From Bacteroidales bacterium (GTDB lineage: Bacteria; Bacteroidota; Bacteroidia; Bacteroidales; Muribaculaceae): DNA of 64,000 nt. How positions within the stretch are numbered: the stretch's first letter is position 1; each line of letters begins with the position of its first letter. The DNA lies in NCBI GenBank assembly GCA_014800525.1, contig JAAVFV010000009.1:1-64000 (forward strand). Reading direction: 5' to 3'. The notes under the pieces are model-generated. The model made no database searches, had not been told where the DNA came from, and saw only the letters and a program-made list of their open reading frames with translations. The translations under genes were made by a program, and so were the position numbers. Shown here one piece after another: positions 1-64,000 of the stretch.

Positions 1-217
1 ATTGAAGTCGTTTAAACTTATTTTTTATTCACATTTGCGAGAGATTTTTGAGCTGATTTCGTCACTCGAAGAGGTAGCAACCTCTCGGTTGGTACCGATG
101 AGAGGGGCGGAAGCAGTCAAAAAGATCCGCAAAGAGGAATAAAAGAATGAAGAATATACCTAATTTTAACATTCGTAAATTAGTTTAAACGACTTCATTA
201 GTATCATTCAAAAGAGA

Positions 218-2251
218 TTACTTGTCAAGGAGGGATACCGAACGGCGGATGAAATCTGACAGAGCTTCACCCTTCAGAAGACCGGATTGGAGAAGAGCAA
301 GATCAATGATCTGCTTTACTACGGTCTGCTTGTCGGCATATTCCTTAATGATGCCTTCCTCCCGTTCACGGTTTTTCTTCACCTTCTCTTCGAGTTCGGC
401 CGATTGCTTTTTGTCGGTCTCCGAAGTTTTAGAGCGGAGTTCCTCAATCTGCTTATTATCAGCATCAATCTCCTCACGGATAGGTTTCACAACCTCACCG
501 ACCGTCTTATCAGCATCCTCAAGAATCTTCTTTACCGCAGGCTGCTCAGTATTGACCACCAGTGAATACATATCCGGCATATCACCATAGAAATTCATAC
601 CAGGCTGCATGGCTGCCATATCCTTCATACGGCGCATCATCTCATTGCGTGTCACAGTGGCCGGAGCGTCCTTCTCTGTCAAGGCTGCATACTCCACAAT
701 GAAATTAGTCTTCTCCATCTGAGGAATCTCTGCGCGGAATATACCGGTCAGAATATCAGCCTGTAGAGCACTGAGTCCGGAATCTTTTGCATCAGCCTTA
801 TTGATGAGACGCTCGGGAGTATCTGAATCGACACGCACGAAACGTACCTTCTCAAGCTTGCTTTCCAACAGACCGATCACATGCTGGTCGAGCTGACCAT
901 CGAGCAGAAGAACATTATAGCCCTTCTCCTCAGCTGCCTGAATGTAGGAATGCTGAGCGGTCTTATCGGTAGCGTAGAGATATACCACAGTGCCCTCCTT
1001 ATCGGTCTGGTTGGCCTCAACGAGAGTGCGGTATTCCTCAAGGGTATAATAATTACCGTTCACATCCTTCAGGAGGAAGAATTTACGTGCTGATTCGAAG
1101 AACTTCTCATCAGTCAGCATACCATATTTGATGAAGACCTCGATGTCGTCCCATTTCTGTTCGAACCCCTTACGGTCGTTCTTGAACATCTTATCGAGTT
1201 TCTCAGCTACCTTCTTTGAGATGTAAGAAGAAATTTTCTTCACCTGCTGATCGGCCTGCAGATAGCTTCGGCTCACATTAAGAGGAATATCCGGAGAATC
1301 GATCACACCCTGCATCAGCATCATAAATTCAGGCACCACGCCCTCCACCTGATCAGTGACATAGACCTGATTGCAGTAGAGCTGAATACGGTTACGCTGG
1401 AGATCGATGTTGCTCTTCACTTTCGGGAAGTAAAGAATACCGGTAAGGTTGAAGGGATAATCCACATTCAGATGGATCCAGAACATCGGATCTTCCTGAC
1501 CGGGCTGGAGCTCATGATAGAATTCGAGATAATCCTTATCTGTGAGTTCCGACGGCTTTTTTGTCCATAATGGTTCTGTGGAGTTTACCACGAGATTCTT
1601 ATCCGTATCCACATACTTGCCATCCTTCCATTCCTTCACCTTGCCGCTGATTACGGGTACAGGGAGGAAACGGCAATATTTCTTCAGAAGCGTATCGATA
1701 CGGGATTGCTCAAGGAATTCCTTGGACTCATCGTCGATATAAAGAATTATATCTGTGCCTCGTTCGGTCTTGTCGATTTCCGACATCTCATATTCCGGAC
1801 TGCCGTCGCAGACCCATTGCACGCCTTTCGCCCCTTCCTTATATGAGAGAGAACGTATTTCAACCTTCTTGGACACCATGAAGGCTGAATAAAAACCAAG
1901 ACCGAAATGGCCTATGATTGAATTGGCAGTATCCTTATATTTCTGGAGGAATTCTTCCGCACCTGAGAATGCTATCTGATTGATGTATTTATTGATATCA
2001 TCGGCATCCATACCGATACCATGATCGGATATGGTGAGCGTGCCGGCTTCTTTATCCACCTTCACGCGCACATCCATCTCGCCGAGTTCTCCCTTGAACT
2101 CTCCGAAAGAGGCCAGGGTCTTCAGCTTCTGAGTGGCATCAATAGCGTTCGATACGAGCTCGCGGAGGAAAATTTCATGATCGCTGTAAAGGAATTTCTT
2201 AATAACGGGGAATATATTTTCAGTAGTAACCCCAATTTTACCTGTAGTCAT
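218..2251 (-). CDS. htpG: Molecular chaperone HtpG (Hsp90 family)
   Basis: 677-aa ORF with Hsp90 signatures (ELVSNAIDATQKL, DHGIGM, IGHFGLGFYSAFMV, NVSRSYLQ). Confidence 0.97.
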   Translation of the reverse strand: MTTGKIGVTTENIFPVIKKFLYSDHEIFLRELVSNAIDATQKLKTLASFGEFKGELGEMDVRVKVDKEAGTLTISDHGIGMDADDINKYINQIAFSGAEEFLQKYKDTANSIIGHFGLGFYSAFMVSKKVEIRSLSYKEGAKGVQWVCDGSPEYEMSEIDKTERGTDIILYIDDESKEFLEQSRIDTLLKKYCRFLPVPVISGKVKEWKDGKYVDTDKNLVVNSTEPLWTKKPSELTDKDYLEFYHELQPGQEDPMFWIHLNVDYPFNLTGILYFPKVKSNIDLQRNRIQLYCNQVYVTDQVEGVVPEFMMLMQGVIDSPDIPLNVSRSYLQADQQVKKISSYISKKVAEKLDKMFKNDRKGFEQKWDDIEVFIKYGMLTDEKFFESARKFFLLKDVNGNYYTLEEYRTLVEANQTDKEGTVVYLYATDKTAQHSYIQAAEEKGYNVLLLDGQLDQHVIGLLESKLEKVRFVRVDSDTPERLINKADAKDSGLSALQADILTGIFRAEIPQMEKTNFIVEYAALTEKDAPATVTRNEMMRRMKDMAAMQPGMNFYGDMPDMYSLVVNTEQPAVKKILEDADKTVGEVVKPIREEIDADNKQIEELRSKTSETDKKQSAELEEKVKKNREREEGIIKEYADKQTVVKQIIDLALLQSGLLKGEALSDFIRRSVSLLDK

Positions 2252-2359
2252 ATTAGTGATTTCTATCTATTGTAATCTTACAATGTCGGTATCACCGACT
2301 TCTATAGATATAACACATATCGTGCCAATCAGGTTTTATACTTCATGTATGTCCGAGTC

Positions 2360-3619
2360 TTATTCGAAGCGCATCGTCACTGCAGGGCTGATTCGCGCGG
2401 CAAAGAGAGAGGGGAGAATCAGAGTGAGCCATATGATGAAGAGTACACCGGCATTGAGAATCGCAAAACCTTCCCAGCTGAAATGCACCGGAACGTAATC
2501 AATATAATAGGCATCCGGATCGAGCGGCAGGAAATGATAGCGTTTCTGTGCGTATAGAAAACATAACATCAGCAGATTTCCGATAAGCATTCCGGTGATT
2601 GCTATTCTTAAAGCAAGCCAGATGAATGTGGAGCGTACTTCCCGTTTCGAAGCTCCCAAGGCCCGGATTATGCCTATAAACCGTTTTTTATCGAGAATGA
2701 TTATCAGCATGGCCGAGATGAGAGTGACACAGGCCACGAATGTCATCAACACGATAATCACCACTACATTCGTATCCAGCATCGTAAGCCAGCGGAAATA
2801 TCCGGCTCCCTGGTTCAGAGCGTTGTCCACCTGATAAGGGCGATAGATCAATCCTTCGGCAGTCCCTTCGATAAGGCGTTGCTGCAATCTTTGGGAATAC
2901 TCCGTCAGACGGGAGAAATCATTGGTTGTGATTCTTATGGCAGTTCCCTCGGTGTTCTGGAGGGCTCCGAGTTGTTGGATCAGACGCAGATCTCCGTAAA
3001 TATAGGCATTATCGTAAACATTGAAATGCGAATTATAGATACCCTTCACACGCAGCGGCCTGACTCGGAGTTCATCATTTAGAAAATAGGTGTTGATCTT
3101 ATCTCCGGGCCGGAGATTAAGTTCATTGGCAGTTTTCCTTGAGATGAGTATTTCCAATGAGGCTGTATCAGTATCTTCCTTGGGCTTGGCCATAAAGGAG
3201 GGTAGCGCACCCTCTTCAAGGGTGGATTGGAGGAATGATGAAGTATTGGAATCTGCCGCACTTTTAAGGTATACCCCTTTGAAAGCCTCGGTGGTCTTCA
3301 TGATGGCCGGGATAGCTGCCTCAACCCCGATATCCGAGATATAATCTTCTCCCTTAAGGAGTTGGGATAGACCGGGAGTGAGCGATACGATATTCGACTC
3401 ATTCACCGGATCGGAAAGCGCATAAAGAGTGATATGGGAATTAAAACCGATTATACGGTCGCGGATCTCGCGTTGAAAGCCTGTAACTATAGCAATCGCA
3501 CCGATCATCACGGCTATGGAAAGGGCCACGGCTATGATAGCCACCCTAATGGCCGGTGCCTTGCGTTTACCTTCAGAGCCAAGGGAGAGTCTACGCCCCA
3601 GATAGAATGATAAACTCAT
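2360..3619 (-). CDS. FtsX/LolC-E-like ABC transporter permease
   Basis: 419 aa, N-terminal LGRRLSL...AIRVAIIAVALSIAVMIGAIAIVTGFQREIRD and C-terminal FtsX-like TM block (IIRALGASKREVRSTFI). Confidence 0.85.
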   Translation of the reverse strand: MSLSFYLGRRLSLGSEGKRKAPAIRVAIIAVALSIAVMIGAIAIVTGFQREIRDRIIGFNSHITLYALSDPVNESNIVSLTPGLSQLLKGEDYISDIGVEAAIPAIMKTTEAFKGVYLKSAADSNTSSFLQSTLEEGALPSFMAKPKEDTDTASLEILISRKTANELNLRPGDKINTYFLNDELRVRPLRVKGIYNSHFNVYDNAYIYGDLRLIQQLGALQNTEGTAIRITTNDFSRLTEYSQRLQQRLIEGTAEGLIYRPYQVDNALNQGAGYFRWLTMLDTNVVVIIVLMTFVACVTLISAMLIIILDKKRFIGIIRALGASKREVRSTFIWLALRIAITGMLIGNLLMLCFLYAQKRYHFLPLDPDAYYIDYVPVHFSWEGFAILNAGVLFIIWLTLILPSLFAARISPAVTMRFE

Positions 3620-3835
3620 TATTATTTTAAAGGATAAAGATTTAAAGTCTGCAAATATAATTTATAATTCCATTTCATCAAAATAAGTTTAGACAACTTC
3701 ATTGCAAGGAGTAGAACCGGATTATGCTTATTCATGAGAAATGCTTATCTTTGTGAGAAGAGACAGATGGGACGGGGGAGAAGGAAGAGGAATTTGAAAT
3801 AGGAGAGGGGTGTTGGGTAGAAATAAAGATAGAAT

Positions 3836-4753
3836 ATGACTGAAGAATTAAGAGCCGAGCGAGAGGAACTGCTGACTGAGACTGTCGGCCTTCTCACCGA
3901 CCAAAGTGAAGTGGAGAAACGCATGGCTCCCTGCGGAACGGGTACTTTCCCGTATGTTCCTGCTCTGCGGGAAATGATAGATATCGCGCGGAGGGTGATC
4001 TTTTATGATTTTCTCGACCGCCGGCGTAACACTCAGGCTGCCCGCACATATACCATCGGAGCCGGAGTGGAGAATATATTCAATATTCTCCGTAAGGAGA
4101 TACGTCAGGCGATCACATTTGAGAGTTGCCCTGACTGCGAGAATTCCGAGATCCGCGCCGCACGTCTCGCTATGGATTTCATCCGACAGATACCGGAGAT
4201 CAAACGTATCCTCTTCACCGATGTCCAGGCAATGTATGAAAACGATCCGGCAGTAGACAATTTCGGAGAGATCGTGCTAAGCTATCCCGTAATCAATGCC
4301 ATGCTTCATTACCGTATCGCGCATGCTCTGTTGCAGGTGGGGGTTCCCGTGATTCCACGTCTGCTTACCGAACTTGCCCACTCTCAGACCGGAATCGACA
4401 TCAACCCCGGCGCAAGTATCGGAGAGCATTTCGCCATCGACCACGGCACAGGAGTGGTGATAGGACAGACCTGTATAATAGGCCATCATGTGACCCTATA
4501 TCAGGGAGTGACGCTGGGAGCCAAAAACTTTACGCTCGATGCCGACGGGCATCCGGTCAATGTTCCCAGACATCCGATAATCGAGGATAATGTCACCATC
4601 TATGCCAATGCCTCTATTCTGGGTCGCATCACGGTGGGGAGAGATTCCATAATCGGAGGCAATGTATGGCTCACATATTCCGTACCCCCGGGGTCACGGA
4701 TCATGCAACGCAAGGCAATCTCCTCATCCTTCACCGACGGAGGAGGAATCTGA
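3836..4753 (+). CDS. cysE: Serine O-acetyltransferase
   Basis: Left-handed beta-helix hexapeptide repeats, DINPGASIGEHFAIDHGTGVVIG. Confidence 0.9.
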   Translation: MTEELRAEREELLTETVGLLTDQSEVEKRMAPCGTGTFPYVPALREMIDIARRVIFYDFLDRRRNTQAARTYTIGAGVENIFNILRKEIRQAITFESCPDCENSEIRAARLAMDFIRQIPEIKRILFTDVQAMYENDPAVDNFGEIVLSYPVINAMLHYRIAHALLQVGVPVIPRLLTELAHSQTGIDINPGASIGEHFAIDHGTGVVIGQTCIIGHHVTLYQGVTLGAKNFTLDADGHPVNVPRHPIIEDNVTIYANASILGRITVGRDSIIGGNVWLTYSVPPGSRIMQRKAISSSFTDGGGI

Positions 4754-4864
4754 GGTAAGACCTGAGTCTAAGATAGGAGCTCAGAAAAATATTTTGAAAA
4801 ATTTTTTCGAATAAATTAGCATAGTTTGAGCGGCTTTATTAATTTTACTATAAGAAGTTGAAGA

Positions 4865-4985
4865 GGCCGACTTTAGGGAGTCGGATCAAAGACTGCAAAC
4901 TGATTAACCGACAAACGAGGTGGCCGAAAGATCCGATGAGCCGGAAAGGCAAGATGAGGATGCCAGCTTAGAAATCTAATTAACC
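4865..4985 (+). promoter_or_regulatory. Candidate structured 5' leader of the gcv operon
   Basis: CCGACT(4867-4872)/AGTCGG(4879-4884) hairpin overlaps TCGGATC(4881-4887), which is complementary to GATCCGA(4930-4936); mutually exclusive pairings. Confidence 0.35.
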
Positions 4986-4988
4986 AAG

Positions 4989-6083
4989 ATGGAAGAAACA
5001 CTACAGAAAACGTGTCTCCACGACCGTCATGTGGCCCTTGGGGCCTTGATGTCGCCTTTCGGCGGCTTTGATATGCCTATACAATATGCAGGCATCACCG
5101 AAGAGCATAATGCCGTACGCGGCAATGTGGGCGTCTTTGATGTAAGCCACATGGGTGAGGTCCGCGTAAAGGGCCCTCAGGCATGCGAATTCGTAAATCA
5201 TATTTTCACCAACGATGTGACCGGAGCTCCCGACGGCCAGATTTTCTATGGCATGATGTGTCATGAGAATGGCGGCGTGGTCGATGATCTTCTCGTATAT
5301 AAAGTGAATGATGAGGAATACTTCCTGGTGATAAATGCATCAAATATCGCTAAAGACGTGGCATGGATCTTTAAGAATGCCGAGGGATACGATATCACCG
5401 TGACAGACGAGAGTCCGCTTTACGGAGAGGTAGCAATCCAGGGTCCGAAGGCGGAGGAGACTGTTGAGAAAGTGTTGGGTATTCCGGTAGAGGATATTGT
5501 ATTTTATACATTCCGCATATTTGATCTTGATGGCGAGAAAGTGATCGTATCCCGCACAGGCTATACCGGCGAGGACGGCTTTGAGATCTATGGTTCTCAT
5601 GATTTCACACGTAAGGTATGGGACAAACTGATGGAAGCCGGGGTGCAACCCTGCGGACTCGGCTGTCGCGACACACTCCGTTTTGAGGTCGGCCTCCCTC
5701 TCTATGGCGATGAGCTGGCAGATGATATCACTCCCCTTGAGGCAAGCCTAAGCATTTTTGTGAAGCTCGACAAACCCGAATTCATCGGTAAAGAGGCTCT
5801 CGCAGCTCAGAAAGCTGAAGGCGTGAAACGCCGTATCGTCGGTATCGAACTTGAGGGAAATGCAATCCCCCGTCATGGTTATCCGGTGGAAGTGAACGGT
5901 GAGAAAGTCGGAGAAATCACCACAGGCTATCGTTCGATCTCGACCGGCAAGAGCGTGGCAATGGCCATGATCGATAAGCCATACGATAAGCTTGGCACCG
6001 AAGTGGAGGTCCGTATCCGCAAGAAGACCTTCCCGGCAAAGGTGGTCAAGAAACGTTTCTACGAAAAGAATTATAAGAAATAA
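4989..6083 (+). CDS. gcvT: Glycine cleavage system T protein (aminomethyltransferase)
   Basis: 364 aa; [38 protein letters not shown]. Confidence 0.97.
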
Positions 6084-6155
6084 CAACCCTCCGTGGGACA
6101 CAATCCCGATGAGGAAATAACAGCAAATACATTAAGCAAATACATTAAAAGACAT

Positions 6156-6536
6156 ATGAGCAAGATTGAAGAAGGCCTCCGCTATGCGGAGTCACACGAA
6201 TGGGTGAAGGTAGAGGGCGATATCGCCGTAATCGGAATCAGCGACTACGCACAGCATGCACTTGGAAATATCGTATACGTTGACCTTCCTGAGGTTGGCG
6301 ACGAAGTAGAGGCAGGTGAGGATTTCGGTGCAGTTGAGTCTGTAAAGGCTGCAAGCGACCTTATCAGCCCCGTATCCGGAGAGGTGGTGGAAGTGAATTC
6401 CGAACTCGAAGATAAGCCCGAAGCTATCAACGAGAATGCTTTCGGATGCTGGATCATCAAGGTGAAGATGTCGGATCCCGCTGAGATCGATGCCCTTCTT
6501 GACGCAGCTGCTTATGCAAAGCTCTGTGAGGAGTAA
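6156..6536 (+). CDS. gcvH: Glycine cleavage system H protein
   Basis: Lipoyl-lysine motif GAVESVKAASDL; start reassigned to ATG at 6156 (MSKIEEGLRYAESHEW). Confidence 0.96.
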   Translation: MSKIEEGLRYAESHEWVKVEGDIAVIGISDYAQHALGNIVYVDLPEVGDEVEAGEDFGAVESVKAASDLISPVSGEVVEVNSELEDKPEAINENAFGCWIIKVKMSDPAEIDALLDAAAYAKLCEE

Positions 6537-6551
6537 TTAATTCCTGCTAAT

Positions 6552-6592
6552 AGCCTGCCGGCATAGCCAGAAGCCATGCCGACAGGCTTTTT
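6552..6592 (+). terminator. Hairpin plus T-run between gcvH and gcvPA
   Basis: AGCCTGCCGGCAT...ATGCCGACAGGCTTTTTT. Confidence 0.7.
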
Positions 6593-6615
6593 TCAAATCA
6601 TCTAACCTGACTGCA

Positions 6616-7938
6616 ATGAGCAATCGATATATTCCCCACACCCCGGAAGATATCCGGGCGATGCTTGATAAAATCGGAGTGGAGAAGGTCGACGACCTTT
6701 TCGCCGATATCCCGGCGGAGGTGATATTCAAAGATGAATATGATATTCCTTCCGCAATGTCGGAGATAGAGCTCCGACGCCATTTCCGCGATCTTGCTTC
6801 CAAGACCCGCCGCCTCACAGTGTTCGGCGGCAACGGTGTGTATGATCATTATACTCCTTCCGTGATTCCTCATCTTCTGGAACGCAGCGAGTTTTATACC
6901 TCCTATACTCCGTATCAGCCGGAGATTTCACAGGGCACTCTCCAGTATATCTTTGAATATCAGAGCATGATAAGTGAGCTCACCGGTATGGAATGCACCA
7001 ATGCTTCCATGTACGACGGTGCCACTGCCACTGCCGAGGCTGCCTTTATGATGGTGGCATCGGCAAAGAAGAAAAACCGTGTGCTGATGTCAGCCACACT
7101 TCATGCTCATGTGCAGAAGGTGGTGAAGACATATCTCGGTTTCCATGGCGTGGATCTCACTGTAATTCCCGAGAAGGATGGAGTGACCGACCTTGATGCA
7201 ATGAAAGGCGAGCTGGAGAAAGGAGATGTGGCCGGAGCTATTTTCGCTTCTCCGAATCGCTACGGAATTATCGAAGACTATACCGGAGTGGCCGAAACGC
7301 TTCATGCCTCCAAGGCACTGATGTGTATCAATGCCGATCCCTCGACATTGGCTGTATTGCGCACTCCTGCTGAATGGGATGCTGATATTGCCTGTGGCGA
7401 TGGGCAGTCGCTCGGTATGCCGATGCAGTTCGGCGGCCCGTATTTAGGCTATCTCTCCTGCCGTCAGTCGTTGATCCGCAAGATGCCGGGTCGTGTGGTG
7501 GGTGCCACAACGGATGCATCCGGCAAGCGTTGCTTCGTTCTCACTCTCCAGGCTCGTGAGCAGCATATCCGTCGTGAGAAGGCCACAAGTAATATCTGCT
7601 CCAACCAGAGTCTGATGGCACTCTATGCCACTATCTATCTCGCTCTGATGGGAGAGAAGGGCCTCATTGAGGTGAATGAGATGTCGGTAGCCGGGGCTCA
7701 TTATCTCCACGACCGTCTGATCGAGTCGGGCAAGTTCACCGATGTCTATGACAAGCCGTTCCTTAAGGAATTTGTGGTAAAAACCGATCTTGATATTGAG
7801 GCAGTGAATAAGAAGCTTCTTGAGAATGGAATCATGGGCGGTATCTCTCTGGGAGACGGACGTGTGATGTTTGCCGTTACCGAGCAGCGTACGAAAGAGG
7901 AAATCGATAGATTGATCACACTAATGCTGGAGGCCTGA
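6616..7938 (+). CDS. gcvPA: Glycine dehydrogenase (decarboxylating) subunit 1
   Basis: 440 aa; YIPHTPEDIRAML, FTSYTPYQPEISQGTLQYIFEYQSMI. Confidence 0.96.
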   Translation: MSNRYIPHTPEDIRAMLDKIGVEKVDDLFADIPAEVIFKDEYDIPSAMSEIELRRHFRDLASKTRRLTVFGGNGVYDHYTPSVIPHLLERSEFYTSYTPYQPEISQGTLQYIFEYQSMISELTGMECTNASMYDGATATAEAAFMMVASAKKKNRVLMSATLHAHVQKVVKTYLGFHGVDLTVIPEKDGVTDLDAMKGELEKGDVAGAIFASPNRYGIIEDYTGVAETLHASKALMCINADPSTLAVLRTPAEWDADIACGDGQSLGMPMQFGGPYLGYLSCRQSLIRKMPGRVVGATTDASGKRCFVLTLQAREQHIRREKATSNICSNQSLMALYATIYLALMGEKGLIEVNEMSVAGAHYLHDRLIESGKFTDVYDKPFLKEFVVKTDLDIEAVNKKLLENGIMGGISLGDGRVMFAVTEQRTKEEIDRLITLMLEA

Positions 7939-7942
7939 AGAA

Positions 7943-9406
7943 ATGAAAAATTACGACAAACTGATTTTTGAGGTTTCAAAACCGGGCCGTAAGGGCTATG
8001 AACTTCCTGCGGCTAAGCTTGAGGCAGACGGACTCAAGGGTATTCCCGCAGATCTGCTTCGCAAGAAAGCTCCGGAACTTCCGGAGGTGAGCGAGCTTGA
8101 TGTGGTTCGTCATTATACGAATCTTTCGAATAAGAACTTCGGAGTCGACACCGGTTTCTACCCTTTGGGCAGCTGCACGATGAAGTACAATCCGAAGATC
8201 AATGAGGAGCTGGCTGCCATGCCTGAATTTGCGGCTCTCCATCCGGCCCAGGATGAGGAATCGCTCCAGGGTGCCCTCGAACTCTATTATAATCTCCAGA
8301 AGGCATTGAGCAATATCGCCGGACTCGCCGAGTTCACTCTCAATCCGTATGCCGGTGCACATGGTGAGCTTACGGGTCTGATGGTGATGCGTCAGTATCA
8401 TAAGAGCCGTGGCGACCATAAGCGCACCAAGGTGATTGTTCCCGATACGGCTCACGGCACAAATCCGGCTTCCGCCATGGTGGCCGGTCTGGAAGTGGTG
8501 GAAGTGAAATCCAAGCCTAACGGGTCGATCGATGTGGAGGATCTCAAACCATTGCTCGATGATACCGTTGCCGGAATCATGATGACCAATCCCAATACAG
8601 TCGGTATGTTTGAGACCGATATCGTGGAGATTGCTGATCTTGTGCATAAAGCCGGAGGTCTTCTCTATTACGATGGAGCGAATCTGAATCCGATGTTAGG
8701 TAAGGTCCGTCCCGGGGATATGGGCTTTGATATCATGCATATCAACCTTCATAAGACATTCTCCACTCCTCATGGTGGTGGCGGCCCGGGTTCGGGTCCG
8801 GTCGGTGTGGCTGCACATCTTGTCGATCTTCTGCCCAATCCGAGAGTGGTGAAAGATGCGGATGGTAAATTCCATATTCAGACTAATGATAAATCACTGG
8901 GAAGCATTTCATCTTTCCTCGGCAATTTCGGAGTGATGATGAAGGCTTATGCCTATATTCTCTCTCTGGGTAAGGAGAATATACGTCTTGTCGGCCCGAT
9001 GGCTACATTGAATGCCAATTATATCAAGGAAAATCTTAAGGATGATTTCCTTCTCCCGATTGAGGGTGCATGCAAGCATGAGTTTGTATTTGATGGTCTG
9101 AAGGATAAGTCGACAGGAGTGACCACGCTCAATGTTGCGAAGCGTCTGCTTGATTATGGATTCCATTCTCCGACAATCTATTTCCCGCTGCTCTTCCACG
9201 AGGCTCTGATGATCGAGCCTACCGAGACCGAGAGTAAGGAGACTCTGGATGAGTTTATCGAGGTGATGCATAAGGTTGCAAAAGAGGCACGCGAGAATCC
9301 GGAAGTAGTGAAGGGTGCTCCACACACCACTCCTATCTCACATCCTGATGAAACCACAGCCGCCAAGAAGCCTATCCTTTCGTATAAGGCAATGAAGCAG
9401 GCATAA
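7943..9406 (+). CDS. gcvPB: Glycine dehydrogenase (decarboxylating) subunit 2
   Basis: 487 aa; PLP lysine context MHINLHKTFSTPHGGGGPGSGPVGV. Confidence 0.97.
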   Translation: MKNYDKLIFEVSKPGRKGYELPAAKLEADGLKGIPADLLRKKAPELPEVSELDVVRHYTNLSNKNFGVDTGFYPLGSCTMKYNPKINEELAAMPEFAALHPAQDEESLQGALELYYNLQKALSNIAGLAEFTLNPYAGAHGELTGLMVMRQYHKSRGDHKRTKVIVPDTAHGTNPASAMVAGLEVVEVKSKPNGSIDVEDLKPLLDDTVAGIMMTNPNTVGMFETDIVEIADLVHKAGGLLYYDGANLNPMLGKVRPGDMGFDIMHINLHKTFSTPHGGGGPGSGPVGVAAHLVDLLPNPRVVKDADGKFHIQTNDKSLGSISSFLGNFGVMMKAYAYILSLGKENIRLVGPMATLNANYIKENLKDDFLLPIEGACKHEFVFDGLKDKSTGVTTLNVAKRLLDYGFHSPTIYFPLLFHEALMIEPTETESKETLDEFIEVMHKVAKEARENPEVVKGAPHTTPISHPDETTAAKKPILSYKAMKQA

Positions 9407-9426
9407 ATAGATAAATATAACAGAAG

Positions 9427-9455
9427 AGTAGCTGCCCGATTGAGCAGCTACTTTT
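9427..9455 (+). terminator. Hairpin plus T-run between gcvPB and lpd
   Basis: AGTAGCTGC-CCGATTGA-GCAGCTACTTTT. Confidence 0.65.
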
Positions 9456-9474
9456 CATTAACAATTATATAGAT

Positions 9475-10815
9475 ATGCATTCTGATATCATTATAATAGG
9501 AGCCGGTCCGGGGGGATATGAGACTGCGCTTCATGCTGCCAGGGAGGGGAAGAAGGTGACTCTTTTCAATGGTAACCAATTGGGAGGAACCTGCCTTAAC
9601 GAAGGATGTATCCCCACGAAATGTCTTTGTCGGGACGCTGAGATTGTGGCCACCTTCAAGGAGGCCGATCGCTTCGGCATCGATGATTTCACATTCTCTG
9701 TGGATTATCATAAGATTGCTGACCGCAAGAATGAAGTGGTCGGCAAGCTTCGCGATGGGATTGCCTCAATGATGAAGGCTGCCGGAGTGACGGTGGTGAA
9801 TGCCATGGCTTCGTTTAAGGACGCTTCCACCGTTGTTGCCGGCACAGAGGAATATACGGCAGATAATTTCATCATTGCCACCGGCAGTGTCTCTCGTTCG
9901 CTGCCTATTCCGGGTCATGATCTGCCGGAAGTGATGGATTCGACAGCGATACTCAATATCGATTATATTCCGGAGAGCCTCACCATCATCGGTGGAGGAG
10001 TGATCGGAATGGAATTTGCCTCCATATTTTCCAATCTTGGATCGAAGGTGACGGTAATTGAGTTTATGAAGCAGATTCTGCCTCCATTTGATTTCGATAT
10101 TGCAAAGCGTCTGAAGCAGACCCTATCGAAAAGGGGAGTTGAAATTCTCACCGGCGCGGCCGCTAAGAGCATAGAGAAGACAGAAGAAGGGCTGAAAGTG
10201 ACCTATGAGGCCAAGGGGAAAGAAGGTGTTGTAGAGAGCACGGATCTTCTGATGGCTGTTGGTCGCGCACCCCGTGTTGATGGCCTGAATCTTGAGGCTG
10301 CCGGAGTGGAATATACTCTTAAGGGGATTATAGTCGACGATATGATGCGGACAAATATTCCCAATATCTATGCCATTGGAGATGTCAATGGCCGTATGAT
10401 GTTGGCTCATGTGGCATCTTATCAGGGTCGCCGCGCTTTAAATGTGATTGACGGCAAGGAAGATTCGATCGACTTCAACCTCGTTCCGTCGGCTGTATTC
10501 ACTTTGCCTGAATGCGGAATGGGTGGTCTCACCGAGGAGGAATGTAAGGCCCGGGGTATTACCGTGAGAATCGGCAAGAGTTTCTATCGTGCCAACGGCA
10601 AGGCTCTGGCCATGGGTGAGGATGAAGGATTGTGTAAGCTGATTTTCGAGAAGGATACCGACCGCCTTATCGGGGCTCATATCATGGGGGCTGAGGCAGC
10701 TATTCTGGCACAACAGTGTGTCGATTTCATGAATGCCGGTGCCACAGCCGCTACGATGAGAGATGTGATATTCGGTCATCCCACATTATCAGAAATCATA
10801 CTTGCTGCCCTTTAA
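9475..10815 (+). CDS. lpd: Dihydrolipoyl dehydrogenase
   Basis: 446 aa; GGTCLNEGCIPTKCL redox motif, GGGVIGMEFASIF, dimerisation domain. Confidence 0.95.
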   Translation: MHSDIIIIGAGPGGYETALHAAREGKKVTLFNGNQLGGTCLNEGCIPTKCLCRDAEIVATFKEADRFGIDDFTFSVDYHKIADRKNEVVGKLRDGIASMMKAAGVTVVNAMASFKDASTVVAGTEEYTADNFIIATGSVSRSLPIPGHDLPEVMDSTAILNIDYIPESLTIIGGGVIGMEFASIFSNLGSKVTVIEFMKQILPPFDFDIAKRLKQTLSKRGVEILTGAAAKSIEKTEEGLKVTYEAKGKEGVVESTDLLMAVGRAPRVDGLNLEAAGVEYTLKGIIVDDMMRTNIPNIYAIGDVNGRMMLAHVASYQGRRALNVIDGKEDSIDFNLVPSAVFTLPECGMGGLTEEECKARGITVRIGKSFYRANGKALAMGEDEGLCKLIFEKDTDRLIGAHIMGAEAAILAQQCVDFMNAGATAATMRDVIFGHPTLSEIILAAL

Positions 10816-10840
10816 GACTCCATTCTTGAACCACCGTATA

Positions 10841-10872
10841 AAAGACTGATTCCGTAATTGGAGTCAGTCTTT
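10841..10872 (+). terminator. Intrinsic terminator after lpd
   Basis: AAAGACTGATTCC/GGAGTCAGTCTTT stem followed by T-rich tract. Confidence 0.7.
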
Positions 10873-11283
10873 CTTTATTTATTGGATGGGGCCTAATATC
10901 TTTGGAAGTAAGCCTACATTGTTTTTGAACGGTTACTTATCTCTTAATTTAATGCACTCTACGGATTATAATCAGAGTATTGCACACGTTGAAAATATAT
11001 GTGAATCATGGTTTGCACATATTTTGTAATGGTGTGCTTCGAAAACAAAATATTTCCATAAAATTTTGGTAATCATAAAAATATTGTTGATATTTGTGTC
11101 GGAATAAAGATTAGCAATCAATAAGAATCTATAAATCTTGTGGATAGATGCAGGCGAAAGGATTTTTACTGATGGCTAAATCTTTAGATTAAGGATTAAC
11201 AATTGCATGTTGTATGTGGCATGTCGCTTCGGGGCGGATAGACTATCATTACTGGAGGATGTGCATTATTACCAGATAAGCCT

Positions 11284-12957
11284 ATGTTGGAGAAGTTTCT
11301 TGAAAAGGTTGAATTCGATTCAATGGCCGATTTTCGTAAGAACTATCGAGTGAAAGTTCCGCAGAATTTCAATTTCGCGTATGATGTTGTGGATGCCTGG
11401 GCGGAGAAAGAGCCCGAACGCAAGGCATTACTTTGGACTGATGATAAGGGAAACGTAGAACAATTCACGTTTGCCGATATGTCGCGGGAGTCAGATAGAG
11501 TTGCTGCGTGGCTACAGACTCTTGGAGTCGGACGTGGTGACAAAGTAATGTTGATCCTGAAGCGTCACAAGGAGTTCTGGTTCACTATCCTTGCTCTACA
11601 TAAATTAGGAGCGATTGCCATTCCGGCCACCCACCTCTTGACACCGAAGGATATCATCTATCGTTGTAATGCCGCAAAGATTAAGGCCATTGTAGCGGCC
11701 GATGATCCGGAAGTGACTAAGCACATCACCAAGGCAATCCCTGATTGCCCTACGCTCGAGACCGTGATCACCACAGCTGATGTGGCTCCGGAAGGTTGGC
11801 ACAGTTTTAATGAAGCAGCAAGTGCTCCGGAATTTAAGCGCCCTGAATTTGTGAACGCCAATGAGGATCTGTCATTGTTGTATTTCACCTCCGGCACCAC
11901 CGGAGAACCGAAGATGGTTGCACACGACTTTCTTTATCCTCTCGGGCATATCGTAACCGGAAAATACTGGCATAATCTCCATCATGATTCCTTGCATCTC
12001 ACAGTGGCCGACACCGGCTGGGGGAAGGCTGTCTGGGGAAAGCTCTACGGACAGTGGATGGCCGGCGCAAACGTGTTTGTGTATGATTTCGAGAAATTTA
12101 ATGCAGCTGATCTTCTCCGCCAGATGGCTGACTTTAAGGTGACATCCTTCTGTGCGCCGCCCACCATCTATCGCTTCATGATACTGGAGGATATGTCGCA
12201 ATACGACTTATCATCGCTTGAATATTGCACCACGGCCGGCGAGGCAATGAATCCGAGCGTATTCGAGAAATGGAAGGAGCTCACCGGAATTGATATCAAG
12301 GAGGCATTCGGCCAGACTGAGACCACTCTTACAGTCGGCACATTCCCTTGGATGGAGGCACGGCCGGGATCTATGGGAGTTCCTAATCCTGAATATGAGA
12401 TTGATCTTCTTAATCCGGAGGGCCGGAGCTGCGCGCCGGGAGAGGAGGGTGAGATTGTGATTTATACAGATCGTCGTCGTCCATTGGGTCTTTTCAGGGA
12501 ATATCTCTATTCCCCTGAGGCTACGAAGCAAGCTCACAATAATGGGGTGTATCGCACCGGCGACCTTGCCACACGCGATGAGGATGGATATTTCTGGTTT
12601 GTGGGCCGGGCAGATGATGTGATTAAATCTTCCGGCTATCGCATCGGCCCCTTCGAGGTTGAGAATTCTCTGATGAGTCATCCTGCTGTTGTGGAGTGTG
12701 CCATTACGGGAGTTCCGGATCCTGTACGAGGCCAGGTGGTGAAAGCCACAATAGTCCTTGCCGATGATTGGAAAGACCGCAAAGGGCCCGATCTGGTAAA
12801 GGAGCTCCAGGCCTATGTCAAGGAGAATACTGCCCCATATAAATATCCCCGTGTGGTAGAATTTGTCGATGCGCTTCCCAAGACCATCTCCGGTAAGATC
12901 CGTCGCGTCGAGATTCGTGGAGGCTATCGTTCAAAATCGAAAGCCAGTCAGAAATAA
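11284..12957 (+). CDS. AMP-forming acyl-CoA synthetase (acetyl/medium-chain type)
   Basis: 557 aa; LLYFTSGTTGEPKMVAHD, EAFGQTETT, SSGYRIGPFEVE, KTISGKIRR. Confidence 0.9.
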   Translation: MLEKFLEKVEFDSMADFRKNYRVKVPQNFNFAYDVVDAWAEKEPERKALLWTDDKGNVEQFTFADMSRESDRVAAWLQTLGVGRGDKVMLILKRHKEFWFTILALHKLGAIAIPATHLLTPKDIIYRCNAAKIKAIVAADDPEVTKHITKAIPDCPTLETVITTADVAPEGWHSFNEAASAPEFKRPEFVNANEDLSLLYFTSGTTGEPKMVAHDFLYPLGHIVTGKYWHNLHHDSLHLTVADTGWGKAVWGKLYGQWMAGANVFVYDFEKFNAADLLRQMADFKVTSFCAPPTIYRFMILEDMSQYDLSSLEYCTTAGEAMNPSVFEKWKELTGIDIKEAFGQTETTLTVGTFPWMEARPGSMGVPNPEYEIDLLNPEGRSCAPGEEGEIVIYTDRRRPLGLFREYLYSPEATKQAHNNGVYRTGDLATRDEDGYFWFVGRADDVIKSSGYRIGPFEVENSLMSHPAVVECAITGVPDPVRGQVVKATIVLADDWKDRKGPDLVKELQAYVKENTAPYKYPRVVEFVDALPKTISGKIRRVEIRGGYRSKSKASQK

Positions 12958-13041
12958 TCCGATTGGAATACCATATCTCCATCCAATAAAATACCTCAAT
13001 ATTCCAACGGGTAATTTTCGTGGATTGAGCCTAAGATGATA

Positions 13042-13074
13042 AAGGGTCGCCCCGTTTATTCGGGACGACCTTTT
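13042..13074 (+). terminator. Intrinsic terminator after acyl-CoA synthetase
   Basis: GGGTCGCCCCG...CGGGACGACCTTTT. Confidence 0.65.
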
Positions 13075-13098
13075 AGTGTTCATAGGAAATGATAAGAA

Positions 13099-13880
13099 TT
13101 AGCCATTAATGGTTGAAGATCGCAGGACAGAGATCTCTTCCTTTGACAGACCTGTGGCCTGTTCAATGAACTTATCATCCATACCCATCCCAATCAGATT
13201 GCGGGCTACATCATTATGACCTTCGGCACGTTCGGTAGCTGCAATTGCATAGTTATCCCGATAGTTCTTCAGAGATTGATCGTAGGCGTCACGCTGGCTC
13301 CTGGATAGGGCACCCAGGCGAGCCACATGTCCCAGTCGACCGAATATTGGTTCCTGCTTAAATTGCTGTGGTATAGTATTCATGTGTTCGAGATTTTTTA
13401 GGATATATAACCAGCGTTCAAGGGTTGTGACACACTCATCAGCCGTCTTGTGCAACAATGGTAGTTTCAGAAATACCATCCTTACCTTGTCTGAGAATAC
13501 CGTTTTGGTATTCATATTCATCAAACATACGTCTTCCCGTAAGGGTTCATCTGCAAACTCTTTCCAATCGAAGTTCATCAGAAATACACCATAAACCGGG
13601 GTGAGGGAATAATCCCAGGCTTTACCCTTTCTTCCCTGTCTGTAGATATCAGCGGAGGTATAGAACACGGCCCGATCTCGGAAGTGAGTCTGGTAGCGGT
13701 TCTGCATCTCAACGAAAAATTTCTTCCCTGTCGAGGTGGTACAAGTTCTATCGCATCCGCAATACTTCACCCAACAGATCGCTAATGTCTTTGCCTTCAA
13801 TTTTGCCAAAGTCCTCCCATGCATCAACATCAACACCGAGTGCGGAGAAAACCGTGGATGTGAAGTTGGCTACAAGTTGC
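13099..13880 (-). pseudogene. Degraded Rpn/PD-(D/E)XK-type transposase/nuclease family protein
   Basis: Family-like core (FFVEMQNRYQTHFRDRAVFYTSADIYRQGRKG...YGVFLMNF). The N-terminal coding content lies in another frame (MQLVANFTSTVFSALGVDVDAWEDFGKIEGKDISDLLGEVLRMR then TAG). Confidence 0.7.
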
Positions 13881-14083
13881 ATTATGATGATCTAGACAAC
13901 AGAGTCTCTGACATAAGAATGTCTATGTAAGATTAATATGATTTATATGCGAGCTTCGGATCGACCAACAAGGTGGTATCGAAGCACGCATATGAGTTTG
14001 CGATTGAAGTCAGATGTAAACTTTTGACTCGATTTAAGAATGTATGTTAGCAGTGCTGAAACGCCCACTATAAAGTCTATTTC

Positions 14084-15597
14084 TTAGTTTACCCCATCTT
14101 CTATTAAAAGTCTATGTAACCATGTTAAATGTTTTATACTGTGCCCATTAATCTTTTCTCGTTCATACATTATGATTGTTTTGCCCCAATCAACTAAATG
14201 TCCGTTAAACCCTGCTTTTTTAATAGCAACATTCCGACTAACATTCTTAAGGTATTTGATACAAAAAGATATATCTCATTATTTGAAAGACATTTTAAAG
14301 AAGGATTATTTAGTTTAGGTGTCTTACCATGTAGATAGAGATTTCGGCAATTTATGGATTCGATTTCTTCCTCGAAAAGAGTTATATCACTTTCTTCAAA
14401 TGGGAATGATAACTTTAACGCATTAGGCATTTCATTAAATTTACCAAGTTTAGAACTAAACTTATTCCAAATGGATTTATCAATTTCTACCCCAATACTT
14501 AATGCAAATCTTTTTGTAGATTTCACTATCTTTTCCAATTCATGTTTTATATGTTGCTTTATCTTAGCATTATCAAACATTAGAGGAGTCTGGATTGTAG
14601 ATTTATCCATAAAATAACTAGTAACAGTTTCGATAGCAACAGATGCTAAACTTCCATTAGAGATATTATCTAAGCAGGCTGATTGTGTAACTAAAATACA
14701 ACTTCTCCGAAGTTCTTCGCTATTGTATAATAGTTTGACTAAATTTTCAAATGTCTCAGGCGTAAGAAGTAAATCTTCTTTTTCTATGTTTGAATATAAA
14801 TTATGATCTAAAAGGGGGCGTTTGGAATTAATAGTGGAGTTAAGACACTGGTATTCTATCGCAAATCGTGACTTGGGTACAGACTATCTGCTAATTGAAA
14901 GAATACTATCTGCCATATAATATCCATTTATTAAAGCATACGCAGACCGTATTGATTCTACTAATTTTGAAAAATTACTGTAGGGTACATCACTTTGACT
15001 TTTAATAACAAAATATCCGCAGTCTTCCGAAACTTCTTCAAAATAAAATAAAAATAACTGATTTTGGAGCTTAAGTGAAACAGCATTCTTAAAAACGAAA
15101 TCCTGAGTCTTATTAGTAGTCAAATCGTATATTATTCCCTTATTATCTGGTGAAAAAGTCTTCGGATTATATCTAAATAATACTGTATGCTTCGCATTCT
15201 TTCTATCTTCATCCTCAAATAGAGTCTGAAATCGTCTAATAGTTACAGTTACGTGGATAGGGATTTTTTCATCAGCATTGTATTTAGCTGTAATATTATC
15301 AACATCAGTGGAATTAATAATGATATTGAAGTCGGGTAAATCTTTTCTATTAGGTGGTTTAGGAATTGCTAAAACCGCCGGTTTTGCATAAAAGTCATCA
15401 ATATTAAACCTATCGGATACGTTTTGGGGAATATCAAATTCAACTTGGAATTTACCATTCTCAAGCTGTTTTAGCGTACACTTAAACGCTATATCCGTAT
15501 TTAATATAGCGATAAAAAATGTTTCTTCCCCAGAAGCCAAAATCCCATATAATTTTAGGATAGTCTTATCATCTTGAAATAATGAGTTAGATATCAT
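14084..15597 (-). pseudogene. Third gene of the PLD-helicase/methylase operon, broken by an in-frame TAG and a frameshift
   Basis: ORFs 14884..15597 and 14194..14610 are in the same frame, joined by 92 codons with only one stop (TAG 14884-14886). After a frame change near 14245-14255, coding continues as NVSRNVAIKKAGFNGHLVDWGKTIIMYEREKINGHSIKHLTWLHRLLIEDGVN to TAA at 14084-14086. Confidence 0.75.
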
Positions 15598-15607
15598 ACG
15601 AATTTGT

Positions 15608-18600
15608 TTATTTATATCGTTCGTATTCTTCTTTGATTATGGTTGTTTCGGGATCAATAATTAAGATTTCCTCATAATTAAGTCCGTACATAGAATAGAT
15701 AAGTTTATCTATTTCAATTCGAGCCTCATTCAGAGATGGATTGTTCAAAAGCATTCTGACTAATCCTTCAACTTTTCTAGCTTTCACTGATTCAAAACGA
15801 GGTAATGGCAGTTGTTCATAGAGGTAGGTTTGAATTTCAGGGAACGCTTCTTCTTTTTTAGTAGAGAACTTTTTCTTATAATAGAAATCTACAGCTCTGG
15901 AGTTAAGCCAGCCAACAACGAATTCGCGAGAATATTCACTGTCTGGTTTAATATAAATACCGTAGATATTTTTATTGAACGCAAAATTAGTGTCCTCTCT
16001 TGGCATGGTTGCTGTGAGACTAGAGTCTACACGACGTATATAAATCAAAGGCAACTGAAAGAAATCGGATAATCTGCGATATTCCTTATGCTCAGTAGGT
16101 AAATATGTATTATCCCAATCAATACGGTATTTTGAAGTATCCATACCAATAAGAGCAGGCATACCATTATTTTGCTCTCTAAGGAATTTTTTACCAACTT
16201 CTGCACCTCGCTTCGATAAAGAAATGTTGCGAAGAAGCGTATTATCAGACTTGATTTTATCTAACAAGAAAATTAAATCCTCGTCAAGTCCGATAACCAT
16301 TTCGTAGTTCTCATTGAAAAGACTATATCGAAAGGATAGTTTTGGAAGTCTATCAAAGGATTTTAGTTCTGAATTATACTTGTATACAGGAATACAAACC
16401 GATTTCGGTGATTCTATTGTGAAAATTGTAATAACATTTTCAGTTACTGCATCAAATGGATTGCAAAGAGAAAGTGATAATAAATTTACTTTACTCATAA
16501 AGAATTTCCTCTGTTCTTTATCATCTTTATTTAAAAGGTAGAACTTTGGAGTAATATAACAGACGACCCCCTTATCTTTCGTAAAACGTTCACTGCCTTT
16601 GCAAGTACGTTCAAGAAACATTTTATATAAGTCTGTATTCCAAGAGTAAGTGGGCCATTCACTTTTTTTCGTACCTACATATGGTGGATTTGCTAATACT
16701 ATATCAAATCCACCCTTTACACCAAACATCCATTCGGGATCAAAGTATTCAGCGCTTTTATTTTGATTAAATATATCCCATTCTGTCAGCATGGTGGATT
16801 CAGATTTTGAGAGCATTCCAACAGAAGCAAGTTCTTCTGCAAGCTGCAAACGTGTTTCTTCAAGGCGTTTTTCAAGTTCTTTTTTCCATTTGTGGGATTT
16901 AACACTAAATAAACGGTGGTTAATCCGTTTAAGCTTATCCTTAAGCTGTTTAACAGAGGATACAGTATCACCAAGCGACACATCTCCACTTAAAGAACGT
17001 AAAGAGTCTGCCGCAACAAATTTTGCTTCCAGATTTGGAAGAGGTCGAATTCCATAGTTTTCAGCCGGATTGTCATTACTTTTTTGATCAATAACTAATG
17101 AAATGAAAAATCTCAGCTTCGAAATCTGGATAGCAATAGGTTGAATATCCACGCCGTAGATGCAATTTTCTATTAGATAGAGTTTTCGAGCATAGTCTGG
17201 ACGATTCACCTTATCATTGAAATTTCGCTCAATATCAAGAATAGCCTCTTGTCTCTCATTTTCGGTGGCATTTCGGTACACTTCAGAAGTTTCATCTACA
17301 GCAAGATTAAGAAGCATTTCTTTCCACTGAGTATTATCAGGGTCTATTTTAGTAAGGACATGGACCATTTTTTGCAAAATACCCATTGGGAATGCACCTG
17401 AACCACAAGCGGGGTCAAGTATTTTGCAATTATAGAGCGCCAACATTATACTTTGCTTTTGGTCGGGGGAGAGATTTAATTGTATATCTGAGTAAGAGAG
17501 CAACTTACGATATTCGTTTTCAAGGTCCAATCCAACTGTCCGATTAAGATGTGCGATTAGACTCTCATCCACCATATACTGTACTATAGGACGAGGCGTA
17601 TAGAAAGATCCCGTCTGCTTTCGTGCAGTTTGTTTTGTTTCCGGATTAAAAGCAGCAAGTAGATTTTCAAATACTTTTCCTAACAGTTCGGGATCAAGAG
17701 CAACTTCTTGGTCAAGAGGGGTATTTTCTTCGATAGTAAACTGATACGAATTAAAAATTTTTATCAACCCACGAACTACAATGTTTTTCTGCTTTCTGTC
17801 ATCATATTCTGCCGAAAGATCAGCATGAATATTATCTGAAAAAAACAAATAATCAGGAACACAAAGCTGGTCAATGGATGTTTTTCGTTCAGAAAATCCA
17901 TCCAAATATAAACCTTTAGATTTGCGATCAAGACAATCAAAAAGACCTCCATTGAGGAACGGTACACGGTTACATAACTTAATGAACAGTTCGGGATCTT
18001 TGAATAAATCCCGATAACGCATAAGAACATTTACATCGAATTGGTCTCTTGAAGTCTTGAATCGCCGCTCGGTGAGATCACTTTTCCCTTCCTTTGTAAG
18101 AGGAGTATTAAGAGTAGCGAAAAAAAGGTTCTGAAGGATTCCTCTATAATAGTAGCTCACACGCTGTGTTTCGCTGAATAATCCTTGAGGTTCAATTGGA
18201 TTAAACTCCTTAAGCAACTTATTACCTACAAAATCAGGGTCAAATAATTCTCCTGGAATAAGGTTTCTTTGCTTAAGAAACCAGACAAATATCAAACGAG
18301 TTATCAAACGGATGGTGGCTTCGCTATTATACGTTGTATCATCCGAAGTGGTTGATATATCATTGGGGAAACGTACAACCTTAAGAGCCGCAAAATACCA
18401 GTTTTGTAACTCTCTATAGAAACGTTTGGTTAAGGTTTCACTACTGAATACTTTAAGCCAATGTTTATAAAGTTCGTCGAAAGTCGGATAAGCCTTATCA
18501 CCGAGGGAGTCGAGAATATCAATGTGTCCACGATGAGGATTAACGCAATTTATATCGCGGAGTATAGACACCTTACCAAGCTTTTCACCCTCCATACCAG

Positions 18601-19066
18601 CGCGACTATATTCTGATCGTTCACAGGTGGCAAGCGAAAGTAAATCTCCGTTTTTGATAAAAATAATAACTGGCAACTGTGGAGCCATACGGTTAAAGCC
18701 ACGTGTAAGAGTGGCAAGTTCTCCACGAGTTAGCGAACATCCCTGCTTGATGTCAACCGCAAATATAATCATCGTGTTATATTTGCCGTCAAGCGGTTTC
18801 TCAATATCAAAGTCGGATTGGCGACCCTCAAGGATATTTTCATCAATAGCACCGATAAGATAGGTATTATTGACTTTTTCGACAACCTCTTTCAATGCTT
18901 GTGGCATTGACGATGAAGTGGTGTCGGTATAAAGTTCATGAAACGACAATGGCGTTTTGCTCTGAGATGTATAATGTATTTGAAGATGGGTAAGAATTGC
19001 CTCAGTCGCATCAAACAAGGATTCAGTGATGAATTTATGAAGAACGGTTTTCATTGCCTTATTCAT
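15608..19066 (-). CDS. Eco57I-like N6-adenine DNA methyltransferase of a defence/R-M operon
   Basis: 1152 aa; motif [16 protein letters not shown], motif [28 protein letters not shown]. Confidence 0.88.
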
Positions 19067-22000
19067 TTACAGTAACATACTCCCACACAATCAGGTCAAA
19101 GTTTTCGAGCTTGAATTTATCTTCAAGCAACGAGCCATCGATAGCAGCTGATTTCTTGGTTAACTTATTAGATTTAAGGAGAGCGACAGCCGACGATTTA
19201 GCTTTCTGCGGGATTTGGGTTTTCATCCAATCCTTCATGATTTCAGACAATCGAGCAAAGCGATCGGAGTCTCCGGTTTCAATCCATTGCGGAGCGAATC
19301 GCTCGGCAGACTTATTCTGTCGCAAAAATTCAAGAATTTCTGCGCGATTCAGTTCGTGGTAAATGACGGACTTTGACTTATCGACAGGCTGACACATGAG
19401 ATAGATTTCACGGTATGGCTTATTTGATCCTTCCTCTCGGTGGGGATATCCCACTACACCAATGAGAGATTCTCCCATTGTGTCAAAGATATTATTGTCA
19501 AAAGTAAAGCCGGAGAAAATGCCGTTAGGCATACGACGGAATAATTCTTTGTTCTTCTCAAAATAGTCTATTAAATCTTGGCGGTAGACTTCAAACGAGA
19601 AATCTTTAAGCGACAGTGTTCTCGGTGTTTCAATATCACTTATGGAGTTATTCTGCAATTCTTGGAGCAAGCGATCTGCATTACGATCCTGAAGAGGGTT
19701 ATCCTCGACCATCTTCATAAACTCGTCGTTGAGTTCTTGAGTTTCCGAGCCGACAAGAGTCATAGCCGCCATACGGTTCTGTACCCTCGATTCAAGATGT
19801 AGATAATCTTCAAATGTTTTGGCTGGCCAGAAGTTGACACATTGGATTAACTTGTTCGGAGAACCTATACGATCTATACGCCCAAATCGTTGAATTAGAC
19901 GCACCGGGTTCCAGTGTATATCATAATTAATCTGCATATCCGCATCTTGGAGGTTCTGACCCTCGGAGAGACAGTCTGTAGCAATAAGTATGTCAATCGG
20001 ATCATTAAGGAGTCTGGCATATTTAGGCTCATACTTCAAGACAAGCGAGTGCCAAATATCGTAAGGAACATCCCACTGTTGCTTGTCATCTTTATAAAAA
20101 TCGTTGCGGTTTAATCCGGCTGTTTCGTATAGATCACGCCAGTCAAGTTCTTTATAAAGTTTGCTGTAAGGAGCGAAACGTTGCAAGAGTGAGAAATAGC
20201 CATCCGTGGATTGTGCTCCGGTGGAATAAGAAGTAGAGCCACTTGCAGAAGCAATATTGCTGAATCCACGCTTAACAAGTTCATCGAAGATGAATTTGGC
20301 GGTGTCAGCATATACAGTAAAGATAACTACTTTCTTGTTGGGTTGAAGTTGTTTCTCGCTGAGTATGCGCTCAAGTTCATCAAGTTTTACATCGCGCTCA
20401 ATGTTAGATTCATATTTACGCTGAAAGTCGACAAGACCAAGATAAATAGCATTAAGTTTCTTAATATCCGATTCAAGGGCACGTTGGAAGCCTCCTATAT
20501 TTTTCATATCGGATAGCTTGATGGTTCCCTTACGGAGAGCGAAGAACTCGTCATCGTCTATTTCACCATCTTCTTCCTCGCCATCAAAGAGCGATGGAGC
20601 TAATGAATCAACATTAAGTCCTGCACGGAATTTCTTGACTTTATCAAGAGTGGCTTCGTGTACTTCAAGTACTTTCTTCACTGTACTCATGAGGGAAAAC
20701 CACGAAGATTCAAGACGCTTCATAAAGAGAATACCCATCATCTTGACGAGAAAACGCTCACGGTTAACCTCATCATTCCAACCCTCGGCAGCCGCCGCTT
20801 TTTCCGATTTTTTGCGTGTTTCCTTCATGAAAAGGCTCGGCTGATACGCAGCAAGAAAAAGATCTTCAAATGCTTTATATATCTCTTCTGTAGTTTTGAA
20901 GTTACCGAAATGGTCAACACCCTGATAAACGTTGAGCGGTTTTTCCTTATCTGGAAATCCAAGATTTTCTCCGAGAGTCTTTTCAATCAGATTACGTGTA
21001 CGGGCTACTATGAGTTTGTCTGTAAGATTGAAAAATTTTGGTGGGAGGGTTTTAATAAATCCCCCGATAGTACGGTCAGGATTGTCGCACCACTGAGTAT
21101 ATTTGCGTTGTGCGTCAGTAAAAAGGTATTTAAGCGATTCCACTCCAAAATCATCAGTGTTAAATGCGGTATCAACACCTCGTCCAATAAGATTAAACTG
21201 CCCCTTAACATCGTTAAGTCCGGTATTAATGGGCGTGGCAGACAACATTAGGACTTTAACATCGCGATATTCTTGTCCGGGTTGGTTCCGGACGAGGGAA
21301 GTGAGTAGATCTTGATAACGTGATGATTTTTCATTGCGTAAATTATGGCTTTCATCTATGACGATGAGCACTTTCTTTTGGCGTTGGAGCCACGAGAGTC
21401 GTGCATCGTCGTAACGATTTTCAAGGCGCTCGTTTTGGAAATCAGTATGAAAGCGAACAATGTAGTCGAACTCGTCGGTCTCGAAGCGAGAGCCATTTCG
21501 ACGTTTATATTGTTTCCAGTTGTGTTCGAGTTTTTTAGGACATAATAAAACGGTAGTAAATCCTTGTGTCTGAAAATACTTAATAATAGCAAGAGCCGAG
21601 AATGTCTTGCCAAGGCCTACTGCATCGGCAAGAATTGCACCGTTATACTTACGGAGCATTTTGATTAGAGAAATAACGCCTTTCTGCTGATAGTTAAATA
21701 GCGTCTTCCAAATAGTACTCGTTTGGAGAAGCGACATATCCTGACGATGCTCAATGGAAGCATCAAGATCAAGGTCAGCATTGAAGAGTTCAAAGAGGAT
21801 TTTATAATATATTTCTTCCGGAGTATATTTCCGAAAGAAATCATCAATCTGGCGAATAAAATACTCTTTTACTGAAATGCGCTTACTTTTCGGTTTCTTA
21901 CGATCAATAAGGAAGGTATCAGAGGCTTTATCCCAAACCTCATTGAACCAATCAGAAAGTTCTCGAAAGTCAGCATCCGACCTATCGGCGGTCTTACCCA

Positions 22001-22484
22001 TTGTTAGTTCAATATTAGAAGATGGGCGAAGACCAAGCCCGGAATCAGTTAAATTGCTGCTTCCAGATAGATAAAACCCTTTTAAACGAGAATTGTCAGG
22101 ACGATAAATGTAAACCTTAGCGTGACAAAATGCATTGGTAATCGCTTTACATTTAACAGTATCTCTTAGGAGAAACTTCTTTGCATCTTCTACATATTGC
22201 TCCAAATTAAAAGAAGAGATAATTCCTTCGTCACCACGAAGAAGGTCGATAATCTGTTTTTCATCGTTATTCTCTTTAAGAAGTTCCGATGAAAGTAACC
22301 GATATTCTACATCTTCAGGAATCTCATGATATAACTTGCTTAATGCACGTAGAGTAAAATATCCGGTAACGATATCAAACTTCCCTAACTGTAAGGGTAC
22401 AGCGGCATATTCCTTAATAAAATCCCATACGGTAATTATATTAAGTTCATCGCCATATCTATTCTTTTTATTATCTATGAGCAT
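19059..22484 (-). CDS. PLD-like nuclease domain fused to SNF2-type helicase
   Basis: 1141 aa; N-terminal FCHAKVYIY...[11 protein letters not shown] (PLD/HKD type), Walker [21 protein letters not shown] box, [12 protein letters not shown]-terminal helicase [14 protein letters not shown]; overlaps the methylase start by 8 bp. Confidence 0.88.
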
Positions 22485-22544
22485 TTGGACTCAATAAAGT
22501 TACCATTGACTCCATATGGCGATTTTGTTTAGTTAGTAGGATAA

Positions 22545-22870
22545 AAAGAAAAGCGGGGAGTCTATTGTTACTCGTCCCGCTACCTGAGGCATCTGGCATA
22601 GCCCATCGAAGTAGGATGAGCAACAGACTCCACGCTGTATATGCAGATACCCCAAACCCATCTCAAGCTGATGCTTGAAATGAGCCCGGATAGGTATATA
22701 CATACCCGTGGCGTCTATTGTTACTCTATCCTTGACCTCGATTTGAAAACTGCCAGATTTTCAGGTAGCCAAGAACAAAGCGTCAATATACGCTTTTACT
22801 ATATATGTCTTAGATTTCCCGCTTGCCGTAGCTAAATCTTATGTATTTAGCACCCACAGCGCGGAAGTCT
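22545..22870 (-). ncRNA. Candidate rod-like structured RNA upstream of the PLD-helicase operon
   Basis: Two about-95-nt segments in inverted orientation give a long, nearly continuous duplex with G-U wobbles on the minus strand; AAGCGGG/CCCGCTT closing stem, hairpin CTCATTTCAAGC-ATCA-GCTTGAGATGGG, 3' CCCCGCTTTTCTTTTT. Confidence 0.55.
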
Positions 22871-22875
22871 AACTG

Positions 22876-22907
22876 CAAAATTATAAAAATATATTGAGGT
22901 TGGCAAG
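22876..22907 (-). promoter_or_regulatory. Bacteroidetes-type promoter for the candidate RNA
   Basis: Minus strand TTG (22904-22906), 20-nt spacer, TAATTTTG (22876-22883) matching the -33 TTTG / -7 TAnnTTTG pattern. Confidence 0.5.
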
Positions 22908-23047
22908 AATCTATGCTGAAGAATATATGGATTATTAAAATGATAAGTCTCTAATATCCTAATGAGAGTCTGCATCTTTTGATTACGGTTCCATTTTTTC
23001 TTACCATATACTTCAACTATATAAAACTATATAATATGAATATGCAG

Positions 23048-23079
23048 ATCGGCCGCACCGAATGTTCGGTGCGGCCGAT
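23048..23079. terminator. 15-bp perfect hairpin downstream of glgP
   Basis: ATCGGCCGCACCGAA-TG-TTCGGTGCGGCCGAT. Confidence 0.6.
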
Positions 23080-23123
23080 TTTATGAATGAAGTCGGATGT
23101 TCCAACTTCTATGTTGTCGGGGA

Positions 23124-25688
23124 TTAGAACCAGCGGGTATAAGCGAAGTCCATACGGTGGGGGAGAGCTGCATTCTTCGGATAGAGACGAAGAGCACATT
23201 TGTAAACACCCGGTGACTTCATCTTGTCCTTAAGCTCATAAGAGAAGATGTTGCCATCACGCTTCACAACATTGAGATCCTTACGGCTAACGAATTTGTT
23301 CTCACCGTTCTCCTCCTTGTAGTAAACGATCTCAACACCGAGTGAGTCGCAGAGACCCTGAGTATTGATGGTGCAGTCAACAGTGATCTCCTCGCCTGCG
23401 CGGGCACCGCCGTTGTTAACCACTTCATCGATGTTGCTGGAGATAATCTGGATGCTATCCCACTTGGAAGCAACATCCTCTTTCCATGCCACGATCTCGC
23501 GAGCCTTGGCGAAGTCGTCCTTCTCAAGCGCATGAGCGCGCTTAGCTTCGGGCTTATAGAAGCGGTCGATATAATCATCGAGCTGACGCTTCATCGTGAA
23601 GTGAGGAGCGATCTTACCGATTGAACGCTTGATATACTGAATCCACTCAGGGCTGTAACCCTTATAGTTCTTATCGAAATAGAGAGGAATAATCTCTGTC
23701 TCGAGCATAGTATAGATAGTGGCGGCATCAAGCTTATCCTGCTGTGCCTGATCAGTGTAAGTACGCTTATCAGTAAGAGCCCAGCCAGCCTTCTCATCGA
23801 AACGGTAACCCTCATACCACCATCCGTCGAGAACGGAGAAGTTGAGAACACCATTCATTTCAGCTTTCTCACCTGATGTACCGGAAGCCTCGAGCGGACG
23901 AGTCGGAGTATTCAACCAGATATCAACACCGGAAACAAGACGCTTGGCCACGATCATGTTATAATCCTCAAGGAAGATGATCTTACCGGAGAACTCAGGC
24001 ATCTTTGAAATCTCGGTGATACGCTTGATCAGACCCTGACCGGCACCGTCGGCGGGGTGAGCCTTACCGGAGAATACGAACTGAACGGGATACTTCTCAT
24101 TGTTAACGATCTTGGAGAGACGCTCAAGATCTGTGAAGAGAAGGTGTGCACGCTTGTAAGTAGCGAAACGGCGTGCGAAACCGATGATAAGAGCATTGGG
24201 GTTGATCTTGTCAACGATCTTCAGAACCTCTGTGGGATCACCCTGGTTCTTCAGCCATTTCTCCTTGAAGTCTTTCTTAACGAAGTCGATAAACTTGTTC
24301 TTGAGGGTCATTCGCATGTTCCAGATATCCTCATCAGGAACCTCGAAGATGCCCTTCCACATCTCGGGATCGCTCTGATTCTCGAAGAGAGCCTTATTGA
24401 GATGTTCGCCATAGAACTCCTTCCATTCAGAAGCAGCCCAGGTAGGCATATGAACACCATTGGTAACGTAACCAACATGGCTTTCCTCAGGAGAATAACC
24501 CTTCCATACACCAGCAAACATCTTCTTTGAAACCTCACCATGGAGCCAGCTTACACCGTTAGCTTCCTGACAAGTGTTGAGCGCGAATACACTCATTGAG
24601 AAACGTTCGTTAGTGTTGGGGTTTTCGCGACCCATGTTCATAAGGTCGTTCCAGGAGATTCCGAGCTTAGCCGGATACTCACCGAGATACTTACCGAAGA
24701 GGGGCTCCTCGAAATAGTCGTGACCTGCGGGCACGGGAGTGTGAACAGTATAGAGAGAAGAAGCGCGAACCACCTCAAGAGCTACATTGAAGGGAAGATG
24801 ATCCTTCTGAACGTAGTCTACAAGACGCTGGAGGTTAAGGAGCGCTGCATGACCCTCGTTAGCATGGTAGATATCAGTCTTGATGCCGAGCTTATTGAGC
24901 ATAAGTATACCGCCGATACCGAGGAGATACTCCTGCTTGATACGGTTTTCCCAATCACCACCATAGAGTGTATAAGTGATCTCACGATCCCACTGAGAAT
25001 TCTGCTCCAGGTCTGTATCGAGGAGGTAAAGCTTCATGCGACCTACATTAACGCGCCATACATGAGCATAAACCACACGACCGGGATAGGGCACTTCCAG
25101 AATCATAGGCTTACCCTCGGCATCGAGTACAGCCTCAAGAGGAAGCTGATCGAAATTCTGAGCCTCATAATTGGCAATCTGCTGACCATCGATAGAGAGC
25201 GACTGAGAGAAATAGCCATACTTATAGAGGAAACCTACGGCGGTCATGTTGATGCGGCTGTCGGAAGCCTGCTTGATATAGTCGCCGGCGAGCACACCAA
25301 GACCACCTGAATAGATCTTGAGGCAGTTGCAGAGACCGTACTCCATGGAGAAATAAGCCACAGAAGGCACCTTATTATCCATGGGCTGTTTCATGTAATC
25401 GTTAAACTCAGCGTATACATCCTTGATACGACGGAGCATATCCTTATCGGCAAGGATCTCGCTGATGCGTTCGTAAGAGAGCTGCTGGAGCAGCATCACG
25501 GGATTTTCTCCCACGTTACGCCAGAGATCGTGGTCGAGATCACGGAAGAGGTGCTTACCTGAGGTGTTCCATACCCACCAGAGGTTTTTAGCCATCTCTT
25601 CAAGAGGTTTGAGCTCTGCGGGGATCTCAGCGCTGACGGTGAGATTACGCCAGGCGGGAGAATTCGTGTTGCTTACTTGGAGTTTCAT
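23124..25688 (-). CDS. glgP: Alpha-glucan (glycogen/starch) phosphorylase
   Basis: 854 aa; [58 protein letters not shown]. Confidence 0.95.
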
Positions 25689-25779
25689 TTTAAATGTATG
25701 TTAATGAATTTGTTGTCTGTTTTATATTGTATTGACGTTTTTATCACCCTATTACGAGTTCCGCCGGAAGAAGAGAGAA

Positions 25780-27486
25780 TCACTTTCCGGTGAAAATACG
25801 TGTGTTGCGGCGTGTGATGGCAGTGTAGAAGGCTTCATTATAATGTTTGATGAAGAACTTCCAGTCAGCCTTGGCTGCTGTGAGGAAAGCTGCATGACGG
25901 GCATTGTTGCGTTCCGGAGCATCGAGCATCATATAATCGAGCGCATCGTTTGCAATCTGATTGCGTGCTTCATCATAATTAGAGTCGTTGCGTTCCACTA
26001 CGGCCACACCGCAACGTTCCAGAGAGGGCTGGAAATGATCGGCCACCCACTGTCCGAAACCGGCTTTATCATCAGTAATTGTCGGCACACCGAATGCCAC
26101 ACTTTCCATCGGGGTATATCCCCAGGGCTCATAATAGGAGGGGAAGATGGTGAGATCGAGCGCCGGCAGGATATCGTAATAGCCGATCTGGAAGATACCG
26201 TCGTTGGCATCCAGATAACAGGGAGCATAGATAATCTTGAGACGGTCGAAGCTATGGTCGCCGGCAAGCTGACGGATGCGCACGCATACCTCATCTGAAT
26301 CCTCATTATTGAGATTATGAGTGAGATAGTTGGGTTCCGGCATCGGCGCGTTGGAATCCTCGAGTGCACGCAGGAGGGATGGGGACGGTTGTTTGAGCCA
26401 TCCGGGAACGAAGATAAAGGCCACCACCTTCTGATCTGTCGGAACATACTTCCCGATCCGGGCTATTGTATCGATGAAAAGATCGAGACCCTTATTGCGA
26501 TATTCGTGGCGGCCGGAAGTGGCGATAAAGAAGGTCGAATCGTCATATTGGCCGGCAGGATTCAAGGCGTTGGCGATCTTGATAAGACGCTCGCGTCCCT
26601 GGCGACGCAATTTATTATACTTCACGGTTTTAGGTACGAAATCCGGTTCGAAGCCGTTAGGTGTCACTACCTGAGGACGGATATCCAGAAGCTGCTCGCA
26701 TTCGCGGGCTGTCACTTCGCTTACGGTGGTGAAGCAGTCGGCAGCATGGGCTGCAGCCTTCTCGAGGGAATGCTTGCTCTGCACGTTAAGCTGTTCGGCC
26801 ATCTGATCTCCGTTGTAGCCGTCGAAGAAATCGTAAAGCGGTTTTCCGTTGCCGCAGATACTGCGTCCGGTAGTTGTGGCGTGTGTGGTGAAGAGAGTTG
26901 CGGCGGCGGGCATGATCATACGTGTGTAGAGGAGTCCCATACCGGTGGTCCACTCATCAAAATGAGCCGCAACGCGGGGCGCATCCACTTTCAGGAACTG
27001 AGAGATTGCGCGTATCACCACAGCTGAGGCCACACTGAAAGCGCACCCTTCGGCATAATCGCCATATGCATGAAGCGAATCGACCTGAAAACGCTCCCAC
27101 ATCTTACCATATATTTCGGGGAGGTGCGACTCGGTCTGACCTGGATTGACAAGTATCACATTCGGACTGCCGGGAATATCCCAGCGGCCGCAACGGATCT
27201 TGATTCCCCATGGAAGGTCAAGATGAGTGCTGGCTCCTTTGAGGAGGTTTTTCTTTTCTTTAAAATAAGGGGAGGGGGTTTCCTCGGTCCAGACATCGGG
27301 TCCGATAAAGATAACTCGGTCGCCGAACTGGTCTTTGAGCATCCGGGCTTTGGTCGACAGTACGGCGTAAATACCGCCTATTTTGTTGCAGACCTCCCAG
27401 CTCGTCTCGAAAAGAAGATCTATATCTTCCTGGACATTAGCCAAAATCTTTGATTCTGAAGGTTTGGCAGTGCTTTTTCTGGCCAT
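25780..27486 (-). CDS. Glycogen/starch synthase (glycosyltransferase)
   Basis: 568 aa; FETSWEVCNKIGGIYAVLSTKA N-terminus, FPSYYEPWGYTPMESVAFGVPTIT. Confidence 0.88.
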   Translation of the reverse strand: MARKSTAKPSESKILANVQEDIDLLFETSWEVCNKIGGIYAVLSTKARMLKDQFGDRVIFIGPDVWTEETPSPYFKEKKNLLKGASTHLDLPWGIKIRCGRWDIPGSPNVILVNPGQTESHLPEIYGKMWERFQVDSLHAYGDYAEGCAFSVASAVVIRAISQFLKVDAPRVAAHFDEWTTGMGLLYTRMIMPAAATLFTTHATTTGRSICGNGKPLYDFFDGYNGDQMAEQLNVQSKHSLEKAAAHAADCFTTVSEVTARECEQLLDIRPQVVTPNGFEPDFVPKTVKYNKLRRQGRERLIKIANALNPAGQYDDSTFFIATSGRHEYRNKGLDLFIDTIARIGKYVPTDQKVVAFIFVPGWLKQPSPSLLRALEDSNAPMPEPNYLTHNLNNEDSDEVCVRIRQLAGDHSFDRLKIIYAPCYLDANDGIFQIGYYDILPALDLTIFPSYYEPWGYTPMESVAFGVPTITDDKAGFGQWVADHFQPSLERCGVAVVERNDSNYDEARNQIANDALDYMMLDAPERNNARHAAFLTAAKADWKFFIKHYNEAFYTAITRRNTRIFTGK

Positions 27487-27958
27487 AGGTTATTGATGAA
27501 TTGAATAAAACACATTATTCCCGACCGGCGATAGGATTGGTGGAATCAGACCTGCGCAAGCAATTTCCAATTTATTTAGTAACTATGATGACTCCGAAGA
27601 GCCTACGTTGCAGAACCTGATTATGGAGGGGGTATGCTTGTAGGTCAGTAATCCGTGAACGCCATAATCGGAGGTGTTATAAATCAATGGCAAAACTAAT
27701 AAAAATTTCCCTTACACCAAAAATTTTTATGAGAAAATTTTTAGATAAAGGTTGTATAATGCCTTTATATATGATATTTTAACATAACTTTATAAATTGG
27801 GTCATAAAAGATTGAAATAAAAGGGAGATAAGATGCCGAAATGCCTTCCACTTCGCGTTTTGTTGGATCTGCAGTATAGCTGAAGTTGGGGGAAATTAAA
27901 GAAAGATAGGGCAGGAATATTATTCTTTGCATTCCTTGGCAACGCTTAAATAGGCAAA

Positions 27959-27989
27959 AATGCCACAACACTCCGGGTGTCGTGGCATT
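27959..27989 (-). terminator. Intrinsic terminator after ssb
   Basis: AATGCCACGACACC..GGAGTGTTGTGGCATTTTTG on minus strand. Confidence 0.75.
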
Positions 27990-28020
27990 ACATACATGTG
28001 TTTATGTGTATTAGAATGTA

Positions 28021-28467
28021 TTAGAAGGGAAGATCATCGCTGCTGTCGGATGCGGCAAAGGGGTCGACGGTTGCGCCCATGGCTCCGGGAGCGGGAGGAA
28101 TTGTTCCGGCCGACTGCATACCTGCGGGGGGAACAGGCGCGCCTCCGAAGTTGCCCTGACCGAATGCACCGGCATTCATGTCCATGCCTCCGGTGGTCTG
28201 GCCGAGCTCACGGGAATTGAAGGCTGTGACATCTGTATACCATCGGCCGTTGAATTCTCGGCTTTCGATGTCGATACCAAATGCATATGAATTTCCTACT
28301 TCAGCCCGCACTGTATCCGCACGGTCACCGAAAAGGGTGATTTTTACTTTACGGGGATATTGACCGAATGTTTCGATTACAATTTCACGTTTTTTCCAGT
28401 TGTTGCCGGCTTTTGACACACCGGACTGCATGCCTAAATCGGCAACTACTTTTCCTTCTATTTCCAT
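28021..28467 (-). CDS. Single-strand DNA-binding protein (OB fold), SSB/DUF3127-like
   Basis: 148 aa; OB-like N-terminus, glycine/proline-rich linker, acidic tail ending SSDDLPF. Confidence 0.8.
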   Translation of the reverse strand: MEIEGKVVADLGMQSGVSKAGNNWKKREIVIETFGQYPRKVKITLFGDRADTVRAEVGNSYAFGIDIESREFNGRWYTDVTAFNSRELGQTTGGMDMNAGAFGQGNFGGAPVPPAGMQSAGTIPPAPGAMGATVDPFAASDSSDDLPF

Positions 28468-28675
28468 ATTGTATTGGCTTGGTGTTAACTGATGAGGTTA
28501 TTGAAGTACAGTTGAAGTATAGATAACTTCTTTGGATTCCGTGGATTCCAATTGTGCAAATATACGAAAAAAATCCCGGATATTTCCGATTCCGCTCTCC
28601 GAAATCAAAACCCGAAATCAAAATAAACTGATTCCTGTGGGTTGGGGTCTTGTCCGACCGGGATGTCTATACTAT

Positions 28676-29308
28676 CTATACCAGAGGAGTATATGCAAGC
28701 TTTTTTGTGGCAAAGAAGGGCTCTTCGGGGAAGTATCGGGATAACTCAACGGTCTCCGATACGGGAAGTCCGCGTAATTCCTCGGCTAATTCGCCTCCTT
28801 TCAGGGTGATCAATCCGTTTGGAAGCGCATTATGACATTCAGCTGAGATATTTTTGCGGATGAGGCGTACAAGGTCTCCCTGAGGCATTACCGCTCTGCT
28901 CACCACAAAATCAAATTTTTCCTTCACCTCTCCTGCATCGCCATGTCTGAATTGGATATTCTTAAGACCGAGTGCTTTCGCTATTTCGCTCGCAACCTGA
29001 ATCTTCTTGCCGGTGCGATCGATGAGAAGGAAAGAGCATTCCGGATTCATGATCGCCAACGGTATACCGGGGAGTCCCCCTCCGCAACCGAGATCCATTA
29101 TCTTCGTACCGGGTTGAAAATGAATGAATCTGGCGATTCCAAGGGAATGGAGAAGGTGATTGGTCTCGAGGTTATCGATATCTTTACGGGATATCACATT
29201 AATTTTGGAATTCCATTCCGGATACAGTTCGAGCAATTGCCCGAACTGCTCTTTCTGCTTATCGGAAAGGGCGGGAAAATATTTTTCTATAAGAGAAGCG
29301 TGAGGCAT
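28676..29308 (-). CDS. rsmG: 16S rRNA m7G527 methyltransferase
   Basis: IMDLGCGGGLPGIPLAI motif; start trimmed to ATG at 29308 because the annotated N-terminal MKLSKLHNN lies in an intergenic palindrome. Confidence 0.88.
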   Translation of the reverse strand: MPHASLIEKYFPALSDKQKEQFGQLLELYPEWNSKINVISRKDIDNLETNHLLHSLGIARFIHFQPGTKIMDLGCGGGLPGIPLAIMNPECSFLLIDRTGKKIQVASEIAKALGLKNIQFRHGDAGEVKEKFDFVVSRAVMPQGDLVRLIRKNISAECHNALPNGLITLKGGELAEELRGLPVSETVELSRYFPEEPFFATKKLAYTPLV

Positions 29309-29371
29309 AAGCGTTATATTATTATGAAGTTTAGACAACTTCATTTATTCAGAACAAAATTAGAGTATAAT

Positions 29372-30013
29372 ATGGAAATAGCAAAATTTGAATTCAGTCT
29401 TTTCGGGATCAATTCATATGTGGTGTCCGATCCGGCCACTCGGAAATGCGCATTCATCGATCCGGGCATGAGCAATGCAACGGAAGTGGAGGCGATGGAA
29501 CGCTATGTTGAGAGAAAGGATCTGAAGCCGGAGTATGTGATTGCCACACATCTTCATGTTGACCACGTGGCGGGAATAAGAACTCTTCAGGAGAAATATG
29601 GAATACCCTTACTCGCTCATGAGGCAGATGCGTTCTTAGGAGAGCGGGCAGCAGATCAGGCCAGAATGTTCGGTATTCCGATGAAGGTGGATGGTGTAAA
29701 GATTTCTAAGATTATAAATGCCGGAGATGAGATAGAGATAGGAGAGGGGAAATTGTATGTGATTCATGTACCGGGACATTCCCCGGGCAGTGTAGCGCTT
29801 TACGATAAGAAAGATGGATTTGTCATTACGGGAGATGCTTTGTTCCGTGGCTCGATCGGACGCACGGATCTTCCCGGTGGGGATTCTGCCACTTTGTTGA
29901 AATCAATCCGTGAGGGACTCTTTAAATTACCGGAAGATACCGTGGTCTATCCGGGCCATGGTCCGGCCACAACAATAGGTGTCGAACGCCATAGCAATCC
30001 CTTCTTTGCATAA
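29372..30013 (+). CDS. MBL-fold metallohydrolase (glyoxalase II-like)
   Basis: THLHVDHVAG zinc motif; start at 29372 (MEIAKFEFSLFGINSYVV); the longer ORF from 28943 overlaps rsmG. Confidence 0.9.
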   Translation: MEIAKFEFSLFGINSYVVSDPATRKCAFIDPGMSNATEVEAMERYVERKDLKPEYVIATHLHVDHVAGIRTLQEKYGIPLLAHEADAFLGERAADQARMFGIPMKVDGVKISKIINAGDEIEIGEGKLYVIHVPGHSPGSVALYDKKDGFVITGDALFRGSIGRTDLPGGDSATLLKSIREGLFKLPEDTVVYPGHGPATTIGVERHSNPFFA

Positions 30014-30078
30014 AGGCGGAAACGTCATGGCTCATTTTTCAAGGTTCCCACGGTATCGAGTTGGGGTCTAATATACAT

Positions 30079-30110
30079 TAACGCCGGAGTGTCCCAGCAC
30101 TCCGGCGTTA
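30079..30110. terminator. Bidirectional terminator between convergent genes
   Basis: TAACGCCGGAGTG-TCCCAG-CACTCCGGCGTTA. Confidence 0.7.
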
Positions 30111-30130
30111 TCATTAGGATATAGGTTGGA

Positions 30131-32287
30131 TTATTCTTCTGAATGAGTGGCTTCGTATTCTTTGAGGAGTTTATCCTGAACCTCACCGGGTACGAGTTCG
30201 TAACCGGCAAATTTCATTGTGAAAGAACTGCGGCCACCAGTGATCGAACTCAGAGCCGTGGAGTAGGAAGCCATCTCCTTGAGGGGTACTTTAGCTGAGA
30301 TCTTCTCGATACCGTTTTCGGACTCCATACCCATGATGATGCCACGGCGTCCCTGAAGGTCGCTCATCACATCTCCCATGGTATCTGCCGGCGTGAGAAC
30401 CTCTATATCGTAGATAGGTTCAAGAATCTTCGGATTTGATGCCTTGAAGGCTTGGGAGAAAGCGTTGCGGGCAGCAAGACGGAAAGAGATTTCATTGGAA
30501 TCCACAGGATGCATCTTTCCATCATATATCATTACGCGCACATCGCGGGCATAGCTGCCGGTGAGAGGGCCTTGCTCCATACGGTCCATCAGACCTTTTA
30601 CGATTGCCGGAATGAATCGGGCATCAATCGCACCGCCAACTATACAGTTGCACACCACAAGCTTTCCACCCCAATCGAGAGGAATCTCCTGCTTATCGCG
30701 GACATTGAGCTTATATTCCTGATTGCCGAATTTATATGTATCCGGCTCGGGCATTCCATCGGTATAGGGTTCGATGATAAGGTGTACTTCTCCAAACTGA
30801 CCCGAACCACCCGACTGTTTCTTATGACGATAATCGGCGCGGGCTGCCTTGGTGATAGTCTCGCGGTAGGGAATTTTCTGTTCCTCAAATACAATGGGAA
30901 GCTTATCATTATTCTCGATTCGCCATTTAAGGGTGCGGAGATGGAATTCTCCCTGACCCTTCACGAGTGTCTGCTTCAGTTCCTTCGATTGTTCGATCAC
31001 CCATGTCGGATCCTCGGCATGCATGCGGGTGAGGATGGCTGCGAGCTTCTCGGCATCGCTCTCGGTTACCGGTCGGATAGCTCTTGTATATTTCGGAGCC
31101 GGGTATTTGATGAAATCAAACTGCCAGTCGATACCCTTCTGATTAAGGGTGTTACCGGTCCGGACATCCTTGAGTTTTACGGAGGCGCCGATATCTCCGG
31201 CATGTAGCTCATCGATAGCGGTGCGGAGTTGACCGCAGACAGTGAAGATCTGTGCGAGACGTTCTTTGCCACCACGGGAAACATTCTCGAGATCAGCACC
31301 GGCCTTGAGTGTGCCGCTCATTACCTTGAAATAGCTGACCTCACCGATATGGGGTTCCACGGATGTCTTGAAGAAGAACACCGACAATGGTCCATCTGAT
31401 TTGGGAGGGATTGACTCCCCGGCAGTGTTGAGCGGAGCCGGCATGTCATTTACAAACGGGCAGACATTACCTAAGAATTCCATCAGACGGCGCACACCCA
31501 TATCCTTCTGTGCACTGAGCACCACCACGGGATAGATATCGCGGTTGATGAGGCCCTTACGGATACCGAGACGGAGATCATCTTCAGTGAGCGGCTGATC
31601 ATCAAAGAATTTCTCCATCAGGCTCTCGTCATTTTCGGCAGCAGCCTCGCGGAGTTTATGATTCAGCTCGACTGCACGATCCATCTGGTCGGCAGGGATA
31701 TCGGAGATGGTCGGTGTGCCGCCATCGGGGCCCCATTCATACTTCTTCATCAGAAGCACATCAATCATGGAATGGAATCCGGGACCGGATTCAATCGGAT
31801 ACTGGATAGCCACTACCTTATTGCCGAAGCTTTCGCGGAGTTGTTCCATCGTATTATCATAATCGGCCTTCTCACCATCCATCTGGTTGATACCGAATAT
31901 CACAGGCTTCTGGAGACGTGATGTGGTGCGGAAAATATTCTGGGTTCCGACCTCCACGCCATAATTTGCATCCACAAGGATCAGGCCTATGTCGCATACT
32001 CCGAGAGCAGTGTAAGCATTACCGACGAAGTCGTCCGCGCCCGGACAGTCGATGATGTTGAGCTTCTTATTGTTGAACTCAGCGTTAAAGACAGTGGAGA
32101 AGACCGAATAGCCATATTCCTTCTCTACGGGGAAATAATCGGAGACTGTATTATTAGCCTCTACTGATCCGCGGCGTTTGATCACTCCACACTCGAAGAT
32201 CATGGATTCGGCGAGGGTAGTTTTTCCGGAGCCCTTCGAACCAAGGAGGGCAATGTTCTTGATTTCGTCAGTCTTATAAATCTTCAT
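30131..32287 (-). CDS. Elongation factor G-like translational GTPase (second EF-G type)
   Basis: GSKGSGKTTLAE P-loop, DCPGADDF, NQMD; start trimmed to MKIYKTDEIKNIALLG at 32287. Confidence 0.88.
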   Translation of the reverse strand: MKIYKTDEIKNIALLGSKGSGKTTLAESMIFECGVIKRRGSVEANNTVSDYFPVEKEYGYSVFSTVFNAEFNNKKLNIIDCPGADDFVGNAYTALGVCDIGLILVDANYGVEVGTQNIFRTTSRLQKPVIFGINQMDGEKADYDNTMEQLRESFGNKVVAIQYPIESGPGFHSMIDVLLMKKYEWGPDGGTPTISDIPADQMDRAVELNHKLREAAAENDESLMEKFFDDQPLTEDDLRLGIRKGLINRDIYPVVVLSAQKDMGVRRLMEFLGNVCPFVNDMPAPLNTAGESIPPKSDGPLSVFFFKTSVEPHIGEVSYFKVMSGTLKAGADLENVSRGGKERLAQIFTVCGQLRTAIDELHAGDIGASVKLKDVRTGNTLNQKGIDWQFDFIKYPAPKYTRAIRPVTESDAEKLAAILTRMHAEDPTWVIEQSKELKQTLVKGQGEFHLRTLKWRIENNDKLPIVFEEQKIPYRETITKAARADYRHKKQSGGSGQFGEVHLIIEPYTDGMPEPDTYKFGNQEYKLNVRDKQEIPLDWGGKLVVCNCIVGGAIDARFIPAIVKGLMDRMEQGPLTGSYARDVRVMIYDGKMHPVDSNEISFRLAARNAFSQAFKASNPKILEPIYDIEVLTPADTMGDVMSDLQGRRGIIMGMESENGIEKISAKVPLKEMASYSTALSSITGGRSSFTMKFAGYELVPGEVQDKLLKEYEATHSEE

Positions 32288-32543
32288 GCGGCAAATAGAT
32301 TTTATGGTTAACAGAGCATGAGGAGAAAGAATCGAGGAGATCGATATTGGAGAGAGGGAGGAGGTGGGAAGGGGAAGAGCAGATAGGAAAAGAGAGAGGG
32401 TCTGAAAAAGTGATTGCAAGTTAATGAATTATTTATTAATTTTGAATAATAAAGGATATGTTGTGCAACATACTTTACAAACAATGTTTTAGGAATATCT
32501 TAAGGATATTGAATGGGTAGGAATTAAAGGATAAGTCCTCAGT

Positions 32544-33728
32544 ATGATATCAAAGGATAGAATGGAAACCAATCGTAAGGAAGAATGGGCCGGAATTTAT
32601 GTACATGTACCCTTTTGCCGTAGGAAGTGCATCTATTGTGATTTTTATAGCATCGGGGGAGTTGAGAAATGGCGCGACGCTTACCTGCGACAATTGGTAG
32701 CCGAACTTCTCCATCGACAGGATGAACTTCCTCAGGCCCTTAACTATACCCTTTATATCGGGGGAGGAACCCCCTCGCTGCTACCGTCGGATGGAATCCG
32801 AAAGATTGTGGAGACAGCTCGTGAGTTGATAAGAGAGAAAGCGAACGGGGAAGTGGATTTTTTAGAGATTACAATGGAAGTGAATCCTGATGATGTGTCA
32901 GAGGAGAAGGCCCGGCACTGGGCCGAATCAGGAATCACTCGGATCAGTATGGGTGTCCAGACTCTGGATAATGATCAGTTAAGGCTCCTGGGACGCCGAC
33001 ATACTGCCGCACAGGCTCTGGAGGCATGCGGAGTGCTGAAACGATATTTTTCAAATATCAGTCTTGATCTGATTTTTGGACTCCCGGGGCAGACGGTTGA
33101 ATCCTTTGAATCAACGCTAAATCGTATTTTGGACTTACGACCTCAGCATTTATCGGCTTATTCACTGATGTACGAAGAACGCACCGCACTGACGAGAATG
33201 CGCGACCGTGGAGATATTAACGCCACCGCCGACCCCGATTGTGTGGCGATGTTTGAACTCCTGAACCGAACCACGCGACAACGTGGTTATGAGCGTTATG
33301 AACTCTCGAATTATTCGCTTCCGGGATATCGGTCGCAGCATAACTCGAATTATTGGATCGGCGCGCCTTATCTCGGTGTCGGCCCATCCGCCCATAGTTA
33401 CGATGGAAGGCGTTGCAGACGATATAATCCTGCAGACATTAGGAGATGGCTCACAGCAGGGGGAGATAAATGGACAGCAGAAGGGGAGGAGATTTTGAAT
33501 GATGAGGAATTGAGGGAGGAAATGATTATGACCCGACTGAGATGTCAGGAGGGATTGAATTTAGAAGAATACTCCCGACGATTCGGAGAAAAGGCGCGAA
33601 GAACATTGGAAAGAAAGGCCGAACGGCTCCTCTCCGCAGGGCGACTCTGCCGTCTCACCACGGATTCCCTGGCTCTGACAGATGAAGGAGTGATGATCTC
33701 GGATGAAATAATTGTGGAATTGCTGTAG
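32544..33728 (+). CDS. hemW: HemW-like radical SAM coproporphyrinogen III oxidase family protein
   Basis: YVHVPFCRRKCIYCDFYS radical SAM motif, GGGTPSLL, LSAYSLMYEERTAL. Confidence 0.92.
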   Translation: MISKDRMETNRKEEWAGIYVHVPFCRRKCIYCDFYSIGGVEKWRDAYLRQLVAELLHRQDELPQALNYTLYIGGGTPSLLPSDGIRKIVETARELIREKANGEVDFLEITMEVNPDDVSEEKARHWAESGITRISMGVQTLDNDQLRLLGRRHTAAQALEACGVLKRYFSNISLDLIFGLPGQTVESFESTLNRILDLRPQHLSAYSLMYEERTALTRMRDRGDINATADPDCVAMFELLNRTTRQRGYERYELSNYSLPGYRSQHNSNYWIGAPYLGVGPSAHSYDGRRCRRYNPADIRRWLTAGGDKWTAEGEEILNDEELREEMIMTRLRCQEGLNLEEYSRRFGEKARRTLERKAERLLSAGRLCRLTTDSLALTDEGVMISDEIIVELL

Positions 33729-33891
33729 ACTCCAATCATGGAGCCTAATATTGAAATCGTTAAACCCTAATGACTTGAGTCCAACTTCTATCTCTCAAGA
33801 AGTTGGACTCATCTCATTATGGTTTAGCGGACGAATTATAGTTAAAATTAAGATAATTGGACTTAAGGAACTCGGTAATCTAAAACTAATA

Positions 33892-34703
33892 CTATCCTTT
33901 CCCATTTAACCATTGACGCTCATTCCTATAGTAATCCCAGTTAGATTTCTGCTGCCGTTTCTTCTCTAATTCTTCGACTTTACAAACTCTATACTTAGTT
34001 CCATTATTTTCTATAACTATTGGCATTAATGAGTCTTTTAACCGGATTCCGCAACAAGCACTATTAAAATAGCATTTATTACATTCTTCTTCAGGGACTA
34101 TATGGACTTTCTTCCCATAATCTGAATATATATTCTCAATCTGATTAAAATATGTATTGTGATTTATCTACCTTCTATCTTTATCAGAATTGAAAATAAA
34201 ATTATCGAGTGTCTCAAATTTCTGAGAGGATAAGTTTATCTCAATACAATTAAGGTTTTTATAATCAATATCTTTCTTGCGTTGGACTTTATAATCGAAT
34301 GTAAACTCAATAAGAAAACGTTCGCCTTGCGGAGTAATCGCTATTACATCTGGCTGTTTATCTTCTCTGTCATATTGACTATCCAATGTCACCTCTGAGA
34401 ACACGAGATCTCCTCCTTTGAAAATACCATAATATGACGGGACTCTGATTTGCTTCTTGCATTGAATCAGCTGTTCGGCTAATTTATACAGACTTACCAT
34501 ATAGCATATCTTCAGATTGGCTCCACGATAATCACTGTGATGCGCAAACCCATGAGCCCTTATTTTCCCATGTCTTGCCTGTCCTGTAGCCGCTCATGAC
34601 AACATGGGCATATACATCTACAGTCTAAGCCGTTAGGAACCTCATCAATATATACCATTTTACCAAAGACATCCTCAGCCCATGAAAATATCATTTCATT
34701 CAT
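33892..34703 (-). pseudogene. CoiA-like family protein, disrupted by frameshift and in-frame TAG
   Basis: Reconstructed MNEMIFSWAEDVFGKMVYIDEVPNGLDCRCICPCCHERL[fs]ARHGKIRAHGFAHHSDYRGANLKICYMVSLYKLAEQLIQ...NSDKDRR[TAG 34168-34170]INHNTYFNQIENIYSDYGKKVHIVPEEECNKCYFNSACCGIRL...RQWLNGKG. Confidence 0.7.
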
Positions 34704-34771
34704 AATCTTAGACTACCCATTATTCTCCAATCAGTATGATAGTTAAGTATAGCAGAAGAATTCCCTATTTA

Positions 34772-35095
34772 TTATTTTATTATCTTTTTCTTCGTTTTGG
34801 GAAAGGGAAGATTATCCCAAAGGATAGGAATGAGATTTCTCAATAGTTTTTGATCGAGAGTGTCAAGAATATAAGCTTCCTTGGCTCCCTCATAAGGGCA
34901 TCCTGTCTCAGCATCATGCATCATTTCTTTAAGACACGGCAATTTTTTGATATATGCAATATTATCGCACGCAGTTATAATGCACTTCTCATTCAGGTAT
35001 ATTACATAATCGCCCATCATCTTACGATAACGGACATCTCCAAGGGAAGCAAGAGATGAGCAAATATGCTCAATAAAATCAATAGAACACGCCAT
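34772..35095 (-). CDS. TfoX/Sxy N-terminal domain protein
   Basis: 107 aa; VRYRKMMGDYVIYLNEKCIITACDNIAYIKK resembles the TfoX_N fold. Confidence 0.75.
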   Translation of the reverse strand: MACSIDFIEHICSSLASLGDVRYRKMMGDYVIYLNEKCIITACDNIAYIKKLPCLKEMMHDAETGCPYEGAKEAYILDTLDQKLLRNLIPILWDNLPFPKTKKKIIK

Positions 35096-35117
35096 TAGTC
35101 CCAGTCATTTAAATGTT

Positions 35118-35173
35118 TGTATTTTCCTGATTTGGGTTGACTCTTTTATAGCTTAAAACCTTATAAAAGTTGA
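35118..35173 (+). repeat. 56-bp direct repeat, left copy
   Basis: TGTATTTTCCTGATTTGGGTTGACTCTTTTATAGCTTAAAACCTTATAAAAGTTGA; differs from right copy at one base. Confidence 0.9.
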
Positions 35174-35220
35174 CTTGGTTAATACTATCCCTTATTAGGG
35201 TTGACTCTTTTATCGTTAGT

Positions 35221-35270
35221 CCTGAAGGAGGTTGACTGCAGGCCGTAGGCCAAAGGAAACCTCCTTCAGG
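35221..35270. repeat. 13-bp-stem hairpin in IS 3' flank
   Basis: CCTGAAGGAGGTT ... AACCTCCTTCAGG. Confidence 0.75.
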
Positions 35271-35302
35271 ATGTAAAGGTAAACATTTTTCAGGATTTAT
35301 CG

Positions 35303-36136
35303 CTATGCCCGGTCATCTTTTATTGCCTTATCACGATAACTCTTCCACCATTTCTTCAGTTCTCCATTACATTTAGCAGCCTGAGCCGGAGTCATCATGT
35401 CAATACACATATGCGGACGCTCATTATTGTAAAACTCCACTGCCTTTGTGATTGCGTCCCTTACCTCAGTGATGCGGCTGAAGCGTAGATCTTTAAAGAA
35501 CTCATCCTTAATAGTACGATTTATACGTTCAGCTACCGCGTTATCTTTGGGATTGCCATTCTCTGTCATACTTATATTGATGGAATGATGTTTCAAAATA
35601 TCAACATACTCTCTGGAGGCGTACTGCACTCCACGGTCACTATGATGTATGAGTTTCTCAATACTATCCGGATCAAGACCCTCAAGTCTTTTGAAAGCCA
35701 TTCTCAGGGCTTCAGAAGTATACTTGGTCTCAAGTGATGAACCGGCTGCCCATCCGATTATCTCATGACTGTATGCATCCGTTATCAACGAGAGATAACA
35801 GAATGCATACTCGTTATCACTCACCCAGACTGGTACGTAGGTTATATCACTGACCCAAAGTTCATTTATTTTATTGGGTATAAAAGAGTATGCAAGATTG
35901 GGAAAAACTGGCAGACCATGCGTGGAGTCCGTGGTTCTTGGTTTTCTGACCTTCTGTCGTATCTTTAATCCATATCTGTCTAGCAGATCCATGAATCGGT
36001 CACGACCAAGTCTTTCATTGCTACCCATCTTGTCCTTATACATGACCCATAGCTTCCTGCCTCCAAGTCTTGAAGCCTTTCCACTTACCCCGTGTATGAA
36101 CTCCAGGGCGAAGGATTCGAGAGCACTCTGCCTCAT
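35303..36136 (-). mobile_element. IS3-family transposase OrfB (DDE integrase core), element remnant
   Basis: ELWVSDITYVPV, HHSDRGVQYAS, NGNPKDNAVAERINRTIKDEF; coding-like sequence continues 5' (HAQEPKAFPVGKLCALAGATKQAYYKRDKEA); no OrfA. Confidence 0.85.
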
Positions 36137-36236
36137 GGCAGCTTCTTTATCACGTTTATAATACGCCTGCTTGGTGGCACCAGCCAGCGCGCACAGTTTG
36201 CCTACAGGAAATGCCTTGGGCTCTTGTGCGTGCAGG

Positions 36237-36292
36237 TGTATTTTCCTGATTTGGGTTGACTCTTTTATAACTTAAAACCTTATAAAAGTTGA
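36237..36292 (+). repeat. 56-bp direct repeat, right copy
   Basis: TGTATTTTCCTGATTTGGGTTGACTCTTTTATAACTTAAAACCTTATAAAAGTTGA. Confidence 0.9.
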
Positions 36293-36528
36293 ATCTTATA
36301 TGAGTCAACATTTTTCAGGGCAATACATATATTAATTGCTACGAGCTACTTATTGAATATATGATGTGTGATGCCAAATGGGGATATGGGCAATATATGA
36401 ATTATTATAGTTAAAATTGAAATATTTTAAGGAAAAGATTAAATAGAATAAAATTTTCTGCGTAAATTTGTAGGTCAGAATTTTGGGAACTTCTCCCAGC
36501 GGAGCATAGTTCTCCTATATTGAAAAGC

Positions 36529-37416
36529 ATGTCAACAAATATAAATTTCACCAAGATGCATGGCGCGGGCAATGATTATATCTACATCAATGCCCTGGAA
36601 CATTGCCCCGCGGATGCAGAAGGGTTAGCGCGAGAGATCAGCAATCGGCATTTCGGAATCGGAAGCGATGGGCTGGTGCTTATTCTCCCCTCTGAGAGGG
36701 CTGACTTTCGCATGCGAATGTTTAATGCCGATGGATCGGAAGCCGAGATGTGCGGTAATGCCAGCCGATGTGTAGGCAAGTTTGTATATCAATCCGGTCT
36801 TACAGATCGCACGGAGCTTTCCCTCGAGACAGGTGCAGGCATCCGTCATCTATCCCTGGATGTTAAGGATGGGGTAGTGAAGAGCGTTAAGGTCGATATG
36901 GGTGAGCCCGAGCTGGTCCCGGGCCGTATTCCGGTCAATAGCACATCCGAAGAGGCGATGGTATCGGAATCAGCCACAGTAGGGGGTATAAATTATCAGA
37001 TCACAGCGGTAAGCATGGGTAATCCCCATGCTGTTATTTTTAATAACCCTCTGAGTGATGCCCTTGTGCTGGGTCATGGTCCTGAATTGGAAGTAGCTCC
37101 CCTGTTTCCTAACCGCACTAACGTAGAGTTTGTCCAAGTCATTTCCCGCGATCATATTAAGATGAGGGTCTGGGAGCGTGGCTCCGGAGAAACCCTTGCC
37201 TGCGGCACAGGAGCTTGTGCAGCCGTAGTGGCATCGGTGCTAAATGGCTTGACCGACCGGAAGGTAAATGTATCGGTGCCCGGAGGCGAACTCCTCGTGG
37301 AATGGGATGAGAAGGATAATCATGTCTATCTCAGCGGACCGGCTGAAGTGATTGCCTGCGGAGTCTATTATAGACAGAATCTCTCTGCAGGAAATGAAGA
37401 GTCTGAAAACCAATAG
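36529..37416 (+). CDS. dapF: Diaminopimelate epimerase
   Basis: MHGAGNDYIYI, MCGNASRCVGKF, ACGTGACAAV. Confidence 0.96.
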   Translation: MSTNINFTKMHGAGNDYIYINALEHCPADAEGLAREISNRHFGIGSDGLVLILPSERADFRMRMFNADGSEAEMCGNASRCVGKFVYQSGLTDRTELSLETGAGIRHLSLDVKDGVVKSVKVDMGEPELVPGRIPVNSTSEEAMVSESATVGGINYQITAVSMGNPHAVIFNNPLSDALVLGHGPELEVAPLFPNRTNVEFVQVISRDHIKMRVWERGSGETLACGTGACAAVVASVLNGLTDRKVNVSVPGGELLVEWDEKDNHVYLSGPAEVIACGVYYRQNLSAGNEESENQ

Positions 37417-37428
37417 CCCGCTGAAGAT

Positions 37429-38658
37429 ATGAAAGCAAACACTAATTTCACAAAACTTCCTCAGTCATATCTGTTCTCAGAGGTTGCCGCACGTATCCGC
37501 GATCATAAGGAGTCCAATCCGGAATCGGAGGTGATCCGCATGGATATCGGGGATGTGACGCTTCCGATTGCACGTTGCGTGCTTGATGCGATGCATAAGG
37601 GAATAGAAGAGATGGCATCCACAGTCACATTCCGTGGATATGGTCCCGAACAGGGATATGCTTTCCTGCGTGAAGCAATTTCCGAGGGGGATTATAAATC
37701 CCGGGGTCTGGACATCTCGCCCGACGAGATCTTTATTAGTGATGGAGCCAAGAGCGATCTTGGTAACTTGGGAGACATATATTCCCCGGATAGTGTGGTA
37801 GCTGTGGCCGATCCCGGCTATCCGGTATATGTGGACACTGCCGTAATGGGTGGACGCGGAGGCGATCTCACGGAATCCGGCAGATGGAATAAGATAGTAT
37901 ATGCCGACTCCACTCCTGAGAATGGTTTTGTTCCCCGTCCTCCGAAGGAGCATGCCGATGTGGTCTATCTTTGTTCGCCCAATAATCCTACCGGGGTGGT
38001 GTTTGATCGTGAAACCCTTAAGGAATGGGTGGAGTACGCCCGAAGAGAGAAGGCTGTGATTGTGTATGATTCGGCCTATGAAGCATTTGTCGACGACCCT
38101 GCCGTTCCCCGGTCCATCTATGAGATTCCTGGTGCACAGGAAGTAGCGATTGAAATCCGCAGCTTTTCCAAGACAGCAGGATTCACAGGTCTCCGATGCG
38201 GATATACTGTTGTGCCCAAGGCATTGAAAGCTTCGGGGGAGAATGGCGAGGAAGTAAGCGTAAACCGTCTATGGAACCGTCGACAGTCGACTAAATTCAA
38301 CGGAGCCTCCTATCCGATACAATGTGGGGCCGCGGCGCTTTACTCTCCCGAGGGGCGTGCGGCTATCAAGGAGAATATCGATGTCTACAAATCAAACGCA
38401 CGATATATAAAGAAAAAACTGTCGGAAGCTGGCTTTGAAACCTATGGAGGAGAGCATTCTCCTTACGTATGGGCCCGACATCCTGAACAGACCGATAGCT
38501 GGGCTCTCTTCGCCAAACTACTGAAGGAGGCCGGAATCTCATGCACACCCGGCATCGGATTCGGACGTGCCGGAGGAGGCTATATCCGTCTTACGGGCTT
38601 CAACACTCCCGAGAAGACGCGTGAGGCAATGGATAGACTGGGGAAGGTGGATTTTTAG
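37429..38658 (+). CDS. dapL: LL-diaminopimelate aminotransferase
   Basis: 409 aa; VIRMDIGDVTLPI, LCSPNNPTG, RSFSKTAGFTGLRCGY. Confidence 0.95.
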   Translation: MKANTNFTKLPQSYLFSEVAARIRDHKESNPESEVIRMDIGDVTLPIARCVLDAMHKGIEEMASTVTFRGYGPEQGYAFLREAISEGDYKSRGLDISPDEIFISDGAKSDLGNLGDIYSPDSVVAVADPGYPVYVDTAVMGGRGGDLTESGRWNKIVYADSTPENGFVPRPPKEHADVVYLCSPNNPTGVVFDRETLKEWVEYARREKAVIVYDSAYEAFVDDPAVPRSIYEIPGAQEVAIEIRSFSKTAGFTGLRCGYTVVPKALKASGENGEEVSVNRLWNRRQSTKFNGASYPIQCGAAALYSPEGRAAIKENIDVYKSNARYIKKKLSEAGFETYGGEHSPYVWARHPEQTDSWALFAKLLKEAGISCTPGIGFGRAGGGYIRLTGFNTPEKTREAMDRLGKVDF

Positions 38659-38740
38659 GAGTAATTATTGCCCCTGATCTTTCCATCTATAATTAATTGA
38701 AAAAAAGCCCGAAGCCGGGCGAAATTAACCAACATATAAT

Positions 38741-40930
38741 ATGTCAACATTACGATTTAAAAGCGTAGAGGAGGCTACCAACCGCAAAGCTGTGAAAGTG
38801 GAGCTTCCCGAAGAGAGAGTGGAGAAGTACTATGGCAAGCAGGTGTTCAATCGTCAGAAGATGTTCGAATATCTTCCGAAAGAGACCTACGATGCTCTGG
38901 TAAAGGCTATCGACAATCGTGAGCCCCTTTCGCGCGAAGTGGCCGACTCCGTAGCGGAGGGCATGAAGCGCTGGGCACTTGAGAGCGGTGTGCGCCACTA
39001 CACCCACTGGTTTCATCCTCTTACCGGCAGTACTGCCGAGAAGCATGATGCCTTTGTGGAGCATGATGGCAAGGGGGGCGTGATTGAGAAATTCAGCGGC
39101 AAACTGCTCGTGCAGCAGGAGCCAGATGCGTCAAGCTTCCCCAATGGCGGAATCCGCAATACGTTTGAGGCTCGCGGATATTCGGCCTGGGATATCAGTT
39201 CTCCGGCTTTCATCCTCGATAACACCCTCTGTATCCCGACTGTGTTCATCTCCTACACCGGAGAGAGCCTTGACTATAAGACTCCGCTCCTGCGCGGTCT
39301 TAACGCGATAGACAAGGCAGCCACACGTGTGGCACACTACTTCGACAAGGATGTGAAGCATGTGATCTGCAACCTTGGTTGGGAGCAGGAATATTTTCTG
39401 GTGGATGAGGCTCTGTATGCAGCGCGTCCCGACCTGGTGATGACCGGCCGTACGCTGATGGGCCATGAGTCGGCAAAGAACCAGCAGCTCGAAGACCATT
39501 ATTTCGGCTCTATCCCGAGTCGTGTAGAGGCTTTCATGCTCGATCTGGAATATGAATGCCACAAACTCGGCATCCCGGCTAAGACACGTCACAATGAGGT
39601 GGCTCCCAATCAGTTTGAGCTCGCTCCTATCTTTGAGGAGTGTAATCTTGCCAACGACCATAACCTTCTTCTGATGTCGCTGATGGAGGAGGTGGCAAAG
39701 CGTCATAACTTCCGTGTCCTGCTTCATGAGAAACCTTTCGCCGGAATCAACGGATCAGGAAAGCACAACAACTGGAGTCTGGGAACTGACACCGGAAAAC
39801 TGCTCTTCTCTCCCGGCAAGACCGGTAAAGATAATCTAAGCTTCATTGTGTTCGTGGCTAATGTGATGGCGGCCGTGCATAAGCATAATGGTCTGCTCAA
39901 GGCTTCGATCATCAACGCCACCAATGCCCATCGTCTTGGTGCCAATGAGGCCCCTCCGGCAATTATCTCAATGTTCCTCGGTAGTCAGCTTAGCAGCCTC
40001 TTCGACAAGATTGAGAACGGCGAGATCGGAACTGACATCAATGTGAAGGGTAAGGAGGAATTGTCGCTTGATGTGGCTCAGATTCCCGAACTCCGAATCG
40101 ATAATACCGACCGTAACCGTACGAGCCCATTCGCATTTACCGGTAACCGCTTCGAGTATCGTGCGGTAGGCTCCTCGGCTAACTGCGCGTCTGCTCTGAT
40201 CGCTCTTAATGCTGCAATGGCGGCTCAGCTCGATGAGTTCGCCGATGCTGTGGACGCCCGTGTGGCCAAGGGAGAAGTTCTGGAGTCAGCAATGCTTGCT
40301 GAGGTTAAAGACCTTCTGAAGAAGCACCGTACAATCCAGTTTGACGGCAACGGCTATTCCGATGAATGGAAGGAGGAGGCCGCACGTCGTGGACTTGATA
40401 CGGAGACTTCGGCTCCATTGATGTACGACGCATATTCACGTCCCGAGACTGTGGAGATGTTCGAGAAGACCGGTGTCCTTACCCGTAAGGAGATTGAAGC
40501 CCGCAACGAAGTGAAATGGGAGATGTATACAAAGAAGATACAGATTGAGAGCCGTGTGCTCGGAGATCTGGCTATCAACCATGTGATCCCCGCTGCCGTG
40601 CGATATCAGACGCTATTGCTTGATAATGTCTATAAGATCAAGGAATTGTTCCAGGGTGAGAAATCTGATCGTATCTCGGCACAGAATCTCCAGACCATCG
40701 AATCGATCAGCGATCACATCTCTGCCGTGAAGAGCGGTGTGGATGCGATGGTTGATGCCCGTCGTATCGCCAATAAGATCACAAGCGAGCGTGAGAAGGC
40801 TATCGCTTATCACGACACTGTGGCTCCACGCATGGAAGAGATCCGTTATCATATCGACAAGCTGGAGCTGATGGTGGATAATGAGATCTGGACACTTCCT
40901 AAATATCGCGAGATGCTTTTTATTCGCTAA
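38741..40930 (+). CDS. glnN: Type III glutamine synthetase
   Basis: 729 aa GSIII; EHDAFVEHDGKGGVIEKFSGKLLVQQEPDASSFPNGGIRNTFEARGYSAWD. Confidence 0.95.
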   Translation: MSTLRFKSVEEATNRKAVKVELPEERVEKYYGKQVFNRQKMFEYLPKETYDALVKAIDNREPLSREVADSVAEGMKRWALESGVRHYTHWFHPLTGSTAEKHDAFVEHDGKGGVIEKFSGKLLVQQEPDASSFPNGGIRNTFEARGYSAWDISSPAFILDNTLCIPTVFISYTGESLDYKTPLLRGLNAIDKAATRVAHYFDKDVKHVICNLGWEQEYFLVDEALYAARPDLVMTGRTLMGHESAKNQQLEDHYFGSIPSRVEAFMLDLEYECHKLGIPAKTRHNEVAPNQFELAPIFEECNLANDHNLLLMSLMEEVAKRHNFRVLLHEKPFAGINGSGKHNNWSLGTDTGKLLFSPGKTGKDNLSFIVFVANVMAAVHKHNGLLKASIINATNAHRLGANEAPPAIISMFLGSQLSSLFDKIENGEIGTDINVKGKEELSLDVAQIPELRIDNTDRNRTSPFAFTGNRFEYRAVGSSANCASALIALNAAMAAQLDEFADAVDARVAKGEVLESAMLAEVKDLLKKHRTIQFDGNGYSDEWKEEAARRGLDTETSAPLMYDAYSRPETVEMFEKTGVLTRKEIEARNEVKWEMYTKKIQIESRVLGDLAINHVIPAAVRYQTLLLDNVYKIKELFQGEKSDRISAQNLQTIESISDHISAVKSGVDAMVDARRIANKITSEREKAIAYHDTVAPRMEEIRYHIDKLELMVDNEIWTLPKYREMLFIR

Positions 40931-40954
40931 AGTAAGCCGAACTAAATGAAAAAG

Positions 40955-40984
40955 AGGCCGTCATCGGAATTCCGATGACGGCCT
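40955..40984. terminator. Palindromic terminator after glnN
   Basis: AGGCCGTCATCGGAATTCCGATGACGGCCT. Confidence 0.75.
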
Positions 40985-41026
40985 TTGTTATTCAGACTAT
41001 GTAATGTTTTTGAAAACGTCTTGATA

Positions 41027-41701
41027 TTACTTTGGAGAATTGGTTTGGGTCTGAGGATGCTTCTTGAAGAAAGCATTCCATAGGATATACAGCAGACAGA
41101 GCACTGCCAGGCCATATCCGGCCCAGGTGAGATAACGGTTATATTCCTCCACCTTCTGGAATAGCATGTCGGGGGAGACTGATTTAGCCAGCCACCATCC
41201 GAGGAAACCCAATACCGAGTTCCAGACGAGAGCTCCCAGAGCTGTGAAGATGGCAAAGGACCCGATATTCATTCTTGAAATACCGGCAGGAATCGAAATC
41301 AACTGACGGATTGCCGGAATCAGACGGCCCACGAATGTGGAGATAGCCCCATGCTCATCGAAATAACGTTCTGCTTTCTCCACCTTAGCCTGGTCGATCA
41401 GGCAGGCATGGCCCAGACGGCTGTTGGCAAAGCGATACACAATCGGACGTCCGATCCATAGAGCCAGGAAATAATTTATAAATGCTCCGACAAGAGCTCC
41501 GAGTGTGGCCATCACCACCACCATACAGATATTCATTTCCGCCCCGACACCATAATTGGCAGCCGCAAGATAAGCCGCGGGAGGCACCACCATCTCCGAA
41601 GGGAAAGGAATGAAGGAACTCTCTATCACCATGAAGAGAAAGACGAAGAGATAATTGGCGTTTTCAATAAACCATTGAAAAAACTGACTGGCATCAAACA
41701 T
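41027..41701 (-). CDS. DedA family membrane protein
   Basis: FIPFPSEMVVPPAAYLA, GRLIPAIRQLISIPAG; start trimmed to MFDASQ. Confidence 0.9.
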   Translation of the reverse strand: MFDASQFFQWFIENANYLFVFLFMVIESSFIPFPSEMVVPPAAYLAAANYGVGAEMNICMVVVMATLGALVGAFINYFLALWIGRPIVYRFANSRLGHACLIDQAKVEKAERYFDEHGAISTFVGRLIPAIRQLISIPAGISRMNIGSFAIFTALGALVWNSVLGFLGWWLAKSVSPDMLFQKVEEYNRYLTWAGYGLAVLCLLYILWNAFFKKHPQTQTNSPK

Positions 41702-42893
41702 CGGCAATGGTTTTAGTGTGTGCATTCATCACCGTTGCGGCAAATTCGCGGGCACGCTCACGTGTCTCTGCAGAAATAGCTTGTTTGAATGCAAAGAAAT
41801 CTGTCAATTCCAGGCCTGTGGTCTCTGCGAATTCCTTATACTTGGCCGCGGCCACACCCTGAGCCCATGTGAAGCCTCCGAAACCGGCAATCACCTTATT
41901 CTTTATCTCCCGGGTCACCATCGCATTGAGGAACTGCTCCATCGCAGGCATCAGACGCATTGAATAGACAGAGGAACCCATCACAATGGTCTTATACCGG
42001 AACGCATCTGCAATCACATCGCTCATTGCTGAATGTGTGAGGCTATGGATAATAATTTTCTTCTGTCCCAGCGCCGCAAACTCGGATGCCAGAAGATCGG
42101 CAATCTCAGCTGTGTTGCCATACATCGAGGAATATACGATCACCACACCATCCTCTGATTCATATGAAGCCAGACGACGGGTGATATCAACAACGCGCGG
42201 GATTTCCTGATTCCATACCGGCCCATGTGTGGGGCAGATATATTCAAGTTTTAGAGCAGACAGCTTATTGAGGGCAGCCATAACGAATTTACCGTATTTA
42301 CCCACAATATTGGAGTAATACCGATACATCTCGGGGTAATAGACTGTCGTGTCCATATCGCGGTCGATAACGGCTCCGTTAAGCGCACCGAAACATCCGA
42401 AACCATCTCCGGAGAAAAGCACGGCCTGTTCTGGAATGTAAGTCATCATGGTCTCGGGCCAATGGACCATCGGAGTCATATAGAATTTCAGTGTGAGATT
42501 TCCCAATGAGATTTCATCGCCATCCTTAACACATATAAAGCGTTCGGGATCGTCAAAATGGCAGAATCCTTTCAGCATACCTTGGGTCTGGGCATTTCCT
42601 ATGATCTTAAGATTTGGGAATGCCTTGAGGATTTCGGGAATCGCACTGGAATGGTCGGGCTCCATATGGTTTACCACCAGATAATCGGGCACTATTTGTC
42701 CGATATGATTAAAGAATTCGAGAACAGTATCGATTTTTACACCATCAATCAGGGCTGTGGCATCTGAACCTTTTACAATATATGAATTGTAAGAAACGCC
42801 ATACGGGAGGGGCCATTGGGCCTCAAATTTTTCGGTGACACGATCATTGACACCGACATAGAAAACATCCGGAGTAATTTGGTTGATATTCAT
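41694..42893 (-). CDS. FprA-type flavodiiron protein
   Basis: HMEPDHSSAIPE diiron site; C-terminal flavodoxin domain VIVYSSMYGNTAEIADLLA. Confidence 0.93.
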   Translation of the reverse strand: MNINQITPDVFYVGVNDRVTEKFEAQWPLPYGVSYNSYIVKGSDATALIDGVKIDTVLEFFNHIGQIVPDYLVVNHMEPDHSSAIPEILKAFPNLKIIGNAQTQGMLKGFCHFDDPERFICVKDGDEISLGNLTLKFYMTPMVHWPETMMTYIPEQAVLFSGDGFGCFGALNGAVIDRDMDTTVYYPEMYRYYSNIVGKYGKFVMAALNKLSALKLEYICPTHGPVWNQEIPRVVDITRRLASYESEDGVVIVYSSMYGNTAEIADLLASEFAALGQKKIIIHSLTHSAMSDVIADAFRYKTIVMGSSVYSMRLMPAMEQFLNAMVTREIKNKVIAGFGGFTWAQGVAAAKYKEFAETTGLELTDFFAFKQAISAETRERAREFAATVMNAHTKTIADV

Positions 42894-43143
42894 AATTCTC
42901 TAAACTAAATTGGCGACACCGTGGTCACCGATAGTTATAACATTTAAGACGCATTTCTGGTTAGATTATCAAGGCTTTCGGGTTATCCCTTATGAAGTTA
43001 TTGGGGTGTGGCCCATTATCCTGATAATAATGGAATCTTAAATTACAAATTTAAGAAAAATCCTTGAATTTGGAGAGACGCTCAAAAAGAATTATATTTG
43101 CAATGAATAGAGGTCTTGAAAGAGACTGCAAAATCTACAGAAG

Positions 43144-44112
43144 ATGAAGATAGAAGTTGCTCCCGTGCAGGGGCATACGGATGCGGCATGGCGCCACTTC
43201 CACCATGAAATATATGGTCGAAATTCTCATGCTGTTTCAGGAATCGAGAATGGAAAGACCGATGAAAGTTTGGTCTATTACACTCCGTTTATTCGCCTTG
43301 AGCGTGGTGATTTCCGCAAGCATGACCTGAAAGACTGGCTAAGCCACCTTAATGAAGGAACCCGCACTGTGCCTCAGGTGATATTCCGCGACATGGAAGA
43401 GCTTGAACCTCTGGTAAAAGGCTTGGTGGAGCGTGGGGCTACACGTATCGATCTGAATACCGGATGCCCGTTTCCGCTTCAGACAGCCCGTGGTCGAGGG
43501 GCTGCATTTGTGGGGAATGTGAATCAATATTCCAGAATACCGGCTCTGGTGGAGGCTTTCCCGGATGTATCATTTTCCGTAAAAATGCGTCTTGGATTTG
43601 AAAATCCGGCGGAATGGAGGGGAGTGATAGAAATTCTCAATTCGATGAAGCTGGATCATGTGGCGCTGCATCCCCGGGTGGCTAAACAACAATATGGCGG
43701 TGAACTCCATCTGGATCAGTTTGAGGAATTCCTAAGCGAGAGTCGTATTCCGGTGATCTTCAACGGTGAGATTAAATTGCCGGAAGATGCTATTGGTGTA
43801 ATGGAGCAATTCCCGAAGGCGGAGGGAGTGATGATCGCACGCGGTATCCTGGGACGCCCTTCATTGGCAGCTGAGATTCAGGAAGGTGAGGAATGGAGTC
43901 GGGAGAAAAGGCTGGAGAAGATGATGACATTCCATGATCAGCTGATCGACCATTATCGTGCCGAGCTATGTGGTGACCATCAGATACTGTCGAAGATCAA
44001 ACCCTTCTGGGAATATGCAGAGGAGGAAATCGGAAGAAAAGCCTGGAAAGCCATTGCAAAGGCTCAGAATATGGCTAAATATACCACTGCCGTTGCAATG
44101 ATCGGTCAGTAA
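43144..44112 (+). CDS. tRNA-dihydrouridine synthase family protein
   Basis: APVQGHTDAAWR, IDLNTGCPFPLQ, SVKMRLG, GVMIARGILGRP. Confidence 0.9.
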   Translation: MKIEVAPVQGHTDAAWRHFHHEIYGRNSHAVSGIENGKTDESLVYYTPFIRLERGDFRKHDLKDWLSHLNEGTRTVPQVIFRDMEELEPLVKGLVERGATRIDLNTGCPFPLQTARGRGAAFVGNVNQYSRIPALVEAFPDVSFSVKMRLGFENPAEWRGVIEILNSMKLDHVALHPRVAKQQYGGELHLDQFEEFLSESRIPVIFNGEIKLPEDAIGVMEQFPKAEGVMIARGILGRPSLAAEIQEGEEWSREKRLEKMMTFHDQLIDHYRAELCGDHQILSKIKPFWEYAEEEIGRKAWKAIAKAQNMAKYTTAVAMIGQ

Positions 44113-44404
44113 TCAGCAAATCGGCAAGCGCAATGATACGGCGCGTTAAGGAGATTGCAATGAGCCAATGTAGAAGCCAACGGTCATGGATATCCATAAT
44201 CCGTGCCTCGGAATGGGGGAGAGCGGTGATATGCCAGCCAAGACATAGGATGCAGTAATATGCTCGGTTAGGAGTTGACACATTGCGGCTCTCAAACTCA
44301 ATGGCGTTAAAGCGTATGAAATTAAGGGCTTTACGCTCCGTTTCGAAAATCATCTTATGTTTCCCGGCTCCGAGGCAATAATGACGATTGTGAGATGGTT
44401 TCAT
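44075..44404 (-). CDS. Hypothetical small protein with CxxCxGW-type motif
   Basis: HNRHYCLGAGKHKMIFETERKALNFIRFNAIEF..PNRAYYCILCLGWHITALP; overlaps the dus 3' end by 38 bp. Confidence 0.45.
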   Translation of the reverse strand: MKPSHNRHYCLGAGKHKMIFETERKALNFIRFNAIEFESRNVSTPNRAYYCILCLGWHITALPHSEARIMDIHDRWLLHWLIAISLTRRIIALADLLITDRSLQRQWYI

Positions 44405-44711
44405 ATTAAGATAACGTTTCCGGGATATCTTATATTTCGTAATGGAGTTGGTAGAATATTAGATTCTTATCGGAGCGTTAACATCTTTTTGGAACCGGGA
44501 ATCAGAACAAAAGATACATCCGTGGAGTTATATAAGACAAAGACCGAAACCTAATCTTAAGATTCTACGGATGCCCGACTTTCCAATGCTCGGCATCCTT
44601 TTATTTTATTTCGCCCATAAGCGCGTTCTGTAGATTTTGCAAGTGGTCTGAAGAATGTTCCAATAATGCAATTTTTTAAGTAAGTTAACTTAACACATCA
44701 TATAGAAAGAA

Positions 44712-45095
44712 ATGAGAAAGATATTATATTCCCTGATGATAGCAGCCGGAATTTTCGGCATCGCAATTCCATCTTCAGCCAAAACCAAAGAGGAGAACAA
44801 TCTCGTGAAAGAACTTCGCGGTGGACTCCCTGTCTATTTAGGTAACAACATGACCTGGTCGAACTTCGATATCACTGACAATGGGGATTATATGGTGGAA
44901 TATATCTGGACTATGCTTCCGGCATCTTCAGAGATCACGAATGATATGCGTTATCAGTATCGAAAGGCTCTTACAGATCCCAATGGACCGTGCAAGGGTC
45001 TTCTTGCGCTGGCGCGCAACCAGGGCAAGACGATGATCATCCGTTTCTACAACGGTAACAAAGAACTCTGTATTGAAGAGACCATCAAACCATGA
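44712..45095 (+). CDS. Hypothetical secreted protein
   Basis: 127 aa with signal peptide MRKILYSLMIAAGIFGIAIPSSAK; followed by a terminator. Confidence 0.7.
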   Translation: MRKILYSLMIAAGIFGIAIPSSAKTKEENNLVKELRGGLPVYLGNNMTWSNFDITDNGDYMVEYIWTMLPASSEITNDMRYQYRKALTDPNGPCKGLLALARNQGKTMIIRFYNGNKELCIEETIKP

Positions 45096-45145
45096 TAGGG
45101 CACACGTAATTATGATACTACTAAATAGTATCTGAATACTTACAT

Positions 45146-45185
45146 AAGGCCGTAATATTCTTGGTGAGAAGAATATTACGGCCTT
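45146..45185. terminator. Terminator
   Basis: AAGGCCGTAATATTC...GAATATTACGGCCTT followed by T-run. Confidence 0.8.
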
Positions 45186-45217
45186 TTTCCTGTGTTGATA
45201 GGGAGGAAGAGTGGTCC

Positions 45218-45616
45218 CTATATGTTGTTTATTATTTCGGGAGAAAGACCTGTGATTTCCGATATTGAGCCCAGATCCATTCCAGCTATCTTTATTTTAC
45301 GTACTATCTCTGTTCTTTCTTTCTCAATTCCTTTCTCAATTCCTTTCTCAATTCCTAATCTCATGCCTTCCTCTCTACCTTCCTCTCTGCCTTCCTCTCT
45401 GCCTTTTTGTATACCTAATTGCACACCTTCCTCATATCGGAAGTCGAGGCCGGCCTGAACCTCACGAAGGGCAGCCAACGACTGGCTGTAGAGCACCATA
45501 TCCTCTCCCACGACATTCACACTCTCCTTTGTTCCGTAGGCTCGTTTAAAGCCGAAATCCGACTGGAGATTGATAAACTGGGTAGGGATTTTGGGAGCTT
45601 TATCGGTCATACTCAT
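45218..45616 (-). CDS. Rpn/PD-(D/E)XK-type family protein, apparently internally deleted
   Basis: N-terminus PTQFINLQSDFGFKRAYGTKE joined directly to a C-terminal (GREE)n/(KGIE)n tail and HTH-like IAGMDLGSISEITGLSPEIINNI; only 132 aa. Confidence 0.6.
   Translation of the reverse strand: MSMTDKAPKIPTQFINLQSDFGFKRAYGTKESVNVVGEDMVLYSQSLAALREVQAGLDFRYEEGVQLGIQKGREEGREEGREEGMRLGIEKGIEKGIEKERTEIVRKIKIAGMDLGSISEITGLSPEIINNI
45320..45355 (-). repeat. 12-bp tandem repeat x3 (encodes KGIE)
   Basis: TTTCTCAATTCC x3 on plus strand. Confidence 0.9.
45365..45404 (-). repeat. 12-bp tandem repeat x3+ (encodes EGRE)
   Basis: (G/A)CCTTCCTCTCT x3 plus a partial unit on plus strand. Confidence 0.9.
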
Positions 45617-45802
45617 TTTAAGTTATAGGATGCAATGTAAAATTAATAAAATGAATCAAATAAAACAATATATAAACCCTGACTGAGGTGTGAGGCGAAT
45701 CTGGGGGTCTGTATCGTTTCCCATTAATTTTTAGGAGAGACCAGTAGATGGAATGAAATTAATAATTAAATTTGTGGCCTCAACTATCAATAACCCGACA
45801 AA

Positions 45803-46771
45803 ATGGAAAAGTATAGTGTAGATTCACTTAAGAAAAAAGTGATTGGAGGTGGAGAAATCGATGAAACCGAAGCCCTTTGGCTGATGGAAAATGCCGACCG
45901 TGACGAACTCTATGCGGCCGCTGAGGAGATTACCCGCCATTTCGGTAAACCGGAATTCAACCCCTGTAGTATCGTAAACGCCCGTGCCGGCCAATGTTCC
46001 GAGAATTGCAAATGGTGTGCTCAATCCGGTCATTACCATACGGATTCAGATGTGCATGGTATTATCTCGGAGGCTACATGTATTGAACATGCAGAAGCAG
46101 CTAAGAGAAACAGCATAAAGAGATTCTCGCAGGTGGCGAGTGGAAGAGCAGTGAAAGGAGCCGCGCTGAGGAAGATATGTGATAATAATAGGGCAATTGC
46201 CCGCGAGACGGGACTCTTCGTATGCGCCTCATTAGGATTGCTCAATAAAGAGGAGCTTGAGGAGCTCTGGGCTTCCGGAGCGCGTCGTTACCATTGCAAT
46301 CTTGAGACAGCACGTAGTTATTTCCCCGAATTATGTTCCACCCATACTATCGATGATAAACTACAGACCATCCGTTATGCCCGGGAGGTAGGCTTTGAGA
46401 TATGTAGCGGAGGTATCATCGGAATGGGGGAGACTCCGGCCCAAAGAGTGGAATTTGCATTCACCCTTAAGGAAGCTGATCCGGATTCAATCCCGATGAA
46501 CATTCTTTGTCCCATCCCCGGTACTCCGTTGGAGAATATGCCCCCTCTTTCCGAGGATGAGATTCTGCGCACGGTTGCCATATTCCGTTTTGTGCATCCC
46601 AAAGTCGAATTACGGTTTGCCGGCGGACGTATGCAGCTATCCCGGGAAGCACAGCTTAAAGCCATGCAGATCGGAATAAATGGCGCCATCGTGGGCGACC
46701 TGCTCACCACCATCGGCTCCAAGGCCGATGAAGACCGTCGGCTCATTGAAGAAGCCGGGTATAACCTCTAA
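45803..46771 (+). CDS. bioB: Biotin synthase
   Basis: NARAGQCSENCKWCAQSGHY radical SAM motif. Confidence 0.95.
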   Translation: MEKYSVDSLKKKVIGGGEIDETEALWLMENADRDELYAAAEEITRHFGKPEFNPCSIVNARAGQCSENCKWCAQSGHYHTDSDVHGIISEATCIEHAEAAKRNSIKRFSQVASGRAVKGAALRKICDNNRAIARETGLFVCASLGLLNKEELEELWASGARRYHCNLETARSYFPELCSTHTIDDKLQTIRYAREVGFEICSGGIIGMGETPAQRVEFAFTLKEADPDSIPMNILCPIPGTPLENMPPLSEDEILRTVAIFRFVHPKVELRFAGGRMQLSREAQLKAMQIGINGAIVGDLLTTIGSKADEDRRLIEEAGYNL

Positions 46772-46793
46772 AAAATACATCACTCTCAATAAG

Positions 46794-46836
46794 AAAAATA
46801 GCCATCCGTACTCTATGCAGTCGGATGGCTATTTTT
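46794..46836. terminator. Terminator after bioB
   Basis: AAAAATAGCCATCCG ... CGGATGGCTATTTTT. Confidence 0.75.
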
Positions 46837-46904
46837 ATTGATGCCATGATTCGGTATAAATTCCCGAATCATTGTAAGTCGGTATCTCGGGGATTATTTA
46901 CTGC

Positions 46905-47006
46905 TCAACCGGGTGTGTTTGTGGTCAAGAGGATTACCGGGAGGAGAAAGGAGAGGAGTAGGAGAAAGAGCGTGTAGCCGATAATTATTTTTGTAGTGGG
47001 TTTCAT
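46905..47006 (-). CDS. Candidate 33-aa membrane small protein
   Basis: ATG..TGA, MKPTTKIIIGYTLFLLLLSFLLPVILLTTNTPG; 73 nt downstream of the GntR gene on the same strand; single TM segment. Confidence 0.45.
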   Translation of the reverse strand: MKPTTKIIIGYTLFLLLLSFLLPVILLTTNTPG

Positions 47007-47079
47007 ATCATTAATCTTTATACAAATGGGACTATTTTATCCATCCGCTGATTACAAATCCGAACTTGTGGGTCAGAGA

Positions 47080-47457
47080 TCAGACTTGTGAGGGATTGTC
47101 GATGAAATTGCGGTATCGCTCGGCAAGCTGTTCGGGAGTGATATGTAGCTGATTGAGGAGCGTAAACACCTCCCTGAGCTGATCTGTCAGCAAAGTTTCC
47201 GCACGGTAGGCAAGGATTCTCTCCGGCGCATCCTCGGCGACGAAATAGCCGATTCCTCGTCGATTATATACGAGATTCTGCATACTCAGACGCTCGAACG
47301 ACCTCACTACCGTATTGGCATTCACCTGCAGCTCGGCTGCGACATCCCTCACCGAAGGGAGGCGTTCGCCCGGCGGATAATCCCCCTGCAGGATCTGATC
47401 GCAGAGTCGATCCGCAATCTGGATATATATGGCTTTTGTATTCTGCTGGAAATTCAT
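47080..47457 (-). CDS. GntR-family (YtrA-type) transcriptional regulator
   Basis: ADRLCDQILQGDYPPGERLPSVRDVAAELQVNANTVVRSFERL. Confidence 0.92.
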   Translation of the reverse strand: MNFQQNTKAIYIQIADRLCDQILQGDYPPGERLPSVRDVAAELQVNANTVVRSFERLSMQNLVYNRRGIGYFVAEDAPERILAYRAETLLTDQLREVFTLLNQLHITPEQLAERYRNFIDNPSQV

Positions 47458-47476
47458 TATTTAAGATAAGGCTCGT

Positions 47477-48337
47477 TTAGAACTTAACTCCCCATTCCTT
47501 GAAACGGAAATAGGATACACACCATGTGAATATAATCTGCACAATCATCAGAACAATAAACAGCCATTCAAGGTTGTCGGCTATCTCATTGGGCCGGATA
47601 GATCTGAAAGACCCAAAGAAGAATACCTTCAGACCAAGGGTGAAGAGGATTGCGCTTAGACACAGGATTCCGAAGCCCGTGCAGAGTGTCTTGAGAAGAG
47701 GACTCTTTGTCCATATCGCTGATCCAAGGGCCATAAGAGCCTGCAGAGTAAGCCCGGCCAGGATATTGCCATAGAGGAGCGAGACGGCGCCATTATGGAT
47801 CGCCTCTCCTTGCTCCGGACTCACTGCTCCCATGCTTATCATCTGTGCGGAATCGGAGAAGAGGAGATAGGAGGGAGTGATGAATTCAATATAATCCACA
47901 TCCGGATAGGCAAGGCGATAGACGATCACACGGATGGCATCGCTCAGAAAGACTGCCGCTGTGAAGATTACTATACTTCCCAGACCATAAATGAGCAGCC
48001 AGGACGCAAACTTCTCAAGCGAGGAGGCAGGAGTCATAAAGACACTAATTCGGCTCGACTTGGAACGCAGACAGGAATAGAACTTCGATGCTCCCAACAT
48101 GGCAATAAACCAGAGAAGGATATAAAATGTCTTTTCCGAACTCCACATCGGATCTTTCGGAGTGAGTCCGGGAATATAGAAGGGCGACGAGGCATAGCAT
48201 CCCGTGATCCAGGGCCATACGAGACAGTAGAAGATCGGAAGAAGTATCAGGCCAAGGGAGGTAAGAAGAAGAGAAGAGCGGTTTTCGGCCACATATTTCC
48301 GAAGAAAGGCCGTAAATCGGTTAAATGAGAATATCAT
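47477..48337 (-). CDS. ABC transporter-associated membrane protein
   Basis: 286 aa, multiple hydrophobic segments, between ATPase and GntR. Confidence 0.75.
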   Translation of the reverse strand: MIFSFNRFTAFLRKYVAENRSSLLLTSLGLILLPIFYCLVWPWITGCYASSPFYIPGLTPKDPMWSSEKTFYILLWFIAMLGASKFYSCLRSKSSRISVFMTPASSLEKFASWLLIYGLGSIVIFTAAVFLSDAIRVIVYRLAYPDVDYIEFITPSYLLFSDSAQMISMGAVSPEQGEAIHNGAVSLLYGNILAGLTLQALMALGSAIWTKSPLLKTLCTGFGILCLSAILFTLGLKVFFFGSFRSIRPNEIADNLEWLFIVLMIVQIIFTWCVSYFRFKEWGVKF

Positions 48338-48381
48338 GATTGTTTGGGATTTACAATATAGGAATTAAAGGAGTTTGGGGT

Positions 48382-49215
48382 TTAAAAGACACTATTAAGC
48401 CCGGAAGGATTCTCCTGTGCAAAACTGAACAGGACTTCCAGGTCCACCTCCGTATCGTTGCCGTCAAGATTAGGAATGACCACAGACGAACCCTGCGGCC
48501 CGCGGATGGCGAACAGAGCCGAATTGATGATCTGAGGATCTATTGTGTTGATGAACTTAAGACGATTCTGCACCGCAGCCACCGACTGATCGAAGAGCAC
48601 ACACTGACGATCAATGATTAGGATATGATCGAGGATCTGTTCCACATCCCGCACCTGATGAGTCGAAATGATGAAAATCCGGTCATCGGAAGCATGGCGC
48701 GCAATGAGGCTGCGGAAAGCGCCCTTGCCGGGAATATCCAGGCCGTTGGTCGGTTCGTCCATCAGAAGAAGCCCGGTATTGGCGGCCAGAGCGAAAGAGA
48801 GGATTATTTTTTTCTTCTGACCCATCGAGAGACCTCCAAGATGAATCTGAGGATCTATATTGAAAATCTCCAGGTTAGCGAGCATCTCCTCCTTAGAGAA
48901 GTTAGGATAGAACGGACTGTTAAGCTCCACAAACTTCAGGAGGGGCATGGAGGGGAGATCCATTTCCTCGGGAACGAGAAAAATATCGCTGATAGTGGAG
49001 GGGAGACGAAGGCGGGGATTCTCTCCCTTATAGTCCACACTCCCTTGTCCCGGAGTGAGCAGACCGGATATCAGATAGAGGAGAGTGGATTTCCCCACAC
49101 CATTTGAGCCGAGCAGACCGTAAATACCGCCGGAGGGTATATCCAGCGAAAAATCGCGTATCACAGGCTCCTTCTTGCGCGAATACGAGAATGAAAGATT
49201 CTTAATGGAAAGCAT
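48382..49215 (-). CDS. ABC transporter ATP-binding protein
   Basis: GLLGSNGVGKSTLLYLI Walker A, LGGLSMGQKKKI, LLLMDEPTNGLD. Confidence 0.95.
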   Translation of the reverse strand: MLSIKNLSFSYSRKKEPVIRDFSLDIPSGGIYGLLGSNGVGKSTLLYLISGLLTPGQGSVDYKGENPRLRLPSTISDIFLVPEEMDLPSMPLLKFVELNSPFYPNFSKEEMLANLEIFNIDPQIHLGGLSMGQKKKIILSFALAANTGLLLMDEPTNGLDIPGKGAFRSLIARHASDDRIFIISTHQVRDVEQILDHILIIDRQCVLFDQSVAAVQNRLKFINTIDPQIINSALFAIRGPQGSSVVIPNLDGNDTEVDLEVLFSFAQENPSGLNSVF

Positions 49216-49354
49216 ATTGAATATATTTGATAATATTAATACTTAGCTGTCCGAAGACGGACAATTAAGGAGGATGGTGTCTTAGTAGTGTATTAGTATA
49301 CTAAGACACTGCAAATTTAATATGAATAATTTGAATTTCCAAATGCAGACACAA

Positions 49355-49390
49355 AAAAATCGGCTATCCAATAATGGATAACCGATTTTT
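49355..49390 (-). terminator. Terminator after the large secreted protein gene
   Basis: AAAAATCGGTTATCCA-TTAT-TGGATAGCCGATTTTT on minus strand. Confidence 0.75.
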
Positions 49391-49458
49391 GATTCTGATT
49401 ACTCAGATATGATTCTGATTACTCAGATCCTATAATGAGTAATTAGGGATTACGGATA

Positions 49459-52400
49459 TTATTTCACAATCTTGGTGATGGCCGTCTTACCGTTCTCGAA
49501 CTGTGCCTTTACAGTGTAGATACCGGATGCAAGATCAGCTACGCTAAGAGAGTTACCCTTCACGGAAGCCATGCATACACCATTCATATTGTAAACGCTG
49601 ATTGTGGCCGGAGCCCCTGCCACGATCATGTCGCTACCCTTATCGAAGAGCAGAGCCTCGGAATTGGAGATCACGTCAGCTACTCCTGTAACGCCAGTAT
49701 ATTCCACAGCATTCGATTCGCCGGATTCCTCTTCTCCATTCACAGCAGTGACATAGTAGCGGCCCCTCTGTGCATTGTCGATGCTATAGGAAGTAGTCGA
49801 TACATTGTCGAGAAGCACACCATCGCGATATACATTATATGTAATCTTCGATCCCTCGGCACGTGTAAGCATCGGTCCGGCCAGATCCTGATCCGGCTTA
49901 CTGATGATACCCTTCACATACCAGCAGTAATTCTGCTTCAGACCTGTATGGAGTGTCTTCCATGAGCTGCCGCTTGATGAGATAAGATCGCCGAAACCAT
50001 CGTGATCCTCACATGCGAAGCAGCCCAGAGGATGAGCCGCAGCTGAAGGATAGCTCATTATGAAGCCGACGCCTACATCCTCTCCGGCCGGAATCTTCAC
50101 CGGTTCGTTGAGACGTACATCATTCACGCCCTTGAAGAGGGTCGATACCGGAACTGTCTGAGTATAGATAATGTTCTCGCCTACCATTACTACCACTGCA
50201 GCAGAAGAGATCTCCGGATTGGGGACACCTAACTGGATATGAGAGATGTAATCACCTGCATTGGCAGCAATCTCCTTCTCGGGGAATTTAGCTACACAGT
50301 AGGAAGTCAGTGTGCTGCCCGAACCTGTCATCTTGAGGGCCATCATCGGAGCGCCATCGGGGACATAGCTGTATACGGTGGAGCTTTCGGGAGATGCCCA
50401 TGAGAGATTCAGTGTCTTGAAATCTGTCTCACCCTTGAGACCGAACGGAGCTACTCCCTTCTGGGCGATATGGTTGGAGAATGATACCAACTCTGATGCA
50501 GGAGATTCCCATCCGTTGGAGTATACGGTAGTGATATGATAATCGAACGATGCGTAACGTTTGATTGTCTCCACATGCTGATAAGATGTGCTTTCACCTA
50601 CCTTCTCACCATTAGCGTAGATATTGAAATGGTCCACCTTCGGAGCCGCTGCCGGTTTCACAACCGAGGCCTGAGGAGCAACACCTGTGGCATCGATTCC
50701 GTAAACCTTATCGGCCTTAACAGAGTTGGAGCGAAGCACATTTGCTTTACCGATTTCTACACATTTTCCTCCAACTTCACCACTCTCCTCCTCGGCGGCC
50801 ATTGCGGAGATATAGATGTTGAATTTGCCGTAAGTGGGGTTGAGCGTAGAGAGATTCAGCCAGTTGGCACCGTTTGTAAGACTGATTTTCGCCCCATTCT
50901 CCACCAACGGACCCTCATCGACCACAATCACGCCCTTATTTGCAGGGATTGTAGCTGAATAAGCTAAAACAAGCGGCTCCTCACCTGTGATCTCCACCGC
51001 CTTGGGAAGCTTGACAGTGTAGATAGCCTGAGGAGTGAGATTCTCTTCCGGAATCTCTATCTCTGAAAGAGCCACGCCCTTGGTGGTATAGACACCGAGT
51101 TTGAGAGGACCGGTCTTCTCACCGATCATGAACTTCAGTTTCGAGATCTTATAGCCCTGATAGGCCGCGAGTTCGGCAGCTGTGAAGTGTGTACCCCACA
51201 TGAGCGACATTTCCTCCTCGAAGGCCGCAGTATAGGCCGGCTGACCCGAATGGGCCATTTCCTTATCCATATTCCAGTCGATCACGAGCTCCTTGGTGGC
51301 CGAATCAAATGAGGTGTTCTCGATGTTCGGAGCGGTATACGCTGCAGGAAGCTTCACGTTCACTTCTTGCTCAACAGCGGGTGATACCTTATCTCCGGCG
51401 CGGGATACGATGCTATACTTATATGTCCCCAGATCATCCACCTTATCGGCAAACTTGCAATCATTGGTCGAACCTACCAGTTTCCCATCGCGGTAGACAT
51501 CGAAAGAGGCCACCTCCACAGGGGCACCCGTACCCTCGATGTCGGCTGTCATCATCCAGTTACCTTCCATGCCGCCCGACTTAAGAGTCTTCCATGAGGG
51601 CTTGGAGAGGAGGAAGTTTGTGGAATTGGGTGAAGATGTTGAGAAGGAATTACCCTTCACATTGATAGTGGTTCCACCGTCGACTGACATCGGGTGTTCC
51701 TTCGGAGTGTGGATCACATAAAGACCATATGAATAAGCATGGCCATTCTCAAGCTGATAAGGCTCCTTGAGAGTGAATTTGCTCCATACTCCGGCTTCGA
51801 TTGCATCGATAGCGGCCTGATCCATCTTCTCCACAAAATCAATCAGACCATCCTTCATGATGAACACCTGCACCTCGGAGATCACTTTCTGGGCAAACTT
51901 ATAGTTGACCGCAGTGATCTTTCCTCCGCGGAATGCAATCAGGTCGGTAGCGTCGAAATCATTTTTCACCCACACTTTGGTGTTCGAAGAAGCCGTACCA
52001 CCGATGGCGATACCGGAAGACTTGTCTGACCAGGTCAGCTCCTTACCTCCGGCAAGAGGCTTAGCCCAGGCAAGCTCCACATCGAGCATATCCACTCCTG
52101 AAGAGAGGAATGTGGGAGAGGGGAGAAGAGAAGCATAATCCACGTTAGTCACCTCTACCGAACCCGATTTAATCTCGCCGTCGGCATATACTGCTCCTAC
52201 GCTATAGGCCTGTTTGCCCACGGGCTGGTTGGAGAGGCGGATATTCAGGTCGGTGATAAGGGCATCGTTAAGCTTGGTATTGCCGCAATATACATTATAT
52301 CCCTGAGGATCCTCATCCACGTCATTGGAGAGAATGGCAGTGATGAGATATTCACCGTTGGCTGTGGCCACCCAGTCTTTACCGTTGGAGGAAAGAAGGT

Positions 52401-52956
52401 CACCCTTACCCGAAGCATTGGCAGCCTCATCCTTGATAGCCACGAAATCCATGTTCACGCCTGATTCGAAACATACTGTAAACATATATTCCTTTCCGGC
52501 TTTGATCTTATAGGGAGAGCTGAGCTTTACGCTTTGCCAGGTGTTTTTCTCATACTTGGAGTTATCGGCAGTGCCTTCGGCCACCACCACACCATCTTCG
52601 AGAAGCGCGACAGTGACACCCACCACCGGGCGATACTGGAAGAAGGAGATGGCTTCCACCTGCTCGCCCACCACATTAGCCAGGTCTGCGGCAGTAAACT
52701 TGGAGCCGACCCAGGTCTTTACTGTTTTCTGGGAATCGGAGGCGGGAGCTGTATCGCCGTTATAATCGCGGCCGCTATGCCATTTCAATTCCTTTACATC
52801 GCTTGGCTTACACCATTTCAGATTTACATCAGTATAGCTCGACTGAGCTGTGAATGTATGGGGAGCGCCGGTCTTGGCAGAGGCGCCGAAAGCGATGAAC
52901 GAACCGCAGGCAAGCGCAGCAAATGCATGATGAGATAATACTCGTTTCATAAGCAA
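49459..52956 (-). CDS. Large modular secreted protein with Por/T9SS-type C-terminal sorting-like domain
   Basis: 1165 aa; signal peptide; repeated modules with FN3-like linkers (YNVYRDG, FNIYANGEKV); C-terminus ISVYNMNGVCMASV...LASGIYTVKAQFENGKTAITKIVK. Confidence 0.8.
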   Translation of the reverse strand: MLMKRVLSHHAFAALACGSFIAFGASAKTGAPHTFTAQSSYTDVNLKWCKPSDVKELKWHSGRDYNGDTAPASDSQKTVKTWVGSKFTAADLANVVGEQVEAISFFQYRPVVGVTVALLEDGVVVAEGTADNSKYEKNTWQSVKLSSPYKIKAGKEYMFTVCFESGVNMDFVAIKDEAANASGKGDLLSSNGKDWVATANGEYLITAILSNDVDEDPQGYNVYCGNTKLNDALITDLNIRLSNQPVGKQAYSVGAVYADGEIKSGSVEVTNVDYASLLPSPTFLSSGVDMLDVELAWAKPLAGGKELTWSDKSSGIAIGGTASSNTKVWVKNDFDATDLIAFRGGKITAVNYKFAQKVISEVQVFIMKDGLIDFVEKMDQAAIDAIEAGVWSKFTLKEPYQLENGHAYSYGLYVIHTPKEHPMSVDGGTTINVKGNSFSTSSPNSTNFLLSKPSWKTLKSGGMEGNWMMTADIEGTGAPVEVASFDVYRDGKLVGSTNDCKFADKVDDLGTYKYSIVSRAGDKVSPAVEQEVNVKLPAAYTAPNIENTSFDSATKELVIDWNMDKEMAHSGQPAYTAAFEEEMSLMWGTHFTAAELAAYQGYKISKLKFMIGEKTGPLKLGVYTTKGVALSEIEIPEENLTPQAIYTVKLPKAVEITGEEPLVLAYSATIPANKGVIVVDEGPLVENGAKISLTNGANWLNLSTLNPTYGKFNIYISAMAAEEESGEVGGKCVEIGKANVLRSNSVKADKVYGIDATGVAPQASVVKPAAAPKVDHFNIYANGEKVGESTSYQHVETIKRYASFDYHITTVYSNGWESPASELVSFSNHIAQKGVAPFGLKGETDFKTLNLSWASPESSTVYSYVPDGAPMMALKMTGSGSTLTSYCVAKFPEKEIAANAGDYISHIQLGVPNPEISSAAVVVMVGENIIYTQTVPVSTLFKGVNDVRLNEPVKIPAGEDVGVGFIMSYPSAAAHPLGCFACEDHDGFGDLISSSGSSWKTLHTGLKQNYCWYVKGIISKPDQDLAGPMLTRAEGSKITYNVYRDGVLLDNVSTTSYSIDNAQRGRYYVTAVNGEEESGESNAVEYTGVTGVADVISNSEALLFDKGSDMIVAGAPATISVYNMNGVCMASVKGNSLSVADLASGIYTVKAQFENGKTAITKIVK

Positions 52957-53194
52957 TTTCTTTTGAATCCTGATTAGGTTTGTTATTAGTTATTGGAAAG
53001 TATTGGAGACCATAGGAGAGTGTGCTCAATCTCCTTTTGTACAATACATATTTTCTATGTAACGCAATATTTGTGAAAAAATTGAATATGAATGCTAAAT
53101 TTTTTAAATTCGGATAGGACAATAGTCTCGAAATTATTTGTTACCTTTGTGTAAGAGGGGTATAACATTAATATAAATATCTGAAAAAATAGTT

Positions 53195-53785
53195 ATGAAA
53201 AAGATCTTAACGATGGCCGCTTTATCGGCCGGTCTGCTCTTCTCGGCTTGCGCCGGAGGCAAAGGAGGTGCGAACGTTGCCTCAGATTCCACATCGACAG
53301 CTGATTCGGATGCTGAGGGAGGAAAGGTGTTGGTGGCATATTATTCCGCTACCGGAACCACCGCCAAGGCTGCCGGGGAAATCGCCAAGGCCACTAACGG
53401 AACTCTCTATGAAATCCAGCCCGAACAGAAATATTCCGATGCTGATCTCGATTATGAGAATGAGAATTCGAGAAGTGCCGTGGAGAATAAGAATCCCGAT
53501 ATGCGCCCTGCCATCAAGACAGGTCTTGATGTGACGCCTTACGAAACCGTTTACCTCGGTTTTCCGGTGTGGTGGGACAAGGCTCCGTTGGTAATCAACA
53601 CTTTCCTCGACTCCTATGACTTCACGGGAAAGAAGATTGTGGTTTTCGCTACGGCTCATTCAAGCGGACTTACTCCCAGCTATGATGCTCTCAAAGCCAC
53701 GTATCCCTCCCTTGATCTTGTAGAGGGTCAGATCCTCAATAAGACCTCCGGGGATGCCTGGAATGCATGGGTAAAAGGTCTATAA
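53195..53785 (+). CDS. Lipoprotein flavodoxin
   Basis: Lipobox LLFSACAGG; VLVAYYSATGTTAKAAGEIA; LGFPVWWDKAP. Confidence 0.88.
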   Translation: MKKILTMAALSAGLLFSACAGGKGGANVASDSTSTADSDAEGGKVLVAYYSATGTTAKAAGEIAKATNGTLYEIQPEQKYSDADLDYENENSRSAVENKNPDMRPAIKTGLDVTPYETVYLGFPVWWDKAPLVINTFLDSYDFTGKKIVVFATAHSSGLTPSYDALKATYPSLDLVEGQILNKTSGDAWNAWVKGL

Positions 53786-53810
53786 GGCTCCACTGCGGTA
53801 GCAATTACAG

Positions 53811-54446
53811 ATGAATAAAATAATTCGATTTATACATAGATGGACAGGCCTTGTTATAGGCCTGTTCTTTCTTATATCCTGCGCATCGGGGTTGGTGATA
53901 GTCTTCGGAAAGATCATCGGATCGTATGCACCTGTATTCAAACTTGCAAATGGTCTGCACACCTCCCTTTTCTTAGGCTCAGCGGGCCGGGAGATAATAG
54001 CGGTTGCCACTCTTTTGGCCCTGGTGGAAATCCTCACGGGTTATTGGCTATGGGTGTGCCAAGGCGCTGCCGTAGCGCGGTCGTACCAAAAAAGAGGGAA
54101 GAGCCTTTGGGGTGCATGGCTTAAAATGATGAGCTTTAGATTTCCAAACCGCACGATGGGCTTGCATAACGGTTCAGGATTCTGGAGCGGCCCACTCCTT
54201 CTGATAATGATCCTGACGGGGCTGACCTGGTGCTTCGGATGGTATAGCGACATAGTCTATGCTCTCTTCGACACTGCGGAATCCGGCGGCTGGAACAATA
54301 ATCTCTTCCATACGCTCCATTCCCTGCATGTAGGAAGTTGGGAGGGAATATTTTCGCGTGTGTTATGGTTGTTGGCAGTGATTTTTGGATCTTCACTCCC
54401 GATCACCGGCCTATTGATATATTTAAACCGAAGGAGGCATCATTGA
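53811..54446 (+). CDS. PepSY-associated TM protein
   Basis: IRFIHRWTGLVIGLFFLISCASGLVIVF; TGLTWCFGWYSD; multiple TM helices. Confidence 0.75.
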   Translation: MNKIIRFIHRWTGLVIGLFFLISCASGLVIVFGKIIGSYAPVFKLANGLHTSLFLGSAGREIIAVATLLALVEILTGYWLWVCQGAAVARSYQKRGKSLWGAWLKMMSFRFPNRTMGLHNGSGFWSGPLLLIMILTGLTWCFGWYSDIVYALFDTAESGGWNNNLFHTLHSLHVGSWEGIFSRVLWLLAVIFGSSLPITGLLIYLNRRRHH

Positions 54447-54456
54447 TGCCTCCTTC
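54430..54456 (+). terminator. Terminator after PepSY TM gene
   Basis: GAAGGAGGCATCA-T-TGATGCCTCCTTC. Confidence 0.7.
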
Positions 54457-54714
54457 TTCATTCTCTATGCTCACAAGATAAATCTTTTTAATTCCAAGTG
54501 GTTCAATTAGTTCAGTGATCTCATCACTTGAGATGACACTCCTATTTACACCATTATTATGATTATTATGTTAGCCTGCAGTAACTCCATTCTCTTTTAG
54601 ATGATAAATTTTGGTGACTCTGTTACAATTGTAGCTTCCAATTATGTGAGTGATATGATTGGCCTCGACTCATTGTGGTTTAAGCGGCCCTTATAACATC
54701 GAAACATTGATAAC

Positions 54715-55518
54715 ATGAGTGTAGTAAATCGCAATTTAGAAGCGATGGCGCGTCAGCTTTACGACTATTGGTTTGTGCAGTTCGATTTCCCAGATGAGAA
54801 CGGTCGCCCCTACAAGTCTTCAGGCGGCAAGATGGTCTGGAATGATAAACTTAAGCGAGAAATTCCTGAAGGATGGGAAGGATTTTCTGTAAATGAATTA
54901 TCTATTAGCCAACGGGGAGTATCGTTTGACAAGTCAGATGTCACAGAATTAGGAATACAAGTTCTACGAGGCAATAATATAGACGGGAACCATTATGTTG
55001 CCGATTCCAACATTGTTAAAATACCAGAAAATCTTGTATCAGAGGCTCAACATATAAAAAAATATGATATAATAATGACTATGTCCAGCGGGAGCAAGGA
55101 ACATGTTGGGAAATGTATGCAATTCCAATTTGATTCAATTCACACGTTCGGAGCATTCTTAAATCGCTTTCGGCCTTTGGCTCACCCTCATTATTTATTT
55201 TTGTTTCTTTCATCGCAATATTTTAAGTTGAAAGTAAAAAGTTTATGTAATGGTACTGGCATAAACAACTTGACCTATCAAAATTTTAACGATATAATAT
55301 TACCTATTGCAAATTGTACAACAATGAGAAATTTTGATGAGACAGTATTCCCAATATTCAACCATATTGGGATGCATGACTTGGAGATAGAACATCTTTC
55401 GAGACAAAGAGATGAATTATTGTCGCTCCTTATGAACGGTCAGGTGTCGGTTATGCCGTCAGAGGTAAATTGCGATTTAGTGGTGAGGAGATTATATTTG
55501 AGAGAAAAACTCAAATGA
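54715..55518 (+). CDS. Half HsdS cassette (central repeat plus C-terminal TRD), N-terminally truncated
   Basis: Starts in the central repeat NRNLEAMARQLYDYWFVQFDFPDENGRPYKSSGGKMVWN; no N-terminal TRD; ends with RDELLSLLMNGQVSV. Confidence 0.85.
   Translation: MSVVNRNLEAMARQLYDYWFVQFDFPDENGRPYKSSGGKMVWNDKLKREIPEGWEGFSVNELSISQRGVSFDKSDVTELGIQVLRGNNIDGNHYVADSNIVKIPENLVSEAQHIKKYDIIMTMSSGSKEHVGKCMQFQFDSIHTFGAFLNRFRPLAHPHYLFLFLSSQYFKLKVKSLCNGTGINNLTYQNFNDIILPIANCTTMRNFDETVFPIFNHIGMHDLEIEHLSRQRDELLSLLMNGQVSVMPSEVNCDLVVRRLYLREKLK
54725..54738 (+). repeat. Inversion-site core A (TAAATCGCAATTTA)
   Basis: Same core as 57033-57046; inverse of 55466-55479 and 57708-57721. Confidence 0.85.
55466..55479 (-). 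repeat. Inversion-site core D (TAAATTGCGATTTA)
   Basis: Reverse complement of core A, at the 3' end of the half cassette. Confidence 0.85.
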
Positions 55519-56507
55519 AAGATTCTATCATTGATGGTGTAATCGCTCAAATGAATGATACTCTATCACCAACACAACTATTTGAATTACGCCGAGTTAT
55601 GGAATTGGCTCTAAACGATTATGAAATTGTGGTGGCTCCATGTCACAAGGAGCGTACTAAGCAGGCGAATGACGAATTACTCAATAGCTTCATCTCTGCC
55701 AAACGAATTGAGGGATGCTCTGAAAAAACACTTAACTATTATCATAATACAATCCAGACCTGGCTCGCGAATGTCTCCATAGAACTCCATGACGTTACTA
55801 CAAACGATATCCGTTGTTATCTGTCGGAATTCCAAGCGAAAAACAACTCCAGTAAGATCACTGTCGACAATATCCGTCGAATCTTTTCAAGCTTCTTCTC
55901 ATGGCTTGAAGATGAGGATTATATTGTGAAAAGTCCGGTCAGACGTATTCATAAGGTGCGATCAGAACTCACAGTCAAGGAAACCATCAGTGACGAACAG
56001 TTGGAGACTCTTCGTGATTCTTGCTCTGAATTACGAGATTTGGCAATGATCGACTTCCTTGTGTCCACAGGAATTCGTGTAGGAGAATTGGTTAAAATCA
56101 ACCGTACAGATATTAACTTTAATGAGAGACAATGTGTGGTTCTTGGAAAAGGCAACAAGGAGCGGACTGTTTATTTTAATGCCCGTGCCAAAGTGCATCT
56201 TAAAAATTATCTTGCCACTCGCAATGACAACGATGAGGCCTTGTTTGTTTCGCTGTCAAAGCCTAATAATCGTTTGACAATTAGTGGTGTAGAAACTCGG
56301 TTGAGGGAGTTGGGGCGCAACGCGAAAGTCGGCCGTATTCATCCTCATAAATTTCGTCGAACATTAGCCACAATGGCGATAGACAAGGGAATGCCAATAG
56401 AGCAAGTGCAGCGACTGCTCGGACACTGCAAGATTGATACAACTCTACATTACGCAATGGTTAATCAAAACAATGTAAAAATGGCCCACCGGAAATTTCT
56501 TGGATAG
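55515..56507 (+). CDS. Tyrosine recombinase/integrase (likely hsdS invertase)
   Basis: SAM-like N-terminal domain; catalytic R (STGIRVGELVKINR), HPHKFRRTLATMAI, LLGHCKIDTTLHYAMV. Confidence 0.93.
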   Translation: MKDSIIDGVIAQMNDTLSPTQLFELRRVMELALNDYEIVVAPCHKERTKQANDELLNSFISAKRIEGCSEKTLNYYHNTIQTWLANVSIELHDVTTNDIRCYLSEFQAKNNSSKITVDNIRRIFSSFFSWLEDEDYIVKSPVRRIHKVRSELTVKETISDEQLETLRDSCSELRDLAMIDFLVSTGIRVGELVKINRTDINFNERQCVVLGKGNKERTVYFNARAKVHLKNYLATRNDNDEALFVSLSKPNNRLTISGVETRLRELGRNAKVGRIHPHKFRRTLATMAIDKGMPIEQVQRLLGHCKIDTTLHYAMVNQNNVKMAHRKFLG

Positions 56508-56557
56508 CTCGAATCTCATGATTTTCATTAACTTTGCAGTTAAAACCACTGCAAAGC

Positions 56558-57733
56558 ATGAAATTAAAAGATATAGCAGATTATGTAACTGAAAAAATCA
56601 GTAGTGACGCTATTGATTTAGATTCTTATATTACTACTGATTCATTGTTGCAGAATAAGGGCGGGCGAGATAAAGCAGTAAATATGCCTCCTCAATCGTG
56701 TATGCTGACACGGTTTAAGGTTGGAGACGTACTGGTTGCGAATATTCGGCCTTATTTGAAGAAAGTGTGGAAGGCAGATATAGATGGTGGTTGCAATGCC
56801 GATGTACTGGTTTTTAGAGCGAAATCAAATCATTCGGCTAATTTTCTGTATGCCGTGTTGCTTCAAGATGCTTTCTATGCATATGCAATGAAGGGTGCGA
56901 AAGGTAGTAAAATGCCACGCGGTGACAAAGATCAAATTATGAGATATGAAATACCTATGCTTTCATCCACCGAAGAAAGCATTGGCAAATTTATTGTTGA
57001 TATAAATGCTAAAATTGCGCTTAATCGTGAGATAAATCGCAATTTAGAAGCGATGGCACGTCAGCTCTACGACTACTGGTTTGTGCAGTTCGATTTCCCC
57101 GACGAGAACGGTAGACCTTACAAGTCTTCAGGTGGTAAGATGGTCTGGAATGAGAAGCTGAAAAGGGAGATACCAGAAGGGTGGAAAGCATTGGAAATAG
57201 GAGAAATTCTTGATAAATATCCTTCCACCAAACGATTTGATACGTCTGAGTATTTGACTGTGGGGCAATATCCAATTATTGATCAAGGAGAATCTTACAT
57301 TGTTGGCTTTACAAACGAAGAAGAAAATATTTTATTCAAAACACCAGCAGTAGTATTTGGAGACCACTCCACAAGGGTTAAGTTCGTAGCTACGCCATTT
57401 GGTAGAGGCGCGGATGGCACACAGATCCTATATTCGAACCATCCATGTATATCTATATGGTACTTATACTGTGCAGTTGTCGCTTTAGAAATACCTAACC
57501 CTGGTTATTCAAGACATTTCAAGTATCTTAAAGGATTGCCAATAATTGCTCCAGACTCTGAGACAGCAAAGAAATTTTCTGATATTTTAAATCCAATTTT
57601 TGATAAGTGGAATAAAATAATCTTTGAAAACATTGATTTACAAACTCAGCGTGACGAGCTTCTGCCGCTCCTAATGAACGGTCAGGTGTCGGTTACGTCG
57701 TCAGAAGTAAATTGCGATTTATCTCACGATTAA
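56558..57733 (+). CDS. hsdS: Full-length type I R-M specificity subunit HsdS (two TRDs)
   Basis: TRD1 KLKDIADYVTEKIS..., conserved ALNREINRNLEAMARQLYDYWFVQFDFPDENGRPYKSSGGKMVWN, TRD2, RDELLPLLMNGQVSV; start set at MKLKDIADY. Confidence 0.88.
   Translation: MKLKDIADYVTEKISSDAIDLDSYITTDSLLQNKGGRDKAVNMPPQSCMLTRFKVGDVLVANIRPYLKKVWKADIDGGCNADVLVFRAKSNHSANFLYAVLLQDAFYAYAMKGAKGSKMPRGDKDQIMRYEIPMLSSTEESIGKFIVDINAKIALNREINRNLEAMARQLYDYWFVQFDFPDENGRPYKSSGGKMVWNEKLKREIPEGWKALEIGEILDKYPSTKRFDTSEYLTVGQYPIIDQGESYIVGFTNEEENILFKTPAVVFGDHSTRVKFVATPFGRGADGTQILYSNHPCISIWYLYCAVVALEIPNPGYSRHFKYLKGLPIIAPDSETAKKFSDILNPIFDKWNKIIFENIDLQTQRDELLPLLMNGQVSVTSSEVNCDLSHD
57011..57046 (+). repeat. 36-bp inverted repeat, left arm (site B)
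   Basis: AAAATTGCGCTTAATCGTGAGATAAATCGCAATTTA. Confidence 0.95.
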
Positions 57734-58238
57734 GCGCAATTTTTTGATCGATAGTCGAAAGAATCCCAGCTATTGCTTTCTGATAAGATAGACTTGGAAT
57801 ATCCAATTCAAAATTTTCAAGTGAGCTTTTACTTACTTCCGAAAATGTTGTCCCGCTTCCAAGACTAATAATTCTATTTATATTATGTTTAAGGTAATAG
57901 TATAGATATTCGTTATCACAACGTGATTTATTAACCTCGATATTCTTAAATCCTTGATTGGTGCAACACTCTCTACCTGCAATTGCTAATAATCCTATTG
58001 GGGCTCTACTGGACATTAATATTGTTCCTTCTGGTAGTAACTTTGTCGAACTATTATCATATCCTATTTTTGTAATAGTCCTTGCTCCATTATAGACATA
58101 TTTAGATTGTTGATCAGATAGGTCTTTAGGTGTAATCCACTGAATCTCTCCATCATAATACTCGGGATGATTGGAAGATGGGGTTGCTCCATTCCAAATA
58201 GTGGCAATGTCTTTTAATATATATCTTTTATTTCCCAT
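57693..58238 (-). CDS. Truncated HsdS (N-terminal TRD only) in the hsdRM orientation
   Basis: MGNKRYILKDIATIWNGATPS...IDQKIALNREINRNL followed by the out-of-context tail LLTT-stop after the inversion site. Confidence 0.85.
   Translation of the reverse strand: MGNKRYILKDIATIWNGATPSSNHPEYYDGEIQWITPKDLSDQQSKYVYNGARTITKIGYDNSSTKLLPEGTILMSSRAPIGLLAIAGRECCTNQGFKNIEVNKSRCDNEYLYYYLKHNINRIISLGSGTTFSEVSKSSLENFELDIPSLSYQKAIAGILSTIDQKIALNREINRNLLLTT
57708..57743 (-). repeat. 36-bp inverted repeat, right arm (site C)
   Basis: TAAATTGCGATTTATCTCACGATTAAGCGCAATTTT, exact reverse complement of 57011-57046. Confidence 0.95.
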
Positions 58239-58249
58239 AAGAGCGTGAT

Positions 58250-59257
58250 TTACATATCTAACATTCCTCTGATTTCTTTGTCGAAGTCAGAGTATATTTG
58301 TTGTGTTGGATTAAAAATATCATATTCTGCTTCGGCTTTAGCCTTTGCTTGAGCAGCGGAGATGCTTCCACGATTAGGTAAAATCTTGTAATCATTGAAA
58401 GTAAGGAATTTATTGACACTCGCTGCAAATTGTTCCATATTGAATACGTTGCCACGCTCAATTTGCCCCTCAATATAATCAAAGTAAGATGTTACGGTAC
58501 GTTCAAGTGAACGTATCTCCTTTTCAGTAAGATAATTCTTAGCGACAGAGACGTCAGATTTCAGAATACGTCCTTCGGAGGCATATTTCCATGTTGTCAG
58601 CCCCATATGAGGTTTTGTATGGTCTGCTCCGGCATGTATTATTTCTGCGGCGGTATGTCCGGTGATGGCATAATGGAACCGATTCTGAACCATTGCATAG
58701 AACTCTTTAGTAGTTGGAGCAAGGCGGTTATAATCAATACTACATTCAGCATAGATGTCCGTAATCTGTTGCCAAATACGGCGTTCGCTTGCTCTGATTG
58801 AACGCACTCGCTCCAAAAGTTCGCGGAAATAGTCGCGGCCAAACACCTCATTACCCTGTTTCAGACGGTCATCATCCAGCACAAAGCCTTTGCGAATAAA
58901 TTCATTCAGTATTTTTGTTGCCCACTGTCTAAAAAGTGTAGCTCGCTGACTATTTACTCGGTACCCTACACTAATGATAGCGTCGAGATTATAAAAATTA
59001 ACTTCTCTTGATTGGGTTTTCCCTTCAATAGCACCATGTTCAGTGGTTATTTCCATTTTGGAAATAACCACATCTGCAGAGAGTTCACCTTCTTCAAAGA
59101 TATTTTTCAAATGTTTGTTTATAGCGGGAACTCCAACGTCAAACAGCTGAGACATGGCCTTTTGAGTTAGCCATATAGTTTCATTTTCAACATAGGCTTG
59201 TACTGTACCTGAATGGTCAGGTAGATTATATAGTATAAACTGAATTTCCTTTGCCAT
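58250..59257 (-). CDS. RhuM family protein
   Basis: 335 aa; IWLTQKAMSQLFDV, VGYRVNSQRATLFRQWATKILNEFIRKGFVLDDDRLK. Confidence 0.9.
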   Translation of the reverse strand: MAKEIQFILYNLPDHSGTVQAYVENETIWLTQKAMSQLFDVGVPAINKHLKNIFEEGELSADVVISKMEITTEHGAIEGKTQSREVNFYNLDAIISVGYRVNSQRATLFRQWATKILNEFIRKGFVLDDDRLKQGNEVFGRDYFRELLERVRSIRASERRIWQQITDIYAECSIDYNRLAPTTKEFYAMVQNRFHYAITGHTAAEIIHAGADHTKPHMGLTTWKYASEGRILKSDVSVAKNYLTEKEIRSLERTVTSYFDYIEGQIERGNVFNMEQFAASVNKFLTFNDYKILPNRGSISAAQAKAKAEAEYDIFNPTQQIYSDFDKEIRGMLDM

Positions 59258-59262
59258 TGAGA

Positions 59263-60906
59263 TCAGCTGTTAAATTTTAGAGATTTGAGTTGGGAGAGGA
59301 TTTCACCTTCAAGGCGATGGCTTTCAGCAAACATCTCGGTAAGCTTTGATTCATAATCAGCCATACGCTGCTTAAACTCATCTTCGGTTATATCAACATA
59401 TTCAATCTTGATGTCAAAGTATTGACCGGCAGACAGCGAGTAACCTTTCTCCTTGATTTCATCGTATGTCACAGCAACCGAGAATCCATCCTCAGCCCTA
59501 CATTCGCGGAACGTATCAACGATTTTATCAATTTCTTCGGGGCGAAGACGTTTTTTCTGATTGTTGCCTTCTTTATATTCCTCACCCAACTTGGAAGCAT
59601 CAATAAGTATTACCTTTTCGGAACTCCTTGAGTTGTCGAAAAACAGCACAGACACATTAGTGCCGGTGTTGGCAAAAACGTTCGAGGGCATTGAAACAAC
59701 ACCGTGGATAATCTTATTGTCAACGATATGCTTTAGTATCTTATTTTCAATACCTGACTTTGCTGTAATAAAACCCGTTGGTATTACAATCGCGCCCTTA
59801 CCGTTTGACTTCAAAGAGTTAATGACATGCTGGATGAAGCAAGTATAGATTGCCATGCTCTCTTTCTTCTTTGCTGGAACTTTAGGTACACCGGCCCAGA
59901 AACGGGCAGGTTGAGCTGCAATTTTTTCGCGCGTGTCCGAGAAATCCATTTTGAATGGAGGATTCGAAACCACATAATCAAATTGCCTCCAGGAAGTTCC
60001 CTCGTCATTCTTATGATATGGTGATACAAGGGTATCTCCTTGTACGGCATGGTCAAGCGATGAAACCAGCCCATTAAGCAAAAGATTTAGTTTCAGCATC
60101 TTATTGCTTCGCTGCGAAATATCCTGCGCGAAGATAGTACACTTACTATTACCGATTTGATGTGCGAGGGCCATAAGCAGGGTACCGGTTCCGGCCGACG
60201 GATCGTAGGCTTCGATATTATGTAGATCTTCATTCTCATCCACCAACAGACGTGCCATGATTGTGGCGATGGCATGAGGTGTATAATATTCGGCATACTT
60301 ACCACCTCCGGCCGTATTATAATCCTTGATAAGATACTCAAAGATTGTGGCGAAGAAGTCGTAACCTTTTTCATCCGAAAAGGCCTCTTCAAAGGAGAAG
60401 CCAACGAGTTTATCCACCAACGCGCGTGCAAATGCAGGGCGCTGATCAATGTCGGTGACATAGGGTGTCAAACGTTCAAAGAGCGGAATTTTTGTATTCT
60501 GAGTGGTCTGAGTGGAGAAAATATCTATATTCTGCTCAGCAATATCGGTCATTGTCGCATCAAATATCTCATCGAAATTCCCTCTGCTCTGGTTGTTCCA
60601 AAGTTTATAGAGAAGATGCTCGGGTTGCAACTTTAAGGTTTCGGGAGGAAGAAACATCAAAAGCATCTCGCGCTCTGAATCGCTTAAGTCAGCATAAGCA
60701 AGTTCCCATTGATCCGCCTCTTTTATTTTCTTGGCAATATGGCTCTTGGCTTGTTTAAGCTCATAGCCAAACTTATCATTGAGAAATTTATACAGGAATA
60801 TCTGAGTGATAATCTTGTATTCATTGCCATCATTGCCAAGTCCATAAGATTGGCAAGTGGCTTTAAGATCGTCAATAAGACGTATGGTTTTTTCCTTTAT
60901 ACTCAT
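59263..60906 (-). CDS. hsdM: Type I R-M DNA methyltransferase subunit HsdM
   Basis: GKYAEYYTPHAIATIMARLL, YDPSAGTGTLLMALAHQI, DYVVSNPPFKMDF. Confidence 0.95.
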   Translation of the reverse strand: MSIKEKTIRLIDDLKATCQSYGLGNDGNEYKIITQIFLYKFLNDKFGYELKQAKSHIAKKIKEADQWELAYADLSDSEREMLLMFLPPETLKLQPEHLLYKLWNNQSRGNFDEIFDATMTDIAEQNIDIFSTQTTQNTKIPLFERLTPYVTDIDQRPAFARALVDKLVGFSFEEAFSDEKGYDFFATIFEYLIKDYNTAGGGKYAEYYTPHAIATIMARLLVDENEDLHNIEAYDPSAGTGTLLMALAHQIGNSKCTIFAQDISQRSNKMLKLNLLLNGLVSSLDHAVQGDTLVSPYHKNDEGTSWRQFDYVVSNPPFKMDFSDTREKIAAQPARFWAGVPKVPAKKKESMAIYTCFIQHVINSLKSNGKGAIVIPTGFITAKSGIENKILKHIVDNKIIHGVVSMPSNVFANTGTNVSVLFFDNSRSSEKVILIDASKLGEEYKEGNNQKKRLRPEEIDKIVDTFRECRAEDGFSVAVTYDEIKEKGYSLSAGQYFDIKIEYVDITEDEFKQRMADYESKLTEMFAESHRLEGEILSQLKSLKFNS

Positions 60907-63900
60907 TATGCTGTTGCGTATGTAGCGTTATACTGATTCAGATATTGACGTGCAATACCGTTTTTTACAAATATATAATCTTCAGGGGATGCCTGCTCAC
61001 TAATCTGAGGAAAATTAGAGAGCATATCTGCAACGATCTTCAAAACTGTCTGCTCAAAGTATGCATCCTTTTTCAGAATATCATTTTTATCATAGACCCT
61101 CTGATCCACATCCTCCTTTATCATATTAAGTATGATGCTGATCTCATGGTCGCTGAATGTAAAAATAGGCTTGGCTGACTTTTCTTTACGGTCGGCGTTG
61201 ATTTCGCGGATACGTTTATGAACCCGGGCAAATTTGGCATCACCGTTATATTTGTTTAGAAGAGCCTTATTTGATTGCTGTATGGCTTTTAAACGCGCAA
61301 TTATTGCATCAAGAGCAGCTGTTTCTTCATTAAATTTTGCAATCGAGTCAATCACGAAGCCATGTTCCTTGAAGCGTTGCATAAAGGCTTCACGAAGGGT
61401 TATAAATTCGGGATCATCCTGATCGATATTATCCATAAATGCCCGGATGGTATCTCTCCATTTTTCTTGAAGCTCACGGCCTCCTGATATGAGTTTAAGT
61501 TCCTCTTCTCCGATTTTTGAGAATGTAAACTCTATATCCTGCATTGCCTCATTAACCAGCACGGTAGTTTCTTCATTAGTGCTAAAAGCCTCTTTCTGAT
61601 TAATTATTGAGATGTGATGCTGAACTTCTTTCAACATATCAGAAAGTTTGGTTAATTCGACCTTGGAGAATTTTTCTTTTAAGTCATCATCGCCAAATGT
61701 GCGGACAAGGTTTCCACAGTCGCGAGCAGCTTCGAGAACCTTTTTTAGTTTTAAAAGTTCCTCTTTATCCTGGATTGTAGAAACTTCCGAACTGAACTCC
61801 TCAACATTATTTAGCGTGTAATCAAACAAGGTGTCATGAATATCACGCATTGTATCAAGAATTTCCTGCGGATTTTCAAGCACCTGAGTGAATGTATCTG
61901 TTACTCCGCTACCATCTTCATTCGGGTCATTGAAACGATTGAGTTCTTTGAGATAAGCTTCGTTAGTTTCCTCAAAATTACTTTTGATGTCAGCGAAATC
62001 AATAACATAACCATAGCGGTTATTCTTATAAGGACGGTTAACTCGGGTGAGCGCTTGCAACAGATTGTGGTCTTTTAGTTTACGGCCAAAATACAGACGT
62101 TTTAATCTTGGAGCATCAAAGCCAGTCAAAAGCATATTAAACACAATGAGAACATCAACTGTCATGTTCTTCTTGAAATCTTTAATTGTGGCCTTGCGGC
62201 TTTCTTTATCAACTTTATCAAGAATAAGACCAGCTTTAATATCAGTTGGGAACGACGCGTTTTTATTCATTTCGCGCTGAACTTCATCCCAATACATTGC
62301 GAGATTACGGGCTTGTTCGCTTGTCTCGCAAATTATCATTCCACCTAATGTCTGATCACCATGCTGCCACCGGAAACGAGTGAGATCGGTAATTACGTAT
62401 CGGATAAGTTCTTTTACATAATTCTCATGCTCAATGATTGCAGATTTCCGAACATCTTTCTTCTGAACAAGCTGTTCGAGCTTGTCCATTATCTGTGTAA
62501 GTTTCTCTTTATAGGATGTCTCAATTTCCTCACGTATGATTTTCAATGTGTAACCATCGGCTATTGAACGATCATAATAATATGTGTGGAAATAATCGTT
62601 GAATACTGTTGCTGTTGCTTTTTCTTCTTTAAGCAAAGGTGTACCTGTCAATGCAATTTTAATAGAGTTGGGGTCTGCATCAAAAAGATTGGCAAGAAAA
62701 CAGCCTCCGGGACGATAACCGCGGTGTGCTTCGTCAAGAATGAACACACGTTGAAGATTTGTGGCGTAATCAGGTAGCTTTACCTTCTCCTTATCCTCGG
62801 CAAAGCGCTGAATATTTACTACGGTTATTTCCTGTTTTCCGCTTGCTCCTTGCTGAGATTTATTGTCGCGAAATTGATCCATTAATTCTTTGCGAGAATT
62901 AGCTGTTGCTACAACTAATCCACGAGCTTCAAACTCTTGGGTGGCCTGTTCCAGTAAATCGAGTCTATCTACTATGAAGTAGAATTTCGCGACTTTATTC
63001 TTCTTAGCAAAATAATCATTAAGAAAATGGGATAGATGATATGAAAGAGCAGTCTTACCACTTCCTTGTGTGTGCCATACCACTCCCGCGGTTGCTCCCT
63101 TATCAAGATGTTCGCGTATAGCTAAAGCAGCAAACATCTGCTGATAACGCATGATATGCTTTTGATCCGTAACCTCTATTTTCCCATCAACCTCTCTTTC
63201 CGATTTCACATAAGCAATGCCATATTTCAATATGAAAAGTAATCGCTCGGGAGAGCACATAGAGGTGAGAATTCTATTGGTGGGTGTATTCGAATCGAGA
63301 TTTGTCTTATATTCAGGCGTGGTATGAATCACCTCACTGTTAAAGTCCTTTAGGATTTTTTTCTCAATATTCTTATCAACCGGTCGATATGGATAATTCC
63401 TATTGTATGGAGCTATATCTGCATTCGACCGATTCTCTTCTCGGAAGCAATTGAATGGAGCAGATTCTCGTGCCGCTGTACAATAGAATGCGCCTTGTAA
63501 GGGTACGATTCCTCCCATTGTGTCATATTCCATATTATTGGAAAAAATCATCAATTGGGTAATGTTGATGAATGAACGCAGGCGCTTATTAGGAAATCTT
63601 TGCTGATTCATTCGTTTGCTTTCTGCTACCATCCCTCCAATATTATTTGGCTTTTTAACCTCAATAAATACGAGAGGCAGACCATTCACAAAGAGGGTAA
63701 TGTCGGGGCGGAATTCATCCATTCCATTCTTGCAACTAAATTCTGCCGTGAAATAGAAAGAATTATTGGATGGATTATCATAATCAATTAACTTAATCGG
63801 CGATACTGATTTCAAGCGCTGATAGAATGCATATCCAAGATCATCATTCTTCAAATCTTTTCTAATGTCCTGGAGCATCTGTTTAGCTGTAATTGAAGAA

Positions 63901-64000
63901 TTTGGATTTAATAGTGTGAACTGCTTTTCAAATTCCTCAATGAGTATGTTTGTGGAAGGATCATAAATCTTCCCTGCATTTTCTTCTGAGATTTTGCCGA
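60906..64000 (-). CDS. hsdR: Type I R-M restriction subunit HsdR (5' end beyond window)
   Basis: FIEVKKP nuclease motif, VWHTQGSGKTALSYHL, LDEAHRGYRPGG; frame stays open to 64000 (GKISEENAGKIYDPSTNILIEEFEKQFTLLNPNSSITAKQMLQD). Confidence 0.93.
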   Translation of the reverse strand, partial: GKISEENAGKIYDPSTNILIEEFEKQFTLLNPNSSITAKQMLQDIRKDLKNDDLGYAFYQRLKSVSPIKLIDYDNPSNNSFYFTAEFSCKNGMDEFRPDITLFVNGLPLVFIEVKKPNNIGGMVAESKRMNQQRFPNKRLRSFINITQLMIFSNNMEYDTMGGIVPLQGAFYCTAARESAPFNCFREENRSNADIAPYNRNYPYRPVDKNIEKKILKDFNSEVIHTTPEYKTNLDSNTPTNRILTSMCSPERLLFILKYGIAYVKSEREVDGKIEVTDQKHIMRYQQMFAALAIREHLDKGATAGVVWHTQGSGKTALSYHLSHFLNDYFAKKNKVAKFYFIVDRLDLLEQATQEFEARGLVVATANSRKELMDQFRDNKSQQGASGKQEITVVNIQRFAEDKEKVKLPDYATNLQRVFILDEAHRGYRPGGCFLANLFDADPNSIKIALTGTPLLKEEKATATVFNDYFHTYYYDRSIADGYTLKIIREEIETSYKEKLTQIMDKLEQLVQKKDVRKSAIIEHENYVKELIRYVITDLTRFRWQHGDQTLGGMIICETSEQARNLAMYWDEVQREMNKNASFPTDIKAGLILDKVDKESRKATIKDFKKNMTVDVLIVFNMLLTGFDAPRLKRLYFGRKLKDHNLLQALTRVNRPYKNNRYGYVIDFADIKSNFEETNEAYLKELNRFNDPNEDGSGVTDTFTQVLENPQEILDTMRDIHDTLFDYTLNNVEEFSSEVSTIQDKEELLKLKKVLEAARDCGNLVRTFGDDDLKEKFSKVELTKLSDMLKEVQHHISIINQKEAFSTNEETTVLVNEAMQDIEFTFSKIGEEELKLISGGRELQEKWRDTIRAFMDNIDQDDPEFITLREAFMQRFKEHGFVIDSIAKFNEETAALDAIIARLKAIQQSNKALLNKYNGDAKFARVHKRIREINADRKEKSAKPIFTFSDHEISIILNMIKEDVDQRVYDKNDILKKDAYFEQTVLKIVADMLSNFPQISEQASPEDYIFVKNGIARQYLNQYNATYATA

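Follow-up and report, generated by a model that had tools for sequence, protein, structure and literature searches.

The window analysed here, a stretch of 64,000 nucleotides from a Bacteroidales bacterium of the family Muribaculaceae, carries on the minus strand of positions 22545-22907 a structured RNA that is probably (we put the probability at roughly 0.7) a cis-acting transcription attenuator, forming the untranslated 5' leader of an HKD-SNF2/Eco57I operon and belonging to a large family of leader RNAs. What sequence and covariation establish are the individual strands, the fact that certain pairings between them exclude one another, the motifs of promoter and terminator, and a position in front of open reading frames. 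An initial annotation had proposed a structured minus-strand RNA with its own promoter and had taken it either for a 6S-like RNA or for a component or regulator of the neighbouring operon. Sequence, fold and covariation bear out the structured RNA and its promoter and speak for an operon regulator, whereas neither the 6S-like RNA nor the RNA component of a defence system found support.

Predicted transcript, strands and competing folds

The minus strand of this region folds at -147.7 kcal/mol as compared to -95.5 ± 4.6 kcal/mol for dinucleotide shuffles, and none of 100 shuffles reached so low a value. The inverted copies, the apical hairpin, the promoter and the 3' U-tract were each found in the sequence as first described. 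The RNA ends in CCCCGC-TTTTCTTTTT (22553-22543), and the promoter motif TAnnTTTG occurs in the expected 80-nt zone upstream of the RNA in 148 of 177 family members, compared with 14 in a 140-nt control zone. Features beyond the first description are a 20-nt direct repeat at 22554 and 22707 (CGGGGAGTCTATTGTTACTC / CGTGGCGTCTATTGTTACTC), a terminator hairpin formed from the 3' arm and two more copies of the RNA in the same genome. Owing to the direct repeat, the middle segment (22635-22611) has two possible partners, so that the rod is one of two competing folds. On the far side of the promoter, a perfect GC-rich palindrome at 23046-23083, CGGCCGCACCGAATGTTCGGTGCGGCCG, is followed by a T-run and is likely to terminate transcription in the interval that separates glgP from the leader RNA.

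Table 1. Predicted elements of the leader RNA and genes of the operon behind it (positions in the window; z values from permutation tests unless marked otherwise)
Feature	Position	Strand	Evidence or remark
Bacteroidetes-type promoter	22876..22906	minus	TTG 22906-22904, N20, TAATTTTG 22883-22876; read from sequence
Leader RNA, ~320 nt	22869→22543	minus	predicted start 22869 (±3), 3' end in U-tract; fold z -11.35 (shuffles) and homologues
Strand 0 / P0 hairpin, 5' end (GACTTCCGCGCTG...)	22811..22869	minus	can pair with strand 3; covariation z -6.7
Strand 1 (AAAAGCGTATATTGACGCTTTGTTCTTGGC)	22768..22797	minus	pairs with strand 2 or forms local hairpin; z -6.8 and -6.7 with strand 2; structure A helices 1 and 2
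5' loop TCTGGCA	22751..22757	minus	pairs with 3' loop TGCCAGA; extended loops z -37.5
Strand 2 (GGTCAAGGATAGAGTAACAATAGACGCC)	22710..22737	minus	partner strand 1 (putative OFF) or strand 3 (rod, putative ON); z -11.8 with strand 3; rod helices 6 and 7
Apical hairpin, CTCATTTCAAGC/GCTTGAGATGGG subtype	22644..22696	minus	fold; subtype association with HKD-SNF2 and type III methylase operons
Strand 3 (GCGTGGAGTCTGTTGCTCATCCTAC), contested strand	22611..22635	minus	covariation with strands 0, 2 and 4
3' loop TGCCAGA	22592..22598	minus	covariation with 5' loop
Strand 4 (GGGACGAGTAACAATAGACTCCCCGC), terminator 3' arm	22553..22578	minus	z -12.8 with strand 3
Terminator U-tract TTTTCTTTTT	22543..22552	minus	T-run, same site in 174/179 family members
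Strand 5 (GCCATATGGAGTCAATGGT), post-terminator hairpin	22502..22520	minus	loop GGAGTC complementary to strand 4 GACTCC
HKD/PLD-SNF2 helicase, 1141 aa, putatively first controlled gene	19059..22484	minus	PADLOC C3a139 HKD+Snf2, E 1e-73
Eco57I-type (type IIG-like) DNA methylase, 1152 aa, second gene	15608..19066	minus	
237-aa protein, third gene	14884..15597	minus	no family match

Pairings between strands were assessed by alignment-free permutation tests, in which the pairing energy of two strands from the same RNA is set against that of strands from mismatched RNAs, using 79-83 non-redundant members of the family. For the terminator (3:4), the rod (2:3) and 1:2, no permutation reached the observed value (Table 1); in the contact between the 5' and the 3' loop all 6 core pairs show double changes, with 97% paired. 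Part of the covariation signal of the rod, that of the loop-loop helices, fits both folds, and the rod-specific parts, in which strand 2 meets strand 3, are significant alone (z -8.6 and -7.2). Pairings outside the proposed model stayed at |z| <= 2.3. The tests ignore phylogeny, but when the same sequences supplied the negative controls, the values lay around zero; permutation stratified by similarity cluster led to the same result, the stratification being coarse with most sequences in one cluster.

Double changes were counted in a 60-sequence alignment for two named structures, with shuffled and slid-register controls. Of the 67 pairs of structure A, which combines 1:2 and 3:4 with the loop-loop contact, 41 carry such changes (195 cells as compared to 68 in shuffled and 30-75 in slid controls), and structure B, the rod, shows them in 44 of 60 (396 cells, with 122 and 64-98 in the respective controls); the RNA of the initial annotation hence shows strong covariation among its homologues. 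On this evidence, both folds, which exclude each other, are conserved in the RNA family. Their median energies, -108.6 kcal/mol for structure A and -105.4 kcal/mol for the rod, leave out the kissing interaction and protein effects and are nearly equal, as a switch requires. RNAalifold returned weak consensus folds on short sub-alignments because one fold is unable to fit both states, and it is for this reason that permutation tests and pair counts for two structures were used.

Beyond these four strands, the RNA appears to possess two more. The 0:3 pairing covaries (Table 1), with controls between -1.6 and +1.1; one subtype illustrates it with GCAGAAGCC/GGCUUCUGC, another with ACUCACGCCG/CGGCGUGAG. 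Strand 4 also matches the 70 nt 3' of the terminator family-wide (z -9.3, 0 of 1000 permutations; flanking controls -1.0 and -1.6). In the window, this 4:5 match consists only of GACTCC with GGAGTC (22513-22508), the latter exposed as the loop of a short hairpin that precedes the start codon, and would be weak on its own. Pairing of the post-terminator element with strand 2 was not significant in the permutation test (z -1.4) and that with strand 0 was weak (z -2.3). At the loci L116, L104 and L117 the sequence behind the U-tract is complementary to the 3' loop strand as well as to strand 4, for example AAAAACCGACCAAA with TTTGGTCGGTTTTT in L116/L023.

Distribution of the family and the operons behind it

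The two further copies in the genome of the window lie at C8:42749, directly upstream of genes for a KAP-NTPase and two GmrSD-domain proteins, and at C10:30360, upstream of predicted secreted proteins. A nucleotide search detected relatives in 36 of 61 congeners. With R1, a covariance model built on the 5' half of the RNA, matches were obtained in 105 of 111 congeners (1-18 per genome), in 111 of 118 Muribaculaceae genomes covering 26 of 26 sampled genera and in 36 of 295 genomes across Bacteroidales, where occurrence outside Muribaculaceae is patchy, the large covariance-model scans having been run with stricter filters so that their counts are lower bounds. Full R1 matches are present in Heminiphilus faecis, Bacteroides acidifaciens DSM 15896, Paraprevotella xylaniphila, Phocaeicola oris and Xylanibacter rodentium. 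A phylum sample of 395 genomes contained no match outside Bacteroidales; its only two matches were in the window genome and in a second genome of that order. The genomes are MAG-based, open reading frames were called in a simple manner and E-values are roughly calibrated. Plasmid and phage records held no match to the family, and a plasmid- or phage-borne element was accordingly discarded as an explanation. No Rfam family matched the window at gathering scores, weak matches at E up to 10 being at chance level, and literature searches, which covered PMC8040213 without its supplements, did not find the RNA described. At L104, two matches (9388-9490 and 10115-10214) stand in tandem 0.7 kb apart; the second has no recognisable 3' domain and looks like a degenerate copy.

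Where a terminator was present and an open reading frame followed it, the first such frame is co-directional at 59 of 63 loci, at a median of 65 nt past the U-tract, as compared to only 37 of 61 for the upstream gene. Between terminator and reading frame, the promoter-like TAnnTTTG was found at one site in 3565 nt. A co-directional reading frame close behind the RNA and the near-absence of an internal promoter indicate that the RNA is a leader, and the operon should accordingly be expressed only as far as polymerase reads through the terminator. ATG-initiated upstream reading frames over strand 1 are fewer than expected (20 of 65, with 36 ± 4 in shuffles), which makes ribosome stalling on a leader peptide unlikely. 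As the spacing between regions 1 and 2 likewise has no clear frame preference (20/19/28), we rejected leader-peptide attenuation as a general rule.

The operon at 14884-22484, encoding the HKD-SNF2 protein, the Eco57I/type IIG-like methylase and the 237-aa protein, resembles a defence operon of restriction type that has yet to be characterised. A PDDEXK_2 (Rpn-like) transposase-family nuclease is encoded at the far end of the island (13099-13836, minus strand). In a scan of 111 downstream proteins, the first genes (n=59) comprised BspA-type LRR proteins (8), type III methylases (5), Ig-like Big_2 proteins (3), KAP NTPases (2) and HKD-SNF2 helicases (2), with single matches to fimbrillin, AbiGi and a protein kinase; second genes include LRR (7), ResIII (6) and GmrSD (3). 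The RNA family is thus not specific for defence but precedes accessory operons for restriction/defence and for surface proteins (LRR, fimbrillin, Ig-like). An RNA devoted to defence alone was rejected, since surface and other functions occur among the 111 proteins, and no single function common to the downstream genes points to a signal. A link to restriction-type cargo is seen for one subtype: of the 21 members that share the apical CGG(G)CTCATT hairpin of the window RNA, 17 lie upstream of a gene for an HKD-SNF2 protein or a type III methylase, as opposed to 5 of 158 members of other subtypes, while the family as a whole also occurs elsewhere. The loci concerned are related, so that this association reflects descent as much as function. 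At L098, L095 and L094, HKD-SNF2 and/or type III Mod/Res genes together with small accessory genes follow the same subtype, which suggests a composite defence module. HSP70-like proteins with partner genes follow the RNA at L097, L101, L106 and L227 (the partner in L227 is GrpE-like) and, judged by their gene content, constitute a recurring accessory chaperone-like operon.

Proposed mechanism, relation to known systems and alternative readings

Transcription would start at about 22869. In the putative OFF fold, 1:2 and 3:4 would be paired, the 3:4 hairpin and the U-tract would act as intrinsic terminator, and kissing between the 5' loop and the apical loop of the terminator would brace it. In the putative ON fold, strand 3 would be taken by strand 2, as in the rod, or by strand 0; the terminator would then be unable to form, and polymerase would enter an operon for which no other promoter is visible. 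Strand 4, once freed, could pair with strand 5, with the possible effect of stabilising the ON fold or of making the start region accessible; this pairing could not act on the polymerase that made it, which would already have moved on. The assignment of the two folds to ON and OFF in the cell is our interpretation of these pairings, as is an effector on the side of P0 and strand 1 that would tip the balance, the trigger acting on RNA folding directly or via a protein.

The RNA would thus work like a transcription attenuator or the platform of a riboswitch. With trp- and his-type attenuators it shares four strands, of which 1:2 and 3:4, the latter an intrinsic terminator, exclude the antiterminator 2:3 according to covariation and energies, and a position directly before an operon; unlike them, it lacks a leader peptide controlling strand 1, as seen from uORF counts and spacing frames, has strands 0 and 5 in addition, one of them past the terminator, and precedes accessory rather than biosynthetic operons. 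Terminating riboswitches and T-box leaders are likewise 5' leaders with a structured domain, a loop-loop contact, a terminator/antiterminator platform and many copies per genome. Ligand binding aside, the family resembles them as a cis-acting leader with conserved domain and expression platform, but it has no Rfam match, that to the T-box model included, its targets share no common pathway, and neither a ligand candidate nor a conserved pocket for one was found. A metagenomic screen of structured RNAs from the human microbiome lists some Bacteroidetes candidates with terminators of 80-132 nt, the longest candidate of the whole screen being 219 nt (PMC8040213). These Bacteroidetes candidates might be fragments of such leaders; the window RNA is longer than any candidate in the screen. 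We do not class the RNA as a riboswitch, T-box, 6S RNA or NusG-paralogue leader, because the defining features are absent or lie beyond what sequence can tell. It belongs to a large RNA family not filed in Rfam and is most likely an attenuator with trp-like strand logic.

A small RNA acting in trans, be it a 6S-like polymerase decoy or an antisense regulator that merely happens to lie upstream of the operon, is unlikely. With its own promoter and terminator the RNA would be released as a molecule of about 320 nt, its long rod recalls 6S RNA (RF00013) and 6S-Flavo (RF01685), and the 4:5 complementarity could also act in trans. 6S RNA, which binds RNA polymerase and serves as template for product RNAs, is however encoded by a free-standing and usually single-copy gene and acts in trans, whereas this family reaches 18 copies per genome, sits at a fixed place before a co-directional reading frame with no other promoter, and has a terminator hairpin that competes with the rod; moreover, strand 4 matches the downstream element of its own locus, locus by locus, which points to action in cis. 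Nor does any 6S or other Rfam model match: RF00013 was absent from 21 relatives but detected in 5 control genomes, and RF01685 matched neither the relatives nor its own control genomes. Quite improbable, too, is a platform for processive antitermination, in which the leader would recruit a NusG paralogue or act on polymerase and the terminator would serve as first test. EAR and put RNAs are folded leaders that act by processive antitermination via an elongation factor or on the polymerase directly, and leaders of this type suppress distal terminators. Like these RNAs and the UpxY-dependent capsule leaders of Bacteroides, the family would control long operons for accessory or surface functions from within their leader, and UpxY-group NusG paralogues have been reported from Bacteroidales; in the window RNA, though, the switch would consist of competing RNA pairings, and antitermination of this kind would not need covarying, mutually exclusive 2:3 and 3:4.

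We consider it very improbable that the RNA is a functional part of the defence system, serving the HKD-SNF2/methylase proteins as guide, as scaffold or as antitoxin. The bias of the window subtype towards such operons and the copy before KAP and GmrSD genes in the same genome would fit, but the association is confined to the subtype, members of this family also stand before operons for LRR, fimbrillin, Ig-like, HSP70-like and other proteins, and the conserved features suit a switch rather than a single variable guide. Least credible to us is an inverted-repeat DNA element, either a MITE or an anchor for cassette exchange, despite multiple copies, varying cargo and inverted repeats. No sign of a MITE was seen at the window RNA, and compensatory double changes within loci, an orientation fixed relative to the next reading frame, conserved promoter and terminator, strong divergence between copies and absence from plasmid and phage records all argue against it.

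Returning to the attenuator, one may tentatively, and with some doubt, go further and see in it a new class of signal-responsive leader RNA, with an exchange cascade of six strands in which the strand beyond the terminator couples termination to a second gate, and which serves across Muribaculaceae as a shared switch of an accessory regulon for restriction/defence and surface antigens.

Significance for gut Bacteroidales

Annotation pipelines based on Rfam miss this RNA family, as it has no entry there. If our reading is correct, one attenuator, present several times over in most genomes of a family dominant in the mouse gut, times the expression of restriction, other defence and surface proteins, which would explain how accessory operons stay silent or get switched. 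The signal could then be found through a condition that causes read-through of the terminator, and genetic work on gut Bacteroidales would gain a switch that needs no further design. If a single RNA switch governs defence as well as surface variation, this would be of direct consequence for the dynamics between phages and their hosts in the gut.
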